Part shown: piece by piece, positions 1 to 64,000 of the stretch
Position numbering within the stretch: position 1 is the first letter of the stretch
Layout: each line of letters begins with the position of its first letter
Assembly (NCBI GenBank): GCA_030645915.1
Contig: JAUSNO010000023.1
Coordinates: 1 to 64,000 of the forward strand
Length of the DNA stretch: 64,000 nt
Direction of reading: 5' to 3'
Source: Undibacterium sp.
GTDB lineage: Bacteria; Pseudomonadota; Gammaproteobacteria; Burkholderiales; Burkholderiaceae_D
Translations under genes and position numbers: made by a program
Notes under the pieces: generated by a model
Databases searched by the model: none
What the model was told of the DNA's origin: nothing
The model's input: the letters and a program-made list of their open reading frames with translations, nothing else

Positions 1-22
1 TCTTTATTGAAACTTCGCGGTT

Positions 23-48
23 GTTGGGCTGGTGAAGCGTAGCCCAAC
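23..48. repeat. Short inverted repeat (8-bp stem)
   Basis: GTTGGGCT at 23-30 and its exact reverse complement AGCCCAAC at 41-48 enclose a 10-nt loop. It lies beyond the polA stop. It may act as a REP-type or terminator-like hairpin, but no T-tract follows on either strand. Confidence 0.5.
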
Positions 49-99
49 CTACGATTTTGAAAATAGCGTGCTGGTACTCCGGTTCAAATTTGAAACCGA

Positions 100-165
100 A
101 AGCGCAATCGCCATGCGCCTTCCAGGCCAAAATGCCGCCACGACCCGCACCAGCATTGCGTGATC
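100..165. repeat. Dispersed palindromic repeat family A, diverged copy
   Basis: Contains the family core CATGCGCCTTCCAGGCC followed by a CAGCATTGCGTG end. The same core occurs in at least six other gaps of this window. It sits just past the polA stop codon. This copy is less regular than those near 18.1, 31.6 and 47.3 kb. Confidence 0.5.
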
Positions 166-175
166 GTTCCCAGAT

Positions 176-2947
176 TTAATGCGCTTCTTCCCAATTATTA
201 CCGACCCCAACTTCAGCCAGCAAAGGCACCTTCAGCTCCGCCACATGCGCCATCAGTTCCGGCAACTTGTGCTTGACCAGTTCAAGTTCCGATTCCGGCA
301 CTTCCAGCACCAGTTCATCGTGTACCTGCATGATCATTTTTGATTGCAGGCCATCACGCTCCAGCCAGTTTTGTACTGCCACCATGGCGAGTTTGATCAG
401 GTCGGCGGCCGTACCTTGCATAGGTGCGTTGATGGCGGCGCGTTCTGCGCCCTGGCGGCGCGGGCCGTTCGGGCTATTGATTTCTGCTAGCCACAGACGA
501 CGGCCGAAGACGGTTTCTACATAGCCCTGCGCCTTGGCTTGGCTGCGGGTGTCGGCCATGTATTGCGCCACGCCCGGGTAGCGCTGGAAGTATTTGTCGA
601 TGTAGCTTTGCGCGGCGCTGCGCTCTATGCCAAGGTTGCCGGCCAGGCCGAAGGCGCTCATGCCGTAGATCAGGCCGAAGTTGATGACCTTGGCGTAACG
701 CCTTTGTTCGCTGGTGACTTCTGGCAAACCCACGCCAAAGATCTCGGAGGCGGTGGCGCGGTGCACGTCTTCGCCGGCGGCAAAGGCGTTCAGCAGGCTG
801 GTGTCGCCGGAGATGTGCGCCATGATACGTAGCTCGATTTGCGAGTAATCGGCCGAGACTATCTTGCTGCCGCTTGGCGCGATAAAGGCTTCGCGGATGC
901 GGCGGCCTTCGGCGGTGCGTACCGGGATGTTTTGCAGGTTCGGGTCGTTCGATGCCAGCCTGCCGGTAACGGCCACGGCCTGCGCATAGTTGGTGTGTAC
1001 GCGGCCGGTGGTGGCGTTGACCATCTTCGGCAGTTTATCGGTGTAGGTGGATTTGAGTTTGGCCAGACCACGGTATTCCAGCAGCACTTTCGGCAGCGGG
1101 TAATCTTCGGCGAGTTTTTGCAGTACTTCTTCATCGGTCGATGGTGCGCCGGAGGGGGTTTTTTTGACTACCGGCAGACCGAGCTTGACGAAGAATATCT
1201 CGCCCAGTTGTTTCGGTGAATTCAGGTTGAAGGGTTGCTCGGCCAGCTCATACGCCGTTTGCTCCAGTTGCAGCAAGCGGATGCCAATTTCGTGCGATTG
1301 CGTGGCCAGCAGATCCTTGTTGATGAGTACGCCGTTGCGTTCTATTTTTTGCAATGTGACTGCGGTCGGCAGTTCTATCTCGTTGTAAATACGCAGCAAT
1401 TTGGCATCATTGGCGATCTGCGGCCACATGGCTTGATGCAGTTGCAAGGTGATGTCGGCGTCTTCGGCGGCGTAGGCGGTGGCGCGTTCCAGATCGACCT
1501 GGTCGAAACAAATTTGCGACGCGCCTTTGCCGCAGACTTCTTCAAAGCTGATGGTCTTGTGGGCGAGGTGGCGCATGGCCAGGCTGTCCATGTCGTGCGA
1601 TTTGTGCGATTCAAACACGTAGGACTGCAGCAGCGTATCGTGCACGATGCCGCGTAAATTCACGCCATGATTGGCGAAGATGTGGCTGTCGTATTTGAGG
1701 TTTTGCCCGACCTTGGGTTTGCTTGTATCTTCTAGCCAGGGCTGGAGTTTGCCCAAGACGAATTCGCGTGACAGTTGGGTTGGCGCATCGGCATAGGCAT
1801 GCGCCACCGGGATGTAGGCGGCGAGACCGACTTCGCAACACAAAGAGATGCCGACCAGCTGCGCCGTCATCGGTTCCAGCGAGGTGGTTTCGGTATCGAC
1901 AGCGGTGAGCGTGGCGCTGTTGATTTTAGCGATCCAGCTATCCAGCGCTGTTTCGGTCAGGATGCAATCATATTGGGTAATGACGGGTTTGGCCGGGCTG
2001 GCGAGCGTCGCGGTTTCCTCCGCATCGCCAAATAAACCACCTTGCGCTGGGGCCGCGACTTTGAGTGGTGTGGCACCGGCTGTCGCATCGCCAGAGAGTT
2101 CACGCAACCAGCTCTTGAAGCCGTAGCGCTGGAAGAAGGCCAGCATGGCTTCCTTGCTTTCTTCTTTTGCGGTCAATGATTCGTCTATCGAGATGTGCTG
2201 CGCCGTTAAATCGCAATCGGTCTTGACGGTAATTAGTACACGGCCTTGCGGTAGCCAATCCAGTGCCTGACGTAAATTCTCGCCGACCGCACCGGTAATC
2301 TTATCGGCATTGGCGATCACGCCTTCCAGACTGTCGTACAAGCCCAGCCATTTCAGCGCGGTTTTCGGGCCGCATTTAGTCACGCCCGGGACGTTATCGA
2401 CGGTGTCGCCGATCAGGGTCAGGTAATCGATGATGCGGTTGGGCGGCACGCCGAATTTATTCAGCACGCCGGGTTCATCGAGTTTTTCATTGCTCATGGT
2501 GTTGATCAGAGTGACGTTGGCATTGACCAGCTGCGCCAGATCTTTGTCGCCTGTCGATACGACCGTGTTGAGACCGCGTGCGGTGGCTTCTACTGCCAGC
2601 GTGCCGATGACATCGTCTGCCTCCACGCCTTCTACCATGAGAATCGGCCAGCCCATGGCGCGCACCGCTTCGTGTATGGGTTCAATTTGCAGACGCAAGT
2701 CGTCGGGCATGGGCGCACGTTGGGCTTTGTATTCTGGATAGAGGTCGTCGCGGAAGGTTTTGCCTTTGGCATCAAACACGCAAGCCATGTACGCTGCCGG
2801 ATAATCGTGACGCAAGCGCCGTAACATATTGATCATGCCGTAGATGGCACCGGTGGGCTCACCTTGCGCGTTGCGCAAATCGGGCATAGCATGGAAAGCG
2901 CGGTACAGATAACTGGAACCATCGACTAATAACAGGGTTTTTTGCAT
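176..2947 (-). CDS. polA: DNA polymerase I
   Basis: Family A polymerase for Okazaki-fragment processing and repair synthesis, 923 aa. The N-terminal 5'-3' exonuclease spans about residues 1-290. The 3'-5' exonuclease keeps its acidic residues (DTETTSL at 351-357, later AEDAD near 494), so proofreading should be intact. The polymerase domain follows from about 530, with motif A DYSQIELR near 700, the O-helix segment and motif C VHDE at about 875-878. A longer reading frame runs upstream, but MQKTLLLVDGSSYLYRAF is the family's usual N-terminus, placing the ATG at 2947. That start abuts the ATG of the divergent LOG gene, so any promoter lies inside its neighbour. No clear Shine-Dalgarno sequence precedes it. 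Confidence 0.97.
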   Translation of the reverse strand: MQKTLLLVDGSSYLYRAFHAMPDLRNAQGEPTGAIYGMINMLRRLRHDYPAAYMACVFDAKGKTFRDDLYPEYKAQRAPMPDDLRLQIEPIHEAVRAMGWPILMVEGVEADDVIGTLAVEATARGLNTVVSTGDKDLAQLVNANVTLINTMSNEKLDEPGVLNKFGVPPNRIIDYLTLIGDTVDNVPGVTKCGPKTALKWLGLYDSLEGVIANADKITGAVGENLRQALDWLPQGRVLITVKTDCDLTAQHISIDESLTAKEESKEAMLAFFQRYGFKSWLRELSGDATAGATPLKVAAPAQGGLFGDAEETATLASPAKPVITQYDCILTETALDSWIAKINSATLTAVDTETTSLEPMTAQLVGISLCCEVGLAAYIPVAHAYADAPTQLSREFVLGKLQPWLEDTSKPKVGQNLKYDSHIFANHGVNLRGIVHDTLLQSYVFESHKSHDMDSLAMRHLAHKTISFEEVCGKGASQICFDQVDLERATAYAAEDADITLQLHQAMWPQIANDAKLLRIYNEIELPTAVTLQKIERNGVLINKDLLATQSHEIGIRLLQLEQTAYELAEQPFNLNSPKQLGEIFFVKLGLPVVKKTPSGAPSTDEEVLQKLAEDYPLPKVLLEYRGLAKLKSTYTDKLPKMVNATTGRVHTNYAQAVAVTGRLASNDPNLQNIPVRTAEGRRIREAFIAPSGSKIVSADYSQIELRIMAHISGDTSLLNAFAAGEDVHRATASEIFGVGLPEVTSEQRRYAKVINFGLIYGMSAFGLAGNLGIERSAAQSYIDKYFQRYPGVAQYMADTRSQAKAQGYVETVFGRRLWLAEINSPNGPRRQGAERAAINAPMQGTAADLIKLAMVAVQNWLERDGLQSKMIMQVHDELVLEVPESELELVKHKLPELMAHVAELKVPLLAEVGVGNNWEEAH

Positions 2948-3685
2948 ATGGATGACAACCGAAAAAGAATATTGAAATTGCGTCAGATCGCCGACAGTGA
3001 CCGCGGCACAGCGCTGAGAGCACGCGAATCGTGGCATATGTTCACAATTATGGCAGAGTTTATCGAGTCTACCGAACGTCTCTCTTCGGTCCATCCTGCG
3101 GTGACGATATTCGGTTCAGCCAGGATGAAGCCTGACAATGCGTATTACCAAATGTGTGTGGATGTGTCCCGCCGCCTGTCTGACGCGGGGTTTGCAGTGA
3201 TATCCGGCGGAGGCTCCGGCATTATGGAGGCCGCCAATAAGGGAGCATTTGAAGGTTTGTCTGCCTCCATCGGATTAAATATCGAATTGCCGCACGAGCA
3301 AAAGAGCAATGCCTGGCAAAATGTGACGCTCACGTTCAGGCATTTTTTTGCGCGTAAAGTGGCGTTTGTCAAATATGCCGATGCGTATGTGATTTTCCCC
3401 GGCGGCTTTGGCACCATGGATGAATTGAGCGAGGTTCTGACCTTGATTCAGACGGGTAAATCCCGGCATATTCCAGTGATTTTAGTCGGCACCAGCTTCT
3501 GGCGTGGCTTGCTGGACTGGATCAAGGCGCAAATGGTGGATAACGGCATGATTGCAGAAAGCGATTTGAATCTGGTACAGCTCATCGATGAACCCTCCAA
3601 TATTGTGGATGCGATCTTTGCCTTTTATGAGGCGCACGATCTTGAACCGTCGGAAGAAGAGCGCCAGCGCATGCTGTATTTGTAA
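2948..3685 (+). CDS. LOG-family protein (TIGR00730-type, possible cytokinin riboside 5'-monophosphate phosphoribohydrolase)
   Basis: A 245-aa Rossmann-like protein of the LOG family, whose members hydrolyse nucleoside 5'-monophosphates to free base and ribose phosphate. Seen: the GGGSGIMEAANKGA nucleotide-binding segment (residues 87-100) and the signature PGGFGTMDE (151-159). The N-terminal 45 residues (RGTALRARESW, then MAEFIE) fit the longer proteobacterial subgroup, which supports the ATG at 2948 rather than the internal ATG at 3035. The start is immediately adjacent to the divergent polA start. The substrate cannot be told from sequence. Confidence 0.88.
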   Translation: MDDNRKRILKLRQIADSDRGTALRARESWHMFTIMAEFIESTERLSSVHPAVTIFGSARMKPDNAYYQMCVDVSRRLSDAGFAVISGGGSGIMEAANKGAFEGLSASIGLNIELPHEQKSNAWQNVTLTFRHFFARKVAFVKYADAYVIFPGGFGTMDELSEVLTLIQTGKSRHIPVILVGTSFWRGLLDWIKAQMVDNGMIAESDLNLVQLIDEPSNIVDAIFAFYEAHDLEPSEEERQRMLYL

Positions 3686-3873
3686 AGTGAGAACCTGCTT
3701 TCGGGCAAAGAGGCGGATTGAGAGCGGTAGCCCCCATGCTGGCAGGCGTTGGCATATGTTGGAATTGCTGCAAATCTCCATCAATAGCCCTTAATTAGTA
3801 TGGGACTGCGTAGCCCGCTTTGTTACAATGGGAATTATTCTTGCGCCGCACACCTTTTAGCAAAGTAAATCAT

Positions 3874-4323
3874 ATGAAATTCTTCGTAAATTCTTCGTCT
3901 GCCATTGCCCTTGGGCTAATATTGGGCTCGTTGTCGATTGCTGTACAGGCACAGAGTACGCCGGCTTCCAGTCCACCCAAAATGGAGAAAATTGAAGAAA
4001 TACCAGATTCCGGCATTACCATCAGCAAGCCTGAGCCAGCTAAAAGCAAGATGGTTGAAAAGCGCGTTAACGGCAAAGTGACCGAGGTGCAGGTAAAGTC
4101 TGGCAAGAGTAGTTATACCGTGAAGGCAAATCCAGAAATCGGCAATGCGCCTAAAGGCACAGTGCAAGGTGATGCGAATCGCGCTGCACAATGGACGATA
4201 CTTGAGTTTGGTGGCAAAAAAGAGAGTAAGGAAGTCGAAACAATACCGACTCTGCAACCAGCGCCAGCCAAGGCCGCATCGGCGTCAGCATCTGCATCAG
4301 CCAGCATGCCGAACAAAAAATAA
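3874..4323 (+). CDS. Small secreted protein, DUF2782-like
   Basis: A 149-aa protein with an N-terminal signal peptide (hydrophobic stretch to about residue 24, likely cleavage after VQAQ). The body carries VNGKVTEVQVKSGKSSYTVKANPEIG, typical of the DUF2782 family of unknown function. The tail is low-complexity Ala/Ser repeats (ASASASASAS), probably disordered. The start MKFFVNSSS is chosen because it begins the signal peptide. The order polA, DUF2782, thrB is one I recall from other proteobacteria, including pseudomonads. No function is known. Confidence 0.75.
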   Translation: MKFFVNSSSAIALGLILGSLSIAVQAQSTPASSPPKMEKIEEIPDSGITISKPEPAKSKMVEKRVNGKVTEVQVKSGKSSYTVKANPEIGNAPKGTVQGDANRAAQWTILEFGGKKESKEVETIPTLQPAPAKAASASASASASMPNKK

Positions 4324-4344
4324 CCTATCCTTTCATCAAAAATA

Positions 4345-5319
4345 ATGGCTGTATTTACACCGGTAACACTGGACGATCTGCGTCCATGGATGGCGCAGTT
4401 TTCACTTGGAAACGCGTTGACAATCAGAGGCATTGCTTCGGGAATCGAGAATAGTAATTTTTTTATTACTACCGATTCCGGTGAGTTTGTCCTTACTATT
4501 TTTGAGAATCTCAGTTTTGAGCAACTGCCGTTTTATTTACGCCTGATGCGCCATCTGGCGGATCGTGGCGTGCTGGTACCTGCGCCGATTGCCAATGTTG
4601 ATGGTGAATTAGTGGTGGCATTGCATGGTAAACCGGCGGCCATTGTGAGCAAGCTGGACGGCGCGTCGCAGATGACGCCAAAACCCGTTCATTGTGCAGA
4701 GGTCGGGGCGATGTTGGCGCGCATGCATCTGGCGGCGCAGGACTTTGACATAAGACAGCCCAATCTGCGCTCCCTCGATTGGTGGAACGCAACTACACCG
4801 CTGGTATTACCTTTTTTGTCAGATGATAATCAGCACCTGTTGCGGGCGGAGATGCATTATCAGGAAACATTTGCCAGTACAGCTATTTATCATGCACTGC
4901 CAAATGGGCCGATTCATGCGGACCTGTTTCGCAATAACGTGATGTTTGATGGCGAGCGCCTGACGGGATTCTTTGATTTCTATTTCGCCGGCTGCGATAC
5001 CTGGATTTTTGATGTCGCGGTGACCGTCAACGATTGGTGCATCGATGTGGAAACGGGTGCACTGGATCTGGCCCGTGTCAACGCTTTGCTGGATGCTTAT
5101 CATGCGGTTCGTCCATTTACCAGTGAAGAGCATATTGCATGGCAGCCGATGTTGCGTGCCGCTGCATTGAGATTCTGGTTATCACGTCTGTACGATTATC
5201 ATTTGCCGCGTGATGCAGAAATGCTGACACCGCATGACCCCGGACATTTTGAGCGCATCTTGCGCTTACGCGAATCACAAGATGCGCCATCCCTACCTGC
5301 TAATGTGCTGACGAACTGA
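4345..5319 (+). CDS. thrB: Homoserine kinase (ThrB, APH-fold type)
   Basis: Phosphorylates L-homoserine to O-phosphohomoserine in threonine synthesis. The 324-aa protein has the aminoglycoside-phosphotransferase fold: catalytic loop HADLFRNN at 191-198 and the metal-binding DFYFAG at 211-216. This is the non-GHMP type of homoserine kinase seen in pseudomonads and betaproteobacteria. Its stop overlaps the start of the next gene by one base (TGATG), indicating co-transcription with that membrane protein. Confidence 0.93.
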
Positions 5320-6104
5320 TGAATACTTTGAACGCAATGACCGGTTGGTTGTGGGTAAAACGCGGCTTTCAGATTTTTCGCAAGCAGCCGGCTGAAATGC
5401 TCACGCTGTTTTTTGCCTACATGTTCTTTAATATGGGCATAGGGCTCATACCTTTCATCGGTCAGTTTGTACCTTTGCTTCTGGTGCCAGTTTTTGCCGT
5501 GAATTTCATGCAGGCCTGTCGCCAGATCGAGGCGGGCGAGCGCGTGTATCCCAATTTGCTGCTTACCGGATTTCGCTCTCCTGCATTGCCTAATTTGCTC
5601 AAACTCGGGGCTTTGTATATATTGGCCGCCACTTTGGCAATAGCGGCTTCGAGCCTGGTAGATGATGGTGTTTTTTGGAACGTCGTTACCAGTATTGAGC
5701 CGGTAGATCCTAAGACCCTGCCTGAGTCTGGCCTACTGTTGGGTATGCTGGTTTCCGCATCGGTTTATTTGCCGGCAATGATGGCATTTTGGTATGCCGC
5801 GCCGTTGATTGCCTGGAATGATATGAGTGTGACGAAGGCCGTGTTTTATAGCTTCTTTGCGGTGAAGCGCGCCGCCAAGGCATTTTTCGTCTATGGCCTT
5901 GCCTGGATGTTGATCAGTGTTTTGTTGTCGCTGATACTTACTCTGGTGGTCGCCATTGTTGGCGGCAGCGGCGTTACCTTGATGATTATCCTGATGCCAA
6001 TTTCGATTGCGCTTACTGTAGTTATGTACTGTTCCTTTTACCCGACTTACACAGATGTATTTGTGGAGCCGGGACCTGGCAAGCGCATCGAAGAAGTCGT
6101 CTAG
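5319..6104 (+). CDS. BPSS1780-family integral membrane protein
   Basis: A 261-aa membrane protein of unknown function. It begins with a soluble GWLWVKRGFQIFRKQP segment, followed by about six hydrophobic helices (around residues 27-60, 85-105, 140-165, 180-235). This N-terminal pattern is characteristic of the BPSS1780 family of Burkholderiales. It is translationally coupled to thrB by a one-base overlap. The TAG stop lies in the CTAG duplication flanking a transposed palindrome. Confidence 0.75.
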   Translation: MNTLNAMTGWLWVKRGFQIFRKQPAEMLTLFFAYMFFNMGIGLIPFIGQFVPLLLVPVFAVNFMQACRQIEAGERVYPNLLLTGFRSPALPNLLKLGALYILAATLAIAASSLVDDGVFWNVVTSIEPVDPKTLPESGLLLGMLVSASVYLPAMMAFWYAAPLIAWNDMSVTKAVFYSFFAVKRAAKAFFVYGLAWMLISVLLSLILTLVVAIVGGSGVTLMIILMPISIALTVVMYCSFYPTYTDVFVEPGPGKRIEEVV

Positions 6105-6268
6105 CAGCCTGTCGAACTTAGGAGTTGTCGGCTGCAAAATCACCTGGTCGGTGCATATTTCATCGGCTTTTTGGTCAATATTTAGATATTGACGCTGCAA
6201 ATCCGACAAAATCTGCCCTCGCCCAGTCTATTTTTCGCTTCGACACCCTAAGTCCGACAGGCTGCTAG
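6101..6268. mobile_element. 160-bp palindromic MITE-like element with CTAG target duplication
   Basis: The ends CAGCCTGTCGAACTTAGG and its near-perfect reverse complement (one mismatch) bound an element at 6105-6264, flanked by CTAG on both sides (6101-6104 and 6265-6268). The interior carries a small palindrome CAATATTTAGATATTG and no coding capacity. It fills the gap between two convergent genes and may work as a bidirectional terminator. CTAG is itself palindromic, so calling it a target duplication is inference. Confidence 0.75.
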
Positions 6269-6269
6269 C

Positions 6270-6716
6270 CTAACTATGCTCAGAAGGCATGTCGAGATCT
6301 TCAATAATCTCGAAGCTATGCGTCATCTGCGCTGTTTTTTCCAGCATGATAGATGCAGAACAGTATTTTTCATGCGATAGCTTAATCGCACGTTCAACCA
6401 GATTAGGCTTGAGCTGGCGACCGCGCACAATAAAGTGGAAATTGATTTTTGTGAATACCTTCGGTTCTGTTTCTGCCCGCTCAGCGCTTAATTTCACTTC
6501 ACAGCCACGAATGTCCTGTTTGCTTTTACGTAAAATCAGCACGACATCATAAGCAGAACATCCGCCCGTACCCAGCAACACCATTTCCATCGGGCGCGGC
6601 GCCAGATTACGCCCGCCGCCATCCGGCGCCCCGTCCATCAATACCGCATGTCCAGAACCGGTTTCGGCTAAAAAGCTCATTCCTGACAAGCCTGTCCATC
6701 TTACTGTTGCTTCCAT
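6270..6716 (-). CDS. OsmC-family protein (YhfA-like)
   Basis: A 148-aa OsmC-family thiol protein. The two conserved cysteines are visible in GTGGCSAYDVV (about residue 53) and HEKYCSASIM (about residue 117). In OsmC/Ohr proteins these form the peroxidatic and resolving pair that reduces organic hydroperoxides. The sequence is closer to the YhfA-like branch than to Ohr. Start ATG at 6716 is preceded by GAGGA at a 5-nt distance. It converges on the BPSS1780-type gene across the palindromic element. Confidence 0.85.
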   Translation of the reverse strand: MEATVRWTGLSGMSFLAETGSGHAVLMDGAPDGGGRNLAPRPMEMVLLGTGGCSAYDVVLILRKSKQDIRGCEVKLSAERAETEPKVFTKINFHFIVRGRQLKPNLVERAIKLSHEKYCSASIMLEKTAQMTHSFEIIEDLDMPSEHS

Positions 6717-6931
6717 GTTGTCCTCATTATTTGGTTTTTGAATATTGTAACGTATTGGTCATAACGGCATTTTTAACTGAAAGAATTTATTAGAGTAATT
6801 AAAGTGTTAATATTGCAATATAAAGTAAAAAATATCAACATTTTCTTGAATTGATTATTTTATTGTTCTAATATTAGTTTGATAATTTTATTGATCTTCA
6901 TATCTCCTCCACCACCATCTTTGGTGGATTC
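6717..6931. other. AT-rich gap without genes
   Basis: A strongly AT-rich block between the OsmC start and an isolated terminator. No open frame or RNA gene is recognised. A CCACC/GGTGG hairpin at 6912-6927 immediately precedes the terminator and resembles a CCACCA-type RNA end, but no tRNA cloverleaf can be built upstream. Confidence 0.5.
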
Positions 6932-6960
6932 AACCTGAAGCCAGTCTTCGGGTTTTTTTT
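6932..6960 (+). terminator. Rho-independent terminator without an obvious upstream gene
   Basis: AACCTGAAG pairs with CTTCGGGTT (9 bp, one G-U) around a 5-nt loop, followed by a run of eight T. There is no plus-strand gene before it; the next plus-strand gene, rplM, lies downstream. Confidence 0.75.
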
Positions 6961-7011
6961 AAGAAAAATTCCGAAAAGAACACGGATTCGTGCTCATTTT
7001 TTAAACAGTGC

Positions 7012-7040
7012 TTGCACTAAGTCTTTGAAAATACTATAAT
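7012..7040 (+). promoter_or_regulatory. Sigma-70 promoter of rplM-rpsI
   Basis: TTGCAC at 7012-7017 and a consensus TATAAT at 7035-7040, separated by exactly 17 nt. It predicts a 5' leader of about 100 nt before rplM. Confidence 0.85.
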
Positions 7041-7046
7041 TTCCGA

Positions 7047-7147
7047 CTCTCTGTTCGCCCAGGGGAGAATTTACAAGGGAGCGTCTGTCAGGAAAGTGCT
7101 GGCAGAACCACCAAACAGGGCGTTTTCAACTTTTATTAGGATTCAAC
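7047..7147 (+). promoter_or_regulatory. 5' leader of rplM (possible L13 autoregulation site)
   Basis: About 100 nt between the predicted transcription start and the rplM ATG. It contains possible pairings CGCCC with GGGCG and CTGTCAG with CTGGCAG. In E. coli the rplM-rpsI operon is autoregulated by L13 through its leader. Whether this leader does the same is inference. Confidence 0.35.
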
Positions 7148-7576
7148 ATGAAAACCTTTTCCGCTAAGGGCCATGAGGTTCAGCGCGACTGGTTCGTGGT
7201 TGACGCGACAGATAAGATTCTCGGACGTGTTGCCAGCGAAGTGGCACTCCGTTTACGCGGCAAGCATAAACCAGAATTTACACCACACGTTGATACAGGC
7301 GATTTCATCGTCGTGATCAATGCAGGTAAACTGCGTGTGACTGGAACTAAAGCACTGAACAAGATTTACTACCGTCATACTGGTTATCCAGGCGGTATCT
7401 ACGAAACGAACTTCCAGAAAATGCAAGCGCGTTTTCCAGGTCGTGCATTAGAGAAGGCTGTTAAGGGCATGTTGCCTAAAGGCCCACTCGGTTATGCGAT
7501 GATCAAAAAGCTCAAAGTGTATGCAGAGGCAACTCATCCGCATGCTGCGCAGCAACCACAAGTTCTCGACCTTTAA
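7148..7576 (+). CDS. rplM: 50S ribosomal protein L13
   Basis: A 142-aa protein of full family length: starts [20 protein letters not shown], has the central [18 protein letters not shown] and GYPGGIYE segments and the [18 protein letters not shown]-terminal motif. It is an early assembly protein of the large subunit. It has its own promoter and is followed after 9 nt by rpsI. Confidence 0.98.
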
Positions 7577-7585
7577 GGAATAGCC

Positions 7586-7978
7586 ATGATCGGTAATTAC
7601 AACTACGGAACTGGCCGTCGCAAGAGCGCAGTTGCTCGCGTTTTCCTGAAAACTGGCAGCGGCAAGATCGTTGTCAACGGCAAGCCAGCGGACCAATATT
7701 TTTCCCGCAAAACAGGTTTGATGGTGATCAGCCAACCTTTGGAATTGACTAATAATCTCGAGACTTTCGACATTATGGTTAATGTTCATGGCGGCGGCGA
7801 ATCCGGTCAATCCGGTGCGGTACGTCACGGCATCACTCGTGCGCTGATCGACTACGATGCAGCATTGAAGCCTGAGCTGTCAAAAGCCGGTTTCGTTACT
7901 CGCGATGCTCGTGAAGTTGAACGTAAAAAAGTCGGTCTGCGTAAAGCACGCCGCGCAAAGCAGTTCTCCAAGCGTTAA
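7586..7978 (+). CDS. rpsI: 30S ribosomal protein S9
   Basis: A 130-aa S9 protein. The N-terminal [20 protein letters not shown] and the basic C-terminal tail ending [14 protein letters not shown], which reaches the P-site tRNA, are both intact. An AAGGA Shine-Dalgarno precedes the ATG. Second gene of the rplM-rpsI operon, followed by a strong terminator. Confidence 0.98.
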
Positions 7979-8000
7979 TTCGGAAGAATTTGTCCAAAAA

Positions 8001-8031
8001 AGCCGCCTGGTGTACACCAGGCGGCTTTTTT
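8001..8031 (+). terminator. Terminator of rplM-rpsI
   Basis: A 13-bp perfect stem (AGCCGCCTGGTGT with its complement) ends in a run of T, 22 nt after the rpsI stop. An A-run precedes the stem, so it may also work on the other strand. Confidence 0.92.
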
Positions 8032-8118
8032 ACTTCTGGAACAAGTTTCGTGTTTGATCGTCATTGCTGCCTTATCTGCTGCTAGAATACGAACAAAATT
8101 TCTCTCAAGGAAGCATCA

Positions 8119-9156
8119 ATGATCAAAATTGGCATAGTTGGCGGTACCGGATATACCGGCGTGGAGTTGTTGAGAATACTCGCCACCCACCCTGATGCAA
8201 AGTTGACGGCCATTACTTCACGTAAGGAAGATGGTTTGTTGGTGGCGGATATGTACCCTTCATTGCGCGGTTATGTCGATCTGGCATTCTCCGCCCCCGA
8301 AAAAGCCAAGCTGACCGAATGCGATGTGGTCTTTTTCGCGACGCCGCATGGCGTGGCGATGGCGCAAGCGCCAGAATTGTTGGCGGCAGGCGTCAAAGTG
8401 ATTGATCTGGCGGCAGATTTCCGCTTACAAGACGTTGCCCAGTTTGAAAAATGGTACGGTATGCCGCATAGCTGCGCCGATGTGCTGAAAGAGGCAGTTT
8501 ACGGTTTGCCTGAACTGAACCGTGCAGCGATTAAGTCTGCGCGCGTGATCGGTAATCCTGGCTGCTACCCAACTACTATGCAGTTAGGTTTTTCTCCCTT
8601 GTTGAAGGCGGGTGTTGTCGATGCCGCTAGCCTGATTGCCGATTGTAAGTCTGGTGTTTCTGGCGCGGGCCGCAAGGCTGAAATCTCCACCTTGTTTTCA
8701 GAGGCTAGTGACAGCTTTAAAGCGTATGGCGTTTCTGGACATAGGCATACGCCGGAAACGCTAGAGCAGTTACAGCGCCTGACGTCGGATAAAGTCGGTC
8801 TGATTTTTACGCCGCATCTGGTGCCGATGATACGTGGCATGCATGCCACTTTATATGCGCGTTTGACGACAGATATCAGTAATGAAGAGTTGCAGGCCTT
8901 ATTTGAAAATGCGTATGCTGACGAACCTTTTGTCGACGTGATGCCGTTTGGCTCTCATCCAGAAACCCGTTCCACGCGCGCTTCGAATATGTTGCGCCTC
9001 GCTTTGCACCGACCAGATAATGGTAATACGGTGGTGCTGCTGGTAGTGCAGGATAACCTGGTTAAAGGATCGTCTGGCCAGGCCGTGCAGTGTATGAATA
9101 TCATGTTTGGACTGGATGAAACGACCGGTCTGAAGCATGTGCCTGTCATGCCTTAA
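8119..9156 (+). CDS. argC: N-acetyl-gamma-glutamyl-phosphate reductase
   Basis: Third step of arginine synthesis: NADPH-dependent reduction of N-acetylglutamyl phosphate to the semialdehyde. The 345-aa protein has the nucleotide-binding GGTGYTG at 8-14 and the active-site cysteine in GNPGCYPT (Cys149). The later SGHRHTPE segment carries the expected histidine. A CAAGGA sequence precedes the ATG. It stands alone, as argC often does in Burkholderiales next to rplM-rpsI. Confidence 0.96.
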
Positions 9157-9164
9157 TTTCCATC

Positions 9165-9890
9165 ATGGCAAAATCCCGCTTCTGGCAACGACGCGTCGCT
9201 GCGTCGAAAATGACTATCAACCATCAGCGGCCCTGGCCGATCAAGCTGGCAATGGTTGTGCTTATTATCGGCCTGGGTGGCGCTATTGCGCTCTGGACTT
9301 ATGATCTTGGCCGAAGCTTTGCCTTCGGCCCCAAGTTGAGTGCCGAACACCTGGAGTCTTTGCAAAAGCAGGTCGAGCTGATCACGGCCGAACGCGATGA
9401 GCTGGCATCAAACGTCAATACTGCCGAGAGTAAGGAGAATATAGAGCGGTCGACGCAAAAACAATTGACTGATCAGGTAAAAGCGCTGACGGTAGAAAAT
9501 CTCAAGTTGAAAGATGATCTGGTTTTTTTTGAGAGTCTGATGTCGACGACAGTGGGGGCTGAGGGTATTTCCGTCAAACGGATCAAAGCAGAAATGCAGA
9601 CGCCAAATCAGTTGCGCTATCAGGTATTGGTGATGCAAGGGGGCAAAGGAAGCCGCGATTTCGCTGGTGAGATGCAACTTACGCTGACTTTGGTGCAGGC
9701 TGGGAAACCTGCTATGATGCAATTCCCCGATGCCAAGGCAGGTGAATCCGGGAAACTGAAATTGTTTTTTAAGTATTACCAGCGACTTGAAGGGGTAATT
9801 GCCATACCTGACGGTGCAACAGTAAAAGCGGTACAGGTAAAAGTATTGGAGAGAGGCCAGCAACGTGCCCAGCAATCCATTACTCTTTAG
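9165..9890 (+). CDS. Membrane-anchored coiled-coil protein (DUF6776-like)
   Basis: A 241-aa protein with a basic N-terminus, one transmembrane helix at about residues 27-46 and a predicted coiled coil from about 60 to 125. A C-terminal beta-rich domain of about 110 residues contains repeated LTL and VQV strands. It is probably periplasmic and anchored to the inner membrane. It follows argC by 8 nt and precedes a bactofilin, a family that polymerises at membranes, which hints at a cell-envelope scaffold role. Function unknown. Confidence 0.65.
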   Translation: MAKSRFWQRRVAASKMTINHQRPWPIKLAMVVLIIGLGGAIALWTYDLGRSFAFGPKLSAEHLESLQKQVELITAERDELASNVNTAESKENIERSTQKQLTDQVKALTVENLKLKDDLVFFESLMSTTVGAEGISVKRIKAEMQTPNQLRYQVLVMQGGKGSRDFAGEMQLTLTLVQAGKPAMMQFPDAKAGESGKLKLFFKYYQRLEGVIAIPDGATVKAVQVKVLERGQQRAQQSITL

Positions 9891-9955
9891 AAATACGGTT
9901 GGTCGCGCAGCTTAGCGCATTGTTCATATGTTAATAGACTTCGGGGGATTTGCTC

Positions 9956-10342
9956 ATGTTTAGTCGCAAAGACAAGAATACGATTGATAGCTTGATTGGT
10001 ATTTCTACCAATATCGAGGGCAACGTCCATTTTAAAGGTGGATTGCGCATTGATGGCCATGTCAAAGGTAATGTGATTGCAGAGTCAGGTGCCTCCAGCA
10101 TGCTGGTGATTTCTGAAAAGGCAAGAATCGATGGCGAAGTCCGTGCCGCGCATATTGTTGTCAACGGCGAGATCAATGGCCCGGTGTTTTGTTCTGAGCT
10201 GATTGAGTTGCAGACCAAGGCCAAAATTTCAGGCGATGTGCACTACAAAGCGCTGGAAATGATGAATGGCGCTCTGGTTGCAGGCAACTTGACCCATGAA
10301 CAGGTCGCAGAGCCAGTATTGAAATTAGCTGCGTCTAACTAG
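9956..10342 (+). CDS. Bactofilin (polymer-forming cytoskeletal protein)
   Basis: A 128-aa bactofilin. The core about residues 14-110 has short beta-helix repeats rich in G and V (IEGNVHFKGGLRIDGHVKGNV, IDGEVRAAHIVVNGEINGPV). Such proteins self-assemble into nucleotide-free filaments that place envelope enzymes. ATG at 9956 follows a GGGGGA Shine-Dalgarno and is preferred to the TTG six bases upstream. Confidence 0.92.
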   Translation: MFSRKDKNTIDSLIGISTNIEGNVHFKGGLRIDGHVKGNVIAESGASSMLVISEKARIDGEVRAAHIVVNGEINGPVFCSELIELQTKAKISGDVHYKALEMMNGALVAGNLTHEQVAEPVLKLAASN

Positions 10343-10394
10343 ACCGGCGATAACGGTCTATAATAAAGACCTGACTCAATTGTAGGAGCTAAAG
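10343..10394 (+). promoter_or_regulatory. Upstream region of erpA
   Basis: Short 52-nt spacer with a small CGGCGATAACGG/CCG-like pairing and a TATAAT-type sequence (TATAATAAAG near 10361). A TTGCAC-like partner is not obvious, so the promoter is weakly supported. Confidence 0.3.
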
Positions 10395-10745
10395 ATGAAT
10401 GCCGTAGCCGAAATGCCATCCCCCATTGTTTTTACCGATAGCGCAGCTTCTAAAGTTGCGCAGCTGATCGAAGAAGAAGGTAATCCCGATCTGAAACTCC
10501 GTGTATTTGTCCAAGGTGGCGGATGCTCAGGTTTTCAATATGGTTTCACCTTTGATGAAATCACTAACGAAGACGATACCGTGATGGATAAGAATGGCGT
10601 CCAATTGTTGATTGATGCCATGAGTTTCCAGTATCTGGTCGGTGCAGAAATCGACTACAAAGATGATCTTGAAGGCGCGCAATTCGTCATCAAGAATCCG
10701 AATGCCGAGTCTACTTGTGGTTGTGGATCTTCGTTTTCAGCCTGA
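10395..10745 (+). CDS. erpA: Iron-sulfur cluster insertion protein ErpA
   Basis: An A-type Fe-S carrier of 116 aa that delivers clusters to apoproteins. All three cluster-binding cysteines are present: one in [11 protein letters not shown] and two in the C-terminal CGCGSSFSA. The N-terminal extension and PIVFTDSAA start match ErpA of betaproteobacteria rather than IscA. A GGAG Shine-Dalgarno lies just before the ATG. A terminator follows. Confidence 0.95.
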
Positions 10746-10761
10746 TTCTTTGTTGCTGTAG

Positions 10762-10790
10762 AAAAAAGGACGCTGTCGCGTCCTTTTTTT
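10762..10790 (+). terminator. Terminator of erpA
   Basis: AAAAAAGGACGC and GCGTCCTTTTTTT form a stem with a TGTC loop, 17 nt past the erpA stop. The flanking A and T runs make it potentially bidirectional. Confidence 0.9.
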
Positions 10791-10882
10791 GTGCCTGAAA
10801 TAAATTTGGTGTTGTGTCGCATAACAATTCATCACAAATCTAAAAAACCTGATTACACTTGACGTCAATAACCGGAGTGATC

Positions 10883-12364
10883 ATGGAAAATTCAACACTG
10901 CTCCATCAGCAAAGGCAGCATGCGGTAGTGGCAGCCTTGCGCATGGTAATGCCTGCCCATTGCGTGCTATTCAATGAAGAAGATACCCGGCCTTACGAGT
11001 GCGATGGTTTGGCGGCATATCGCCAGTTGCCAATGGTGGTGGCACTTCCTGAGAGCGAAGAGCAGGTCATCGCCATTGTCAATGTGTGCAGGCAGATGCA
11101 GGTGCCTATCGTGCCACGCGGCGCCGGTACGGGTCTTTCTGGCGGTGCCATGCCAATTGCCGATGGCGTGGTTTTATCCACGGCAAAACTCAATAAAATA
11201 CTTAAAGTCGATGCCTATGCCAGAACTGCCGTGGTGCAACCTGGCGTGCGCAATCTGGCGATATCGGACGCGGTTGGCGTGCTTGGTTTGTACTATGCAC
11301 CCGATCCGTCTTCCCAGATTGCCTGTAGCATAGGTGGCAACGTGGCCGAAAACTCGGGCGGCGTGCATTGCCTGAAATACGGGCTGACAGTGCACAACGT
11401 CATGCGCGTGCGTGCCATTACGATGGATGGCGAAGTGATCGAACTCGGCAGCGCTGCGCTCGATGCGCCCGGCCTGGATTTGCTGGCAGTTTTTATCGGT
11501 TCGGAAGGCATGCTGGGCATCGTGACCGAAGTCACCGTCAAGCTAGTGCCCAAGCCGCAAACCGCCAGAGTCATCATGGCCTCGTTCGATGATGTCATCA
11601 AGGCAGGTAATGCGGTGGCCAACGTGATCGCGGCCGGCATCATTCCGGCGGGGCTGGAGATGATGGACAAGACTTCATCACGCATGGTCGAACCCTATGT
11701 CAAGGCCGGTTACGACATCGATGCCGAAGCGATTTTGCTGTGCGAATCCGACGGCACACCCGAGGAAGTCGAAGAAGAAATCGCGCGCATGAGCGCCGTG
11801 CTGGAAGGCGCCGGCGCGACTGCCATTGCGGTCTCGCAAAGCGAGGCAGAGCGGCTTAAATTCTGGTCGGGACGCAAGAATGCCTTCCCGGCGGCGGGGC
11901 GCATCTCGCCTGATTACTACTGCATGGATGGCACCATCCCGCGCAAGAATCTGGCGCAAGTGCTGATCGGCATTGCCGCGATGGAAGTCAAATATGGCTT
12001 GCGCTGCGCCAATGTGTTTCATGCCGGTGACGGTAATTTGCATCCTTTGATTTTATTCGATGCCAACAAGCCGGGCGAGTTTCATCAAGCCGAAGCTTTC
12101 GGTGCCGAGATACTGGAACTTTGTGTCGCGGTGGGCGGCACCATTACCGGTGAGCACGGTGTCGGAATAGAAAAAATCAACTCCATGTGTGTGCAATTTT
12201 CTGAACAGGAATTAGGCGCATTCAGAGGAGTGAAGCAAGCCTTCGACCCTGCCATTTTGTTAAACCCGGACAAGGCGATTCCGAGTCTGCACCGTTGCGC
12301 TGAGTATGGCCGTATGCATGTCAAAAAAGGGCAGCTCAAGTTTCCGGATTTGCCAAGGTTCTGA
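10883..12364 (+). CDS. glcD: Glycolate oxidase, FAD-linked subunit GlcD
   Basis: The 493-aa flavoprotein subunit of the membrane-associated glycolate dehydrogenase complex, oxidising glycolate to glyoxylate. The FAD-binding PCMH domain is evident in VPRGAGTGLSGGAMP and in CSIGGNVAENSGGVH. The C-terminal FAD-oxidase domain carries NVFHAGDGNLHPLI and TGEHGVGIEK. The ATG at 10883 is preceded by GGAG; the upstream TTG at 10859 lies within the leader. It is separated from glcE by a family A repeat and a MITE, so glcE and glcF may not be read through efficiently. Confidence 0.95.
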   Translation: MENSTLLHQQRQHAVVAALRMVMPAHCVLFNEEDTRPYECDGLAAYRQLPMVVALPESEEQVIAIVNVCRQMQVPIVPRGAGTGLSGGAMPIADGVVLSTAKLNKILKVDAYARTAVVQPGVRNLAISDAVGVLGLYYAPDPSSQIACSIGGNVAENSGGVHCLKYGLTVHNVMRVRAITMDGEVIELGSAALDAPGLDLLAVFIGSEGMLGIVTEVTVKLVPKPQTARVIMASFDDVIKAGNAVANVIAAGIIPAGLEMMDKTSSRMVEPYVKAGYDIDAEAILLCESDGTPEEVEEEIARMSAVLEGAGATAIAVSQSEAERLKFWSGRKNAFPAAGRISPDYYCMDGTIPRKNLAQVLIGIAAMEVKYGLRCANVFHAGDGNLHPLILFDANKPGEFHQAEAFGAEILELCVAVGGTITGEHGVGIEKINSMCVQFSEQELGAFRGVKQAFDPAILLNPDKAIPSLHRCAEYGRMHVKKGQLKFPDLPRF

Positions 12365-12379
12365 TGATGGAAATTGAAG

Positions 12380-12445
12380 GCGCATTGTTCATGCGCCTTC
12401 TGGCACCAAAATGGCTGAAGAAGCCCATGAACAGTGCGTGTTCAT
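12380..12445. repeat. Dispersed palindromic repeat family A, diverged copy
   Basis: GCGCATTGTTCATGCGCCTTCTGGC pairs imperfectly with a distal segment holding GCCCATGAACAGTGCG. It has the CATGCGCCTT core of the family. It lies 16 nt after the glcD stop. Confidence 0.55.
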
Positions 12446-12480
12446 TTTCTAATGTAGGTATCAAAGTAAAGTTCAATTGA

Positions 12481-12723
12481 ATGATCCTAGATTCCTTAGT
12501 TGGACAGGTTTGAGTGTGCATTTTTCCGGTTTTCTGGCAAGGCGCGACGACGAAGCAACCTTCACGTTGTTAGGAGGAGCAACGAAGCCAGAGAGCCGGA
12601 AAAACGTGCAATCGAACCTGTAGCGCTCTCACCCAAATGGTGAAAGTGTTAAATGCCGCTGTTTTTAATCAATCACGCACTTATCGAAGCTGATGAGCGG
12701 TCAACAGAGGAATCTAGGATTAT
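12481..12723. mobile_element. MITE-like element, copy 1 (233 bp plus flanking ATNAT repeats)
   Basis: The element spans 12486-12718, bounded by CCTAGATTCCTTAGTTG and its inverted counterpart CAACAGAGGAATCTAGG. Flanks are ATGAT (12481-12485) and ATTAT (12719-12723), a 5-bp duplication with one mismatch. The interior is a long imperfect hairpin with an AGGAGG sequence in a CGTTG/CAACG loop. Copies 2 and 3 at 15.2 and 28.6 kb are nearly the same and in the same orientation. No transposase is encoded. Confidence 0.88.
12706..12710 (+). promoter_or_regulatory. Ribosome-binding site of glcE supplied by MITE end
   Basis: AGAGG lies in the right terminal repeat of the element, 11 nt before the glcE ATG at 12722. 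The A and T of that start codon belong to the flanking ATTAT repeat. The same arrangement recurs at msrA2. Confidence 0.65.
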
Positions 12724-13786
12724 GGACAGCATACTCGACGAATTTCGCCATCGTATCCATGCCGCTACTGCCGGGCATAGCCAGCTATGCATACAAGGCG
12801 GTGGCAGCAAACAATGGTATGGGCAAGAAGCGCAGGGCGAGGTGCTCAACACCAGCGCCTACCGTGGCATCATTGCCTACGAACCTACCGAGCTGGTGAT
12901 CACCGCGAGGTGTGGTACCCCACTGGCAGAAATCGAGGCGGTGCTTGATCAGCAGAACCAGATGTTCGCTTTTGAACCGCCGCATTTTGGCGCTGCAGCG
13001 ACGATAGGTGGCGTGGTTGCCGCAGGTCTATCCGGTCCGCGTCGAGCCACTGCGGGTGCCGTGCGCGACTTTGTGCTGGGGGCGACTTTAATGGATGGTC
13101 GTGGCGAAGTATTGTCGTTTGGCGGGCAGGTCATGAAGAACGTCGCGGGCTACGATGTCTCACGCTTGCTGGCAGGCTCCATGGGTTGTCTGGGTTTGCT
13201 GCTCGATGTATCCATCAAGGTCTTGCCGAAACCCTTTGCGGAAACCACCCTGGCGTTTGCCCTATCGGAATCAGATGCCATCGACCGCATGAATGCATGG
13301 GGTGGACAAGCCTTGCCTATCTCCGCAAGCAGCTGGCAGGTAGGGCGGCTGATGTTGCGCTTGTCTGGTGCAGAGGCGGCGGTACGCGCAGCCAGGCAAA
13401 AACTAGGTGGTGAAGAGGTCGCCAGCGCTGATGCCTACTGGACATCAGTGCGTGAGCAAAGTCACGATTTTTTTGCCCAGGATGACGAGCATGGCTTGTG
13501 GCGACTGTCATTGCCATCAGCGACCTCCGCCTTGCGCCTGACTGGCAAGACCATGATCGAATGGGGCGGGGCGCAACGCTGGCTATTTAGTGACGAGCGG
13601 GCACAAACCGTACGCGATATGGTCAGCCAGACCGGCGGTCATGTCACCTTGTTTCGCGGTGGCGATAAAGCCAGCGGCGTTTTTACCCCGTTGCCGGCGC
13701 CATTGCATAAAATTCATCGCAACCTGAAAAACAGCTTTGACCCGGCAGGCATTTTTAATCCCGGCCGCATGTATCCCGACCTATAG
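12722..13786 (+). CDS. glcE: Glycolate oxidase, FAD-binding subunit GlcE
   Basis: Second flavin subunit of glycolate dehydrogenase, 354 aa. It shows the PCMH fold of the FAD family: ELVITARCGTPLAEIEAVL, then PHFGAAATIGGVVAAGLSGPRR and FGGQVMKNVAGYDVSRLLAGSMG. The C-terminus DPAGIFNPGRMYPDL is the usual family ending. The ATG at 12722 is chosen because the upstream frame lies inside the MITE; the residues before MDSILDEF are encoded by the element and are not family sequence. glcF follows after 9 nt. Confidence 0.94.
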   Translation: MDSILDEFRHRIHAATAGHSQLCIQGGGSKQWYGQEAQGEVLNTSAYRGIIAYEPTELVITARCGTPLAEIEAVLDQQNQMFAFEPPHFGAAATIGGVVAAGLSGPRRATAGAVRDFVLGATLMDGRGEVLSFGGQVMKNVAGYDVSRLLAGSMGCLGLLLDVSIKVLPKPFAETTLAFALSESDAIDRMNAWGGQALPISASSWQVGRLMLRLSGAEAAVRAARQKLGGEEVASADAYWTSVREQSHDFFAQDDEHGLWRLSLPSATSALRLTGKTMIEWGGAQRWLFSDERAQTVRDMVSQTGGHVTLFRGGDKASGVFTPLPAPLHKIHRNLKNSFDPAGIFNPGRMYPDL

Positions 13787-13795
13787 AAAAATAGT

Positions 13796-15043
13796 ATGCA
13801 AACCAATCTTGCCGATTTCATCAAAGACACCCGCGAAGGTCAGGAAGCGGATGCCATCTTGCGCAGTTGTGTTCACTGCGGATTTTGCACAGCGACTTGT
13901 CCGACCTATCAATTATTGGGCGATGAGTTAGATGGCCCGCGCGGCCGCATCTATCTGATTAAGCAGGTTTTGGAAGGCAAGCCAGCCACCAGTAAAACGC
14001 AGCAGCATCTGGATCGCTGCCTTACTTGCCGCAGCTGCGAATCGACCTGTCCGTCTGGTGTGCAATACGGCCGCCTGGTGGATATCGGTCGCAAGATCGT
14101 CGATGAACAAGTGCCGCGCCCGTTGGCACAACGCCTGATGCGCAGCGCACTCAAATATGTCTTGCCGCGCAAATCCCTGTTCAATCCCGCCATGAAAATG
14201 GGGCAGGCCGTACGTCCTTTGTTGCCCAAGGTCTTGCAGAATAAAATACCCGCCGCGCAGAACGCAGGCGCGTGGCCGACCCAACAGCATGCGCGCAAAA
14301 TGCTCTTGCTCGATGGCTGTGTGCAGCCCGCCATGTCACCCAATATCAACTTCGCCGCAGCCAGAGTGTTAGACGCATTAGCGGTGCAACTGGTCATTGC
14401 GCCCAAGGCGGGCTGTTGCGGTGCCATCCGTTATCACCTCAATGACCAGGCTGGCGGGCTTGATGACATGCGCAACAACATCGATGCCTGGTGGCCTTTT
14501 ATAGAGTCCGGCATCGAAGCCATTGTCATGACCGCTTCGGGTTGTGGTGTCACGGTGAAGGAATACGGCCACCTGCTGGCGCACGATACCGCGTATGCAG
14601 AGAAGGCAAAACGTGTCTCGGCTTTAACGCGCGACCTGAGTGAAATCTTGCCCGAGTTTGAAGCCGAACTGGTCAGGAAACTTCAAGGAAAAATCAACAA
14701 GCGCATCGCCTGGCACCCGCCATGCACGCTGCAACATGGCCAGCAAATCAAGGGCAAGGTCGAAGACTTGTTGCGCAGCGTGGGTGTCGATGTACGCCTT
14801 TGTGCAGACAGCCATTTATGTTGCGGTTCTGCCGGCACTTACTCGGTTCTGCAGCCAGAAATGGCTTACCAGTTGCGCGACAACAAACTGCGCAATCTGC
14901 AAGCGAGCGAGCCAGAGATGATTTTGTCGGCCAATATCGGTTGCCTGACGCATTTGCAATCGGGCACAACAACGCCGGTGCAGCACTGGGTGGAATTGCT
15001 GGACCAGTTTTTGGCTGAGCCAAGAACTGTCGCCACCCCTTAA
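13796..15043 (+). CDS. glcF: Glycolate oxidase, iron-sulfur subunit GlcF
   Basis: A 415-aa electron-transfer subunit that passes electrons from GlcDE toward quinones. Two 4Fe-4S ferredoxin motifs lie near the N-terminus: CVHCGFCTATCPTY (about residues 24-37) and CLTCRSCESTCPSG (about 75-88). Two CCG domains follow, seen in APKAGCCGAIRYHL and DSHLCCGSAGTYSVLQPE, typical of heterodisulfide-reductase-like subunits. It completes the glcDEF set. Confidence 0.96.
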   Translation: MQTNLADFIKDTREGQEADAILRSCVHCGFCTATCPTYQLLGDELDGPRGRIYLIKQVLEGKPATSKTQQHLDRCLTCRSCESTCPSGVQYGRLVDIGRKIVDEQVPRPLAQRLMRSALKYVLPRKSLFNPAMKMGQAVRPLLPKVLQNKIPAAQNAGAWPTQQHARKMLLLDGCVQPAMSPNINFAAARVLDALAVQLVIAPKAGCCGAIRYHLNDQAGGLDDMRNNIDAWWPFIESGIEAIVMTASGCGVTVKEYGHLLAHDTAYAEKAKRVSALTRDLSEILPEFEAELVRKLQGKINKRIAWHPPCTLQHGQQIKGKVEDLLRSVGVDVRLCADSHLCCGSAGTYSVLQPEMAYQLRDNKLRNLQASEPEMILSANIGCLTHLQSGTTTPVQHWVELLDQFLAEPRTVATP

Positions 15044-15074
15044 TCAGCAGGTTTGTTCGTCTTGGAAATGATGT

Positions 15075-15143
15075 TCCACGAAAGGCACGAAAGGCACGAA
15101 AGGCACGGAAAAAATGGTGAATTTTTCCCGTGCCTTCCGTGGA
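15075..15143. repeat. Hairpin with 9-bp tandem repeats
   Basis: TCCACGAAAGGCACG at the left pairs with CGTGCCTTCCGTGGA at the right (one mismatch). The left arm contains three exact tandem copies of CGAAAGGCA (15079-15105). It sits just after glcF and before MITE copy 2, and could act as a transcription terminator. Confidence 0.75.
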
Positions 15144-15159
15144 CCACACCTTACATCAA

Positions 15160-15404
15160 ATTATCCTAGATTCCTTAGTTGGACAGGTTTGAGTGTGCGT
15201 TTTTTCGGCTTTCTGGCAAGGCGCGACGACGAAGCAACCTTCACGTTGTTAGGAGGAGCAACGCAGTTCAGAGAGGCGGAAAAACGTGCAATCGAACCTG
15301 TAGCGCTCTCACCCGAATGATGAAAGTATTAGTTACCACTATCGTCAAACCAATCAAGCACTTATCGAAGTTGATGAGCGGTCAACTGAGGAATCTAGGA
15401 TTAT
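15160..15404. mobile_element. MITE-like element, copy 2 (235 bp plus ATTAT duplication)
   Basis: The element spans 15165-15399 with the same terminal repeats as copies 1 and 3. It is flanked by a perfect 5-bp duplication ATTAT (15160-15164 and 15400-15404). Its right end touches the stop codon of the convergent dienelactone hydrolase gene. Orientation is the same as copy 1, so glcE-glcF lies between two direct copies. Confidence 0.92.
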
Positions 15405-16282
15405 TACGCTAAATTAGCCTTGAACCAGGCCAGGCAACGCGACCAGCCGTCTTTGGCATCCGCCTCAACATAACTGGGGCGATAGTCAGCGTGGAAGGCG
15501 TGGCCAGAATTAGGGAACACAACAAACTCTGATTTGTTGCCCGCTTTGGTTAGCGCTGCTTTCATCTGCTCAACTGTTTCGACTGGTATGCCGGAATCTT
15601 TTGCACCATACAAACCGAGTATTGGCGCCTTCAAACTGGCCGCAATGTCGATCGGGTTTTGTGGTGAGAGTGGCGTCATCGCCCCCACCAATCGGCCATA
15701 CCAGGCAGCACCTGCTTTGACCGATGGATTATGCGCGGCATACATCCAGGTAATCCGTCCGCCCCAGCAAAAGCCGGTGATCGCCAGTTTGTCAGTGTTA
15801 CCGCCATTTACCTTCGCCCACGCCACCACGGCATCCAGGTCGCTCATGACTTGCGCATCGGGCACCTTGGAGATGACTTCCTTGATCAGCTCGGCGATAC
15901 TGGGATATTTGCTGGCGTCGCCCTGACGGATAAATAACTCTGGTGCCAGCGCCAGATAACCTTGCTTGGCAAAACGGCGCGCCACATCGGCAATGTGCTC
16001 GTGTACACCAAATATTTCAGAAATCACCAGCACCACCGGCAAATTAATTTTGCCTTCGGGCTGAGCGCGATATACCGGCACCTGTTGTCCATCGATCGTC
16101 AGTGTGATCACGCCGGCAGTCAAGCCGATGCTGTCGGTAGTCACCAATGTGTTCGCACTCAGCGGCAAAGCGGCTGCGGCAAAACCAACACCCACTGCAG
16201 TTTGAATAAAAGTACGCCTGGAATTGCCTTCGCCAAACAATGATCGCCCTACCAAACTATCGAAATCGTGTTGATGTTTCAT
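15404..16282 (-). CDS. Dienelactone hydrolase family protein (Tat signal)
   Basis: An alpha/beta hydrolase of 292 aa. The nucleophile elbow GFCWGGR carries cysteine, as in carboxymethylenebutenolidase, with the acid in YGAKDSGIP and the histidine in NSGHAFHADYRPSY. The N-terminus has a twin-arginine motif SRRTFIQ (about residues 21-27) followed by a hydrophobic stretch, so export by Tat to the periplasm is likely. The secreted DLH subgroup has poorly defined substrates. No catechol-degradation genes are nearby. Confidence 0.88.
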   Translation of the reverse strand: MKHQHDFDSLVGRSLFGEGNSRRTFIQTAVGVGFAAAALPLSANTLVTTDSIGLTAGVITLTIDGQQVPVYRAQPEGKINLPVVLVISEIFGVHEHIADVARRFAKQGYLALAPELFIRQGDASKYPSIAELIKEVISKVPDAQVMSDLDAVVAWAKVNGGNTDKLAITGFCWGGRITWMYAAHNPSVKAGAAWYGRLVGAMTPLSPQNPIDIAASLKAPILGLYGAKDSGIPVETVEQMKAALTKAGNKSEFVVFPNSGHAFHADYRPSYVEADAKDGWSRCLAWFKANLA

Positions 16283-16349
16283 ACAATTTATCCTTAATGC
16301 GTAGTGAGATGTTTTCAGTCTGTCATGCTGGAACAGGTTAACCGGATTC

Positions 16350-16754
16350 TTATTTTTCCGCAGGCTTCAAGTAAAAGGCATCGGGCAATTGCGCCCCAGC
16401 GGTCGTCATCTTGATGTCACCTTTCAGATTGGTCAGTACCACTTCCAATTCAGGCCCGCCCAACTCCAGCATCACCTGACGGCATGCACCGCAAGGCGCG
16501 ATGGGTTCATCAGTCGCCCCCACGACGGCCATACGTGCAAATTGGCCCGGACGGTATCCGGCTGCCACCGCAGCAAACAAAGCCGTGCGCTCCGCGCAAT
16601 TGCATAGGCCGTAAGACGCGTTCTCCACATTGCAACCGCGAAAAACGTTACCATCCTTGCTCAGCAAGGCGGCACCGACCTTGAATTGTGAATAGGGCGC
16701 ATAAGCAGATTCGCGTGCGGTGATGGCTTCTTGTATCAGTTGTTCCTGGTTCAT
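16350..16754 (-). CDS. cdd: Cytidine deaminase
   Basis: A 134-aa small homotetrameric-type cytidine deaminase that hydrolyses cytidine and deoxycytidine to the uridine forms. The zinc site is intact: CNCAERTALFAA provides the first cysteine region with the catalytic Glu, and PCGACRQVMLE the two further cysteines. CNVENASYG binds the nucleoside. Full length for the family. It lies 67 nt downstream of the start of the DLH gene, on the same strand. Confidence 0.94.
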   Translation of the reverse strand: MNQEQLIQEAITARESAYAPYSQFKVGAALLSKDGNVFRGCNVENASYGLCNCAERTALFAAVAAGYRPGQFARMAVVGATDEPIAPCGACRQVMLELGGPELEVVLTNLKGDIKMTTAGAQLPDAFYLKPAEK

Positions 16755-17167
16755 CGTGTTTGTCCAAAAAGAGAAATTAGGTGCTTATTATTCCATGACT
16801 ATAGGGTTCATGTTGCCCGGAGTCTTCAGGGGGGAGCCGAGGAAGTGGGCAAGGCTTTTTAGCCTCCCCATTTGGCCACGACTGCCGGAAGAAAAATTTT
16901 CCTAAACGATCCGTACTTTCTTGATACTGATTGGGGTAGGTAGAAGCCGGAAAACACATCATGTATCATTGCCATTTTTTCCAATCTTCGACATTTTCTG
17001 AAGTAAGCCTGCTGATTGATCGACTGCTGCGCAGTATCCCTCTGAAGTAACTCCTCAATTTTCTTCACGGCTCCCCCTCATCGGTTAACGCAACGCGCAT
17101 CCTGGCGGCCTGTCGGAAAGTGTTTCGCATGATTAGGATTTTCTCCTCGTTTTCAAGGAATACCTTT
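16755..17167. other. Gap without recognised genes
   Basis: About 410 bp between divergent cdd and the methyltransferase gene. Short open frames here show no family features. No promoter can be assigned with confidence. Confidence 0.4.
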
Positions 17168-17905
17168 ATGCATAATCCAATAGCAACGCGGTTTTCAGAT
17201 GCCGCGCATCGTTATGAAGGCTTGGCTCACGTTCAGAAGCAAGCCGCCATTGAATTCGATCTTTGGTTGGCAAGTCTGGGTTTACGTGCCCCCGATTCGA
17301 TTGCAGAAATAGGTTGCGGCACCGGCTTCTTCACGCGCTTGCTGCATCAGCGTTATAACAGCGCAGCCTTATGCATTACTGATGTGGCACCTGAAATGAT
17401 AGAGGTGTGCAAGGCGAAATTCTCGCCATCGGATATGCTCCGGTTTGAAGTGCAGGACGGCAGATCGCTCTGCTTCGAGACTCGTCCGGATTGGGTGCTG
17501 TCGACCATGTGCTTTCAATGGTTTACTCCTCTGAAACCGGTACTGAGACATCACTTGGCACAAAGCCGCTTGCTCGCATTTAGCATCATGCTCGATGGCT
17601 CGTTTGCGCAATGGCAGGCCGCACACGAGCGCCTGGGAATATCCTCAGGACTTCGCCCATTGCCAAGTTTTGATGCGGTATTTGATTCTTGTCATACGCT
17701 AGGCGCAAATAAGCTGCATTCACATCGCATTTCTTTGGCTGAGGCGCATCCAAACGGATTGTCGTTCGCCACTAGCTTGCGTGCGATCGGCGCAGATCAA
17801 CCCAAAGAAAATCATCAACCCGTCAATTTAAGAGCGGTATGCCGGCAACTGGAACATGGTTTCAGCGCTAACTATGAAATCGGATTTTTTTGTATAGAGC
17901 GCTGA
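17168..17905 (+). CDS. SAM-dependent methyltransferase, BioC-like
   Basis: A 245-aa class I methyltransferase. SAM-binding motif I is IAEIGCGTGFFTRLL (about residues 42-56), with DVAPEMIEVCKAKF as motif II. The N-terminus FSDAAHRYEGLAHVQKQAA strongly resembles the malonyl-ACP O-methyltransferase BioC, which starts pimeloyl synthesis for biotin. No other biotin gene is visible nearby, so the assignment is by sequence only. The ATG at 17168 is preceded by AAGGAA. Confidence 0.72.
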   Translation: MHNPIATRFSDAAHRYEGLAHVQKQAAIEFDLWLASLGLRAPDSIAEIGCGTGFFTRLLHQRYNSAALCITDVAPEMIEVCKAKFSPSDMLRFEVQDGRSLCFETRPDWVLSTMCFQWFTPLKPVLRHHLAQSRLLAFSIMLDGSFAQWQAAHERLGISSGLRPLPSFDAVFDSCHTLGANKLHSHRISLAEAHPNGLSFATSLRAIGADQPKENHQPVNLRAVCRQLEHGFSANYEIGFFCIER

Positions 17906-18372
17906 TCAATTGAGCTCGAGATCAGGACGCCAATATGCAAACCCTGTCCGTGGTCGGGCAGCACGTGAAATTCGACGTGCGGCACCTCAAGATCGAGGCT
18001 CACGCTGGCCAGCGCTTCTCCTGAGCATGTAAAACTAAAATGTGCCATGCCCATCACGCAATCTGCATGCGGGCTGCAGGCCGGAGTGGCTGGAAACCCG
18101 CATGGATAGTGCGCTCCGCCTAGTGCGTGCCGGGCTTGCCTGTTTTTGAAAAATACATCGTGTTGAACGTGTGAATGCCAAGCGGCAGCTATCGGTCGGT
18201 CAACATACAAAGACCATACGAACTCCTGCCAAATTGGGCGGTTCCTGTGTACCATGCTTATGGTGCATCTTTAGCATGCATTGTTCTTTAAAAGGGTTTC
18301 TGGCAACGATTCCTGTCAAAACATGAACCTAAATATTTTAGTTTTTTTAGCCTTAAGTTTGGAGTGCATAGC
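17906..18372. other. Repeat-bearing gap, possible gene relic
   Basis: Holds a family A repeat copy at 18042-18141. Just after the methyltransferase a short frame 17935-18024 encodes HVKFDVRHLKIEAHAGQ, which vaguely resembles a cupredoxin start but stops after 29 codons. Nothing else is recognised. Confidence 0.4.
18042..18141. repeat. Dispersed palindromic repeat family A
   Basis: A well-preserved copy: CACGCAATCTGCATGCGG, GCTGCAGGCCGGAGTGGC, then CCCGCATGGATAGTGCG and GCTCCGCCTAGTGCG. The left and right arms are imperfect inverted repeats. It shares the right half almost exactly with the copies at 31.6 and 47.3 kb. Confidence 0.8.
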
Positions 18373-19068
18373 ATGTTGAAATTTCATTGTTATTTTATTT
18401 TGCTTTTATTTGGCACGATTTCACTCCCGGCAGCTGCACAAAAAAATACCAGCTCCTTGCATCGGTGCGCAGGGTTTGACCAAAAAACGACTGTTGTCAT
18501 TGCAACGCATCAAGGCGGCTTTGAAATCAATAATAAAATGAGCAGCAGATTACTCAATACCAGGAGCAGCAGTTCTTATGCCGGCGATTACGTGGTTGGC
18601 CTGACCTCATTGCAATCGAGGACGCAAATAGATTTTGATGGCCCGGTCTGGCAAGACGAAGAAACCGGCGGTGAATGCTTTGCTCCGCGTATAGAAATCA
18701 GCCTTCAATATTCGCCGATTCAGGTTTTCGTCGGTAGCGAGTTTAAGCCCGGCACCTGTGGCTATGGCGCTATTCTCGAACATGAAAAACAACACGTTCG
18801 CCTTTATCAAGAAAATCTACCTCGTGTCGAAAACATATTACGCACACTGATGGAAAAACGTTTTGCCAACAAGCCACTGTATGCGCCATCCGGCCAAGCC
18901 AAACAGATGCTTGAAAATGAAATCGATACGCTCTGGAGACCGTTGATCAAAGCGGAATTTTTAAAAATACAGCTAGATCAAAATCAGCTTGATACCGATG
19001 ATGGGCTCGCTGCAGTAAGTTGGGCCTGTCTGGGCGAAGTCCAGAGAATTCTAGGCTTTCGGTATTAA
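18373..19068 (+). CDS. Secreted protein with HExxH zinc-protease-like motif
   Basis: A 231-aa protein with a signal peptide (hydrophobic to about residue 17, cleavage near PAAAQ). The motif ILEHEKQHVRLYQ contains HExxH, typical of zincin metallopeptidases. Two regions (HRCAGF, ECFAPRIEI and WACLGEV) carry cysteines that could form disulfides. The arrangement recalls DUF922-like putative peptidases, but I cannot name a family firmly. The ATG follows GGAG by 8 nt. Free-standing gene. Confidence 0.6.
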   Translation: MLKFHCYFILLLFGTISLPAAAQKNTSSLHRCAGFDQKTTVVIATHQGGFEINNKMSSRLLNTRSSSSYAGDYVVGLTSLQSRTQIDFDGPVWQDEETGGECFAPRIEISLQYSPIQVFVGSEFKPGTCGYGAILEHEKQHVRLYQENLPRVENILRTLMEKRFANKPLYAPSGQAKQMLENEIDTLWRPLIKAEFLKIQLDQNQLDTDDGLAAVSWACLGEVQRILGFRY

Positions 19069-19413
19069 ATTGTGAATGAGTATCTCTGGAAAGCAGTTGG
19101 TACAGAGTCGGCAGGGGCAAATTATTTTTGGCAAATTGGGTCAGCTTTTCTAGATTTTTTTGAACAGTAAAAAGAAGAAATCAACATCTCCTTCATGCAA
19201 TCTGCATGCGCTTTGCAGACGCGACATATAACGGATAAGGCGCGCTGGGCTAGCCTGGTTTTTAAATCCAAATGCTTTGAAAACTGCGAATCTGAGTTGT
19301 ATTTTTGGTTTAATGCCACATGCCGCAAGAAAAAATATTTGCATAAAATCGTCAAATCGAAACTTAATTGCCCTGGATTCTACGACCTGGCGTTAAGCGT
19401 ATAAAATTACGCC
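19069..19413. other. Gap with a diverged family A repeat
   Basis: Contains a degenerate copy of the family A repeat at 19192-19258 (CATGCAATCTGCATGCGC, TTTGCAGACGCG, then GGCGCGCTGGGC). Short open frames have no support. Confidence 0.45.
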
Positions 19414-19878
19414 ATGACTTCATTATTCACGGCCACTCTGGCTTATCTCAGTAAAATGTGCGGCCTTGAATCCGTCTCGTCTTTTCCGGCGCAGCATCCT
19501 TTTGCGCGCACCAGCTGGAATCCCTCCTACTTCGATATCGCTTACGGCATGAAGCCGGACAGGATCGAGCAGGCGCTATGCGATGCCATCCGCAATACGC
19601 CCAGTATTTTCGCCCACATCAGCAATCCCACCCCGCGTATGCAACGCAGCTTGCTCGCCGTGCTGCATGACAGCGTGCGGCGCAACGACGGCAATGCGGC
19701 TGAATGGGCGGCCTTGCTGATTGTCGCCTACGCCAGTCGCTACGTGCATGAGGTGGTGCCCGGCCTGCGCGCAGAAATAGCCGCCTCGGCCGGTGAGGCG
19801 CAGGCTGAGCGCGTGCGCAGCATGCTGGCATTTCTCGCCAATATGAAGGCGCCGTTTGATGTGATTGAAGTTGTTTAG
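19414..19878 (+). CDS. Hypothetical protein
   Basis: A 154-aa, mostly alpha-helical soluble protein I do not recognise. It has no signal peptide or metal motif; helices such as EWAALLIVAYASRYVHEVVPGLRAEIAA and AERVRSMLAFLANM suggest a compact helical bundle. Codon use (GC-rich third positions) is like that of real genes nearby, and it begins at ATG soon after an AT-rich promoter-like stretch. It could be lineage-specific. Confidence 0.55.
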   Translation: MTSLFTATLAYLSKMCGLESVSSFPAQHPFARTSWNPSYFDIAYGMKPDRIEQALCDAIRNTPSIFAHISNPTPRMQRSLLAVLHDSVRRNDGNAAEWAALLIVAYASRYVHEVVPGLRAEIAASAGEAQAERVRSMLAFLANMKAPFDVIEVV

Positions 19879-19940
19879 TACGGCGGTGCGGTAGTTTGAT
19901 ACTGTTTTTTCAGTTCAACATTTGGCGGACAATGTCGGGC

Positions 19941-19973
19941 AAAAAAATCGCCCAACTCTTAGGTTGGGCGATT
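19941..19973 (-). terminator. Terminator of the Cache-domain gene
   Basis: Read on the minus strand, AATCGCCCAACC and GTTGGGCGATT form an 11-bp stem followed by a T-run. It lies 36 nt after the stop codon at 20009. Confidence 0.85.
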
Positions 19974-20008
19974 GGGTGCTGATACATAATTGATTGCCGG
20001 TTACTGCC

Positions 20009-20476
20009 TTACTTATAAATGCCAACCCCAACAAAATAATTATCAACTTTTTCTACATAAGTTGATTTGGCCTCGAGCGCCTTACTGACCGGGTTGGGCC
20101 ACTTGTACTCGACCCAGCCACTCCCTTTACTTGAAGTCGCAGTCTTGATCATTTCCTTGATGATGAATTTATCATCAGAATCTTTTAATTCAATGAGGTT
20201 TTTACCGATCAGCTTAGGGTTTGCCCCATGCGCGGCATTGACGCCAGTCAGATCGTAGACCATGACATATAAATCCCGGTCATGAAATTTCTTGTCAGCC
20301 GGATCAGAAAAATCTGCAAGTGCTTTTTCTTTTCCAGCACTTTTAAAATGCGCTACTGCCTTTTTAACCATCGCCTGCGCCTGTTCCGAAGTACCTTTGT
20401 CATCCGCCGCAATACTCACTTGATGAAATCCAAGGATGAGAAGGCAAGAGACAAACAAGCAATTTAAGAATTTCAT
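20009..20476 (-). CDS. Periplasmic single-Cache-domain protein
   Basis: A 155-aa protein with an N-terminal signal peptide (cleavage near VSIAA). The remainder matches a small Cache (sCache_2-type) sensor domain: AVAHFKSAGKEKALADFSDP, FHDRDLYVMVYDLTGVNAAHGANPKLIGKNLIELKD, and GSGWVEYKWPNPVSKALEAKSTYVEKV. Such domains bind small molecules and are usually fused to receptors; here it stands alone, so it may be a free ligand-binding protein. Confidence 0.82.
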   Translation of the reverse strand: MKFLNCLFVSCLLILGFHQVSIAADDKGTSEQAQAMVKKAVAHFKSAGKEKALADFSDPADKKFHDRDLYVMVYDLTGVNAAHGANPKLIGKNLIELKDSDDKFIIKEMIKTATSSKGSGWVEYKWPNPVSKALEAKSTYVEKVDNYFVGVGIYK

Positions 20477-20636
20477 CAAATTTCTCCAAAAAGTAATCTT
20501 TCAAAAATCACGCGCAAGTGTGCGTAATGCAAAATCAGACTAAGTTACTTTTGAGGGAAATTCAAGGATAAAAAATGTGCTGTTGCACAATATCGGCGCG
20601 CCAATTTTATTATGGATGTACGCCGAAAAAGTAGTT

Positions 20637-20732
20637 TCGTAGGTTGCTCCATGCGCACCGATGCAGCAAAATCAAAAGCGGGTATTTGTTGATGAATATA
20701 AATATGATTGGTGCGCATGGCACACCTTACGA
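20637..20732. repeat. 96-bp palindromic element
   Basis: Left arm TCGTAGGTTGCTCCATGCGC and right arm GCGCATGGCACACCTTACGA are imperfect inverted repeats with a few mismatches, around an AT-rich centre. It looks like a small MITE or REP-type unit. Confidence 0.65.
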
Positions 20733-20786
20733 ACGATCGCTACGCTTCCTGAGGTTCGATACAATGGGCATGCCAAGTTTGCGTAG

Positions 20787-20812
20787 GTACGATTAGTGCA
20801 ACGTAATCGTAC
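20787..20812. repeat. Perfect 9-bp inverted repeat
   Basis: GTACGATTA and TAATCGTAC flank an 8-nt loop. A related sequence, GTGCGATTAGTCAACGCAC, follows about 35 nt later, suggesting a small repeat family. Confidence 0.65.
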
Positions 20813-20896
20813 GGTTGAATTCACGCAAGTTTCGAGGTTGAACATGCGTGCGATTAGTCAACGCACCTGCGTGGGCTATGCATGGCCGACACAAAT

Positions 20897-20927
20897 AAAA
20901 AAACCTGCTTCATTCAGCAGGTTTTTT
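20897..20927 (-). terminator. Bidirectional terminator after the PEP-CTERM gene
   Basis: An A-run, CCTGC, an 8-nt loop, GCAGG and a T-run form a symmetric terminator 23 nt past the stop codon on the minus strand. Confidence 0.85.
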
Positions 20928-20949
20928 ATTGACAACAGCAATTGCAGGA

Positions 20950-21540
20950 TTAGTTCTTTTGGTTCTTTTTACGGCGGCTTGCTGACATGCCCAATAAGCC
21001 GATGCTCAGCAAAGCCAGGCTGATTGGTTCTGGCACTTTAGATGCCGTCATGTTTAGATTATCGATACTGAAATGTGAACCGGTGTTCACCAGATGAACG
21101 CGGTAAAGATCACTGAACCCAGCGAAAGCAGTATCCAGATGTATCGTCGAGCCAGACATAACATAGGTCGCGACCAGAACGTTTGCCGCGTTGTAGCCAG
21201 TCCATGTGCCAATTGCGCCAGAAGATGCAAAGGACACGTCCACTGCATTTAAGTCAAATCCCAAACCGCCGAAATTGAAGTCAAAGCTGCTGTTGTTGAA
21301 GGCGCTAGGGTCAAGGTGAAGTTGTCCGGCAGATGGATAACCCCAAAAGTTTCCACCGCTGGTTGATACTGCGGTGATGCCGTTCTCTGTGTAGCTAGGC
21401 ATGGCCGTTGACGAGCCAGGGATGCCGGAGAATGTCATGATTGCTGCTGACGCAGCACTGCTAGATACTACCAGTGCAACAGCACAGGAAAGTTTGAAAG
21501 CGAACGACTTCAGTACTGATGCTTTGGTCTGGGTTTTCAT
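20950..21540 (-). CDS. PEP-CTERM sorting-domain protein
   Basis: A 196-aa exported protein. It has an N-terminal signal peptide (SCAVALVVSSSAASAA) and a C-terminal sorting signal VPEPISLALLSIGLLGMSASRRKK: the PEP motif, a hydrophobic helix and a basic end. Such proteins are processed by an exosortase and displayed in the envelope or exopolysaccharide. The middle part (FNFGGLGFDLNAVDVSF, then WTGYNAANVLVATYVMSGS) resembles an extracellular beta-sandwich. The exosortase itself is not in this window. Confidence 0.9.
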   Translation of the reverse strand: MKTQTKASVLKSFAFKLSCAVALVVSSSAASAAIMTFSGIPGSSTAMPSYTENGITAVSTSGGNFWGYPSAGQLHLDPSAFNNSSFDFNFGGLGFDLNAVDVSFASSGAIGTWTGYNAANVLVATYVMSGSTIHLDTAFAGFSDLYRVHLVNTGSHFSIDNLNMTASKVPEPISLALLSIGLLGMSASRRKKNQKN

Positions 21541-21775
21541 GTTTTTATACCTTGTTATGATTCGTGGGGGATCCCGAAAGTTATAAAGGCAATTTCCATG
21601 CCCACCGCCTAAAGTTGAATAGATTCATGTGGTTAGCGCAAAGCACATCGATTTTTTACTGCGATTTGTAAATGTTTTCGACAGAAAAAGTAAATGTGTC
21701 AGCGCCGACGTAATAAGCTGGTCAGCAAGCACGTCGGCATCGTCGCCAGTCCAATAGCGCGAGCAAATGCAACAA

Positions 21776-24604
21776 CTACGCCCGCAAATCCTTCACCTTC
21801 TCCACTTTACGCTGCAAGACAAAAATCGGTTGTGCCCACTCGGTGTCTTTTTTCTTTTTGCTGGTAATCAGCGTTAATTCCGAAGGATCGTAGACATCGG
21901 TGTTGTGTGTTAGCGGGGTGGTCATCAGGTATTGTGCGTCGGTGTTTTTCAGGAACTCGCCGACCAGCTGGATGTTGCGTATATCCAGATGGGCGAAGGG
22001 TTCGTCGATGAAGACGAAGCCGCCTGAGCCGTCTTCTGATTTTAATAGGCCGATTAACAGGATCAGCGATTTCATGACCTGTTGGCCGCCGGAGGCTTCG
22101 CCGTCGTTCATGCCTATTGGGCCTTTGCCGTCGAACTTGAAGCGTACGTGCAGGCCGGCTTGGGCTAGTTGTATGTCGTCATTCTCTAGCTTGACGGGAT
22201 CGGTGTGCACCTCGATGCCTGCCAGCTCGCCGAGTTGCTTGATGTTCTTGCTATAGGATTTAATCGTGTAGCGCAGCCTGTCCATGTAGGCGCTGCGGGC
22301 GTTGACGGTGGCTTCCATGGCGCGGTTATTCTGGTAGCGGCGCTCGTCGGTTTCGGCCTGGCGTCCTTGCAGTAAAGTGTTAAGGCGCACGTATTGATCG
22401 ACTACATTGGCATCGACTTCCCAATCATCTTTGGCCAGAATATTACCGAGGCTGCGCAGGCGCAGTTCGATCTGGTGGGCGTTTTCATGTTCAGCCACCA
22501 GCTCTCTTCTGTGCGAGCTGCGCTTCCAGTTATGCGGCAAGGTGTGCCAGGTTTCTCGCATGGATTTAAGCGTTTCGAATTGTGCCTTGCGCTCTTCGAG
22601 CTGGCGCTTTTCTGAGCCGCGTAATTGCGCTTCCGCGTCGCTAATCGCTGCCTTGGCTTGTTCCCATTTCAAATGCGCTACCGTGCGTTGCTCGGTGGCG
22701 GATTTCAGCAAGGGCGAGATTTCGCCTAGACGGCTACCGACCTCGATACGCTGTTGTCTTAGCGGCTGGATATGGTGGCTGGCTTCTTCAAATTCTGCAT
22801 GGCGCGCGCTGAGTTCCTTGGCCGCATCGACGCCCGCTAACCTGGCCTTGAAGGCGCTGATTTCGCCGGCGAGTTTGCTGATGTTGATGGTGAGTTGGTC
22901 TTCTTGCGATTGCAGGCGTGGCAATGAGCGTTGCAGGGCCTCCAGCCTCTGCGTGCGACCGGCGCTGCCGAAGCGATAGCGCGAGGCTTCGACAAACAGT
23001 GAGCGGCCACCGCGGCGTTCAAAATGGTAAGCGTCGGGCGTGATCCATTCTTGCGACTTCGACTGCTTCATGCCTACATCAATGTTATCGACGGTATCAA
23101 TCCGCTGCAGTTGCTCGATCAGCCAGGCCGGTGCTTGCGCGGTGAAGTTAACCACCGACAGCAGGCTCTTGTCCTTGACCACGGGCGCGTTGATGCGGTC
23201 GGGCACGATGAAGTGGCTGTAACGCTGCTTCTCGCCGATGCGATAGGCGGCGCTGGCGTCGCTGGCCTTGTCTAGCAAGATCACCGAGGTGTAGCCGCGC
23301 AAGACGCCTTCGACTGCGCCTTGCCATTTTTGGTCTGTGACTTCGACGATCTCCGGCAACATGCTGTGCGCGATGCTGGCGTCATTCAATGCACGGCGCA
23401 TGGCGCGCACGTTCTCAGGGTCAGCCAGAGCAGTCTTGCCTTGCAAGGCGCTGATGGTTTCCATCTCAGATGCGATACGGGTGGAGAGGGCGTCGCGCTC
23501 TTGTTTTTGGCGCGAGAGTTCGGCTTCCTTTTTCTCCAGATCATCGGCCACGTTGGCGATGTCGGCATCGGCTTCTGCAGCCAGTTTTTGCAGACGGGTT
23601 TTTTGTTCCAGCAGGCTTTCTTGCGGCTTGAGTTTGGTATTGATGTGCTGGAGTTTTTCGCGCAGTGCGGATTCTTCCGCTTCCAGCGCCGCTTCATGTT
23701 GTTGCGCTTCTGTGCGGGTTTGCGCCTGCATCGCGAGGCTGCCGCGCCGTTCGGAGAGGCCATCTTCCTGCGTCTTCAAAAAGCGTTTGCTGCCACGCAG
23801 AGATTGGCTGGTGGCGGCAGCGTGTTCCAGCGCTTCGTGGTATTGCAGTGTCGGGAGAATCTCTTCCTGCAAATCGCGTTTTTCCTTGTTCAGCGCTTCC
23901 CACTGATGGTAGTTGGCGACGCGCAGGCGCAGGCCTTCCAGATTGGTTTTTGCACCTTCAAATTCGGTCTCGAAATGCTGCAACTCGGTTTCGGTATCGC
24001 GCTGATGACGCTTGGCATCGTCGTAGGCGTCCAAGACTTCCTTGTCGCCGAAAACCTGAAACACCAGGTCGAGCAATTGACGCGGGGCGTATTCGCACAG
24101 CTTGTCGGTCTCGCCTTGCTCCAGTGCCAGCACCTTGCCCATCGCGCTCGACAGGCCTGCATGCGAGAGGCGCTTGCGGTAGTTTTCTACACCCAACCAG
24201 TCATTGGCTTCCTGTACGTCTTCTATCTCGACTTTGCCGCCGCGCATCAGGTATTGGCGCTTCCAGTCGCCGCCATTTTTCTCTATTTTGCAAAACAGCG
24301 TGACGTCATCGTCGTATAAACCGGACAGGCGGAAAGGGCGGTTGGAAATCTGCGGGCCGACCGCGCTGTTATCAACGACAGCGCGTATCCACGAATTTTG
24401 CTGGCCGGAATGGCGCGCATAGTGTTTGTAGGATCTGCCCATCGAGCATTCAAGACCAAACAGCGTGCGCAGCGCATCGAGCAGTGTGGTCTTGCCGCTG
24501 CCGTTTTGCCCGGCGATGGTGATGATCTTGGCATCGAGCGGGATGTTCTTGATACGCTGCCAGTAATCCCAGTGCACCAGTTCTAGCGATTTAATATGAA
24601 ACAT
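21776..24604 (-). CDS. mksB: SMC-like condensin ATPase, MksB-type
   Basis: A 942-aa SMC-superfamily ATPase. Walker A GQNGSGKTT is at 32-40, the ABC signature SGGQQ at about 838 and Walker B VFIDEPFAHLD at 864-874. Two long coiled coils (about 190-400 and 540-740) flank a hinge-like domain (about 405-540). The length is shorter than canonical SMC or MukB and fits the Mks (MukB-like) group of Pseudomonas. It is the last gene of a three-gene operon with an E-like and an F-like subunit, with a 5-nt gap. The expected role is DNA loop extrusion in chromosome segregation or plasmid restriction. Confidence 0.8.
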   Translation of the reverse strand: MFHIKSLELVHWDYWQRIKNIPLDAKIITIAGQNGSGKTTLLDALRTLFGLECSMGRSYKHYARHSGQQNSWIRAVVDNSAVGPQISNRPFRLSGLYDDDVTLFCKIEKNGGDWKRQYLMRGGKVEIEDVQEANDWLGVENYRKRLSHAGLSSAMGKVLALEQGETDKLCEYAPRQLLDLVFQVFGDKEVLDAYDDAKRHQRDTETELQHFETEFEGAKTNLEGLRLRVANYHQWEALNKEKRDLQEEILPTLQYHEALEHAAATSQSLRGSKRFLKTQEDGLSERRGSLAMQAQTRTEAQQHEAALEAEESALREKLQHINTKLKPQESLLEQKTRLQKLAAEADADIANVADDLEKKEAELSRQKQERDALSTRIASEMETISALQGKTALADPENVRAMRRALNDASIAHSMLPEIVEVTDQKWQGAVEGVLRGYTSVILLDKASDASAAYRIGEKQRYSHFIVPDRINAPVVKDKSLLSVVNFTAQAPAWLIEQLQRIDTVDNIDVGMKQSKSQEWITPDAYHFERRGGRSLFVEASRYRFGSAGRTQRLEALQRSLPRLQSQEDQLTINISKLAGEISAFKARLAGVDAAKELSARHAEFEEASHHIQPLRQQRIEVGSRLGEISPLLKSATEQRTVAHLKWEQAKAAISDAEAQLRGSEKRQLEERKAQFETLKSMRETWHTLPHNWKRSSHRRELVAEHENAHQIELRLRSLGNILAKDDWEVDANVVDQYVRLNTLLQGRQAETDERRYQNNRAMEATVNARSAYMDRLRYTIKSYSKNIKQLGELAGIEVHTDPVKLENDDIQLAQAGLHVRFKFDGKGPIGMNDGEASGGQQVMKSLILLIGLLKSEDGSGGFVFIDEPFAHLDIRNIQLVGEFLKNTDAQYLMTTPLTHNTDVYDPSELTLITSKKKKDTEWAQPIFVLQRKVEKVKDLRA

Positions 24605-24609
24605 AGTTG

Positions 24610-25341
24610 TTATTCTTCTTCAGGGGTATCGATAGCGTCAGTTGCTGCTGCAACTGCTTCAGGAGCGATCTCAGCTTTAAGTTCAGGCACTAGCTCCAGC
24701 ACGGCAGGCGTGCGTTGCACGTGATGCGGGAAAATGTCCGACAGCGCGCCGTTGATGATGCGGTCTTTCAGCGCGTCGGTATCCATCATCAGATCGAGTA
24801 GCGGGCCTTCGTGGATCAGGTCGGCTTTGCGTTCGATAAAGCCTAGTCGCGCCAGTTGACCCAGGTTCATGTCCATGCGGGTTTTTTTGCCGAGTTTGTC
24901 GCCAAAATCCGCCAGCAGGGCGCGGTAAGACACGCCCATCGAGGTCTCTTCTGCCCGTGGCATGGGTTTCTCTTTGCCGAACATGTCGTTCTGTTCTTCT
25001 TCGGCCAGCTGGTGCGCCTCTTGTCTTTCGCGCTTGGGTAAAATGATCAGCGCCCACAACACGACCAAGAGCGCGACGCCATCACGCGCCAAGCTGAAAT
25101 TATTGTTTTGCCAGGTCTCCTTGGTGCCGAATACTTTTGATTCGCTGTCACGCGTCAAGGCCAGCGTGACGTGATCGGCGTAGACGTTATCCAGAAATTT
25201 CATGCCGCAGGCTTTCAGGCGCAAGTCGACTTCGGCGCGGAAAGTTTCATCCGACAGGGCGCGCTTGACCAGCTTGTCTTCGCGGCGCAGGGTCTGATGC
25301 GCGAGCAGGCGCGCGATCAGGATTTGTGCATCTTCAGTCAT
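24610..25341 (-). CDS. mksE: Condensin accessory subunit, MksE-like (KITE)
   Basis: A 243-aa protein between the SMC gene and the kleisin-like gene. It overlaps the upstream gene by 8 nt (ATGACTGA), so translation is coupled. Position and size match MksE, the winged-helix KITE subunit that binds the kleisin. Seen: an N-terminal helical part (ILIARLLAHQTLRREDKLVKRAL), a hydrophobic strand GVALLVVLWALIILPKRER and an acidic tail. The assignment rests mainly on gene order. Confidence 0.72.
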   Translation of the reverse strand: MTEDAQILIARLLAHQTLRREDKLVKRALSDETFRAEVDLRLKACGMKFLDNVYADHVTLALTRDSESKVFGTKETWQNNNFSLARDGVALLVVLWALIILPKRERQEAHQLAEEEQNDMFGKEKPMPRAEETSMGVSYRALLADFGDKLGKKTRMDMNLGQLARLGFIERKADLIHEGPLLDLMMDTDALKDRIINGALSDIFPHHVQRTPAVLELVPELKAEIAPEAVAAATDAIDTPEEE

Positions 25342-26680
25342 CGTGTTTCTCTTCTGGTTCTGTTGTTTCTGTGTTGTCTGTTGTGGAGGCTAGGCTGGCA
25401 ATCGACATTGCCGCCACGTGCTCGGCGTGGACTTTTTGCATCTTGTCCTTGGATCTGAATTCCAGCGGCAAGCGTGCCAGTGCCGCAGTCGCGCCTTGCA
25501 AGGCAGATTCGTTGATGTCGCCCAACAGCGGCAACAGCGAGGCGCGGTACGAGGCAATCGCAAAACTGGCGGGCAATAAAATTTCTTGCAACGGTGTGGG
25601 CTTGTCTGTCGGTTTCGTGCCGGTCAATAATGCCAGCCAGTGATCCAGTTCCAGTAGGGCGTCGCTGTCATCCTTGGCGATTTCCGGGGCGTTTTCGCCT
25701 TCCGGCAAGGCGCCGCCGACAGCGGACACGCGGTGGGCCAGCAATTCGCTTTCTGCCACGTCGATCATCTCCGACGGCGTAATAAACAGAGGCGTGACCG
25801 GGTGCGCCAGCGCATTGTCGGCCAGCGATGCCAGGTCGTCGCGTTGCAAGAGCCAGGTCTTGATGTCGGTGGTGGAGAGGCCAGATTGCCCCAGATGCAC
25901 GCGTTGCCGCTCGATCTGGTTCAGTGCGCGCGAGAACATCCCTTGCATATTCAACAGCGCACTTTGGGCGCGGCCTATCGCCTGCGCCGCCCTGTGCGTG
26001 GCGGAATCGGCGCGGCTGTCATTGGTAATCGCATGAATAATTTGCGAACCTTTTTCTACCCAATCGCAGGCGGTATGCCATTTTTGCTGCGCCGTGCGCA
26101 GCTGGAATTCCGAGCCCGAGGCAATCGCATCGGAGAATTCTTCGGTCAGCTCGATCAAACGTCCGAGCAGATGATGCAACTGCTCGACTGAGACACCGCC
26201 AACCGCCTGCGCACCGGCTACCTGCGTCAGCATGTAGCTCATCTCGGCCTGGTCGCCTTGCTGCTCGACTTGCAGCAACGATTCAATCGCTGCCAGTACA
26301 TTGCGCGCAGTGGGCGTGATGCGGTACACCGACTGGCTGGCATCCCAGACCAACAGGCCGGTAGTGCGCAGGCGCGACAGCACGGTTTCGAGCGCATCGG
26401 CTTCCAGATAGCCGAGTTTGGCATTGATGTCGGCACGCGACAGCGCCGGCGTCTCTACATCGGCCGTCAGCTCGCGCAGCACCAGCAGACGCAAGAGCAC
26501 GCCGTTAAATCCGCCGTGAAACAGCGCCGTAAACGCTTGCAACACAGGCTGGGCGCGCCTTAGCGGCGAAACAGCGGCGACATCGTCAGGGGTAATGCCA
26601 GATTTGAAATAGGTCTGCAGAGCGAGATCATGGTCGGTCTGATCGGTCTGGACAGGGGTTTCTTCACTTAAATTTTGCAT
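25334..26680 (-). CDS. mksF: Condensin kleisin-like subunit, MksF-like
   Basis: A 448-aa protein that heads the operon. The N-terminus has a winged-helix-like segment (LLVLRELTADVETPALSRADINAKLGYLEADALETVLSRLRTTGLLVWD), followed by a long helical middle and a C-terminal part rich in Ala, Glu and Thr. This architecture and the order F-E-B match MukF/MksF kleisins that bridge the SMC heads. No MksG/JetD nuclease gene follows or precedes. Confidence 0.72.
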   Translation of the reverse strand: MQNLSEETPVQTDQTDHDLALQTYFKSGITPDDVAAVSPLRRAQPVLQAFTALFHGGFNGVLLRLLVLRELTADVETPALSRADINAKLGYLEADALETVLSRLRTTGLLVWDASQSVYRITPTARNVLAAIESLLQVEQQGDQAEMSYMLTQVAGAQAVGGVSVEQLHHLLGRLIELTEEFSDAIASGSEFQLRTAQQKWHTACDWVEKGSQIIHAITNDSRADSATHRAAQAIGRAQSALLNMQGMFSRALNQIERQRVHLGQSGLSTTDIKTWLLQRDDLASLADNALAHPVTPLFITPSEMIDVAESELLAHRVSAVGGALPEGENAPEIAKDDSDALLELDHWLALLTGTKPTDKPTPLQEILLPASFAIASYRASLLPLLGDINESALQGATAALARLPLEFRSKDKMQKVHAEHVAAMSIASLASTTDNTETTEPEEKHDD

Positions 26681-26883
26681 GCCGCATTTTACCCGCTTGC
26701 AGGCTGATTGAATATTGTCAGGGGTTTAATTAAAAATGTTAATTTGCCATTGAAAATGTGCCGGACTATTGCGCCTTCTGGCAATCGGCACAAGTTATCC
26801 CAATATGTAAGAAAATAGCTTCAGATCAGACCAATGCAAGATGAAGTAAAGATTCCGTATTTAAACCACGACAGGAAAGAACC

Positions 26884-27423
26884 ATGACGACTTATTCAAC
26901 TGAAATCGCCATTCTGGGCGGCGGCTGCTTCTGGTGTACCGAAGCGGTGTTCCAGCAAATACGCGGTGTGTTCAAGGTGGAATCCGGTTACGCAGGCGGT
27001 GCTGCGCCCAATCCGACCTATGAACAAATCTGCACCGGCAAGACTGGCCATGCCGAAGTGGTGCGGCTGGAGTTTGATCCGGCTGTGATCAGCTACCGCG
27101 AGCTATTGGAGATTTTTTTCACGATCCATGATCCGACGACCTTAAACCGCCAGGGCAATGACGCCGGCACGCAATATCGGTCGGTGATTTATTTCCATGA
27201 CGCCGAACAGCAGGCGATAGCCAAGGATGTGATGGCGAAAATGGCTGAGGTGTGGGATGCGCCTATCGTGACCGAATTGACTGAGGCACCGATGTTTTAT
27301 ATCGCCGAAGCCTACCACCAGAATTATTTCCGTCAGCATCCGCAGCAAGGCTATTGCTCGGTGGTGGTGGCGCCCAAGGTAGCCAAGGCGCGCAAGCTGT
27401 TTGCCAGCAAATTGATCGCTTAA
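26884..27423 (+). CDS. msrA: Peptide-methionine (S)-S-oxide reductase MsrA, paralogue 1
   Basis: Repairs oxidised methionine in proteins. The 179-aa sequence has the catalytic GGCFWCTE (Cys15), the GTQYRSVIYF motif and a resolving cysteine in GYCSVVVAPK. Start ATG is preceded by AGGAAAGAACC. A second msrA lies 1.4 kb downstream with an XRE regulator between them on the opposite strand; the two proteins are clearly homologous but differ at many positions, so the duplication is old or the second copy was acquired. Confidence 0.95.
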   Translation: MTTYSTEIAILGGGCFWCTEAVFQQIRGVFKVESGYAGGAAPNPTYEQICTGKTGHAEVVRLEFDPAVISYRELLEIFFTIHDPTTLNRQGNDAGTQYRSVIYFHDAEQQAIAKDVMAKMAEVWDAPIVTELTEAPMFYIAEAYHQNYFRQHPQQGYCSVVVAPKVAKARKLFASKLIA

Positions 27424-27442
27424 CTTTCTCAACATCGACCCC

Positions 27443-27519
27443 GCCAGCACGCACTATCCATGCGGGTTTCCAGCCTGCCTGGCCTGCAAGCCACGCCCAG
27501 CTTGCGTGTTGGCCTTGCC
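27443..27519. repeat. Dispersed palindromic repeat family A, reversed orientation
   Basis: CGCACTATCCATGCGGGTTT then CCAGCCTGCCTGGCCTGCAAG: the inverse complement of the right half of the other family A copies. It lies just past the msrA1 stop. Confidence 0.75.
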
Positions 27520-27560
27520 TATTTTTAGATTTTTAATTCCAGCGCGCCTATTTCGCCAAT

Positions 27561-28337
27561 TTAGGCGCGGTTTTTACTCTTTTTCTCTTCGTATTGCTCG
27601 ATATAGTCCTTGCGCACCAGCGATTTGAATTGCTTCGGTAGCCATGGCCGCGCTGCCAGCATGAAGCTCATCCTGTATTTTTCTTCAAACGGCAGTTTGG
27701 CGTCTTCCTGATGCTGTTCAGAGAACTCTCTGGCAACCTGCTTCATGCGGTTCAATAAGGCGGCGACCGATTGTTTGGATAGCATCACGTTAATCAGGCG
27801 CATCAATTCATGGTCGCCATCAAAATTGGAATCAAGATATTCGGCATAGGCCTGATCACGGAAATTGCTCTGGATAGGCCCGTTGGGTATCCAGCGGAAG
27901 GTGCGCGATACCAGCAATTTAACGCGGTTGTTGGGCAATAATTCGAGGAAACCTATTTTATCGAGCCGCAACAGATACTTGATGACTTCAACTTCGCTGA
28001 TCTCATAGATCTTGATCATCTGCTCGACAGACAGCAAATTGAGCGCCGACACCGCGACGACAAATTCTTTTGGGTCGCTGATGATTTCTTTTTCCTGATC
28101 GAAGGTCAATTCGGAGATCAGCGACTCTTCACCGGAATTGAGCGCCAGGTCACGCAAGCTGATGGCGGTCGCCTGCAGGATTTCATCCAGCCTTTGCAGG
28201 GTGAAGTTTTTTTGCGAAAACATGCGTTTGACGCTCGCTTCCGACATGGAAATACGCGTTGCCAACTCGGCGTAGGTGATGTTTCTGGCTTTAAGTTCGC
28301 GTTTAAGGGAATCAACCAGCGTGGTGGCTTTTGGCAT
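27561..28337 (-). CDS. XRE-family transcriptional regulator
   Basis: A 258-aa DNA-binding protein. A helix-turn-helix of the Cro/C1 type is at about residues 15-65 (ITYAELATRISMSEASVKRMFSQKNFTLQRLDEILQ). The larger C-terminal part contains a winged-helix-like stretch (SVEQMIKIYEISEVEVIKYLLRLDKIGFLEL) and a helical region; it is not a peptidase or cupin I recognise. It lies between two msrA genes on the opposite strand, so control of one or both is possible but unproven. Confidence 0.8.
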   Translation of the reverse strand: MPKATTLVDSLKRELKARNITYAELATRISMSEASVKRMFSQKNFTLQRLDEILQATAISLRDLALNSGEESLISELTFDQEKEIISDPKEFVVAVSALNLLSVEQMIKIYEISEVEVIKYLLRLDKIGFLELLPNNRVKLLVSRTFRWIPNGPIQSNFRDQAYAEYLDSNFDGDHELMRLINVMLSKQSVAALLNRMKQVAREFSEQHQEDAKLPFEEKYRMSFMLAARPWLPKQFKSLVRKDYIEQYEEKKSKNRA

Positions 28338-28569
28338 GGATTTTTAAATTGTAAAAAAGTATTAAAAAATGATACACGAAGCCACATCGCCCGCAACTCT
28401 TTATCTAATGATTGTCAATATATCATGTTGCCTTAATAATCCGTCTCGATAACAAAGTGTCGAAGCGGCTTATTGGATACTCGGCCCAAATGAGCCGATG
28501 TAAGGTCATAAAAATACCCGGATTTCGATTAAATTAATGAGACTGGTAATTGATGGATCGGGATGACAA

Positions 28570-28814
28570 ATCATCCTAGATTCCTTAGTTGGACAGGTTT
28601 GAGTGTGCGTTTTTTCGGCTTTCTGGCAAGGCGCGACGACGAAGCAACCTTCACGTTGTTAGGAGGAGCAACGCAGTCCAGAGAGGCGAAAAAACGTGCA
28701 ATCGAACCTGTAGCGCTCTCACCCAAATGGTGAGCGCATTAAGTACTATTATTCTCAAATCAATCAAACACTTATCGAAGCTGATGAGCGGTCAACTGAG
28801 GAATCTAGGATCAT
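28570..28814. mobile_element. MITE-like element, copy 3 (235 bp plus ATCAT duplication)
   Basis: The element spans 28575-28809 with terminal repeats CCTAGATTCCTTAGTTG and CAACTGAGGAATCTAGG. A perfect 5-bp duplication ATCAT (28570-28574, 28810-28814) flanks it, and the right copy reads into ATCATG, the msrA2 start codon. Inside, the arms around TTTTTTCGGCTTTCTGG and CCAGAGAGGCGAAAAAA pair, with AGGAGG (28661-28666) in the apical CGTTG/CAACG loop. Confidence 0.92.
28798..28801 (+). promoter_or_regulatory. Ribosome-binding site of msrA2 supplied by MITE end
   Basis: GAGG in the right terminal repeat of the element, 11 nt before the ATG at 28813. Identical spacing to glcE. Confidence 0.65.
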
Positions 28815-29343
28815 GGCGTTAGAGATCGCAACTTTGGGTGGTGGCTGCTTCTGGTGTACCGAGGCGGTGTTTCAGCAGATACGTGGAGTCAAGAGTACCG
28901 AACCTGGCTACGCCGGCGGTCATGTGAATTACCCTAGCTCTGAAGCCGTCAGCGAGGGGTATACCGGTCACGCAGAAGTAGTGCGCTTGCATTTTGATTC
29001 TGCGATAGTGAGTTACCGCGCCTTGCTGGAGCTGTTTTTTGCCGTCCACGATCCGACCACGATGAATCGTCAGGGCAATGATATCGGGACGCAATATCGA
29101 TCGGTTATTTATGCCCATACGCCAGAGCAGGAGGCAACGGCGCGGCAGGTGATGGCTGAAGTGGCGCGTGCGTGGGATGCGCCGCTGGTGACAGAATTAA
29201 GCCATGCGGCGAGTTTTTATCCGGCCGAAGACTATCACCAGAATTATTTCAAGCTGAACGGACAACACGAGTATTGCACTCTGGTCGTCGCGCCGAAAGT
29301 GGATAAGGCCAGGAAATTTTTTACTAAAAAAATGGCGGCTTAG
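28813..29343 (+). CDS. msrA: Peptide-methionine (S)-S-oxide reductase MsrA, paralogue 2
   Basis: A 176-aa MsrA with catalytic GGGCFWCTE (Cys12), GTQYRSVIYA and the resolving cysteine in EYCTLVVAPK. The start codon sits in the target duplication of MITE copy 3, so its native upstream region has been displaced by 240 bp. It converges on pdxH across a hairpin. Confidence 0.95.
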   Translation: MALEIATLGGGCFWCTEAVFQQIRGVKSTEPGYAGGHVNYPSSEAVSEGYTGHAEVVRLHFDSAIVSYRALLELFFAVHDPTTMNRQGNDIGTQYRSVIYAHTPEQEATARQVMAEVARAWDAPLVTELSHAASFYPAEDYHQNYFKLNGQHEYCTLVVAPKVDKARKFFTKKMAA

Positions 29344-29369
29344 CTTGACGATAGTTCAGAGGTAAATCA

Positions 29370-29397
29370 GCCTTGTCATTGCGATCGATGACAAGGC
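29370..29397. terminator. Hairpin between convergent msrA2 and pdxH
   Basis: GCCTTGTCAT and ATGACAAGGC form a perfect 10-bp stem with an 8-nt loop. There is no T-tract, so terminator function is likely from position only. Confidence 0.55.
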
Positions 29398-29410
29398 GTC
29401 CAGCGAATCA

Positions 29411-30046
29411 TTAAGGCTGCAAGCGGCCAATCTGCCAGCTGCCATCACCCTGACGGGTATACACCAAACGATCATGCAGGCGCGAACTGCGGCCTTGCCA
29501 GAATTCCAGCCATTCCGGTACCAGACGATATCCGCCCCAATGTTCCGGGCGTGGCGGATGGTCGCCAAATTCATCGATTACCGCTTTCAAGCGATCTTCC
29601 AGCAGCGCACGGTTGGCGATAGGCTGGCTTTGCTGTGAGGCGCACGCGCTCTGGCGGCTGCCCAAAGGGCGGCTATGAAAATAGGCATCGTTTTCTTCAT
29701 CCGAAATTTTTTCTATGCGGCCCTCTATGCGCACCTGACGTTCCAGCGCACTCCAGAAAAACAGCAATGCCGCTTGCGGATTGGCTACCAGATCGTGCCC
29801 CTTGCTGCTGTCGTAATTGGTGAACCACGAGAACCCGCGCTGGTCGAATTCCTTGATCAACACGATGCGCGAGGAAGGGCGACCAGCGGCATTGACGGTC
29901 GATAAGCTCATCGCATTCGCTTCGGCTACGTCGGCCTTGCGTGCCTGTTCAAACCAGAGTGAAAATTGTTGAAACGGATCTTTGGCGACGTCTGTTTCCG
30001 ACAGACTGGCCATTTGATAATCCTTGCGTAAATGGGCGATGGACAT
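29411..30046 (-). CDS. pdxH: Pyridoxamine/pyridoxine 5'-phosphate oxidase
   Basis: An FMN enzyme of 211 aa that makes pyridoxal 5'-phosphate. Family features: [40 protein letters not shown] (FMN binding), [40 protein letters not shown], and the C-terminal [27 protein letters not shown] with [12 protein letters not shown]. Complete and of normal length. It is followed on the same strand by nothing and preceded, 8 nt away, by the hemerythrin-like gene, so both may form an operon. Confidence 0.96.
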
Positions 30047-30054
30047 GATGTTCC

Positions 30055-30591
30055 TTATTTGGTTGAAATGCCGCGGCGCTGTTGCATTGCCGCGCCTAAT
30101 TTGGTCATTTGTGCGTCACTGAATATGCGCATGGCCATCGGTGCGATATGGGTCTCTTCTATATGCATGTGGCCGGCATAAATTTCTTTAAATTGTGCAA
30201 TGTCGTGTGCCGATAAACTCGCGGATTCTCCGCTGGCAATCGCCTTGAGCTGGCGTTCCAATAGCAGCCACTGCGCGCCCATTTGCACATGTTGTTTCAG
30301 AATCAGCGGCAAGTATTCCTGCAATAAAGCGGCATCGGCATCTTTGGCGGTGACTTCCAGCGTAGGCAGTAAATCGATCTCTTCATCTTCATGATGCAGC
30401 GGCGCCGCTTCAGTGAAATAGCGCAGCACGGCAGTCGCCGCCTGTTTGGCCTGATCGTCAGCGCCATGCACAGGCAAGTGCTGCAATAATTTGTCTAAGG
30501 TATTGAGCTGTTTGCGGATGCGATCGTGGCAGTGCTTGAGAACCGCCAAGGGCTGATCAAATCCGGGAGCATTGTTAAATAGGGTATTCAC
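30055..30591 (-). CDS. Hemerythrin domain-containing protein
   Basis: A 178-aa four-helix protein with a histidine/acid pattern for a di-iron site: [32 protein letters not shown] and [13 protein letters not shown]. Such cytoplasmic proteins bind oxygen or NO, or handle iron. A GTG start at 30591, preceded by AGAGGA, is preferred; the much longer upstream frame runs into the antisense of tcdA and lacks family sequence. Likely co-transcribed with pdxH. Confidence 0.85.
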
Positions 30592-30742
30592 AGATCCTCT
30601 GCACGGTGTTGGATGAATGAAAAAATACCTGAAAATTATGCAATATTTTTGAGAAAGCTGCTTGCGTAAGATCAAGCTCAGTCTTCGCTTGGCCTGCTCT
30701 CTTGTAAAATGGCGAGCTAAATCAATTTCCCATCCTATTTCC

Positions 30743-31561
30743 ATGCAAATGCAACAAGATACTTCAGCTGTCATCGATATCGACTTTGAGCGCCGCTTTG
30801 GCGGCGTTGCCCGCTTGTACGGCGCTGCTGCGCTGGAGCGCTTTAAAGATGCGCATGTCTGCGTGGTTGGCGTCGGCGGTGTCGGCTCCTGGGTGGTAGA
30901 GGCGCTGGCGCGCAGCGCCGTTGGCAGACTGACCTTGATCGACCTGGATAATGTCGCCGAATCGAATGTCAACCGCCAGTTGCAGGCCACCAGCGAGACG
31001 CTGGGCAAAGCCAAGGTGCTGGCGCTGGCCGAGCGCATTTTCCAGATCAATCCGTTTTGCCAGGTCAGGCAAGTCGAGGATTTCGTTACGCCGGAAAATC
31101 TCGACGAGATGATAGGCGCGCAGCAGTTTGATTATGTGATCGACGCGATCGACAGCGTCAAGGCAAAGACCGCCCTGATTGCGTACTGCCGGCAACATGA
31201 AGTGCGGCTGATTACGATAGGCGCTGCAGGCGGGCAGACCGACCCGTGCAAAATCGAGATCCGCGATTTGTCGCGCACTGAGCAGGAGCCTTTGCTGGCC
31301 TTGGTGCGCAAGCGCCTGCGGCAGAATTTTGGCTTTCCGCGCGGCAGTAAAAGCAAATTTGGCATTGATGCCGTGTTTTCTATGGAGGCATTGGCTATGC
31401 CCGAGACTGCCGAGGTGTGTGACACCGATGCCAGTGCCGGAGTGACTGGACTTAACTGCGCCGGCTTTGGTTCATCGATCGTGGTGACGGCTTCTTTTGG
31501 CTTGGCCGCCGCAGCACAGGTGTTGCGGCATCTGGCGGCGGATGTCGTTAAAGAAATATAG
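30743..31561 (+). CDS. tcdA: tRNA threonylcarbamoyladenosine dehydratase
   Basis: An E1-like ThiF-fold enzyme (TcdA/CsdL), about 272 aa, that makes the cyclic form of t6A at tRNA position 37. Seen: ATP-binding GVGGVGSWVVEALARS, LIDLDNVAESNVNRQ, DYVIDAIDSVKAKTALI and the conserved VTGLNCAGFGSSIVVTASFGL. There is an extended upstream frame, but family members begin near ERRFGGVARLYG, favouring the ATG at 30743 or 30749. Divergent from the hemerythrin gene. Confidence 0.93.
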   Translation: MQMQQDTSAVIDIDFERRFGGVARLYGAAALERFKDAHVCVVGVGGVGSWVVEALARSAVGRLTLIDLDNVAESNVNRQLQATSETLGKAKVLALAERIFQINPFCQVRQVEDFVTPENLDEMIGAQQFDYVIDAIDSVKAKTALIAYCRQHEVRLITIGAAGGQTDPCKIEIRDLSRTEQEPLLALVRKRLRQNFGFPRGSKSKFGIDAVFSMEALAMPETAEVCDTDASAGVTGLNCAGFGSSIVVTASFGLAAAAQVLRHLAADVVKEI

Positions 31562-31571
31562 AAAACGGCAT

Positions 31572-31665
31572 GACCCAGCACGCAATGTTCATGCGCCTTG
31601 CAGGCCAGATAGGCTGGAAACCCGCATGGATAGTGCGCTCCGCCTAGTGCGCTGTGGGCCATGCT
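31572..31665. repeat. Dispersed palindromic repeat family A
   Basis: CAGCACGCAATGTTCATGCG, CCTTGCAGGCCAGATAGGC, CCCGCATGGATAGTGCG, CTCCGCCTAGTGCG. Right half almost identical to those at 18.1 and 47.3 kb. It lies 10 nt past the tcdA stop, between convergent genes. Confidence 0.85.
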
Positions 31666-31717
31666 ATTTTCATTTTTTGATGCGGTAATGCGGTAACGCT
31701 CGCCTGGCATGCGGCAA

Positions 31718-32650
31718 TCAATGGCAGTTAGCAGTCCCGTTGTCGGTAAAGCTTTGTCCCGCCACAGGCAGGAATTCCCATTCATAACTATTCGCTTGCA
31801 GCGTCAGTTTTAAAACGCCATAGGTAGCGTTGTCGCGCACTTCTGTGGTGGATTTACTAAAAAACATCGGCGTGAGTTTGACGCCGCCAGTACCGACGAT
31901 AAAACTGCGTATACCATTCTTGTCATCGCGTTCGCCGCTGGCGTTGATTGGCGCCATGCGTTCGTAGTTGTGATCATGCGATGCCAATACGATATCGGCC
32001 TTGGCTGCGGCCAGTAATTTCCAGGCTTCTTTCATCACGTCGTTATTGCCGTGACCGCCGGAACTGATGACGGGATGATGCCAGAAGGCCAGTGTGCAAT
32101 TGGCTTTGTTTTCTTTCAGTTCTTCTTTCAGCCACGCCAATTGCTCCTGCATTTGCGCACCATCGAGATTGCTGTTAAGCGAGAGTAACTGCCAGTTGCC
32201 GGCAGTCTTGCGATAGTAGCCACGCCGATCCGGGCCAGCCAGTTCATCGAAATAATTGTAATAGCCCAGCGCCAGCGGCATGCCGTAATCGTGGTTGCCT
32301 GGCGAAGGCAGGGTGCGTTTTTTGAATTGGCCCCAGGTGAGTTCATAGCATTCGCTGAATTCTTCCGGCCTGCCAACCGGATACGTATTGTCACCCAGCG
32401 TAATGACCAGAGCCTTGCTGTCTTTTGCCAGGCCGGCGTTGATCAGTTCTGCCGTGCTGGCAGCCATGGTCTCGGCGGCGGGCTTCTTTCTGCAATCGGC
32501 GATATCGCCCGCCGCATACACAGTGACGTTCTTGCTGGCGCTGCCATTGCCAGATTTTGCCTTGCCGGCCTGCGCCAGTTCAGGCGTGATGAGCGCGCCT
32601 GCGAAAAATATCAGAGAGATAAAAGAAAATGCGAAAGGTGACATGAACAT
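31718..32650 (-). CDS. Secreted metallophosphoesterase
   Basis: A 310-aa calcineurin-like phosphoesterase with a signal peptide (hydrophobic to about residue 28, ending PELAQA). The metal-binding motifs are complete: AAGDIADC, TLGDNTYP, GNHDYG, FWHHPVISSGGHGN and SHDHNYER. The layout resembles acid phosphatase / purple-acid-type enzymes acting on phosphomonoesters outside the cytoplasm. The exact start among ATG at 32650 and 32644 is open. No gene partner is evident. Confidence 0.87.
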   Translation of the reverse strand: MFMSPFAFSFISLIFFAGALITPELAQAGKAKSGNGSASKNVTVYAAGDIADCRKKPAAETMAASTAELINAGLAKDSKALVITLGDNTYPVGRPEEFSECYELTWGQFKKRTLPSPGNHDYGMPLALGYYNYFDELAGPDRRGYYRKTAGNWQLLSLNSNLDGAQMQEQLAWLKEELKENKANCTLAFWHHPVISSGGHGNNDVMKEAWKLLAAAKADIVLASHDHNYERMAPINASGERDDKNGIRSFIVGTGGVKLTPMFFSKSTTEVRDNATYGVLKLTLQANSYEWEFLPVAGQSFTDNGTANCH

Positions 32651-32719
32651 CAATCAGTGGAAGTAAGGGGGGAACCGAAAAGGGAGTGCATTTTACCTTT
32701 TCCTGATTGTTTAGTCGTT

Positions 32720-35392
32720 TCACAATTTGCTATGGCGCAGCCGCAAGGCATTGCTGATGACCGAGACCGAGCTCAGGCTCATGGCCGCGCTGGCGATCAT
32801 GGGGCTCAGCAGGATGCCAAACCAGGGGTACAGCACGCCGGCGGCAATCGGCACCCCGACAAAATTATAGGCAAAGGCAAAGAACAGATTTTGCCGGATG
32901 TTTTTCATGGTGTGCTGGCTCAGGGCGCGCGCCTTGACTATGCCGCGCAAATCTCCTTTGACCAGCACCACGTGAGCGCTGTTCATGGCGACATCGGTGC
33001 CTGTGCCCATGGCGATGCCGACATCGGCTTGTGCCAATGCAGGCGCGTCGTTGATGCCGTCGCCTGCCATGGCGACGATGCGTCCCTCTTTTTGTAGCTG
33101 CTGGATGAAACCGTATTTGTCTGCGGGCAGCACATCGGCATGCACTTCGCTTAAGCCGAGTTGTGTTGCCACGGCCTGTGCGGTAGTGGCATTGTCGCCC
33201 GTTAACACGATGATGCGGATACCGGATTGCTGCAATTCTTGTATCGCTTGCAGACTTGTTGCCTTGATGCTGTCCGCTACGCTGATCAAGCCCGCGATGT
33301 TGCCGTCTATGGCCATGAACATGACGGTGTGGCCTAGCTGCTTGAGTTCGGTGGCGCGTTTGTCGAGTTCGCCCGATTTAACCGCATGGTCTTTCATTAA
33401 TTGTTCATTGCCCAGCAGCACGGCTTGTCCTTCAGAAACCGCACTGACGCCCTTGCCCGTAATAGAGGTGAAGTCTTTGATCGCTGCCGGTGAGATCTTC
33501 TTCGCTTCTGCATACGTAATGATGGCGCGTGCCACCGGGTGTTCGCTGAGTTTTTCCAGCGCCAGCGCCAATCCCAATAGGGTGTTTTCGTTGTAGCCGT
33601 CGGCCGCGACGATGCTTTGCAGGGCGGGTTTGCCTTCGGTCAGCGTACCGGTTTTATCGATCACCAGCGTGTCGATTTTCTCCATTCGTTCCAGCGCTTC
33701 GGCATTCTTGATCAGTACGCCTTCCGTCGCGCCACGGCCTATCCCCACCGTGACCGAGATCGGCGTTGCCAGACCCAGGGCACAGGGGCAGGCGATGATC
33801 AAGACGGAGACTGCCGCCATCATGGCGTTGGCCAGGGTGGGCGTGGGCCCGACCAGCGCCCAGACGATAAAGGCGAGCACGGCAACTGCGATGACGCCAG
33901 GGACAAACCAGGCGGAGACTTGATCCGCGAGTTTTTGAATCGGGGCGCGCGAGCGGCCCGCCTGATTCACCAGATCGATAATTTTGGCCAGCAGGGTGTC
34001 GCGCCCGATGCGCTCTGCCTGCATCGAAAAACTGCCCTGCTGGTTGATGGTGCCGGCACTGAGCTTGTCGCCGGTTTGCTTGGTGACGGGCAAGGATTCG
34101 CCGGTGATCATCGATTCATCGACATTCGAGCGGCCATCGAGCAATACCCCGTCGACTGGAATATGCGCGCCGGGTTTGACACGCAATACATCTTTTAGCT
34201 GCACCTGATCGAGAGCGATTTCGCTTTCTGTGCCGTCCGCCGCGATGCGTATGGCGGTATCGGGCGTCAACGCCAGCAGGGATTTGATGGCGGTATTGGT
34301 TTGCGAACGCGCGCGCAATTCCAGCACTTGCCCTAACAAGACCAGCGTGACGATGACCGCCGCGGCTTCAAAATACAGCGGTGCCATCCCATCCATTTTA
34401 AAAGCCTGCGGCAGCAGATCAGGAAACAGCAGCGCCACCAGACTAAATAAAAAAGCAGCGGCTGTACCGACGCCGATCAGGCTGAACATATTCAGGTGAC
34501 CGGTCTTAAACGAGGCAATCGCCCGCTCAAAAAATGGCCATCCTGCCCAGAGCACGACCGGCGCGGCCAATACCAGTTGCAACCAGTTGAACAGCGTCAT
34601 CCCTAACCAGTTGTGTACGCTGAAACCCGGCAGCATATCCGCCATGGTCATCACTAATAGCGGCAAGCTCAGCACCACACTAAATTTAAAGCGGCGGGTC
34701 ATGTCATCGAGTTCGCTCGTGTCCTCTTCTGCGCTGGCTTCCTTGGGTTCCAGCGCCATGCCGCATTTAGGACAGGTGCCGGGACCCACTTGTTCGACTT
34801 CCGGGTGCATGGGGCAGGTGAAGATGGCGTCCCTGGCGGCCGCTTTAGGTGCCGGGCGCTTGGCCGGATCAAGGTAAACTTCAGGATCTTTGCTGAACTT
34901 TGCCAGGCAACTTGCAGCGCAAAAATAGTAGGTTTGCCCCTGGTAATCGACATGATGCGGGCTGCTTGCCGTGACACTCATGCCGCACACCGGGTCTTTC
35001 AATGATGCGTCACTCGCTGGCGCATCATGACTTCCGCCGCAACAACTGGTTTGCGCTTTGGCTGCGGCTTGAGCGGGAGTGGCTGGTGTGGCGGCAGTGG
35101 CTGCCACCATGGGCATGATAAGGTTCTTCGGCTTGACGTAGGCTTGCGGATCGGCATTGAATTTTGTCACGCAAGACTGGCTGCAGAAATAATAGGTGGT
35201 GCCCTGATGGCGCGCCATTTTTTCCGGATTCTTGCTTACTGTCATGCCACACACCGGATCAAGATATTTTTTCTCTTCGCCGGCGGCAGTATTGTCGCCC
35301 GCCACTGTGCCAGTTGATGCAGGTGCCGCTGAAGTGCCGCAGCAAGATTTTTCACTGATCTTGTGCGCTTCAGGTGGATTGGTTTGAGTCAT
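32720..35392 (-). CDS. Heavy-metal P1B-type ATPase (copper-type) with two YHS domains
   Basis: An 890-aa efflux ATPase. Instead of the usual HMA domains, the N-terminus has two YHS domains (LDPVCGMTVSKNPEKMARHQ, then KDPVCGMSVTASSPHHVDYQ) and a small metal-binding TCPMHPEVEQVGPGTCPKCG motif. Core motifs: MITGESLPV, CPC in IACPCALGLATP, DKTGTLTEG, GDGINDAPAL. CPC with the downstream AYNFVGVPIAAG and MSLSSVSVISNALRLR helices points to Cu(I). The ATG at 35392 follows GGAG; six residues of upstream frame are dropped. A MerR regulator and a MerR-type promoter face it. Confidence 0.92.
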   Translation of the reverse strand: MTQTNPPEAHKISEKSCCGTSAAPASTGTVAGDNTAAGEEKKYLDPVCGMTVSKNPEKMARHQGTTYYFCSQSCVTKFNADPQAYVKPKNLIMPMVAATAATPATPAQAAAKAQTSCCGGSHDAPASDASLKDPVCGMSVTASSPHHVDYQGQTYYFCAASCLAKFSKDPEVYLDPAKRPAPKAAARDAIFTCPMHPEVEQVGPGTCPKCGMALEPKEASAEEDTSELDDMTRRFKFSVVLSLPLLVMTMADMLPGFSVHNWLGMTLFNWLQLVLAAPVVLWAGWPFFERAIASFKTGHLNMFSLIGVGTAAAFLFSLVALLFPDLLPQAFKMDGMAPLYFEAAAVIVTLVLLGQVLELRARSQTNTAIKSLLALTPDTAIRIAADGTESEIALDQVQLKDVLRVKPGAHIPVDGVLLDGRSNVDESMITGESLPVTKQTGDKLSAGTINQQGSFSMQAERIGRDTLLAKIIDLVNQAGRSRAPIQKLADQVSAWFVPGVIAVAVLAFIVWALVGPTPTLANAMMAAVSVLIIACPCALGLATPISVTVGIGRGATEGVLIKNAEALERMEKIDTLVIDKTGTLTEGKPALQSIVAADGYNENTLLGLALALEKLSEHPVARAIITYAEAKKISPAAIKDFTSITGKGVSAVSEGQAVLLGNEQLMKDHAVKSGELDKRATELKQLGHTVMFMAIDGNIAGLISVADSIKATSLQAIQELQQSGIRIIVLTGDNATTAQAVATQLGLSEVHADVLPADKYGFIQQLQKEGRIVAMAGDGINDAPALAQADVGIAMGTGTDVAMNSAHVVLVKGDLRGIVKARALSQHTMKNIRQNLFFAFAYNFVGVPIAAGVLYPWFGILLSPMIASAAMSLSSVSVISNALRLRHSKL

Positions 35393-35420
35393 CGCAAATT
35401 CTCCGGTCAATTTTTATCCT

Positions 35421-35452
35421 ATCATAGACCCTGTACCCAAGAACGGAGTCAA
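35421..35452 (-). promoter_or_regulatory. MerR-type promoter/operator of the copper ATPase
   Basis: On the minus strand TTGACT (35447-35452) and TATGAT (35421-35426) are 20 nt apart, the elongated spacing that MerR-family activators correct. The spacer CCGTTCTTGGGTACAGG is an imperfect dyad similar to mer/cop operators. Confidence 0.75.
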
Positions 35453-35459
35453 GAACTTT

Positions 35460-35888
35460 ATGCAAGCTGAGGAAAATCAAACATTGGCCATGTTTACCAT
35501 AGGGCAACTGGCCCGTTCGGCTGGCGTTGGCGTGGAAACCATCCGCTATTACCAGCGTCGTGCCCTGCTGCCGGTGCCGCAGGTTGCCAGCGGTTTTCGC
35601 TTTTATCCCAAAGTGCTGGTCGAGCGGATACGCTTCATTAAACGCGCGCAGGAGTTGGGTTTTACTTTGGATGAAATCGCCACCTTGCTGCAACTGGAAG
35701 ACGCCGATGATCGCATCGCCATCCGCAAAGTGGCTGCCGACAGATTGCAGCAGGTCGAGGGGAAACTGGCGGATCTGCAGAAAATGCAAAGGATGTTGTC
35801 AGGCTTGATTCATGAATGCGAAAGTACGGGAAAAACCAAGGCTTGCCCGATTATTTACGCTTTAGCTGATGGTGGGAGTATAGGGTGA
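35460..35888 (+). CDS. MerR-family metal-responsive regulator
   Basis: A MerR-type activator of 142 aa from the ATG at 35460, or 132 aa from the ATG at 35490, where the family N-terminus MFTIGQLARSAGVGVETIRYYQR begins. After the helix-turn-helix comes a dimerisation helix and the metal-binding loop HECESTGKTKACPII with two cysteines nine residues apart. The first cysteine of Hg-type MerR is absent (ADDRIAIRKVA). Divergent to the P-type ATPase, it most likely controls it in response to copper or a related metal. Confidence 0.88.
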   Translation: MQAEENQTLAMFTIGQLARSAGVGVETIRYYQRRALLPVPQVASGFRFYPKVLVERIRFIKRAQELGFTLDEIATLLQLEDADDRIAIRKVAADRLQQVEGKLADLQKMQRMLSGLIHECESTGKTKACPIIYALADGGSIG

Positions 35889-35949
35889 AAATGACTGTTA
35901 TCGCACGCCTACATTGCGTCACATATTAATACTGGAAGGTAGTATCATC

Positions 35950-35987
35950 AAAAACGCCCTCGACATAACATGGAAGAGGGCGTTTTT
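35950..35987. terminator. Bidirectional terminator
   Basis: AAAAACGCCCTC and GAGGGCGTTTTT form a 12-bp stem with a 14-nt loop between the convergent MerR and reductase genes. Confidence 0.9.
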
Positions 35988-36010
35988 ATTTAGCTCAGTA
36001 GCGGATTAGC

Positions 36011-37135
36011 TTAAGCCGTCGCGGCCGATTCCTGCAAAGTCGGGTAATCGGTATATCCCTTTTCCTCGCCACCATAAAAAGTGGTACGGTCAGGTGTATT
36101 CAATGTTGCATCTTGCGCAAAACGTGCCACCAGATCCGGGTTGGCGATGAACAAGCGACCAAAGGCGACTGCATCGGACACGCCGCTGGCGATCAGCGCA
36201 TCGGCTTCTTCGGCCGTGTAGCCACCGCAGCAGATGATCGCGCCTTTGAATGCCGCGCGTAATTGACCGCGGAACGCATCGCTTAATAAAGGGCCGCCAG
36301 CCCAGTCTGGCTCGGCGATGTGCAGGTAGGCGATGCCGCGTTGATTAAAGGCGTCGGCCAGATACAGCGCCATCGCTTCATCTTCGGTGTCGGCAATGCC
36401 GTGTGCCACAAAATGCGGCGAGATGCGCACACCGACGCGATCAGCGCCCATTTCTGCGATCGCTGCATCGACTGCTTCCAGCGTCAGGCGTGCACGATTT
36501 TCCAGCGAGCCACCATAAGCATCGGTGCGGATGTTGCTGTTGGTCGACATGAATTGCTGTAGCAGATAACCGTTGGCGGCATGTACTTCGACCAGATCAA
36601 AGCCGGCACGTTTGGCGCGCATGGCGGCCTGACGATATTGGGCGACGATGCCAGGGATTTCTTCCAGCGCCAGGGCGCGCGGCAGTTCGGTCGGCACATT
36701 AGCGGGCGTACCGTCTTTTTGCACCACAAAACATTGGGCATTTGCCGCAATGATGGCCGATGGCGCTACCGGCGCCGCGCCATTTTCTTGCAGTAACGAG
36801 TGGGAGATACGGCCAACATGCCACAACTGCAGCGAGATGCGTCCACCTTTGGCGTGTACGGCATCGGTCACTTGTTTCCAGCCGGCTTCCTGCGCATCGG
36901 TGTAAATGCCGGGCGTCCAGGCATACCCTTGACCCTGACGCGAAATCTGAGTCGCCTCGGTCACGATCAGACCAGCGGTGGCGCGTTGTGCATAATGTTC
37001 CACATTGAGCGCACGCGGCACATCGCCAGGCTGGCCAGCGCGTGAACGTGTCAACGGTGCCATCACAACGCGATTGGATAGAGTCAGTTTGTCCTGTTTG
37101 CCCAGGGTGAGGGGCGAGAGTAAATGTTGATGCAT
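36011..37135 (-). CDS. nemA: Alkene reductase of the old yellow enzyme family (NemA-like)
   Basis: A 374-aa FMN-dependent ene-reductase. Seen: NRVVMAPLTRSRA at the start, LWHVGRISH, the catalytic pair in VEVHAANGYLLQQFMSTNSNIRTDAYGGSLENRARL and the FMN phosphate site GVSDAVAFGRLFIANPDL. Such enzymes reduce activated alkenes, N-ethylmaleimide and nitro compounds. Its promoter region carries a NemR-like box, and the TetR gene is directly upstream on the same strand. Confidence 0.92.
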   Translation of the reverse strand: MHQHLLSPLTLGKQDKLTLSNRVVMAPLTRSRAGQPGDVPRALNVEHYAQRATAGLIVTEATQISRQGQGYAWTPGIYTDAQEAGWKQVTDAVHAKGGRISLQLWHVGRISHSLLQENGAAPVAPSAIIAANAQCFVVQKDGTPANVPTELPRALALEEIPGIVAQYRQAAMRAKRAGFDLVEVHAANGYLLQQFMSTNSNIRTDAYGGSLENRARLTLEAVDAAIAEMGADRVGVRISPHFVAHGIADTEDEAMALYLADAFNQRGIAYLHIAEPDWAGGPLLSDAFRGQLRAAFKGAIICCGGYTAEEADALIASGVSDAVAFGRLFIANPDLVARFAQDATLNTPDRTTFYGGEEKGYTDYPTLQESAATA

Positions 37136-37166
37136 AATATTCCTCAGTTAAATTGGACAGGTCGAT

Positions 37167-37181
37167 TAGACCGGTCGTCTA
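37167..37181. promoter_or_regulatory. NemR-like operator, copy 1
   Basis: TAGACCGGTCGTCTA, with TAGAC/GTCTA half-sites, lies 32 nt upstream of the reductase ATG. An identical 21-bp context occurs at 37880-37900. Confidence 0.8.
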
Positions 37182-37274
37182 GTGTTACTGCAAAAAAAAG
37201 GGCATTTTGTGCCCAATGTGATTCATGTTCTGACTTGCCTATGCTGCAACAAGCCAGCCTGCTGCCTACATCCT

Positions 37275-37868
37275 CTACATCCTTAACATCTGCTTCGTTT
37301 GTTCATAAGCCAAATCCATTGCCGTCATATTGCGGCTGACTTTGGTGAGCAGCGATGCACCCACCCACATGCCATACAAGGACTCTGCCAATTGCACGGC
37401 ATTGATATCGGCCGGAAATTGCGCCTTTGATTGCGCAATACGAATTGTCTCGGCGATTTGCGCGGCAATGCCATGCATACCTTTGGCCAACGCCAGTCGC
37501 ATTGGCTCCGACAAATCGGCTACTTCTGCTGCGAGTTTTACCGCGAGACAAATATTGGGACATTCACAACCTGCAGCGACATCACGCCAATGAGAAAAAT
37601 AAGTCAGCAGCCGTGCGGTGACAGGCACACTTTCGTCATTGAGAAGTGTCGCAGCACGCGCGAGGTAAGCATCAAAATAACGCTCCAGCAATGCCACGCC
37701 AAAGCCTTCTTTGGATTGAAAATAATGATAAAAAGAACCCTTGGGCACTTCTGCCTTGGCCAATATCTCGCTTAAGCCCAGCGCGCTGAAGCCACGTCCT
37801 GACACCAGCACCTGCCCAATGCTGAGTATGCGTTCGCGTGCATCCTGATAATGTTCTGTTCTATCCAT
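37275..37868 (-). CDS. nemR: TetR/AcrR-family repressor (NemR-like)
   Basis: A 197-aa regulator. The N-terminal helix-turn-helix is seen in ILSIGQVLVSGRGFSALGLSEILAKAEVPKGSFYHYFQSKEGF. The ligand domain holds a cysteine pair in AGCECPNICLAV; NemR of E. coli uses cysteines to sense electrophiles and reactive chlorine. It is flanked by two identical boxes, one before itself and one before the reductase gene, consistent with autorepression and control of both. Confidence 0.88.
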   Translation of the reverse strand: MDRTEHYQDARERILSIGQVLVSGRGFSALGLSEILAKAEVPKGSFYHYFQSKEGFGVALLERYFDAYLARAATLLNDESVPVTARLLTYFSHWRDVAAGCECPNICLAVKLAAEVADLSEPMRLALAKGMHGIAAQIAETIRIAQSKAQFPADINAVQLAESLYGMWVGASLLTKVSRNMTAMDLAYEQTKQMLRM

Positions 37869-37881
37869 GCACGAATAGTAT

Positions 37882-37896
37882 TAGACCGGTCGTCTA
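37882..37896. promoter_or_regulatory. NemR-like operator, copy 2
   Basis: TAGACCGGTCGTCTA, 14 nt upstream of the tetR-family ATG. Identical to copy 1, including flanking ATT and GTGT. Confidence 0.8.
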
Positions 37897-38153
37897 GTGT
37901 CAAGTGGTTTGATTTCAATCCTTTCGCCAAGCCTAAGCGCAATGTCAGTCGCGCCCGGAATCATTTTGTGATTCCATCAATGCAAAAAATCAATTTAATT
38001 TTCTATCCACTGCAGGATGAAATCCTGTCGCGATTGCCGTGTGCAGCTTTTTTATATATGGCGAGGGTTGCAAGGCGATGGCGTTTTTTTCTTTACCATG
38101 GTTTAAAAAATCTCATTCACGCATGAGACCCTGCGCAAAAAAACTGCATCACA

Positions 38154-38211
38154 AGAGGAATTGATGTGAATTGAAAATATATATTTCAATTCAAAAAACC
38201 TCTTTTTTTTT
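38154..38211 (+). terminator. Terminator-like hairpin upstream of prkA
   Basis: A perfect 10-bp stem TGAATTGAAA/TTTCAATTCA with a 7-nt loop sits inside an outer AGAGG/CCTCT pairing, followed by nine T. No plus-strand gene ends before it. Confidence 0.7.
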
Positions 38212-38264
38212 GCTACGGAAAATATAAAAGAAAGAAATTTAATCAGAAAAATATTTTAAGAAAT

Positions 38265-38300
38265 TTGATCTACATTTTTAAAAAATTTCACCTACACTAA
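38265..38300 (+). promoter_or_regulatory. Possible sigma-S type promoter of prkA
   Basis: CCTACACTAA at 38291-38300 resembles the extended sigma-S -10 element. The only nearby -35-like sequence, TTGATC at 38265-38270, is too far (22 nt) for a normal sigma-70 promoter. E. coli yeaGH is RpoS-dependent, which makes this plausible. Confidence 0.35.
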
Positions 38301-38389
38301 AGATGTAGTGCGCGCGGAAACAATAGCTTTCCAGCATGTATAAATTCTATTGGCATGGTGTTTGTGGTATTGCATCAAAGGAGACCAGG

Positions 38390-40312
38390 ATGAAAATCTT
38401 CGACAACTACGCGGCACGATATGAACGCACTCGCGAAGAGGAATACTCGCTTACCGAGTTCCTGAACTTGTGCAAAAATGATCCGCTGGCTTACGCGACG
38501 GCATCAGAGCGCATGCTGGCAGCGATAGGTGAGCCTGAGCAAATCGATACACGTCATGACCCCAGGCGATCGCGTATTTTCTCGAATAAAATCATTAAGG
38601 TATATCCGGCATTCCGTGAATTCTATGGCATGGAAGAAGTGATAGAGCAAGTGGTTTCCTACTTCCGGCATGCGGCGCAAGGCTTGGAAGAACGCAAGCA
38701 GATCCTTTACCTGCTAGGGCCAGTTGGTGGCGGAAAATCTTCGATAGCCGAAAAGCTCAAGCACCTGATGGAAAAAATCCCTTTTTATTGTATCAAGGGA
38801 TCACCGGTGAACGAGTCACCTTTAGGATTGTTTAACGAAGAGGAAGACGGCGTCATACTCGAAGAAGATTTCGGCATACCGAGACGTTATTTGCGCAGCA
38901 TTCCCAGCCCTTGGGCGGTCAAACGGCTCAATGAATTTAACGGTGACATCAATCAGTTCCGCGTGGTGAGACGTTATCCTTCCATATTGAAACAGATCGC
39001 AGTTTCAAAGACAGAGCCTGGCGATGAAAACAACCAGGATATCTCTTCGCTGGTTGGCAAGGTGGATATTCGCAAGCTTGAAGACTACGCTCAGGATGAT
39101 CCGGATGCCTACAGTTATTCTGGCGGTTTGTGCCTGGCCAATCAGGGTTTGCTGGAGTTCGTTGAAATGTTCAAGGCGCCGATTAAAGTGCTGCACCCTT
39201 TACTGACGGCGACACAAGAGGGTAACTTCAAGGGAACCGAAGGTTTTGGTGCGATTCCTTTTGAAGGGGTCATTCTTGCTCACTCGAATGAATCCGAATG
39301 GAAAACCTTTAAAAACAACAAGAACAATGAAGCCTTTCTTGATCGTATTTATATCGTTAAAGTGCCGTATTGCCTGCGGGTTTCTGACGAGGTCAAGATA
39401 TACGAAAAACTGGTGCGTACATCGTCATTGCTTGATGCGCCATGCGCTCCCGGGACACTAAAAATGATGGCGCAGTTTGCGGTACTTTCTCGATTGAAAG
39501 AGCCGGAAAATTCCAGTATTTACAGCAAGATGCTGGTCTACGACGGCGAGAATCTCAAGGACACCGATCCCAAGGCAAAATCGCGTCAGGAGTACGCCGA
39601 CTATGCAGGCATGGATGAGGGGATGAACGGTCTATCGACACGTTTCGCTTTCAAGATATTGTCCAAGGTATTTAATTTTGACAATACGGAAGTCGCTGCC
39701 AACCCGGTACATCTATTGTACGTGCTTGAGCAGCAAATCGAGCGCGAACAATTTCCACCCGAGGTAGAGCAAAAATATTTTTCTTATATTAAAGAATATC
39801 TGGCGCAACGTTATGCCGAGTTTATTGGCAAGGAAATTCAAACTGCGTATCTGGAAAGTTATTCCGAATATGGACAAAATATTTTTGACCGGTATGTGTC
39901 GTTCGCTGATTTCTGGATTCAGGATCAGGAATTCCGCGATCCTGATACTGGCGAGAGCTTTGACCGCGACGCTTTGAATAATGAATTGGAGAAAATCGAA
40001 AAGCCCGCCGGCATTTCCAACCCTAAGGATTTCCGTAATGAAATCGTTAATTTTGTATTGCGTGCGCGGGCGCAGAATGCGGGTAAAAATCCAACCTGGA
40101 CCAGCTACGAAAAATTGCGCACGGTGATAGAGAAAAAAATGTTCTCGAACACCGAGGAGCTGTTGCCGGTCATATCATTCAACGCCAAGGCCAGTGCCGA
40201 TGATGCGAACAAACATCAGGAGTTTGTTGATCGCATGGTCGCCAAAGGTTACACGTCCAAACAAGTGAGGTTGTTGTGCGAATGGTATTTGCGTGTCAGA
40301 AAATCATCCTGA
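38390..40312 (+). CDS. prkA: PrkA/YeaG family serine protein kinase
   Basis: A 640-aa protein with an AAA+-like N-terminal domain and a C-terminal kinase-related domain. Walker A is LLGPVGGGKSSIAEKL (about residues 103-118). GYSE-like and DPDAYSYSGGLCLANQGLLEFVEMFKAP segments are typical. The ATG at 38390 with AAGGAG ahead is preferred to an upstream frame whose residues are not family-like. First gene of the prkA-yeaH-spoVR module, which in enterobacteria is induced in stationary phase and nitrogen starvation. Confidence 0.95.
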   Translation: MKIFDNYAARYERTREEEYSLTEFLNLCKNDPLAYATASERMLAAIGEPEQIDTRHDPRRSRIFSNKIIKVYPAFREFYGMEEVIEQVVSYFRHAAQGLEERKQILYLLGPVGGGKSSIAEKLKHLMEKIPFYCIKGSPVNESPLGLFNEEEDGVILEEDFGIPRRYLRSIPSPWAVKRLNEFNGDINQFRVVRRYPSILKQIAVSKTEPGDENNQDISSLVGKVDIRKLEDYAQDDPDAYSYSGGLCLANQGLLEFVEMFKAPIKVLHPLLTATQEGNFKGTEGFGAIPFEGVILAHSNESEWKTFKNNKNNEAFLDRIYIVKVPYCLRVSDEVKIYEKLVRTSSLLDAPCAPGTLKMMAQFAVLSRLKEPENSSIYSKMLVYDGENLKDTDPKAKSRQEYADYAGMDEGMNGLSTRFAFKILSKVFNFDNTEVAANPVHLLYVLEQQIEREQFPPEVEQKYFSYIKEYLAQRYAEFIGKEIQTAYLESYSEYGQNIFDRYVSFADFWIQDQEFRDPDTGESFDRDALNNELEKIEKPAGISNPKDFRNEIVNFVLRARAQNAGKNPTWTSYEKLRTVIEKKMFSNTEELLPVISFNAKASADDANKHQEFVDRMVAKGYTSKQVRLLCEWYLRVRKSS

Positions 40313-40360
40313 CGACTAAGGCTGGACAGCGTTGTTGCGCCCCTTTTTTGGGAGATCGTT

Positions 40361-41629
40361 TTGGTTCATTTAATTGACAGACGTGTTCAGGGGAAAAATA
40401 AATCGGCACCCAATCGTGAACGTTTTTTGCAGCGATATCGGGGGCAGATCAAGGAGGCAGTGGCACGCGCGGTCAAAGGGCGTTCCATCACCGATATTGT
40501 CAGTGGTGAAAAAATCACCATTCCGGTAAAGGATGTTAACGAACCGACATTCGGGCATGCCCATGGCGGAGTCTGGGAAACCGTTAATCCTGGCAACAAG
40601 GAATATCAGAAAGGGGACCAGATACAAAGGCCAAAAGGCGGCGCTGGCAAAGGCAAGGGGCAGGCGGGCAATAGCGACGAAATGAGTCAGGATGATTTTG
40701 TCTTCCAGCTTAGCCGCGAAGAATTTTTGAACTATTTTTTTGAAGATCTGGAGTTGCCCAATCTGGTCAAAACGCAACTGGCGTCCACCACAGATTTCAA
40801 AAATCAGCGTGCCGGTTATAAGACTTCCGGCACCACCTCGACATTGCATGTGTTGCGATCATTGCGCGGCGCTTTGGGGCGCCGTATTGCCGTGGGCGGA
40901 AAATCAGCTCGACGCTTGAAAGAAGCTGAGACAGAAATGACTGCACTTTTGCAAACGACCGATGACATGAGTGACCCGCGCGTCGTTGCCCTGAAACATG
41001 AAATACACCATTTACGCACGCGCATTCTGGCCATTCCTTTCATTGATCCGTTTGATTTAAGGTATAGCAATCGTATCAAGGTGCCAAAGCCCTCGACGCA
41101 AGCGGTGATGTTTTGTCTGCTAGACGTATCCGGTTCCATGGATGAGCAAAAGAAAGATATCGCGAAACGGTTTTTTATCCTGCTGTATCTTTTCCTGACC
41201 AAGGCCTACGAAAAAATTGACGTGGTTTTTATCCGTCATCACACGGCGGCGGCTGAAGTCGATGAAGACGATTTTTTTCATTCGCGGGAATCTGGTGGAA
41301 CCATCGTTTCTTCCGCCCTGAATTTACTCACGACCATCATCAAGGAGCGTTACCCAGGCAGTGATTGGAATGTCTATGTAGCGCAAGCCTCTGATGGCGA
41401 TAATTGGGATAACGATTCTACAATCTGCCGGCAATTGCTGATCAATAACATCATGCCTCTTGTGCAATATTATGCTTATGTAGAAATTACCGAAGGTGAG
41501 CCGCAAAACTTGTGGGAGCAATACACCCAGGTGCTGTCACATCACCCGCACTTTGCGATGCAAAAAATAAAAACGCCGGCAGATATTTATCCTGTTTTTA
41601 GAGAACTATTCAAGAAGCAAAGTAAGTGA
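40361..41629 (+). CDS. yeaH: DUF444/YeaH family protein
   Basis: A 422-aa protein whose C-terminal half has a von Willebrand A-like domain: VMFCLLDVSGSMDEQKKDIAKRFFILLYLF includes the MIDAS DxSxS motif, later SGGTIVSSALNL and QASDGDNWDND. The N-terminus is basic with a glycine-rich low-complexity linker. A TTG start at 40361 is supported by GGAG six nt upstream. It always travels with PrkA and SpoVR-like proteins; biochemical role unknown. Confidence 0.92.
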   Translation: MVHLIDRRVQGKNKSAPNRERFLQRYRGQIKEAVARAVKGRSITDIVSGEKITIPVKDVNEPTFGHAHGGVWETVNPGNKEYQKGDQIQRPKGGAGKGKGQAGNSDEMSQDDFVFQLSREEFLNYFFEDLELPNLVKTQLASTTDFKNQRAGYKTSGTTSTLHVLRSLRGALGRRIAVGGKSARRLKEAETEMTALLQTTDDMSDPRVVALKHEIHHLRTRILAIPFIDPFDLRYSNRIKVPKPSTQAVMFCLLDVSGSMDEQKKDIAKRFFILLYLFLTKAYEKIDVVFIRHHTAAAEVDEDDFFHSRESGGTIVSSALNLLTTIIKERYPGSDWNVYVAQASDGDNWDNDSTICRQLLINNIMPLVQYYAYVEITEGEPQNLWEQYTQVLSHHPHFAMQKIKTPADIYPVFRELFKKQSK

Positions 41630-41637
41630 GGGGCGTC

Positions 41638-43182
41638 ATGAGCAGCGCGCAAAAAATGGAGCGAGTCCTTAATCCGAGACGATTGCCAGAGCAATCTGAT
41701 TGGACTTTTGAACTGATCGAACAGGCGCACGAAGAAATTCGACGTGTTGCCAAGAATTTTGGTTTGGACACCTATCCGAATCAGCTGGAGATCATTTCCG
41801 CCGAACAGATGATGGATGCCTATGCTTCGGTCGGTATGCCGGTGTCGTACCATCACTGGTCATTTGGCAAGCATTTCATGTCTACCGAAAAAAGCTACCG
41901 GCGCGGGCAAATGGGCCTGGCCTACGAGATCGTCATCAATTCGGACCCCTGCATTGCCTATTTGATGGAAGAAAATAGTCTGACCATGCAGGCGCTGGTG
42001 ATTGCGCATGCAGCCTATGGGCATAATTCTTTTTTCAAAGGCAATTATTTGTTTCGTACCTGGACTGATGCCGATGCGATCATTGACTATATGGTGTTTG
42101 CTAAAAAATATGTCAGCGATTGCGAGCAGCGCCATGGCATAGAAGCCGTAGAGTTGTTGCTTGACTCTTGCCATGCATTACAAAATTATGGTGTGGACAG
42201 GTATAAGCGCCCTGCCAAATTGTCGTTGTCAGAAGAGCGAGAAAAGCAGGAAGAGCGAGAGCGTTACATGCAATCGCAAATCAATGATTTGTGGCGCACT
42301 TTGCCTCGGCGCGATGAAGCGGTCGCCACCAAAGAGGAACAGCGTTTTCCAGCAGAGCCGCAAGAAAATATTTTGTATTTCATCGAAAAATACTCACCCT
42401 TGCTAGAACCTTGGCAACGCGAACTGGTGCGCATTACGCGCAAGATCGCACAATATTTTTACCCGCAACGCCAGACCCAGGTGATGAATGAAGGGTGGGC
42501 AACCTTCTGGCATTACACTATTCTGAATCAGCTGTATGAAGAAGGTATTGTGGGCGACGGCTTCATGATGGAGTTCTTGCAAAGCCACACCAATGTGGTG
42601 TTTCAGCCAGCTGCCGATAGCCGCTACTATAACGGCATTAATCCTTATGCCCTCGGGTTTGCGATGATGCGTGATATACGCCGCATTTGTGAAGAGCCGA
42701 CGGAAGAGGACCGCGCCTGGTTCCCGGATATTGCAGGTACTGACTGGCTCAAGACACTCAATTTTGCCATGCGTAATTTTAAGGATGAGAGTTTTATCGC
42801 GCAGTTTCTGTCGCCGAAGCTGATTCGGGATTTTCATTTTTTTTCTGTGCTTGATGACGACAGTCAGGAGAACCTGAATATTTCGGCGATACATGACGAG
42901 AGCGGCTATCAAGCCATCAGGCAGCAGCTGGCAGGCCAATATAATCTGGGTAATCGAGAGCCCAATATCCAGATCTGGTCCGTGGATATGCATGGCGACA
43001 GAGCGCTGACACTAAGGCATACGGAGTACCTGCGCCGTCCACTTAATGCCCAGACAACTGAAATGCTCAAACACGTGGCGCGCTTATGGGGTTTTGATGT
43101 GTATCTGGAAACCGTAGACCAAACCAACGCCGTCATCGGTGTTCAGGAATGTAAATGGGAGAAGCGAAGCCGGGGCAGATAG
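41638..43182 (+). CDS. SpoVR family protein (YcgB-like)
   Basis: A 514-aa SpoVR-family protein. Hallmarks: SYHHWSFGKHF, IAHAAYGHNSFFKGN, YPQRQTQVMNEGWATFWHYTILN with HxxxE-like positions, and NPYALGFAMMRDIRRI. Named after a Bacillus spore-cortex gene, but widespread in non-sporulating bacteria beside prkA and yeaH. The ATG at 41638 follows GAGGGG. It closes the three-gene operon with short intergenic gaps. Confidence 0.94.
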   Translation: MSSAQKMERVLNPRRLPEQSDWTFELIEQAHEEIRRVAKNFGLDTYPNQLEIISAEQMMDAYASVGMPVSYHHWSFGKHFMSTEKSYRRGQMGLAYEIVINSDPCIAYLMEENSLTMQALVIAHAAYGHNSFFKGNYLFRTWTDADAIIDYMVFAKKYVSDCEQRHGIEAVELLLDSCHALQNYGVDRYKRPAKLSLSEEREKQEERERYMQSQINDLWRTLPRRDEAVATKEEQRFPAEPQENILYFIEKYSPLLEPWQRELVRITRKIAQYFYPQRQTQVMNEGWATFWHYTILNQLYEEGIVGDGFMMEFLQSHTNVVFQPAADSRYYNGINPYALGFAMMRDIRRICEEPTEEDRAWFPDIAGTDWLKTLNFAMRNFKDESFIAQFLSPKLIRDFHFFSVLDDDSQENLNISAIHDESGYQAIRQQLAGQYNLGNREPNIQIWSVDMHGDRALTLRHTEYLRRPLNAQTTEMLKHVARLWGFDVYLETVDQTNAVIGVQECKWEKRSRGR

Positions 43183-43200
43183 CGGTTTGATTGCGTTGTG

Positions 43201-43233
43201 CTGGGGTTGTACTGGGGTTGATCAGGGGTTGTG
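43201..43233. repeat. 11-bp tandem repeat, three units
   Basis: CTGGGGTTGTA, CTGGGGTTGAT and CAGGGGTTGTG follow one another directly after the spoVR gene. Confidence 0.75.
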
Positions 43234-43333
43234 TCTGTATATGGGCAGTGGTGATCACATTTGTTGCTCTGAAGTAGCTGTGCTAAACGCAATCGGATAG
43301 AATAAGCCATCATCCATCTGACGGAGAACCATA

Positions 43334-43648
43334 ATGTATCTGGATCATGCAAAAATTTCGGCAACCCACAGTGAAACAGAGCCCGACAGGATAGAGCGCT
43401 TGCACCGCGTTTACGGCTACGCGATGGGTTTGGCAGATGTTGATGGCAACAGTGAATGCATCGTCAAGTTGGCGAAACTGCATGATCACAAAGGTACATT
43501 GATGGCTCTCTGGCATGCTGCGCCGACTGAAAAGGAAAAAATTTATTTTCTGCAGGCGTGGAAAAGCAAGATCGGCGATGAATCAACCCAGGTGGAACAT
43601 GCATTGATGCTTCAGGATGTAGCGCCCGCCGAGTCTGCCTCGTCCTGA
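43334..43648 (+). CDS. Hypothetical small protein
   Basis: A 104-aa soluble protein not recognised. It starts at ATG shortly after GGAGAACC. Features: LHRVYGYAMGLADVDGNSECIVKLAKLHDHKGTLMALWH and acidic stretches. The 3' end overlaps the convergent metal-ATPase pseudogene by 37 nt. It could be a stress-related accessory of the prkA module, but only by position. Confidence 0.6.
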   Translation: MYLDHAKISATHSETEPDRIERLHRVYGYAMGLADVDGNSECIVKLAKLHDHKGTLMALWHAAPTEKEKIYFLQAWKSKIGDESTQVEHALMLQDVAPAESASS

Positions 43649-45888
43649 TAGTGCAACAGGCGCAAGCCATTTAATACGACCAGCAGACTGGTTCCGGTAT
43701 CGGCAAATACTGCCATCCACATGGTCGATTCGCCGAGCAGCGTCAAAACAAAAAATACCACTTTGACGCTGAGTGCAAAGGCGATGTTTTGCCACAGGAT
43801 AGTGCCGGTGCGTTTAGATATGCGAATGAATTCGGGCAATTTGCGCAAATCATCCTGCATCAGCGCCACATCGGCAGTTTCCAGTGCGGTATCCGATCCG
43901 GCTGCGCCCATGGCAAAACCAATATGCGCACGCGCCAGCGCTGGCGCATCGTTCACCCCATCACCCACCATTCCGGTCAGGCCATCGTTACTGAAGGCGG
44001 CGATGGCCGCCAACTTATCCTCAGGCAGTAATCCGCTGCGCACATCATCAATACCCGTTTCTTTGGCGATGGCCATCGCGGTTTGCGCGTTGTCACCCGT
44101 TAGCATCGCCAGTGTCATACCCATTGCGTGCAGCTGTTGAATGGCGATTTTGCTGCTCGCGCGCACTGTGTCCTGTACGGCGATGATGCCTAGTAGTTGA
44201 TGTGTGGTACATAGCGTGATGACGGTTTTCCCTTGCGCTTCCAAACTGAGCACCTGTTCCTGATGATCCATATGCAGTGCTGTTGTTGCGATAAAGTCCT
44301 GTGTCTTGTGCAGATCAGCCAGCATCCGTTGATTGCCAAGGTAGTAACGCTCTCCCTCTATGTCTCCGATAATACCGCTGGCCGTGACCGAGACAAACTT
44401 GCTAAGTTGAGCAAGCTCGCCCCGATAGGCAGCCTGTACGGCATGCGCTACCGGATGTTGCGACCCTGTCTCCAGGCTGGCCGCGATACGCAATATCTCT
44501 TGCTTGCTCATCTCCCCAATGGCAATGATATCGGTCAAGCCGGGTTTGCCGTGAGTGAGCGTGCCTGTTTTATCCAAGGCGATTATGGATAGCTTTCTGC
44601 CTTGTTCCAGATATAACCCGCCTTTGATTAAAATGCCCCGTTTTGCCGCCAGCGCAAGCCCGCTGACGATGGTGACCGGAGTCGAGATGACCAGAGCGCA
44701 AGGGCAGGCGATGACCAGTAACACCAGTGCTTGATAAATGCTGCTATGCCAGGAAGCGTAAGCCAGGACAGGCGGCACAATGGCGATCAGAATGGCGATG
44801 ATAAAAACGGCAGGCGTATACAGGCTGGCGAACTGATCGACAAAACTTTGCGTCGGTGCGCGCTGGCTTTGTGCTTGCTGTACGGAACGTGCAATCCGTG
44901 ACAGCATCGTGTCGGTGTGGCTTGAGGTGCTAAGGATTTCTAACGTGCCGGACTGGTTTAATGTACCAGCATACACAACGTCGCCAACTGATTTTTCTTA
45001 CGGCATGCTCTCGCCGGTGATCGGTGATTGATCGACGCTGGAATGGCCGGACTGGACGATGCCATCGAGTGCAATACGCTCACCTGCGCGTATGCGCAGG
45101 GTTTGTCCCACTGCAATTTCCCTGACCGGGGTCATTTGCCATTGCTGATCAGCTTGCAGCACGATAGCGCTATCAGGTGCATGAACTACCAGGGATGAAA
45201 TGGCATGTCGGGCACGATCCAGACTCGCAGCTTCAATCATCTCAGCCACGCCAAATAGCCAGATGACCACGGCAGCCTCTGGCCATTGACCTATCGTCAG
45301 CGCGCCGATGACGGCTGTCGTCATCAGAAGATAGATGTTCAAGTTAAAGTGCCGCAGGGCGATCCAGCCTTTTTTTAGCGTGGGAATACCCCCTGTTAAT
45401 ATCGCCAGACATGCCAACGCGATGACTTGCCACGAAGATTCATCTCCACTGGCCCAGGCTAAAAACTCCGAGAAAAAAGCGGCTGTTCCCGCAATTGCCA
45501 TCAGGATCAATTGTTTGCGTGAGAATGCTGCCGGCTCGAGTTCTCGCTGGTCGATGTGGTTGGCGGTGCCGGCATCAGTGCCTGCGATTACCTGCCCGAC
45601 CATGCCGATCTCTGTCAGTTTTTTTAAGACCGGGCCGGTGTCATCCATCTTGTGATGTACGGTCAGTAAACGGTTAAGCAAGTCAAAATCAAGTTGAATA
45701 ATGCCTGGTAATGACGCCAGGCTTAGTCGAATTAATTTCTCTTCGGTTGGGCAATCCATATGATGAATTTTGAGCGTCAATAGCCGTTCAGCGCCATGTG
45801 GGGCGAGCGTTGTGGCGCGCTCTCCGGACACGGTTTCGGTTTTGGCTTGCGCCGGATGATCGCAGTGACAGGAATTTTTTTCGCGCAT
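43612..45888 (-). pseudogene. Zn/Cd/Pb-type P1B ATPase interrupted by an in-frame stop
   Basis: A CadA/ZntA-like efflux ATPase split by one codon. The 5' part (44998-45888) encodes an HMA domain with HHMDCPTEEK and runs to SSVDQSPITGESMP, where TAA (44998-45000) replaces the codon before EKSVGDVVYAG. The 3' part (43612-44997) continues in the same frame with CPC in VIACPCALVIST, DKTGTLTHG and GDGVNDAPALARAHIGFAMG. Everything else is intact, so this is either a recent nonsense mutation, a readthrough case or a sequencing error. The regulator and operator beside it remain intact. Confidence 0.9.
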
Positions 45889-45917
45889 TATTTTCTTTCT
45901 TTTTCCAAGAAAGAATC

Positions 45918-45948
45918 AGTGTAAACTCCGTAGTGGCTACAGGGTCAA
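45918..45948 (-). promoter_or_regulatory. CadR/ZntR-type promoter-operator
   Basis: On the minus strand TTGACC (45943-45948) and TACACT (45918-45923) are 19 nt apart. The spacer CTGTAGCCACTACGGAG is a dyad close to known CadR operators. Confidence 0.85.
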
Positions 45949-46004
45949 GCACTCAATTTTCATTGACTTTTAAAGTATAGTATTTTTTTTGGGAGTTCGA
46001 CGTG

Positions 46005-46427
46005 ATGCGCATCAGTGAACTGGCAAAAACCACCGGAGTCGACATCGAGACGATTCGCTTTTATGAAAAACAGGGCTTGCTGGCGGAACCGGGGCGCATG
46101 GAGAATGGTTATCGCAGCTACACGACAGCGCATCTTGAGCGCTTGTCGTTCATACGGCATTGTCGTGCTTTGGATATGCCCTTGGCCGAGGTGCGGCGTT
46201 TGCTTGATTTTATGCTGCATCCTACGCGCGATTGCGCAGAGATCAATCATTTGCTGGATGCACAGATCGCCCGCGTACGTGCGAGGCTGAAAAGTATGAA
46301 GGCGCTGGAAAAACAATTGGCTAAGTTAAGGGCGCAGTGCACCACCGGACATACCGGACAGGCGTGCGGCATCCTGCAAGATCTGGTGGCGGCAGCGCAT
46401 GGCGAAGCGTGCGCTTGCCATGCGTGA
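46005..46427 (+). CDS. cadR: Cd(II)/Pb(II)-responsive MerR-family regulator (CadR/PbrR-like)
   Basis: A 140-aa MerR protein starting MRISELAKTTGVDIETIRFYEKQGLL. The metal cysteines of the CadR/PbrR branch are present: one in RDCAEINHLLD, one in RAQCTTGHTGQACG, plus a cysteine-rich tail EACACHA. Divergent to the broken metal ATPase and beside its operator. ATG at 46005 is preferred to the GTG just ahead because the family starts MRI and GGGAG precedes it. Confidence 0.9.
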   Translation: MRISELAKTTGVDIETIRFYEKQGLLAEPGRMENGYRSYTTAHLERLSFIRHCRALDMPLAEVRRLLDFMLHPTRDCAEINHLLDAQIARVRARLKSMKALEKQLAKLRAQCTTGHTGQACGILQDLVAAAHGEACACHA

Positions 46428-46450
46428 AAAAGTGACAAATCAAGGCGAAG

Positions 46451-47131
46451 TTAACGAAATTTGAGATCTTCTATCATGGCCGACATGCCAGTCCAGCCAA
46501 TTTCCACCCCTATGCACAATAGGATAAACGCTGAAAGGCGCATCAGCACCGTAGTGCCGACATTGCCCAGGAAACGTTCCAGATTACGGGCATAACGGTA
46601 GCAAAGATAAATGACCAGAGACGTCAGCAACACCCCTAGGGCTGAGGCAAAACTGGTAATCAGCCAATCCACTGGCTTGGCAGGTAATTGCGTACCAATG
46701 GTGATAGAGGCGGCGATGGTGCCGGGGCCAACCGTAAGCGGAAAGCTAAACGGATAGAAACTGTGCTGACGCAATTGATCTCTGGTCCAGGTATTGGCTG
46801 AGGCCGCGACCGAGGTATGCAGCTTGTCTTGCCCCTGGTCATTGAGCAGGCGCCAACCCGACATCGCCACCACGATACCGCCCGCGACACGCACGATAGG
46901 CAGCGAGATGCCAAAAAAATCCAATACATGGGCGCCGACAAAAACCGCGCCCAACAACAGGAAAAAACAATTAATCGCAATCCGTTTGGCCAGGCGATTG
47001 GCGACGGTTTGCTCCAGGGGGCCTGTCATCGCTAAAAAAATGGGGGCGACGGCAATCGGATTGAGAATGGGTAATAAAGTGATGGGCACTAAGACTAAGG
47101 CCTTGGCAAAAACGATCATGGCAATGCTCAT
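46451..47131 (-). CDS. MarC family integral membrane protein
   Basis: A 226-aa protein with six predicted membrane helices. Typical motifs: LPILNPIAVAPIFLAMTG near the N-terminus, VRVAGGIVVAMSGWRLL and FPLTVGPGTIAASITIGTQLP. MarC/UPF0056 proteins have no settled function despite the multiple-antibiotic-resistance name. It converges with cadR; stop codons are 24 nt apart. Confidence 0.9.
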   Translation of the reverse strand: MSIAMIVFAKALVLVPITLLPILNPIAVAPIFLAMTGPLEQTVANRLAKRIAINCFFLLLGAVFVGAHVLDFFGISLPIVRVAGGIVVAMSGWRLLNDQGQDKLHTSVAASANTWTRDQLRQHSFYPFSFPLTVGPGTIAASITIGTQLPAKPVDWLITSFASALGVLLTSLVIYLCYRYARNLERFLGNVGTTVLMRLSAFILLCIGVEIGWTGMSAMIEDLKFR

Positions 47132-47666
47132 ACTGATTCCTTAAAAATCGCAAGTTTTGATTATGCAACAAAATTGATGTTTTTAAGCGAAACAGGATGA
47201 TCGAAAAAATCATGCTTCGTGTTCATCTGAAATAACGTCCCGATGTCACATGCGTGTTTGTGCTTTGTCTGAACACAATTTTTCCATTAATGCCGCCCCG
47301 CTTACGCCCTATCCATGCGCCTTGCAGGCCAGAGTGGCCGGAAACTCGCATGGATAGTGCGCTCCGCCTAGTGCGCTCCGCCTAGTGCGCTCCGCCTAGT
47401 GCGTGCTGGGCCAGGTGTTTTTTGGTTTTTGTTCATGCGTGTCGAACAAGGTGTCGCAAGGGAAAATTGATTTAAACCGTCAAATTGTCAGAAAGAATCC
47501 ACAGATGTCAGTGTTTTTCATGAAAAACCTAGGCAATACCGTATCAAATGTGGAGGGTTTGCGGATATTATTGCCGACATTGCCTGCCCCATCGAAGGGT
47601 GAGTTAACGTCAAATTGAGCGCTGGCAAGCGCCAGGGTTCTACAATCAACAATCATAAAAAGAGGC
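47132..47666. other. Gap with a family A repeat, no supported gene
   Basis: About 535 bp. It contains the family A copy at 47287-47415 with a threefold tandem expansion, and the promoter region of the permease. Short frames on both strands have no family features. Confidence 0.5.
47287..47415. repeat. Dispersed palindromic repeat family A with expanded unit
   Basis: CCATGCGCCTTGCAGGCC and CGCATGGATAGTGCG form the core, then GTGCGCTCCGCCTA is repeated exactly three times in tandem (47357-47370, 47371-47384, 47385-47398). Other copies have this unit once. Confidence 0.88.
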
Positions 47667-49136
47667 ATGCTCTTGAGACTCGCATCACTGACACAACAAT
47701 TGTTCCGAACCAAACCGGTCGAGGTTGCCGAACATTCCGGACACGATCCGCATAGCTTGCATCGCTCGCTTGGTCTGTTCCCTTTAACCATGATCGGTGT
47801 CGGGGCAACTATCGGCACCGGGATTTTTTTTACCATGGTTGAAGCTGTCCCGAAAGCGGGTCCATCGGTGATCCTTGCCTTCATCCTCGCTGCGGTGACC
47901 GCCGGATTGACGGCATTATGTTATGCCGAACTTTCTGCGCGCATTCCCGCATCTGGTTCTTCCTATTCGTTTGCTTATGCGACCGTCGGCGAGTTTGCCG
48001 CTTTTATCGTGGCGGCTTGTTTGTTGCTTGAATATGGTCTGGCCGCCAGTGCCACCGCGATCGGATGGTCGGCATATCTGAATCATTTTTTGACGAACGC
48101 CGTGGGCTGGCAGATCCCCGAGATGCTGCGCTCGCCGATGATCGTGTCGGGGGTGAACGGGACAGAGTTTCATGCCGGCCGTGTCAACCTGCCACCCGTT
48201 ATTCTGGTGGTGATATGTGGCTTCATGCTGCTGCGCGGCACCAAGGAGTCGGCGACCATCAATGCCGTCATGGTGCTGATTAAGCTGTTGATTTTGACGT
48301 TTTTCGTGGTGATTGCGTTTCATGGTTTTAACGCAGAACATTTCACGCCATTTTTTAATCAGGATAATAGCAAGGGCATGGGTGGCATGGCGGGCGTCAC
48401 TGCAGCGGCAGGAACGGTATTCTTTTCTTTTATCGGCTTAGATACCATTGCGACTGCGGGCGCAGAAGTGAAAAATCCCCAGCGCAATGTTCCATTGGGA
48501 ATCATGGCCGCCTTGTTGATCGTGACGGTCTTTTACCTGCTGGTGTCGGTGGCGGCAGTCGGCGCGCAGCCCGCTAGTATGTTCGCGGGGCAAGAGGCCG
48601 GTTTGGCGGTGATCTTGCAAAATGTGACAGGCCAAGCCTGGCCCGCCCTGATTTTGTCGGCAGGCGCTGTGATCTCCGTGTTCAGTGTCACGTTGGTGAC
48701 GATTTATGGGCAAAGCCGGATTTTGTATGCCATCAGCAAAGATGGCTTGATTCCACAAACATTTCAAACAGTGAACCCCCGCACCAAAGCCCCGGTCAGC
48801 AATACGATCATAGTCTGCCTGGTGGTAGGTATTGTGGCTGGCTTGGTGGATTCCACTTTTCTGTGGGATATGGTCAGCATGGGTACTTTAGTCGCCTTCA
48901 TTTTGGTGTCAGCCGCCGTGCCTGTTTTAAGGCGCAAGGGCATAGGTGCTGATCTTGCTGGTTTCCGCGTGCCGTTCGGTGCCTATCTGGTTCCTGGCCT
49001 AAGCATATTTGCCTGCCTGTACATCGTTAAAGACTTGTCTGCAGCGACGTTCCGGATATTTTTTATCTGGATGGTCATCGCGATCGCCACCTATTTCATT
49101 TACGGTATGCGGCATTCGCGCCTGAACAAATCCTAA
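47667..49136 (+). CDS. APC-family amino-acid permease
   Basis: A 489-aa transporter with about 12 helices. Features: IGVGATIGTGIFFTMVEAVPKAGPSVILAF in helix 1, CYAELSARIPASGSSYSFAYATVGEF, FFSFIGLDTIATAGAEVKNPQRNVPLGI and a C-terminal membrane tail. This layout matches the cationic amino-acid transporter (CAT/YfnA-like) subgroup, probably proton-coupled. The ATG is preceded by AAGAGG. Confidence 0.9.
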   Translation: MLLRLASLTQQLFRTKPVEVAEHSGHDPHSLHRSLGLFPLTMIGVGATIGTGIFFTMVEAVPKAGPSVILAFILAAVTAGLTALCYAELSARIPASGSSYSFAYATVGEFAAFIVAACLLLEYGLAASATAIGWSAYLNHFLTNAVGWQIPEMLRSPMIVSGVNGTEFHAGRVNLPPVILVVICGFMLLRGTKESATINAVMVLIKLLILTFFVVIAFHGFNAEHFTPFFNQDNSKGMGGMAGVTAAAGTVFFSFIGLDTIATAGAEVKNPQRNVPLGIMAALLIVTVFYLLVSVAAVGAQPASMFAGQEAGLAVILQNVTGQAWPALILSAGAVISVFSVTLVTIYGQSRILYAISKDGLIPQTFQTVNPRTKAPVSNTIIVCLVVGIVAGLVDSTFLWDMVSMGTLVAFILVSAAVPVLRRKGIGADLAGFRVPFGAYLVPGLSIFACLYIVKDLSAATFRIFFIWMVIAIATYFIYGMRHSRLNKS

Positions 49137-49172
49137 AACCACTTCGACAATACGACCCATGAGAGCACGCTG

Positions 49173-49643
49173 ATGAAATTAGTTTGTATTCCCCTCGCCA
49201 TTTTGTGGGCATCAATTGGTATGGTCAATGCGGAAACCATAGGCAGTGTGGACACCGCGTTTATTTTGCTTGGACCAGATCATAAAGTCGTGGTGGAAGC
49301 CTATGATGATCCCAAGGTCGCCGGCGTGACCTGTTATCTTTCTCGCGCAAAAACCGGTGGCATTCGAGGTGGCCTTGGCCTGGCTGAAGACAGATCTGAA
49401 GCGTCGATCGCCTGCCGGCAGGTTGGTCCTATCAGTTTTGCAAAGCCAATCAAGCAACAGGAAGAGATCTTCAATCAGAGCCAGTCGATTCTGTTCAAGA
49501 AATTACGCGTTGTGCGTATGGTGGATCAGAAGCGCAACGCGCTGGTGTATTTGACCTACTCGGATAAGCTGATCGATGGCTCGCCACAGAATAGCGTAAC
49601 CGCTGTGGCAGTCGATCGCAGCATTGCGATACCGGTTAAGTAG
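49173..49643 (+). CDS. creA: CreA family protein
   Basis: A 156-aa exported protein with a signal peptide (cleavage near VNAE). The family pattern is clear: [64 protein letters not shown]. Two conserved cysteines likely form a disulfide. CreA proteins are widespread in proteobacteria with no assigned function. Confidence 0.9.
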
Positions 49644-49667
49644 TTACCTACGGTCAAACGTGAACGT

Positions 49668-51116
49668 ATGCTAAAAAGAGCCCTCATTTTTTTAACACTA
49701 TTGGCATTGGTGTTACTGGTATCGGCGGGCTTTATTCTTGAACAGGCCAATCGTACTCCGCGTGAACTTGCTCCCTATATTGAACGCCGTGCTTCCGGGC
49801 ATAACCCGGTCATCGTTGGTCTGGGTAATTGGCTAGGTAAAACACTTCGCGCACTGGATCGCATGGATGCCGTCGTTGCGCTTCCTGCATTATCACTCGG
49901 TGCACAAACCGGTGACTGGCATAATGCTCACGCGTCTCAGGATGCCGATGCCGGACATCTTGTCCTCGTCGGTTCCGCCGAACAGGCAAGGTTAGCGATT
50001 GCCAATGCCAATCCTGGCGATGTCATTACATTTTTGCCTGGAGTTTATCAATTTTCTGCCAGCAACATCATCGTCAATAAGGCCGGTCGAGCGGATGCGC
50101 CGATGATTGTTCGCGCCGCAGTGCCCGGTACAGTCAAAGTCGAGCTGGCATTGACGGAAGGGTTTCATGTGTCCGCGCCTTACTGGATCTTTGAGAACTT
50201 GCATATACGCGGCGTGTGCCAAGTGCAAAGCAACTGCGAACATGCGTTTCATGTCGTGGGTAACGGCCACCATTTTGTGGCGCGCAACAACACGATTGTA
50301 GATTTTAATGCCCACGTTAAGATCAATAAGGAAGGCGCTTATATTCCCGACGACGGCGTGATCGAGTACAACACCATCAGCAATACGGAGGTTCGGCGTA
50401 CTGAACATTCTGTGACCCTGATCGATCTTGTCGCCGCCAGTCGCTGGCGAATTGAGCATAATGTGATTACCGATTTTATCAAGGGCGGTAGCGACAGAAT
50501 CAGCTATGGCGCGTTTGCCAAAGGTGGCGGTAAAGATAACCGGATTGCAAGCAACGTCATCATCTGCGAGCATCGCTTGCGCGGGAATCCAGGGCAAAGA
50601 GTGGGCTTGTCTTTGGGTGGGGGAGGTACCGGAAAAGCGTATTGTCCAGATCAGCGCTGTATCACTGAACAGGATGGAGGTGTGCTTGAATCGAATCTGG
50701 TGATGGCTTGTTCGGATGACGGCATTTACCTGAACAAGGCGGCGACCAGCCGCATCATCAAAAATACGCTTATCGATACCGGGGGAATTGAGGTACGCTT
50801 CGCAGAAAGTACCGCGGATGTGGAGGCTAACCTGGTGGACGGGAAAATTCGTGCACGTGATGGTGGCTTGATACGTTCACGCCACAACATCGATACCAAC
50901 ATGCTTAGTCTGTTTCTGGGGCATCACCCGGTTCGACAATTATTCCGTCATCCCTCTGAGTTTGATTTGCGCTGGAGCGACAAGCCAAAGGCAGTTTCAA
51001 TAGGCGCATCTGGATCGAAAGATCTTTGCGGCATGCCAAGTTCCCCAGCAGCTGTCGCTGGCGCCTTCGATGATTTCAATGCCTGTTTGCCGACCAGCTC
51101 GGCAGTGCCAAAATGA
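49668..51116 (+). CDS. Right-handed parallel beta-helix protein (chondroitinase-B/PL6-like)
   Basis: A 482-aa protein with an N-terminal membrane anchor or signal (residues 4-24). From about residue 100 come repeats typical of parallel beta-helices: NPGDVITFLPGVYQFSASNIIVNKAG, APYWIFENLHIRGVCQVQSNCEHAFHVVGNGHHFVARNNTIVDF, VLESNLVMACSDDGIYLNKAATSRIIKNTLIDT. The pattern is that of polysaccharide lyase family 6-like proteins, though catalytic residues cannot be confirmed. It begins 24 nt after creA. Confidence 0.8.
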   Translation: MLKRALIFLTLLALVLLVSAGFILEQANRTPRELAPYIERRASGHNPVIVGLGNWLGKTLRALDRMDAVVALPALSLGAQTGDWHNAHASQDADAGHLVLVGSAEQARLAIANANPGDVITFLPGVYQFSASNIIVNKAGRADAPMIVRAAVPGTVKVELALTEGFHVSAPYWIFENLHIRGVCQVQSNCEHAFHVVGNGHHFVARNNTIVDFNAHVKINKEGAYIPDDGVIEYNTISNTEVRRTEHSVTLIDLVAASRWRIEHNVITDFIKGGSDRISYGAFAKGGGKDNRIASNVIICEHRLRGNPGQRVGLSLGGGGTGKAYCPDQRCITEQDGGVLESNLVMACSDDGIYLNKAATSRIIKNTLIDTGGIEVRFAESTADVEANLVDGKIRARDGGLIRSRHNIDTNMLSLFLGHHPVRQLFRHPSEFDLRWSDKPKAVSIGASGSKDLCGMPSSPAAVAGAFDDFNACLPTSSAVPK

Positions 51117-51155
51117 CGGAACAGCGCAGAGTATTGGTCGCTCTCTTTATTTATT

Positions 51156-51268
51156 CATCTTAGGACTTACGCAAAATTGTCCCAGCTAGACGTGCCGACG
51201 CAGGCAGTACAACTGGTCGACAAGTCGGCACAACAACGCTGGGGCGGTTTTGCATAAGTCCTACATCT
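51156..51268. mobile_element. 103-bp MITE-like element with CATCT target duplication
   Basis: TAGGACTTACGCAAAATTG at 51161 and the imperfect inverse at 51263 bound the element; direct repeats CATCT (51156-51160 and 51264-51268) flank it. Its right end creates the TAG stop of the elyC-like gene. There is no coding capacity. Confidence 0.9.
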
Positions 51269-52019
51269 GATACCAGGCCAAACCCAGCCACTCGTACATT
51301 GCATAGTGTGAACGGCGCAGACCTTCGGCGCTTGGCAGGTAACTGAACAGACCCAATTCGTCATTCGAGAAAAATAGTGTCGGTGCCGAAGTAACCTGTA
51401 AACCCGCTTGTTCAAAAACAAATTTTGCGCGACGCATGTGCATGGCGTCGGTGACTAGCAAGATGTGCTTGACGCCTGTTTTTTTAAGTATCAGCGCTGA
51501 AAATTCTGCATTCTCACGGGTGTTTTTTGATAGATCTTCATGCCATTTTACCGGGATGGCGAATTCATATTCCAGTGCGCGCGCCATGCCTAACGCAAGC
51601 GAGTCTGGATCATTCGCTTTGCCGACCTTGCCGCCTGTGACCAGAATAGGTAATCCGGTGTCCCGGTATAGTTTTGCTGCATAACGGATTCGTCCCAAGG
51701 CTATATAGTCCGGGATGGCCTTGTTATCGTATTCCGGATTATTCTGCAATGAACCGGCTGATAACACCACGATCGCCTGCGCCCCCGTAGTTGTTGTCAC
51801 GACGAGTGGTTTTTCCAGATTTTCCAGTGGCGCGACCAGCAACCATGCCCCTGCACTGGTACTGATGACCAATAAAATGAGCATGGCGCCGTTGCTGACT
51901 GTTCTGCCGATTTTAGGATATCTGGTTTTGATGAGATGTCCGAAGACAAATAGAATCAGCAAACTGACAGGAGGAATAATCAGGGTCCTAAAAACAGCCA
52001 TTAACATTCCGCTGGTCAT
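51261..52019 (-). CDS. YdcF/ElyC-family (DUF218) envelope protein
   Basis: A 252-aa protein with two N-terminal membrane helices (about residues 10-28 and 42-62) and a DUF218 domain: AIVVLSAGSLQNNPEY, LPILVTGGKVG, EDLSKNTRENAEFSA, ILLVTDAMHMRRAKFVF and FSYLPSAEGLRRSHYAMYEWLGLAWYQM. ElyC-type proteins affect peptidoglycan and lipid-carrier metabolism. The 3' end is altered: the TAG stop is donated by the inserted element. Removing the insertion would give two more residues (Asn, Lys) and a TAA. Confidence 0.87.
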   Translation of the reverse strand: MTSGMLMAVFRTLIIPPVSLLILFVFGHLIKTRYPKIGRTVSNGAMLILLVISTSAGAWLLVAPLENLEKPLVVTTTTGAQAIVVLSAGSLQNNPEYDNKAIPDYIALGRIRYAAKLYRDTGLPILVTGGKVGKANDPDSLALGMARALEYEFAIPVKWHEDLSKNTRENAEFSALILKKTGVKHILLVTDAMHMRRAKFVFEQAGLQVTSAPTLFFSNDELGLFSYLPSAEGLRRSHYAMYEWLGLAWYQM

Positions 52020-52302
52020 CTGAGCGTCTTTCTTTTTTGTGGACTAAAAGGATATGGTCGTTATTTGTAAAACGGAATGTCACGGCGGGATTGACTGCTT
52101 CCCGAAGCGAGCCGATGGCGCAGACGGTGACGGACGCGTTTCTCAAATTGCTATTTTAACAAAGCCTGTCTGTAAGAAAGGGAAATGATTCTCTTCTGAT
52201 GGGGGAAATGACCGCTGGCCGCCAAATGTTGAGGTATTTGATTTCCACAGGGAAATGATGTCTAATCACATTCGGAACGTTTGTTGCCAACTCTAGAATC
52301 CC

Positions 52303-53166
52303 ATGAAGAAAATGATCAAACCCGTTTTGAGCCATGAGCAGTCGCTCGATGCACTGGTGAAAACAATCCGTATTCCACCACGCCCTAGCTTACTTGCTGA
52401 CGTTCAGAAGGAGCTGTCTGCATCCGACCCTGATCCGAGAAGGTTGGCAAAAATTATTGCCGATGATGTTGCCATGTCGGCATCTTTGCTCAAGCTGACC
52501 AATTCTTCGTTCTTTGGTTTGCGCCTGAAAGCGAAGTCGGTTGAGCATGCGGTCGATCTGTTGGGGCTGGATCAATGTGGTTTGCTGATGACCGGGATTA
52601 TCGCGCGCCAGACCGTGGGTACATCCGGCGCGGCGTTAGTGAAATTCTGGAATTTTTCTACCCATAGAGCGCAAGCGCTGACCTATTTGGCCAGGCACAT
52701 TCCAGTTTGCTCAAGGGATGCAGCGCATACGTTTGGTTTGTTCTGCGATATTGGCGTCCCTTTATTGTTAGAGCGTTTTTCAGATTATCCGAACACGTTG
52801 AGCATGGCAAATGCCGCGTTCGACAAATCATTTACGGCCGTCGAAGACCTGCGCCATACGACCAACCATGCATCAATAGGCTCGTTAATGGCGCGTACCT
52901 GGGGTTTGCCAGAAGAGGTATCTACCGCGATTTTATTACACCATGAATATGCGGTGCTGGGCGATGCGGCAACCGATGAATCTATCAGGGGTTTGATCGC
53001 ATTGGCGCTATTGGCTGAGTACGCCATTCATCTCTACGACGGAGAAGAAATTTCTGCCGAATGGGAAAAAGGTGGCGCTGATACCTGCCATTTTTTGGGT
53101 ATTTCTCAAGATGAAGCGGCAGATAGAATTGATGAGCTGCATGACATGTTTAACCATTCGCATTAA
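52303..53166 (+). CDS. HDOD domain protein
   Basis: A 287-aa protein made mainly of one HDOD domain (about residues 15-215): IRIPPRPSLLADVQKELSASDPDPRRLAKIIADDVAMSASLLKLTNSSFFGL, then TTNHASIGSLMARTWGLPEEVSTAILLHHEYAVL. HDOD proteins are signalling output modules related to HD hydrolases but usually lack the catalytic HD pair. No receiver or GGDEF domain is fused. Start at ATG 52303 or 52312. Confidence 0.9.
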   Translation: MKKMIKPVLSHEQSLDALVKTIRIPPRPSLLADVQKELSASDPDPRRLAKIIADDVAMSASLLKLTNSSFFGLRLKAKSVEHAVDLLGLDQCGLLMTGIIARQTVGTSGAALVKFWNFSTHRAQALTYLARHIPVCSRDAAHTFGLFCDIGVPLLLERFSDYPNTLSMANAAFDKSFTAVEDLRHTTNHASIGSLMARTWGLPEEVSTAILLHHEYAVLGDAATDESIRGLIALALLAEYAIHLYDGEEISAEWEKGGADTCHFLGISQDEAADRIDELHDMFNHSH

Positions 53167-53180
53167 TCCATCCTCGTCAT

Positions 53181-53372
53181 CTAATGCCCGCGTATTATGC
53201 GTGCCGGCAACATGATCACTGCGCGCAATAATTCAAACACGCCACTCACTGCAACACCCAATAATCTGAACGGCAACAAGAGTAGCCAGATAATCGGGTA
53301 AAGCAGTAGTGCGATGAATGCCAGCGGCCAGCACAGGCAAAGCAAGATCAGCCAAAGAATAAAGGTCAGCAT
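53181..53372 (-). CDS. Small membrane protein, 63 aa
   Basis: Highly hydrophobic: two membrane-spanning segments (LTFILWLILLCLCWPLAFIALLLYPIIWLLLLPFRLLG, then a shorter amphipathic end VFELLRAVIMLPARIIRGH). Similar short proteins occur in proteobacteria without assigned function. It follows the 29-aa frame by 11 nt and may be co-transcribed with it. Confidence 0.65.
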   Translation of the reverse strand: MLTFILWLILLCLCWPLAFIALLLYPIIWLLLLPFRLLGVAVSGVFELLRAVIMLPARIIRGH

Positions 53373-53383
53373 GCGAATGGATG

Positions 53384-53473
53384 TTATTTGGCCAACTGAA
53401 GCAAGATGCTGCTCAGCATATACAGAGCGATGGTGGCGATCAGCATGGTTTCCATTTTAGTCGAGGTGTTCAT
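53384..53473 (-). CDS. Very small membrane protein, 29 aa
   Basis: ATG at 53473 with AAGGAA upstream opens a 29-codon frame reading MNTSTKMETMLIATIALYML and ending SSILLQLAK before TAA. A single hydrophobic helix spans about residues 9-26. It sits immediately upstream of the 63-aa membrane protein. It is too short for normal gene finders; the good ribosome-binding site and clean helix support it. Confidence 0.55.
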   Translation of the reverse strand: MNTSTKMETMLIATIALYMLSSILLQLAK

Positions 53474-53616
53474 ACAATTTCCTTTCGAGGAGAGTTGGTG
53501 TGACTACACTGTAGCAATGCCCAGGCAGCTTCTCCAGCAGGATGCGATGAACTGTCGATTTCTCGTTCCAGGGATGGTTTTTTCAAGGATAAATGGCGCG
53601 TTCGGGGTGTCGCGCT

Positions 53617-54120
53617 TTAGGCTTGATAGCACCAATGCCAGGGTTCATATTGAAAGCCGCAGCGGTTGTCCTGTGGATAGGACATCACAAAACCAAAGTG
53701 CGCGGCGTGCTGCGACAACCAGGCAAAGGCCGAGCTGGTCTCGAAACTGATTTCCAGCTCCGGCGCATCGGGTGTAGTGATGTCGATGGCGCGTCCCGTG
53801 TGGTGTTCGCTATAACCCGGTGGGGCGCAGACGCTGAGTATGGCTTCGATGCTGCCACCCTGATCGAGCTTGGCCTGAATGATTTCTACCTGCCGCTGCA
53901 CGCTACGGAATGCCGATACCATCAGCAAAATAATGCCGTCATCCTGTGCCGCGTGTTTCATGGCGTGCCAGGCTTTTGTCGCTTCTGGCGTGAGCAGATA
54001 CTCGCGACCGTTTTCATCTGTTTCTGCAATTTCCAGTACATACGCTTCTACCTGCAACAGCAATTCACGCGCATCCAACATGTCGGCGCTGATGCCTAAT
54101 TGTTCAAGATCATTGCTCAT
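53617..54120 (-). CDS. D,D-carboxypeptidase of the VanY/M15B type
   Basis: A 167-aa zinc peptidase without signal peptide, so probably cytoplasmic. Motifs: ILLMVSAFRSVQRQVEI, the zinc site SEHHTGRAIDITTP (SxHxxGxAxD) and the C-terminal EPWHWCY (ExxWH) for the second zinc ligand. It should remove D-Ala from muropeptides, supporting recycling together with its neighbours. Its start overlaps the stop of the amidase gene by one base. Confidence 0.9.
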   Translation of the reverse strand: MSNDLEQLGISADMLDARELLLQVEAYVLEIAETDENGREYLLTPEATKAWHAMKHAAQDDGIILLMVSAFRSVQRQVEIIQAKLDQGGSIEAILSVCAPPGYSEHHTGRAIDITTPDAPELEISFETSSAFAWLSQHAAHFGFVMSYPQDNRCGFQYEPWHWCYQA

Positions 54121-54905
54121 TAGCGTAATTTGCTGGTGATGACATCGAGCAAAGCGGCGGTGGCGGCATCTGGCATGCCATCAAAATTCTCCGGGCGATA
54201 TCGCGTCTGAAATGCGATCAGCACCTTGCGCGTGGGTTCATCGAGCAAACCGTTCTGTGGCGTTGCATAACCATGCTGTAACAAACGTTGCTGGAACCAG
54301 GCAATATCCGGCAATTGCTGTTCATATTCCGCTTGTTTTACGCTGACCTGTTGCTCGTCTGGCCAAGGGATCAAACCTGCATCGGCAAGCTGCTTCCAAG
54401 GAAATTTCGGTCCGGGATCAGGCTTGCGCTGCGGTGCGATTTCGCTATGCGCCAGAATGTTTTCAGGTCTGATCTGGTGTCTGGCAACGATGTCTTTAAC
54501 CAAAATGATCAGCTTATCAATTTGTGCCTGCGGAAATGCAGGATACACGCGGCCTTCAGAAGTATCCTGATAGCCTAAATTGACAATTTCTATGCCTATC
54601 GAGCCCGCGTTGAGGCGGCTATGGCCCCTCCAGTCGCTCAGTCCCGCGTGATAAGCCAGACGATCTTCATCCACCAAGCGATACAAAGTGGTTGCCGCAT
54701 CATCGCCTAACAGATAGTGACTACTGACGCCCTGTTCCGTTAATACTCTGAGCGAGGTTGGCAGATCAAGTGCGGTGTAATGCAGGATCAGAAATTGCAC
54801 GCGACTTTCCTGACTTTTGGCTGATTTGCTGCTGTCGATGCGTAATGGGCCGGCGCAACCGCTGAGCAGAGTGATGATGGCTGTAATAAGGATAAAAATT
54901 TTCAT
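54120..54905 (-). CDS. amiD: N-acetylmuramoyl-L-alanine amidase, AmiD-like lipoprotein
   Basis: A 261-aa lipoprotein: the lipobox LLSGC is at about residues 14-18. The amidase_2 domain contains FLILHYTALD, SSHYLLGDD, IGIEIVNLGYQ and VGHSE-like ILAHSEIAPQRKPDPGPKFPW with the zinc ligands. A peptidoglycan-binding domain (about residues 190-255, IAWFQQRLLQHGYATPQNGLLDEPTRKVLIAFQTRYRP) follows. It cleaves the lactyl-peptide bond of muropeptides. It lies between the kinase and carboxypeptidase genes in one operon. Confidence 0.92.
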   Translation of the reverse strand: MKIFILITAIITLLSGCAGPLRIDSSKSAKSQESRVQFLILHYTALDLPTSLRVLTEQGVSSHYLLGDDAATTLYRLVDEDRLAYHAGLSDWRGHSRLNAGSIGIEIVNLGYQDTSEGRVYPAFPQAQIDKLIILVKDIVARHQIRPENILAHSEIAPQRKPDPGPKFPWKQLADAGLIPWPDEQQVSVKQAEYEQQLPDIAWFQQRLLQHGYATPQNGLLDEPTRKVLIAFQTRYRPENFDGMPDAATAALLDVITSKLR

Positions 54906-54907
54906 GA

Positions 54908-55867
54908 TCAAGAATAGGTGGAGTGTTGAGCTGCAACATGCGCTGCGGCAAAGTGCGCTTCATTGACGCAGGATGTTAAGTCGATAGCGTCGGGCAAGCT
55001 TGCGCGCATTGTTTGAAAAATGACCGGGTGCAGTTCTTGCACTCTACCGCCCAGAGCGACGGGTTTGTTGCCAAAACGTTGGCATAAGGCGAGTGCCAAT
55101 CGGGCCAGTTCCCGGCCAGCATTTTGCAATAATTGATAGGCCGCGGGATCGGTATCTGCGGCGGCTGCAACAGCCATTGCCAATTTTCCGATATCGCCGC
55201 GTGTGCCCTGATAGATAAATTCCTTGGAAACCGACCAATCCGATCCGCCAATATGCTCAAAGACCTTTTGCGCCATGAGTGAGTCGCGCCAGCAGCCAAT
55301 TTTCTCGTCCTCTTTGCGCCATATATGCTTTAGGGCTTCGCGGGCGATCCAAAAACCGCTGCCGGCATCATCGAGCAAGAACCCATGGCCTCCCACACGA
55401 TGAAACGCACTTTGTTGGTCGATATAGGCAGCAATCGAGCCAGTGCCGGCGTACACCAGATAGCCTTCACCCGGCTTGAAGACGGCACGGTAAGCGATGG
55501 CAATGTCGTTGCTAATGGTGACCTTGTCGCTTGATATGCCAAACAGGCTGCCGAGTAAATTGCATAGGTGGGTAGTGTCTTCACCGCAGCCTGTAATGCC
55601 GGCTTCAATTTTTCCTATCAATCCGAATCGCTGCACTATCTTTGCTAACGTTGTAAAAGTCTCTTGTACCATCTGCTGACCGCTTGCCTGCGCCATATGT
55701 AAGGCGGTCATGCCATCCACATGACCTGATGCAATGATGTGGCCTGATGGCTCGGCCAGGGCCCAGCGTGTCTGTGTGCCACCCGCATCGATGCCTAGTC
55801 CCAGACCTCTGAGCAATGGTGCCGGGGTGGATGGATGTGGCTGCAGGATATGCGAAGTGTATGTCAT
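54908..55867 (-). CDS. BadF/BcrA ATPase family kinase, N-acetylglucosamine-kinase-like
   Basis: A 319-aa ASKHA-fold sugar kinase. The phosphate-binding loop is GIDAGGTQTRWALAEPSGHII; later ITGCGEDTTH, VYAGTGSIAAYID, GGHGFLLDDAGSGFWIAREAL and LGGRVQEL. This family includes NagK- and MurK-like GlcNAc/MurNAc kinases. In this operon a role in phosphorylating recycled amino sugars is likely. The ATG at 55867 is preferred; an upstream ATG at 55900 adds eleven unsupported residues. Confidence 0.82.
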   Translation of the reverse strand: MTYTSHILQPHPSTPAPLLRGLGLGIDAGGTQTRWALAEPSGHIIASGHVDGMTALHMAQASGQQMVQETFTTLAKIVQRFGLIGKIEAGITGCGEDTTHLCNLLGSLFGISSDKVTISNDIAIAYRAVFKPGEGYLVYAGTGSIAAYIDQQSAFHRVGGHGFLLDDAGSGFWIAREALKHIWRKEDEKIGCWRDSLMAQKVFEHIGGSDWSVSKEFIYQGTRGDIGKLAMAVAAAADTDPAAYQLLQNAGRELARLALALCQRFGNKPVALGGRVQELHPVIFQTMRASLPDAIDLTSCVNEAHFAAAHVAAQHSTYS

Positions 55868-56118
55868 TGTGTAATTTTGCCACAGCGATGGCAACGCCAT
55901 TTTTATCTTATTATCTTAGCCACTGCAATGCGATCAGGCGAATGACTAGTTGATTTTAGGGTATGCCTATTTGGAATAGGTGACAGTTCTGTCATGTGCT
56001 ATAACTTTTATGTATGCTGGTAAGGGTAAATTTCAGTCGCATCCTGCGGCATTTACTGATATTTATACGGCAATGGTTTTTGTGCTGACCAACACCCGCC
56101 ACCAATAGAAGAAAATCA

Positions 56119-57414
56119 ATGGATCAAGTTGTGGTAAAGACAAACAGTTTATGGCGCTGGATACCAACGCTGTATTTCAGCCAGGGCATACCCTATGTCG
56201 TGGTGATGACTTTGTCGGTCATCATGTACAAGAATATGGGCATCTCCAATTCTGACATCGCGCTCTATACCAGCTGGCTATATCTGCCATTTGTCATTAA
56301 GCCCTTGTGGTCACCGTTTGTGGATATGTTCAGGACCAAGCGCTTCTGGATCATTACTCTGGAGCTGCTTATCGGCAGTTTATTTGCGCTGGTGGCGCTG
56401 ACCATTCCGGCGGATAATTTTTTCAGGCTGACCTTGATGGTGTTTTGGTTGCTGGCGTTTAGCGCGGCTACCCATGACATTAGTTCTGACGGTTTTTATA
56501 TGCTGGCCCTGCAGCAGCATCAGCAAGCGGCTTATGTCGGAGTGCGCAGCATGTTTTTTCGCCTCTCGATGATTGCGGGGCAGGGCGGCCTGGTGTACCT
56601 GGCCGGTTCGTTGAAAGACATGACGGGTAGCGTCACTCTGGCATGGAGCGTGGTGTTTGTCGTGCTGGCGGGTATGTTTATATCGCTGTCGGTGTACCAC
56701 AAATGGATGCTGCCCAAGCCGGATAGCGATCAGTCCAGAGGTGACCCTGATCAGGTCCTTAAAACTTTTTTTACGATTTTTGCAGAATTCCTGAAGAAGA
56801 AAAATGTCCTGATCACGCTTTGTTTCTTGATGCTGTATCGCTTTGGCGAGGCGCAGCTGGTCAAGATGGCACCACCGTTTTTGTTGGATGCCACCAGCAA
56901 GGGCGGCCTGGCCTTGTCGACCCAAATGGTGGGTATCATTTACGGTAGCATAGGCATGGTTGCCTTGACGTGCGGAGGTCTGCTGGGCAGCTATCTGATT
57001 TCTCGTTTTGGCTTAAAGCGCTGTCTGTGGCCGATGGCGCTGGCGATCAATGTGCCACACCTTGCCTATGTGTATCTGTCATTTGCCATGCCAGAAAATG
57101 TCGCGCTGATTGCCATCGCCGTTGCGGTAGAGCAGTTCGGTTACGGTTTTGGATTTACCGCCTACATTCTGTACATGATCATGGTGGCAGACGGCCCGAA
57201 CAAAACCGCCCACTACGCGATCTGCACCGGCTTCATGGCTCTTGGCATGATGTTGCCGGGAATGTTCAGCGGCTGGCTGCAGGCGCAATTGGGCTATGCC
57301 CATTTCTTTGTCTGGATTTGCATCGCCGCCATACCTACTTTTGTGGTCACGTCCCTGATTCAGGTTGATCCCGGTTTCGGCAAAAAAACGCGACCAGCTT
57401 CTTCAATTACCTAG
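56119..57414 (+). CDS. ampG: MFS permease, AmpG-like muropeptide transporter
   Basis: A 431-aa, 12-helix protein. The N-terminus WRWIPTLYFSQGIPYVVVMTLSVIMYKNMGISNSDIALYTSWLYLPFVIKPLWSPFVDMF closely follows the AmpG pattern, and later GEAQLVKMAPPFLLD and AYILYMIMVADGPNKTAHYAICTGFMALGMMLPGMFSGWLQ. AmpG imports GlcNAc-anhydroMurNAc peptides. It heads a plus-strand run of recycling genes, divergent from the kinase operon. Confidence 0.85.
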   Translation: MDQVVVKTNSLWRWIPTLYFSQGIPYVVVMTLSVIMYKNMGISNSDIALYTSWLYLPFVIKPLWSPFVDMFRTKRFWIITLELLIGSLFALVALTIPADNFFRLTLMVFWLLAFSAATHDISSDGFYMLALQQHQQAAYVGVRSMFFRLSMIAGQGGLVYLAGSLKDMTGSVTLAWSVVFVVLAGMFISLSVYHKWMLPKPDSDQSRGDPDQVLKTFFTIFAEFLKKKNVLITLCFLMLYRFGEAQLVKMAPPFLLDATSKGGLALSTQMVGIIYGSIGMVALTCGGLLGSYLISRFGLKRCLWPMALAINVPHLAYVYLSFAMPENVALIAIAVAVEQFGYGFGFTAYILYMIMVADGPNKTAHYAICTGFMALGMMLPGMFSGWLQAQLGYAHFFVWICIAAIPTFVVTSLIQVDPGFGKKTRPASSIT

Positions 57415-57435
57415 CGCGATTTGTAAAAGGTCTTT

Positions 57436-58431
57436 ATGTCTACTTCTCTCGATCTACGCCAGCATCAGTTTAAAAGCACGTCTTACGCTTCTCCCATTTC
57501 CGGGCCGCGCATCATCATCACCGGTGCGGTGCATGGGAATGAAATTTGCGGCACTGTTGCCATACGGCGCGTGATGGATGAATTAAATAGCGGCCATTTG
57601 CAGCAGATCGCCGGCACCCTCACCCTGGTGCCGGTAGTCAATACGCTAGCGTATCAACTAGGCCAGCGCCACGGTCATCGCAACCTCAATCGCCGTCTGC
57701 GACCTACGCAACAAATCGAAGAGTTTGAGGATCATGTCGCCAACTGGCTTTGCCCTCTGCTGGCGCAACATGACATCCTGCTCGATCTGCATTCGTTTCG
57801 CGGCAAAGGCACGGCTTTTGTCATGGTAGGGCCGGAAAATAACGCGGATGAGATCGAACCTTTTCGTTACGCAGCAGAGGAAGAAATACTGGCCTTGCGC
57901 CTGGGCGTCAATCGCTTTGTAGATGGGTGGTTGAGCACCTATGCGCGTGGCGTGGAAAGGCGTAGAAAAAGATTGAATCACATCGCCGATAGCGTAGCCT
58001 TGCACAATGCTGATCCGCAATTCGGTGTCGGCACCACCGAATACATGCGCTCCGTAGGCGGCCATGCACTGACACTGGAATGCGGCCAGCATCAAGACCC
58101 TATGGCGCCGCAAGTGGCGTATCAAGCTATTCTTAATACGCTACGCCAGCTTGGTATTCTGGCAGGAGATAAACCCGCCGTGGTCCAGCAGCGGGAGGCG
58201 CTGAGGATCTACGATGTCGTCGATAAAGCGCATGTCAGCGACAGCTTTAGCCGCGAATGGGCCAGCTTCGATCCGCTCATCCAGGGTGACCTGATCGGCA
58301 CTCGACATGACGGCAGTGCAGTGATCGCCGAGATGGATGGCTGCATCATCTTTCCCGATGCAAACGCCGCGGCGGGCGAAGAATGGTTTTACCTGGCAAA
58401 ACACAATCCGCGGTTTTATGTCAATGCGTAA
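57436..58431 (+). CDS. Succinylglutamate desuccinylase/aspartoacylase family zinc hydrolase
   Basis: A 331-aa M14-like carboxypeptidase-fold protein. The zinc site is GAVHGNEICG (HxxE) and DLHS (LDLHSFRGKG), with the catalytic Glu in HALTLECGQH. Family members act on N-acyl amino acids or, as in MpaA, on gamma-D-Glu-diaminopimelate bonds in muropeptides. Surrounding genes favour the latter role; this is inference. It starts 21 nt after the AmpG-like gene and its 3' end lies 29 nt before the peptide-binding protein. Confidence 0.83.
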   Translation: MSTSLDLRQHQFKSTSYASPISGPRIIITGAVHGNEICGTVAIRRVMDELNSGHLQQIAGTLTLVPVVNTLAYQLGQRHGHRNLNRRLRPTQQIEEFEDHVANWLCPLLAQHDILLDLHSFRGKGTAFVMVGPENNADEIEPFRYAAEEEILALRLGVNRFVDGWLSTYARGVERRRKRLNHIADSVALHNADPQFGVGTTEYMRSVGGHALTLECGQHQDPMAPQVAYQAILNTLRQLGILAGDKPAVVQQREALRIYDVVDKAHVSDSFSREWASFDPLIQGDLIGTRHDGSAVIAEMDGCIIFPDANAAAGEEWFYLAKHNPRFYVNA

Positions 58432-58460
58432 TTGCTAATCTTGTTTTATTTTTCGGATGT

Positions 58461-60245
58461 ATGATGAATTTTAGGTTTCATTCGCTTGCCCTGTTCTTTC
58501 TGTTCTGCTTACCGGGTGCTGCGCCAGCCGATGCTGCTGCACCCAAAAAAATCCTGCATGTCTTGCTCACCAGCCCGGAAGCCTCGCTTGATCCGGCCTT
58601 GGCATCTGACGTACAGTCGCTGAGCATCAATGAAAACATCTTCGACCCGCCATTGCGTTACGATTACCTGGCGCGGCCGGTGAAGCTACAGGCCAATACC
58701 TTGCGTGCAATGCCCGAGGTTTCTGCCGATGGAAAAACCTATCTTCTGCACTTGCAGCCGGGCATTTTTTTTACGCCTGATGCGGCCTTCAAGGGACAGG
58801 CCAGGGAATTGATTGCGGAGGATTACGTCTACAGCATCAAGCGTTTATATGACCCCGCCATCAAGTCGCCCTGGTTGTTTATGTTTGAAGGCAAGTTGCT
58901 TGGTGATGACAAGTTGCTGCTCGCAGATAAAGCGAAAAAATTCAACCCTGATCAAACGATCGCGGGCTTGCAGGCGCTAGATCGTTACACGCTGCGCCTG
59001 CAATTAAAGGCACCGGACAATAATTTTCTGTTCCAGCTCGCCACCCCGGCAGTGGCTGCAGTGGCGCGTGAAGTAGTCGATAACTATGCCGATCAGATCG
59101 GTAGCCACCCGGTCGGTACCGGGCCGTTCATGATGGGGCAATGGCAGCGCAATTTTAAGATGCAGTTGCTGGCTAACCCTGCTTACCGCAAGGTGATTTT
59201 TTCTTCTGTTGCCGGGGGTGATGCTGCCGATCTGGCCATCGTCAAGAATCTGCAAGGCAAGCGCCTGCCGCGGGTGGATAGTATAGAAATCAAAGTCATC
59301 GAAGAGCAGCAGTCGCGGGTGCTGGGATTTTTAAATCAGGAATTTGATTATCTGGAACAACTGCCGCCGCCGCTAGCCGATATGGTCTTGCGTGACGGGA
59401 AACTGAGGCCGGAGTTAGCCAGCAAAGGCATACAGTTCGCCCTGTTCTCTCCATTGCAAACGTATTACATGTGGATGAATATGGATGATCCTCTCATAGG
59501 CGGATATACCCCGGAAAAAATCGCCCTCAGGCGTGCCATCGCACTCAGTTACGACAGTAAGGAAGATATACGCTTGATGGAAAAAGGCCTGGCGTTGCCG
59601 GCGCAATCGGTGCTGCCGCCGAATGTGCTTGGTTATGATCCGCGCTATCGTAGCCCATTAAGCCATGACCTCAAATTGGCGAATGCCTTGCTGGATAAAT
59701 TCGGCTACCAGCGCGGGCAGGACGGCTATCGCCACTTGCCTGATGGTCAGCCGCTTAGCCTGACCATGCATAGCCTGGCCGCCACTACCGGGCGTTTGCG
59801 CGATGAGGTCTGGCATAAAAATATGGAAGCAATCGGCGTGCGTATCCGTTTTAAAACTGACAAACATTCTGAGATCATCAAGGCCGCTCGTTTGGGTAAG
59901 GTACAGATGACGGAGGCGAACTGGATTGCGGATTTTCCTGATGGCGAGAACTTTTATCAGTTGCTGTACGGCCCCAATAGTGGCCGCGCCAATTACGCGC
60001 GCTTCAATTTGCCTGCCTTTAACACGCTGTACGAACAGTCGCGCAGCCTATCTGATTCGCCGCAGCGCCAGCGTCTGTACCACGACATGGCGCAACTGGT
60101 GCATGGCTACACGCCTTGGGTCTTGCGCATCCACCCGCTGTCGGCGGATATCTGGCAGCCATGGTTAAAAAACTATAAACGGCATCCGGTGGATTTTACT
60201 TCCTGGCGCTACGTGGATCTTGAGAAAAATTCCACTGTGGATTAA
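58461..60245 (+). CDS. ABC-type peptide-binding protein, DppA/MppA-like
   Basis: A 594-aa periplasmic solute-binding protein (family 5) with signal peptide (hydrophobic to about residue 17, cleavage near PADAA). Hallmarks: LLTSPEASLDPALASDVQSLSINENIFDPPLRYD, PGIFFTPDAAFKGQARELIAEDYVYSIKRLYDP and IGSHPVGTGPFMMGQWQR. No ABC permease or ATPase gene lies beside it, so it may share a peptide transporter elsewhere, as MppA does with Opp. Start at ATG 58461 or 58464. Confidence 0.88.
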   Translation: MMNFRFHSLALFFLFCLPGAAPADAAAPKKILHVLLTSPEASLDPALASDVQSLSINENIFDPPLRYDYLARPVKLQANTLRAMPEVSADGKTYLLHLQPGIFFTPDAAFKGQARELIAEDYVYSIKRLYDPAIKSPWLFMFEGKLLGDDKLLLADKAKKFNPDQTIAGLQALDRYTLRLQLKAPDNNFLFQLATPAVAAVAREVVDNYADQIGSHPVGTGPFMMGQWQRNFKMQLLANPAYRKVIFSSVAGGDAADLAIVKNLQGKRLPRVDSIEIKVIEEQQSRVLGFLNQEFDYLEQLPPPLADMVLRDGKLRPELASKGIQFALFSPLQTYYMWMNMDDPLIGGYTPEKIALRRAIALSYDSKEDIRLMEKGLALPAQSVLPPNVLGYDPRYRSPLSHDLKLANALLDKFGYQRGQDGYRHLPDGQPLSLTMHSLAATTGRLRDEVWHKNMEAIGVRIRFKTDKHSEIIKAARLGKVQMTEANWIADFPDGENFYQLLYGPNSGRANYARFNLPAFNTLYEQSRSLSDSPQRQRLYHDMAQLVHGYTPWVLRIHPLSADIWQPWLKNYKRHPVDFTSWRYVDLEKNSTVD

Positions 60246-60408
60246 TCGTGAGAATAAGTTGAAACAACGCCATTCTCGCGGCTAATGCGACCTGTAAGTG
60301 CTATGCCTTAGGGTTATGGATCATGAGTAAAGTTTCATTTGTGAGCGATGCGCAGTCACCCTATGCTGGCTGAATAATTGAATCGAATACGCTGGGAGAC
60401 ATGCGCTG

Positions 60409-61008
60409 ATGCTTTGTGAATTAATGGTGGATCATCCTGATTTTAGACGGCTCGATGAGATAGACGGGATCGTCATCGATTTGCGTTATGTCGGCGCTAA
60501 TAATTTTGTCGGACGCGATCTGTATGGCGGGCTTGACTGTCGCTGGTTGCACTTTCAGGCGGCCGATGCGCTGGCGCAAGCGGTGCTCTATTTGCGTCAG
60601 CATTATCCGGCGTATCGCCTGGTGGTGTTGGATGCCTTGCGTCCGCATCGGATACAGGAAATGCTTTGGCAACATCTGGAAGGCACCAAGCTACGCGCAT
60701 ACATCGCTGATCCGGCGCGTGGCTCCATTCATTCATTTGGCATGGCGGTCGATGTCACGGTTCTCGATGAGGCCGGGATTGAGCTCGACATGGGAACCGC
60801 CTTTGATGCGCTGGTCGAGAAATCGCACCCCAAGCAAGAGGCGCAGTTTCTGGCCGATGGCAGTCTTACCCGTCAGCAGTTCGAGAATCGTCAGGTGTTG
60901 CGACAGGCCATGTTTGGTGCCGGCTTTCGCGGCATTAATAGCGAATGGTGGCATTTCAATTTTGGCGATCCTGATGTGGTGCGCCAAACGTATCTGCGCA
61001 TCGATTGA
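60409..61008 (+). CDS. ddpX: D-alanyl-D-alanine dipeptidase (VanX/DdpX-like)
   Basis: A 199-aa zinc peptidase hydrolysing D-Ala-D-Ala. Signature: VVLDALRPHRIQ, zinc ligands in GSIHSFGMAVDVTVLD (SxHxxGxAxD) and the C-terminal INSEWWHFNFGD (ExxWH). Cytoplasmic by lack of a signal peptide. It is typical of muropeptide utilisation clusters rather than of vancomycin resistance, since no VanH or VanA is nearby. Confidence 0.93.
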   Translation: MLCELMVDHPDFRRLDEIDGIVIDLRYVGANNFVGRDLYGGLDCRWLHFQAADALAQAVLYLRQHYPAYRLVVLDALRPHRIQEMLWQHLEGTKLRAYIADPARGSIHSFGMAVDVTVLDEAGIELDMGTAFDALVEKSHPKQEAQFLADGSLTRQQFENRQVLRQAMFGAGFRGINSEWWHFNFGDPDVVRQTYLRID

Positions 61009-61017
61009 GGAAATATT

Positions 61018-62382
61018 TTGAAGCCTTATTTCGCATTTTTGCTATGTGGACTTTTGTTGTATGGTGCAGCGCAAGCCAGCCCTCAATCAGCCGCATCAAA
61101 AAATGCCCGGCGTGTGCCCAACACGGATCAGGTCTTACGTGCCGTGCTTGATCATCCGACGCAGGCGCTGGCTAGCCTCTCCGTAATTGCCATCAGGGAT
61201 GGCAACGTTGTGTACGAAAAACAATTTGGCCGGCGATATATTCACGGGACAGATACGACAAAAGATCTGTCCGTCAACGTCAACACCTTATACCGTATTG
61301 CCTCCGTTTCCAAGATGGTCGCGTCTATCGGTGCGATGTGCCTGGTGGAGCAGGGCAAGCTCGATCTGGATGCCGATATCAGTCGCTATCTTGGCTTCAG
61401 GCTCAGAAATCCCCACTTTCCAGAGGTGGCGATCACTGCGCGTATGTTGCTAACGCATACGTCGTCATTGCGTGATGGCGCACAATACAATTTCCCTGCG
61501 AACGTCAGCATGCAGAGCTTGCTGCTGCCGGGTGCGGCGCAATATGGTGATGGCGCGCAATGGGCGAAAAAGCGTGATGGTGAGCATCTGGCGCCAGGAA
61601 AATTTTTCAGTTATGTGAATCTGAACTGGGGCGTGCTGGGATCGGTGATGGAGGCGGCGAGCGGTCAGCGTTTTGATCATTTCATGCGCGATACTGTGTT
61701 AAAGCCATTGCATATCGCGGGTGGCTACAACCCGGAAGAATTCAGTGCTGAGGAGTTGTCCGATGTGGCGGTGTTGTACCGTAAGAAAAAAGAACATGAC
61801 GTGATCTGGAACCCTGCCGGTCCATGGGTGGCGCAGGTGGATGATTATCGCGCCAGGGCTGTAGTGAAAAGAGCCGGCTTGGAAAATTATATTCCCGGTT
61901 CTAACGCGACCATTTTTAGCCCGCAAGGGGGCTTGCGTATTAGTGTGCAGGGCTTGAGCCGTCTTATGCGGATGTTGATGAACCAGGGCGAGTTAGACGG
62001 CGTCCGACTATTGCAGCCTGCCAGCATCAAGACCTTGCTCAGCGAGCAATGGCGCTATGACGTTGCGCGAAAAAATGGTGACAGTGATCGAGGACTTTTT
62101 TTATCCTGGAGCTTGGGCTTTCAGCACTTTAGCGATGTCAGTGCGCCACATTATGGCGACCGGCTGGTGCAGGGTTTGCCGAGATTTACCGGCTTTGGCC
62201 ATCTGGGCGAAGCCTATGGGCTACAGTCGGGCTTCATGTTTGATCCACAAACGCGCAACGGCATGATCTTTGCCATCGGTGGTGTGTCGGCGGATTCTGC
62301 AGGCAACTTCGGTGAATATTCCAGCCTCAGTCCGTGGGAAGAAAAAATACTCACGGCCTTGCATGAAGAGATTAATCAATAA
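61018..62382 (+). CDS. Serine hydrolase, class C beta-lactamase family
   Basis: A 454-aa exported protein with signal peptide (residues 1-20, AAQAS). The SxxK motif is in YRIASVSKMV, the YxN motif in FSYVNLNWG, and the third box may lie near GFGHLGEAYGLQ. This is the DD-peptidase/beta-lactamase fold; an esterase, D-aminopeptidase or DD-endopeptidase role in wall turnover is as likely as true beta-lactamase. TTG start preceded by GAGGAA. Nine nt after the VanX gene. Confidence 0.85.
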   Translation: MKPYFAFLLCGLLLYGAAQASPQSAASKNARRVPNTDQVLRAVLDHPTQALASLSVIAIRDGNVVYEKQFGRRYIHGTDTTKDLSVNVNTLYRIASVSKMVASIGAMCLVEQGKLDLDADISRYLGFRLRNPHFPEVAITARMLLTHTSSLRDGAQYNFPANVSMQSLLLPGAAQYGDGAQWAKKRDGEHLAPGKFFSYVNLNWGVLGSVMEAASGQRFDHFMRDTVLKPLHIAGGYNPEEFSAEELSDVAVLYRKKKEHDVIWNPAGPWVAQVDDYRARAVVKRAGLENYIPGSNATIFSPQGGLRISVQGLSRLMRMLMNQGELDGVRLLQPASIKTLLSEQWRYDVARKNGDSDRGLFLSWSLGFQHFSDVSAPHYGDRLVQGLPRFTGFGHLGEAYGLQSGFMFDPQTRNGMIFAIGGVSADSAGNFGEYSSLSPWEEKILTALHEEINQ

Positions 62383-62403
62383 TTTCACTATGCCATTCGT
62401 CGC

Positions 62404-63324
62404 TTAAGATGCGGTATTTTCCCCGCCGGTCTTGGCGATGAAATCTGCCCCTGCATCACGGACAGATTGAACGAACGCCAGTGCAGAGCGCGACAAGGGC
62501 GTTGACTTGAGTGTCAGCAAATACAGATCAACCGGGACCACCGGCAGTAAAGGGCGGCATTGCACCTTGTCGTGGTCGGCAGTCGCCGCAGTGAATGGAT
62601 CGATGACGGCCGACCCTGCGCCATGCTCGACCAGGGTTCGCGCCAGCAGATACGTCTGCACCACGGTGTGGGTAGTAAATTGCAGGCCCTGTTCGTCGCA
62701 GGCATCCATCACGCGGCTGACCAGATGATCGTCGAGATCAAGCGCGATCAGGTTCTTCGGCAATTGCGCTACCGGTAAGGGCACATTGTTCAGTTTTTTT
62801 GCCCAGGTGCCGATGGGGGCGATGGCTGTCATGCATCCTTGCGTGAGTGGCTCCGAGGCGATATTCGGATGGCTAGGGTCATACAGCGATAAGGCGAAAT
62901 CCACATCGCCCAGCAGTAATGCATTGACGATGTCGCTGGTATGGTGCGTCGCCAGCGTGCAATGCACCTTGGGAAATTTGCTGCGCCAGGTTGCCAGCGC
63001 CGCCGGCACTACCGTGATCGATAGGGTAGGCGTTGATGCCAGTCGCACCGCTTCATCCGGATTGTTTTTGAGATTGTTGGCCAGCCGTCGTACTGCCAGC
63101 AAATCGCGGTTGAGTTTGTCTACTTCAACAAAGAGTTTGCGCGCTTCCGGTGTCGGGTGCAGCTTGCCTTTGATGCGTTCAAACAGTGTCAGACCCAAAC
63201 GCATTTCGCAATGTTGCAAGACCTTGGTGGCAGCAGGTTGCGAGATACTGAGCAACTGGGCTGCACCGCTGATGGTGCCGGCCTGCATGATGGCGTGAAA
63301 GACTTCAATATGGCGTAATCGCAT
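62404..63324 (-). CDS. LysR-family transcriptional regulator
   Basis: A 306-aa regulator. The winged helix-turn-helix is at residues 1-60 (MRLRHIEVFHAIMQAGTISGAAQLLSISQPAATKVLQHCE), and a periplasmic-binding-protein-like effector domain follows from about residue 90. It sits between the hydrolase and murQ and is transcribed with murQ's strand, so it is a candidate controller of the recycling genes. Confidence 0.9.
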   Translation of the reverse strand: MRLRHIEVFHAIMQAGTISGAAQLLSISQPAATKVLQHCEMRLGLTLFERIKGKLHPTPEARKLFVEVDKLNRDLLAVRRLANNLKNNPDEAVRLASTPTLSITVVPAALATWRSKFPKVHCTLATHHTSDIVNALLLGDVDFALSLYDPSHPNIASEPLTQGCMTAIAPIGTWAKKLNNVPLPVAQLPKNLIALDLDDHLVSRVMDACDEQGLQFTTHTVVQTYLLARTLVEHGAGSAVIDPFTAATADHDKVQCRPLLPVVPVDLYLLTLKSTPLSRSALAFVQSVRDAGADFIAKTGGENTAS

Positions 63325-63389
63325 GGCAAACCTGTCTAAAGTGTGTGCCTGATTTTAACGCAGGCCATCTCATCTGTTTTCATTTTTCG

Positions 63390-64000
63390 TCATGCGCCCT
63401 GATCCAGCGCTTGCCTGACATTGCCATCGGATTGCGCCAGTCGTGCTTGTGCGGCGGCTACGCTACTGCGGTTGAGTAGCGCAACGACAGCGGTCTTCAC
63501 ATGCTGATCGCATTGTGCCAGCGTCTGGCTTGCGCTTGCTTCATCGCAGCCAGTGGCAAACATGGTCAGGCTGATGGCCCGACGCAGCAGCTTGGCATTG
63601 GTCGGCTTCAGATCGACCATCAGGTTGCCATAGACTTTATTGAGCCTGATCATCAAGGCGCTTGAGAACGTATTGAGTGCAATCTTTTGTGACGTACCTG
63701 CCTTAAGCCGGGTGCTGCCCGAGATGAGTTCGTTACCGGTATTAAGTGTCACGCCAATGTCGGCCTTCGCTGTGATAGGGGCGTTGACATTGTTGGCAAA
63801 GCCTATGGTCAATGCACCGTCGGCACGCGCTGCCTGTAATGCGCCCATCACATACGGTGTGGCGCCAGAAGCGGCCAGCAGCAAGACTACGTCGTTGTCT
63901 GTTATCTGTAGCGCCAGCAGATCGGCACCGCCTTGTAGCGCATCATCTTCCGCTCCTTCGATGGCCGTAAACATGGCTTGATGCCCGCCCGCCAGTACCC
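63390..64000 (-). CDS. murQ: N-acetylmuramic acid 6-phosphate etherase, 5' end beyond the window
   Basis: The C-terminal two-thirds of MurQ, which converts MurNAc-6-phosphate to GlcNAc-6-phosphate and D-lactate. The visible part includes AGGHQAMFTAIEGAEDDALQGG, the SIS-domain core LLLAASGATPYVMGAL, TLNTGNELISGSTRLKAGTSQKIALNTFSSALMIRLNKVYGNLMVDLKPTNAKL and a helical C-terminus. The frame continues to the window edge without a start. It anchors the peptidoglycan recycling assignment of this region. Confidence 0.94.
   Translation of the reverse strand, partial: VLAGGHQAMFTAIEGAEDDALQGGADLLALQITDNDVVLLLAASGATPYVMGALQAARADGALTIGFANNVNAPITAKADIGVTLNTGNELISGSTRLKAGTSQKIALNTFSSALMIRLNKVYGNLMVDLKPTNAKLLRRAISLTMFATGCDEASASQTLAQCDQHVKTAVVALLNRSSVAAAQARLAQSDGNVRQALDQGA

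Follow-up and report, generated by a model that had tools for sequence, protein, structure and literature searches.

A MITE with IS1380-like ends at the start codon of msrA2 and its possible role as a donor of translation-start signals

Mobile elements are already known as promoter donors to genes, and excerpts from the literature describe MITEs and insertion sequences (IS) as supplying promoters, terminators, small RNAs or pieces of open reading frames (ORFs). The IS1380 family, with ISEcp1 and ISPme1, resembles the repeat analyzed here in its 5-bp target duplication, and the MITE ends, which begin CCTAGATTC, have their first nine bases in common with the ISEcp1 ends (IRL CCTAGATTCTACGT, IRR ACGTGGAATTTAGG; PMC7864471). 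The repeat differs from that family in being a 235-bp MITE without transposase and in carrying a putative ribosome-binding site, whereas the known effects of IS1380 elements on their neighbors are, in the available portion of the source, those of promoters (PMC9330008). In Neisseria, the Correia elements (CREE) are MITEs as well, and their target duplication looks like the -10 hexamer (same source), but this is a transcription signal rather than a start codon with a Shine-Dalgarno (SD) motif, and both ends and target are different. MITEAba12 of Acinetobacter, another MITE, has start codons close to its ends and putative promoters that point outward, yet it makes a 9-bp duplication and has ISAba12 ends, and the excerpts of PMC6382973 do not describe a coincidence with gene starts. 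Pneumococcal BOX and Rickettsia palindromic elements are comparable in being small repeats that encroach on reading frames (PMC3049150, PMC10969869), but they supply ORF parts or in-frame inserts, and the BOX ORFs are reported there to be without good SD candidates (PMC3049150). In the open-licence literature, as represented by such excerpts, we found no MITE or IS that gives a gene its ribosome-binding site through a terminal repeat at a duplicated start codon. If an insertion did provide ribosome-binding site and start codon in one step, transposition could rewire translation while leaving genes unbroken, and insertion between two operon genes directly at a start codon would be explained.

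The window, by which we mean the whole 64,000-nucleotide stretch of DNA analyzed, holds the element in question at 28575-28809 (plus strand). The original prediction had described it as a MITE flanked by a perfect ATCAT duplication, with a GAGG of its terminal repeat 11 nt upstream of the msrA2 ATG, and all of this is borne out. The element is short (235 bp), present in copies across the genome and without transposase, the sole ORF of at least 60 aa that overlaps it and lies mostly inside it being one of 77 aa, and it is bounded by imperfect 17-bp terminal inverted repeats, CCTAGATTCCTTAGTTG on the left (28575-28591, plus) and CAACTGAGGAATCTAGG on the right (28793-28809, plus), the latter facing msrA2. 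The two ATCAT copies occupy 28570-28574 (no strand assigned) and 28810-28814 (plus), and the 22-nt arms 28570-28591 and 28793-28814 that combine repeat and duplication are 91% complementary. Further inside, a 34-nt left arm (28593-28626, plus) is 82% complementary to a right arm (28678-28711, plus), and the element is predicted to fold into one long hairpin, at -106.1 kcal/mol versus -61.1 +/- 4.3 kcal/mol for shuffled sequences (z -10.4). The SD-like GAGG lies at 28798-28801 (plus) and the ATG at 28813. A consensus search for a promoter or terminator within the MITE found none, 28480-28860 contains no sigma-70-like site where 0.5 would be expected, and an Rfam search with the element returned a single match (E 0.93), far below the gathering score, that we took as chance.

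The adjoining gene, msrA2, encodes a 176-aa peptide methionine sulfoxide reductase (28813-29343, plus strand; Pfam PMSR, 5.4e-60), and an independent gene-calling script also places its start at 28813. The named relatives of MsrA2 (66% identity at best) make Undibacterium the probable genus. As had been proposed, the msrA2 start codon lies partly inside the target duplication, the right copy reading on as ATCATG and contributing its final two bases as the AT of the codon. Comparison with relatives without the element, suggested alongside that proposal, proved informative: in the congeners G022 and G006 the same neighborhood is uninterrupted, with AATCATG at the insertion point, and msrA2 starts at this homologous site and continues in the same frame; the empty-site ATCAT equals the left duplication copy in the window. 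The MITE inserted at the msrA2 start codon, and the duplication regenerated the codon. Because the empty site reads AATCATG in two congeners, the codon predates the insertion and was kept by the ATCAT duplication, so that, as had been supposed, the gene survived with new sequence placed in front of it. SD pairing in the uninterrupted leaders is strong in G006 (AAGGAGAG, -7.1 kcal/mol) and weaker in G022 (-3.8 kcal/mol), and the displaced old leader in the window is intermediate (-4.4 kcal/mol). The two msrA genes of the window stand in tandem within 26884-29343, with a helix-turn-helix-like gene (27561-28337, minus strand) between them, and G022 and G006 likewise have two msrA matches on one contig, 1.7-1.8 kb apart.

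Within its own genome (4.17 Mb, 39 contigs) the MITE matches 29 places, 10 of which span query bases 6-240 or more with 87-100% identity; an eleventh covers bases 4-246 at 75%, and the remainder are shorter pieces. The window contains three whole copies, the second (12486-12718, plus; flanks ATGAT and ATTAT) before a glcE-like gene and the third (15165-15399, plus) away from any start codon. The right duplication of this third copy, ATTAT (15400-15404), overlaps the TAA of a minus-strand gene called at 15404-16282, so that stop codons, too, are met by the palindromic, AT-rich target (15400-15406). DNA similarity detects the family in 10 of 41 genomes searched. Within the genus, 13 of 43 genomes carry its end pattern, and across the bacterial family the first of the two end types described below (type 0) is present in 14 genomes out of 392 and in 6 genera out of 44. 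Among the copies of the window's genome, two at contig ends (L011 and L012, at the ends of C9 and C8) break off at an identical base where a different repeat (GTGTAGTCGGGGTTTCAGG...) takes over, to all appearance an element that inserted into the MITE and collapsed at the contig ends, and a third (L026, C10 20284-20405) is a 122-bp short version before a GST gene.

The sequence WTNAW flanks 176 of the 193 ends counted, and the 5-bp flanks are identical in 51 of 76 complete elements, which, with the empty sites, supports target duplication. The original prediction had gone further and seen an element adapted to land at ATNATG. A G follows ATNAT at 18 of 54 type-0 ends and 8 of 44 type-1 ends versus 27% of background sites (type 0 versus background, p 0.29), and since it is not enriched, ATNATG finds no support as a target preference. 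Target choice itself thus appears not to be directed at start codons, and the excess reported below would stem from selection among insertions.

Two end types within one family amount to a natural experiment on the role of the SD-like motif. Type 0 reads outward CAACTRAGGAATCTAGG, with GAGG in 61 ends, AAGG in 20, GGGG in 15 and other tetranucleotides in 5 (n = 101), whereas type 1 reads CAACTGCCGTTTCTAGG and is without a GAGG-like motif. The type-0 GAGG falls 8 nt before an ATG at duplication base 1 and 11 nt before one at base 4. Pairing energies were calculated with anti-SD letters presumed to hold for the window's genome: the msrA2-facing end reaches -5.6 kcal/mol, a value that 34% of 517 genes match or surpass and that ranks in their top third, while a type-1 end would give +0.7 kcal/mol at an msrA2-like offset (90%, among the weakest tenth) and -2.7 kcal/mol directly before the ATG (66%). 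The 11-nt spacing is rare, accounting for 3 of 56 GAGG motifs upstream of 516 genes.

To score as a coincidence with a gene start, an end had to carry, at duplication position 1 or 4, an ATG from which an ORF of 100 aa or longer starts. Two nulls served for comparison, one built from WTNAW sites in 864 kb of the window's own genome that leave called genes whole (5-mer-weighted; 5033 sites, 660 genes called by our own script) and a local one drawn from the surroundings of the elements themselves. Ends with fewer than 400 bases of flank were left out (6 of 199), the expected number was set to zero for ends with a non-WTNAW duplication (17 of 193), 10 of the 16 ends of G150, a genome from a different genus of that bacterial family, were included, and three type-1 insertions common to G015 and G057, as judged by their flanks, were counted unmerged. 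Over both genome sets, type-0 ends scored in 18 of 101 cases versus 6.1 expected from the own-genome null (p 8e-5) and 6.7 from the local null (p 2e-4), an excess of about 2.7-2.9 times in which the p values are only indicative, because position 1 (offset 0) joined the test after the histogram had been seen and both nulls were drawn either from the window's genome or from sequence around the elements. Type-1 ends, by contrast, scored in 3 of 92 cases versus 3.1 expected. The main set of 13 genomes gave 13/75 versus 4.4 for type 0 and 3/91 versus 3.1 for type 1, and the type-0 excess weakened when the next base was matched too (13/75 versus 5.5, p 0.004); a second set, mostly of other genera but including the congener G055, was marginal (5/26 versus 1.7-2.1, p 0.03-0.07), one of its five ORFs being without a Pfam domain. 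With the window's copies removed, type 0 stood at 16/95 versus 5.6 (p 3e-4), and at 10/95 versus 4.1 (p 0.01) for position 4 alone, the arrangement described in the original prediction. The two types differ directly (Fisher, p 0.001), also among ends that have an ATG there (18/35 versus 3/16, p 0.035), and counting by elements gives 17 of 63 for type 0 and 3 of 54 for type 1. Among the 13 scoring ends of the main set, neither side of the element was preferred toward genes (7 right, 6 left). The suggestion that such elements can become translation signals thereby gains statistical support, SD-like ends being in excess at ORF starts and type-1 ends not. One further type-0 end, with TTAAATGG (L361, contig C86 of G150), adjoins an ORF of at least 298 codons that starts at the last A of the duplication, at position 5 and so outside the test.

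The 18 type-0 ends at ORF starts carry GAGG (13), AAGG (3), GGGG (1) or GTGG (1), and 17 of the ORFs contain a Pfam domain: ABC1/UbiB-like, PRTase, EamA, OsmC/YcaO, MFS, MacB/FtsX, LpxD, AdoMet decarboxylase, PMSR (msrA2), FAD-binding (glcE-like), HAD, solute-binding, GST, transthyretin-like, VTT/DedA-like, TatA/B and TssF; the eighteenth (102 aa) has none. Of the 18, at least the GST, transthyretin-like, OsmC/YcaO and HAD ORFs may truly start further downstream. The glcE-like gene behind the window's second copy (12722-13786, plus strand; FAD-binding domain) starts inside the right duplication (ATTATG). Nine relatives yielded no clean empty site for it, the window flanks themselves differing (ATGAT, ATTAT); seven of the nine start with ATGGA at this place, one locus is mis-positioned, and in another the alignment begins only at residue 5. 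The starts of tatB and lpxD, by comparison with relatives, were also struck by the elements. All 11 tatB relatives inspected start ATGAT[CT]GATATT, and in G195, aligned with four relatives, an element sits exactly between ...CTTCCC and ATGATC, its left copy altered to ATAAT; the tatB relatives are without SD at this place (-0.2 kcal/mol in the single one calculated). Upstream of lpxD, an essential gene, two relatives have an OmpH-like gene that stops 2 nt short of it, whereas in G053, a 70% complete draft with a single lpxD match, an element separates the two by 239 nt, with the upstream stop TAA in the left flank GTAAT and the lpxD start in the right flank (ATAATG); the empty site is not letter-perfect, relatives reading TAAAAATG and the G053 flanks GTAAT and ATAAT.

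The reading that we prefer, and to which we give about an even chance as a whole, is that of WTNAW insertion, codon duplication and takeover by the SD-like motif of the end. An IS1380-type MITE inserted into AATCATG at the msrA2 start, the transposase target being a palindromic 5-bp WTNAW that is able to contain or overlap an ATG, and duplication of the target left a complete start codon adjoining the element. The outward end carries CTGAGG or CTAAGG 8 or 11 nt before such a codon, and this motif would replace the native ribosome-binding site. Insertions that sever a gene from its own leader would then stay harmless or help, and hence be kept. We infer that the motif may serve translation because the excess at starts is confined to type-0 ends; counting against such a role are its predicted burial in the hairpin, the rarity of the 11-nt spacing and the failure to recognize a promoter. 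As type-1 ends lie at expectation and not below it, loss of the native SD alone seems not to purge insertions, in which case the type-0 excess would mean an advantage rather than mere tolerance. More tentatively, and with somewhat more doubt than belief, the family could be viewed as a portable translation-start module, with a target that holds ATG, a regenerated codon and an SD 8 or 11 nt before it, whose insertions are tolerated or favored also at operon genes such as lpxD and tatB, and whose hairpin, by burying or exposing the SD, could make translation switchable.

In a read-through transcript, where the two element ends are predicted to pair, the SD-like motif has a predicted unpaired probability of 0.00 at msrA2, tatB and lpxD and 0.07 at glcE, compared with 0.71 for the native leader of G006; in transcripts starting inside the element it is 0.05-0.27 at msrA2, and in the shorter ones 0.39-0.53 at glcE, tatB and lpxD. 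The fold may form late or be opened by ribosomes, the hairpin base may restore the old leader or an upstream stop, or the motif may be irrelevant. Its irrelevance would follow if start-site insertions were coincidental and neutral, WTNAW (as ATGAT or ATCATG) being common at starts, the SD-like bases being just transposase-binding sequence and the insertions being harmless because the duplication preserves the codon. Burial of the motif, the agreement of type-1 ends with expectation (3/92 versus 3.1) and a high background, in which 425 of 10066 permissible site-ends would score, all fit this account, but type-0 ends exceed two nulls and, weakly, the expectation in a second genome set, and we consider it unlikely, if a serious contender. 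We think it improbable that the element hairpin instead folds out in the mRNA and brings the old leader or an upstream stop beside the start, so that the native signal works. A hairpin is known to bring an SD near its start in phage T4, the whole-element fold is very stable (z -10.4), no element side is preferred (7 right versus 6 left; main set, n = 13), and at lpxD one duplication holds the upstream stop and the other the start, both immediately at the hairpin base; yet both end types should then be equally tolerated, whereas type 1 is without excess, and a clear SD that could be brought near is missing in the tatB and lpxD relatives. Least credible, to the point of being very improbable, is an outward promoter within the element that expresses the gene from a short transcript with its SD free. 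ISEcp1 and ISPme1 carry such promoters, according to excerpts of PMC9330008, and the motif is more open in the shorter glcE, tatB and lpxD transcripts, but it is still mostly paired in the short msrA2 ones, no sigma-70-like site was found in 28480-28860, and both element sides face genes equally.

Comparison of end and transposase sequences places the MITE family, in all probability, with the IS1380 elements. G150 carries type-0 ends together with a 1.8-kb IS (locus L402, 1126-2927) with a left end that matches the MITE end at all 17 bases and a right end that shows 3 mismatches, and the 578-aa ORF of this IS matches PF13701 at 73.7 bits (cut-off 34.7) and the NCBIfam IS1380 transposase model NF033539 at 142.6 bits, below its strict cut-off of 180; the flanks of the IS itself, TTGAA and GTCAT, do not match. 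In the 39-contig draft of the window's genome we found neither a PF13701 match nor a relative of the L402 transposase, so the copies there may be stranded, unless the draft misses the transposase. Among the 43 genomes of the genus, only G055 holds a relative of the L402 transposase (31% identity). The IS1380 matches of G055, G007, G046, G005 and G023 were set aside as partners, the ends at the 7 loci inspected being unlike those of the MITE. At the right end of the L402 element (2911-2927), the transposase ORF terminates in a TAA with which, in the alignment, the right terminal repeat begins (TAACTGAGGAAATTAGG).
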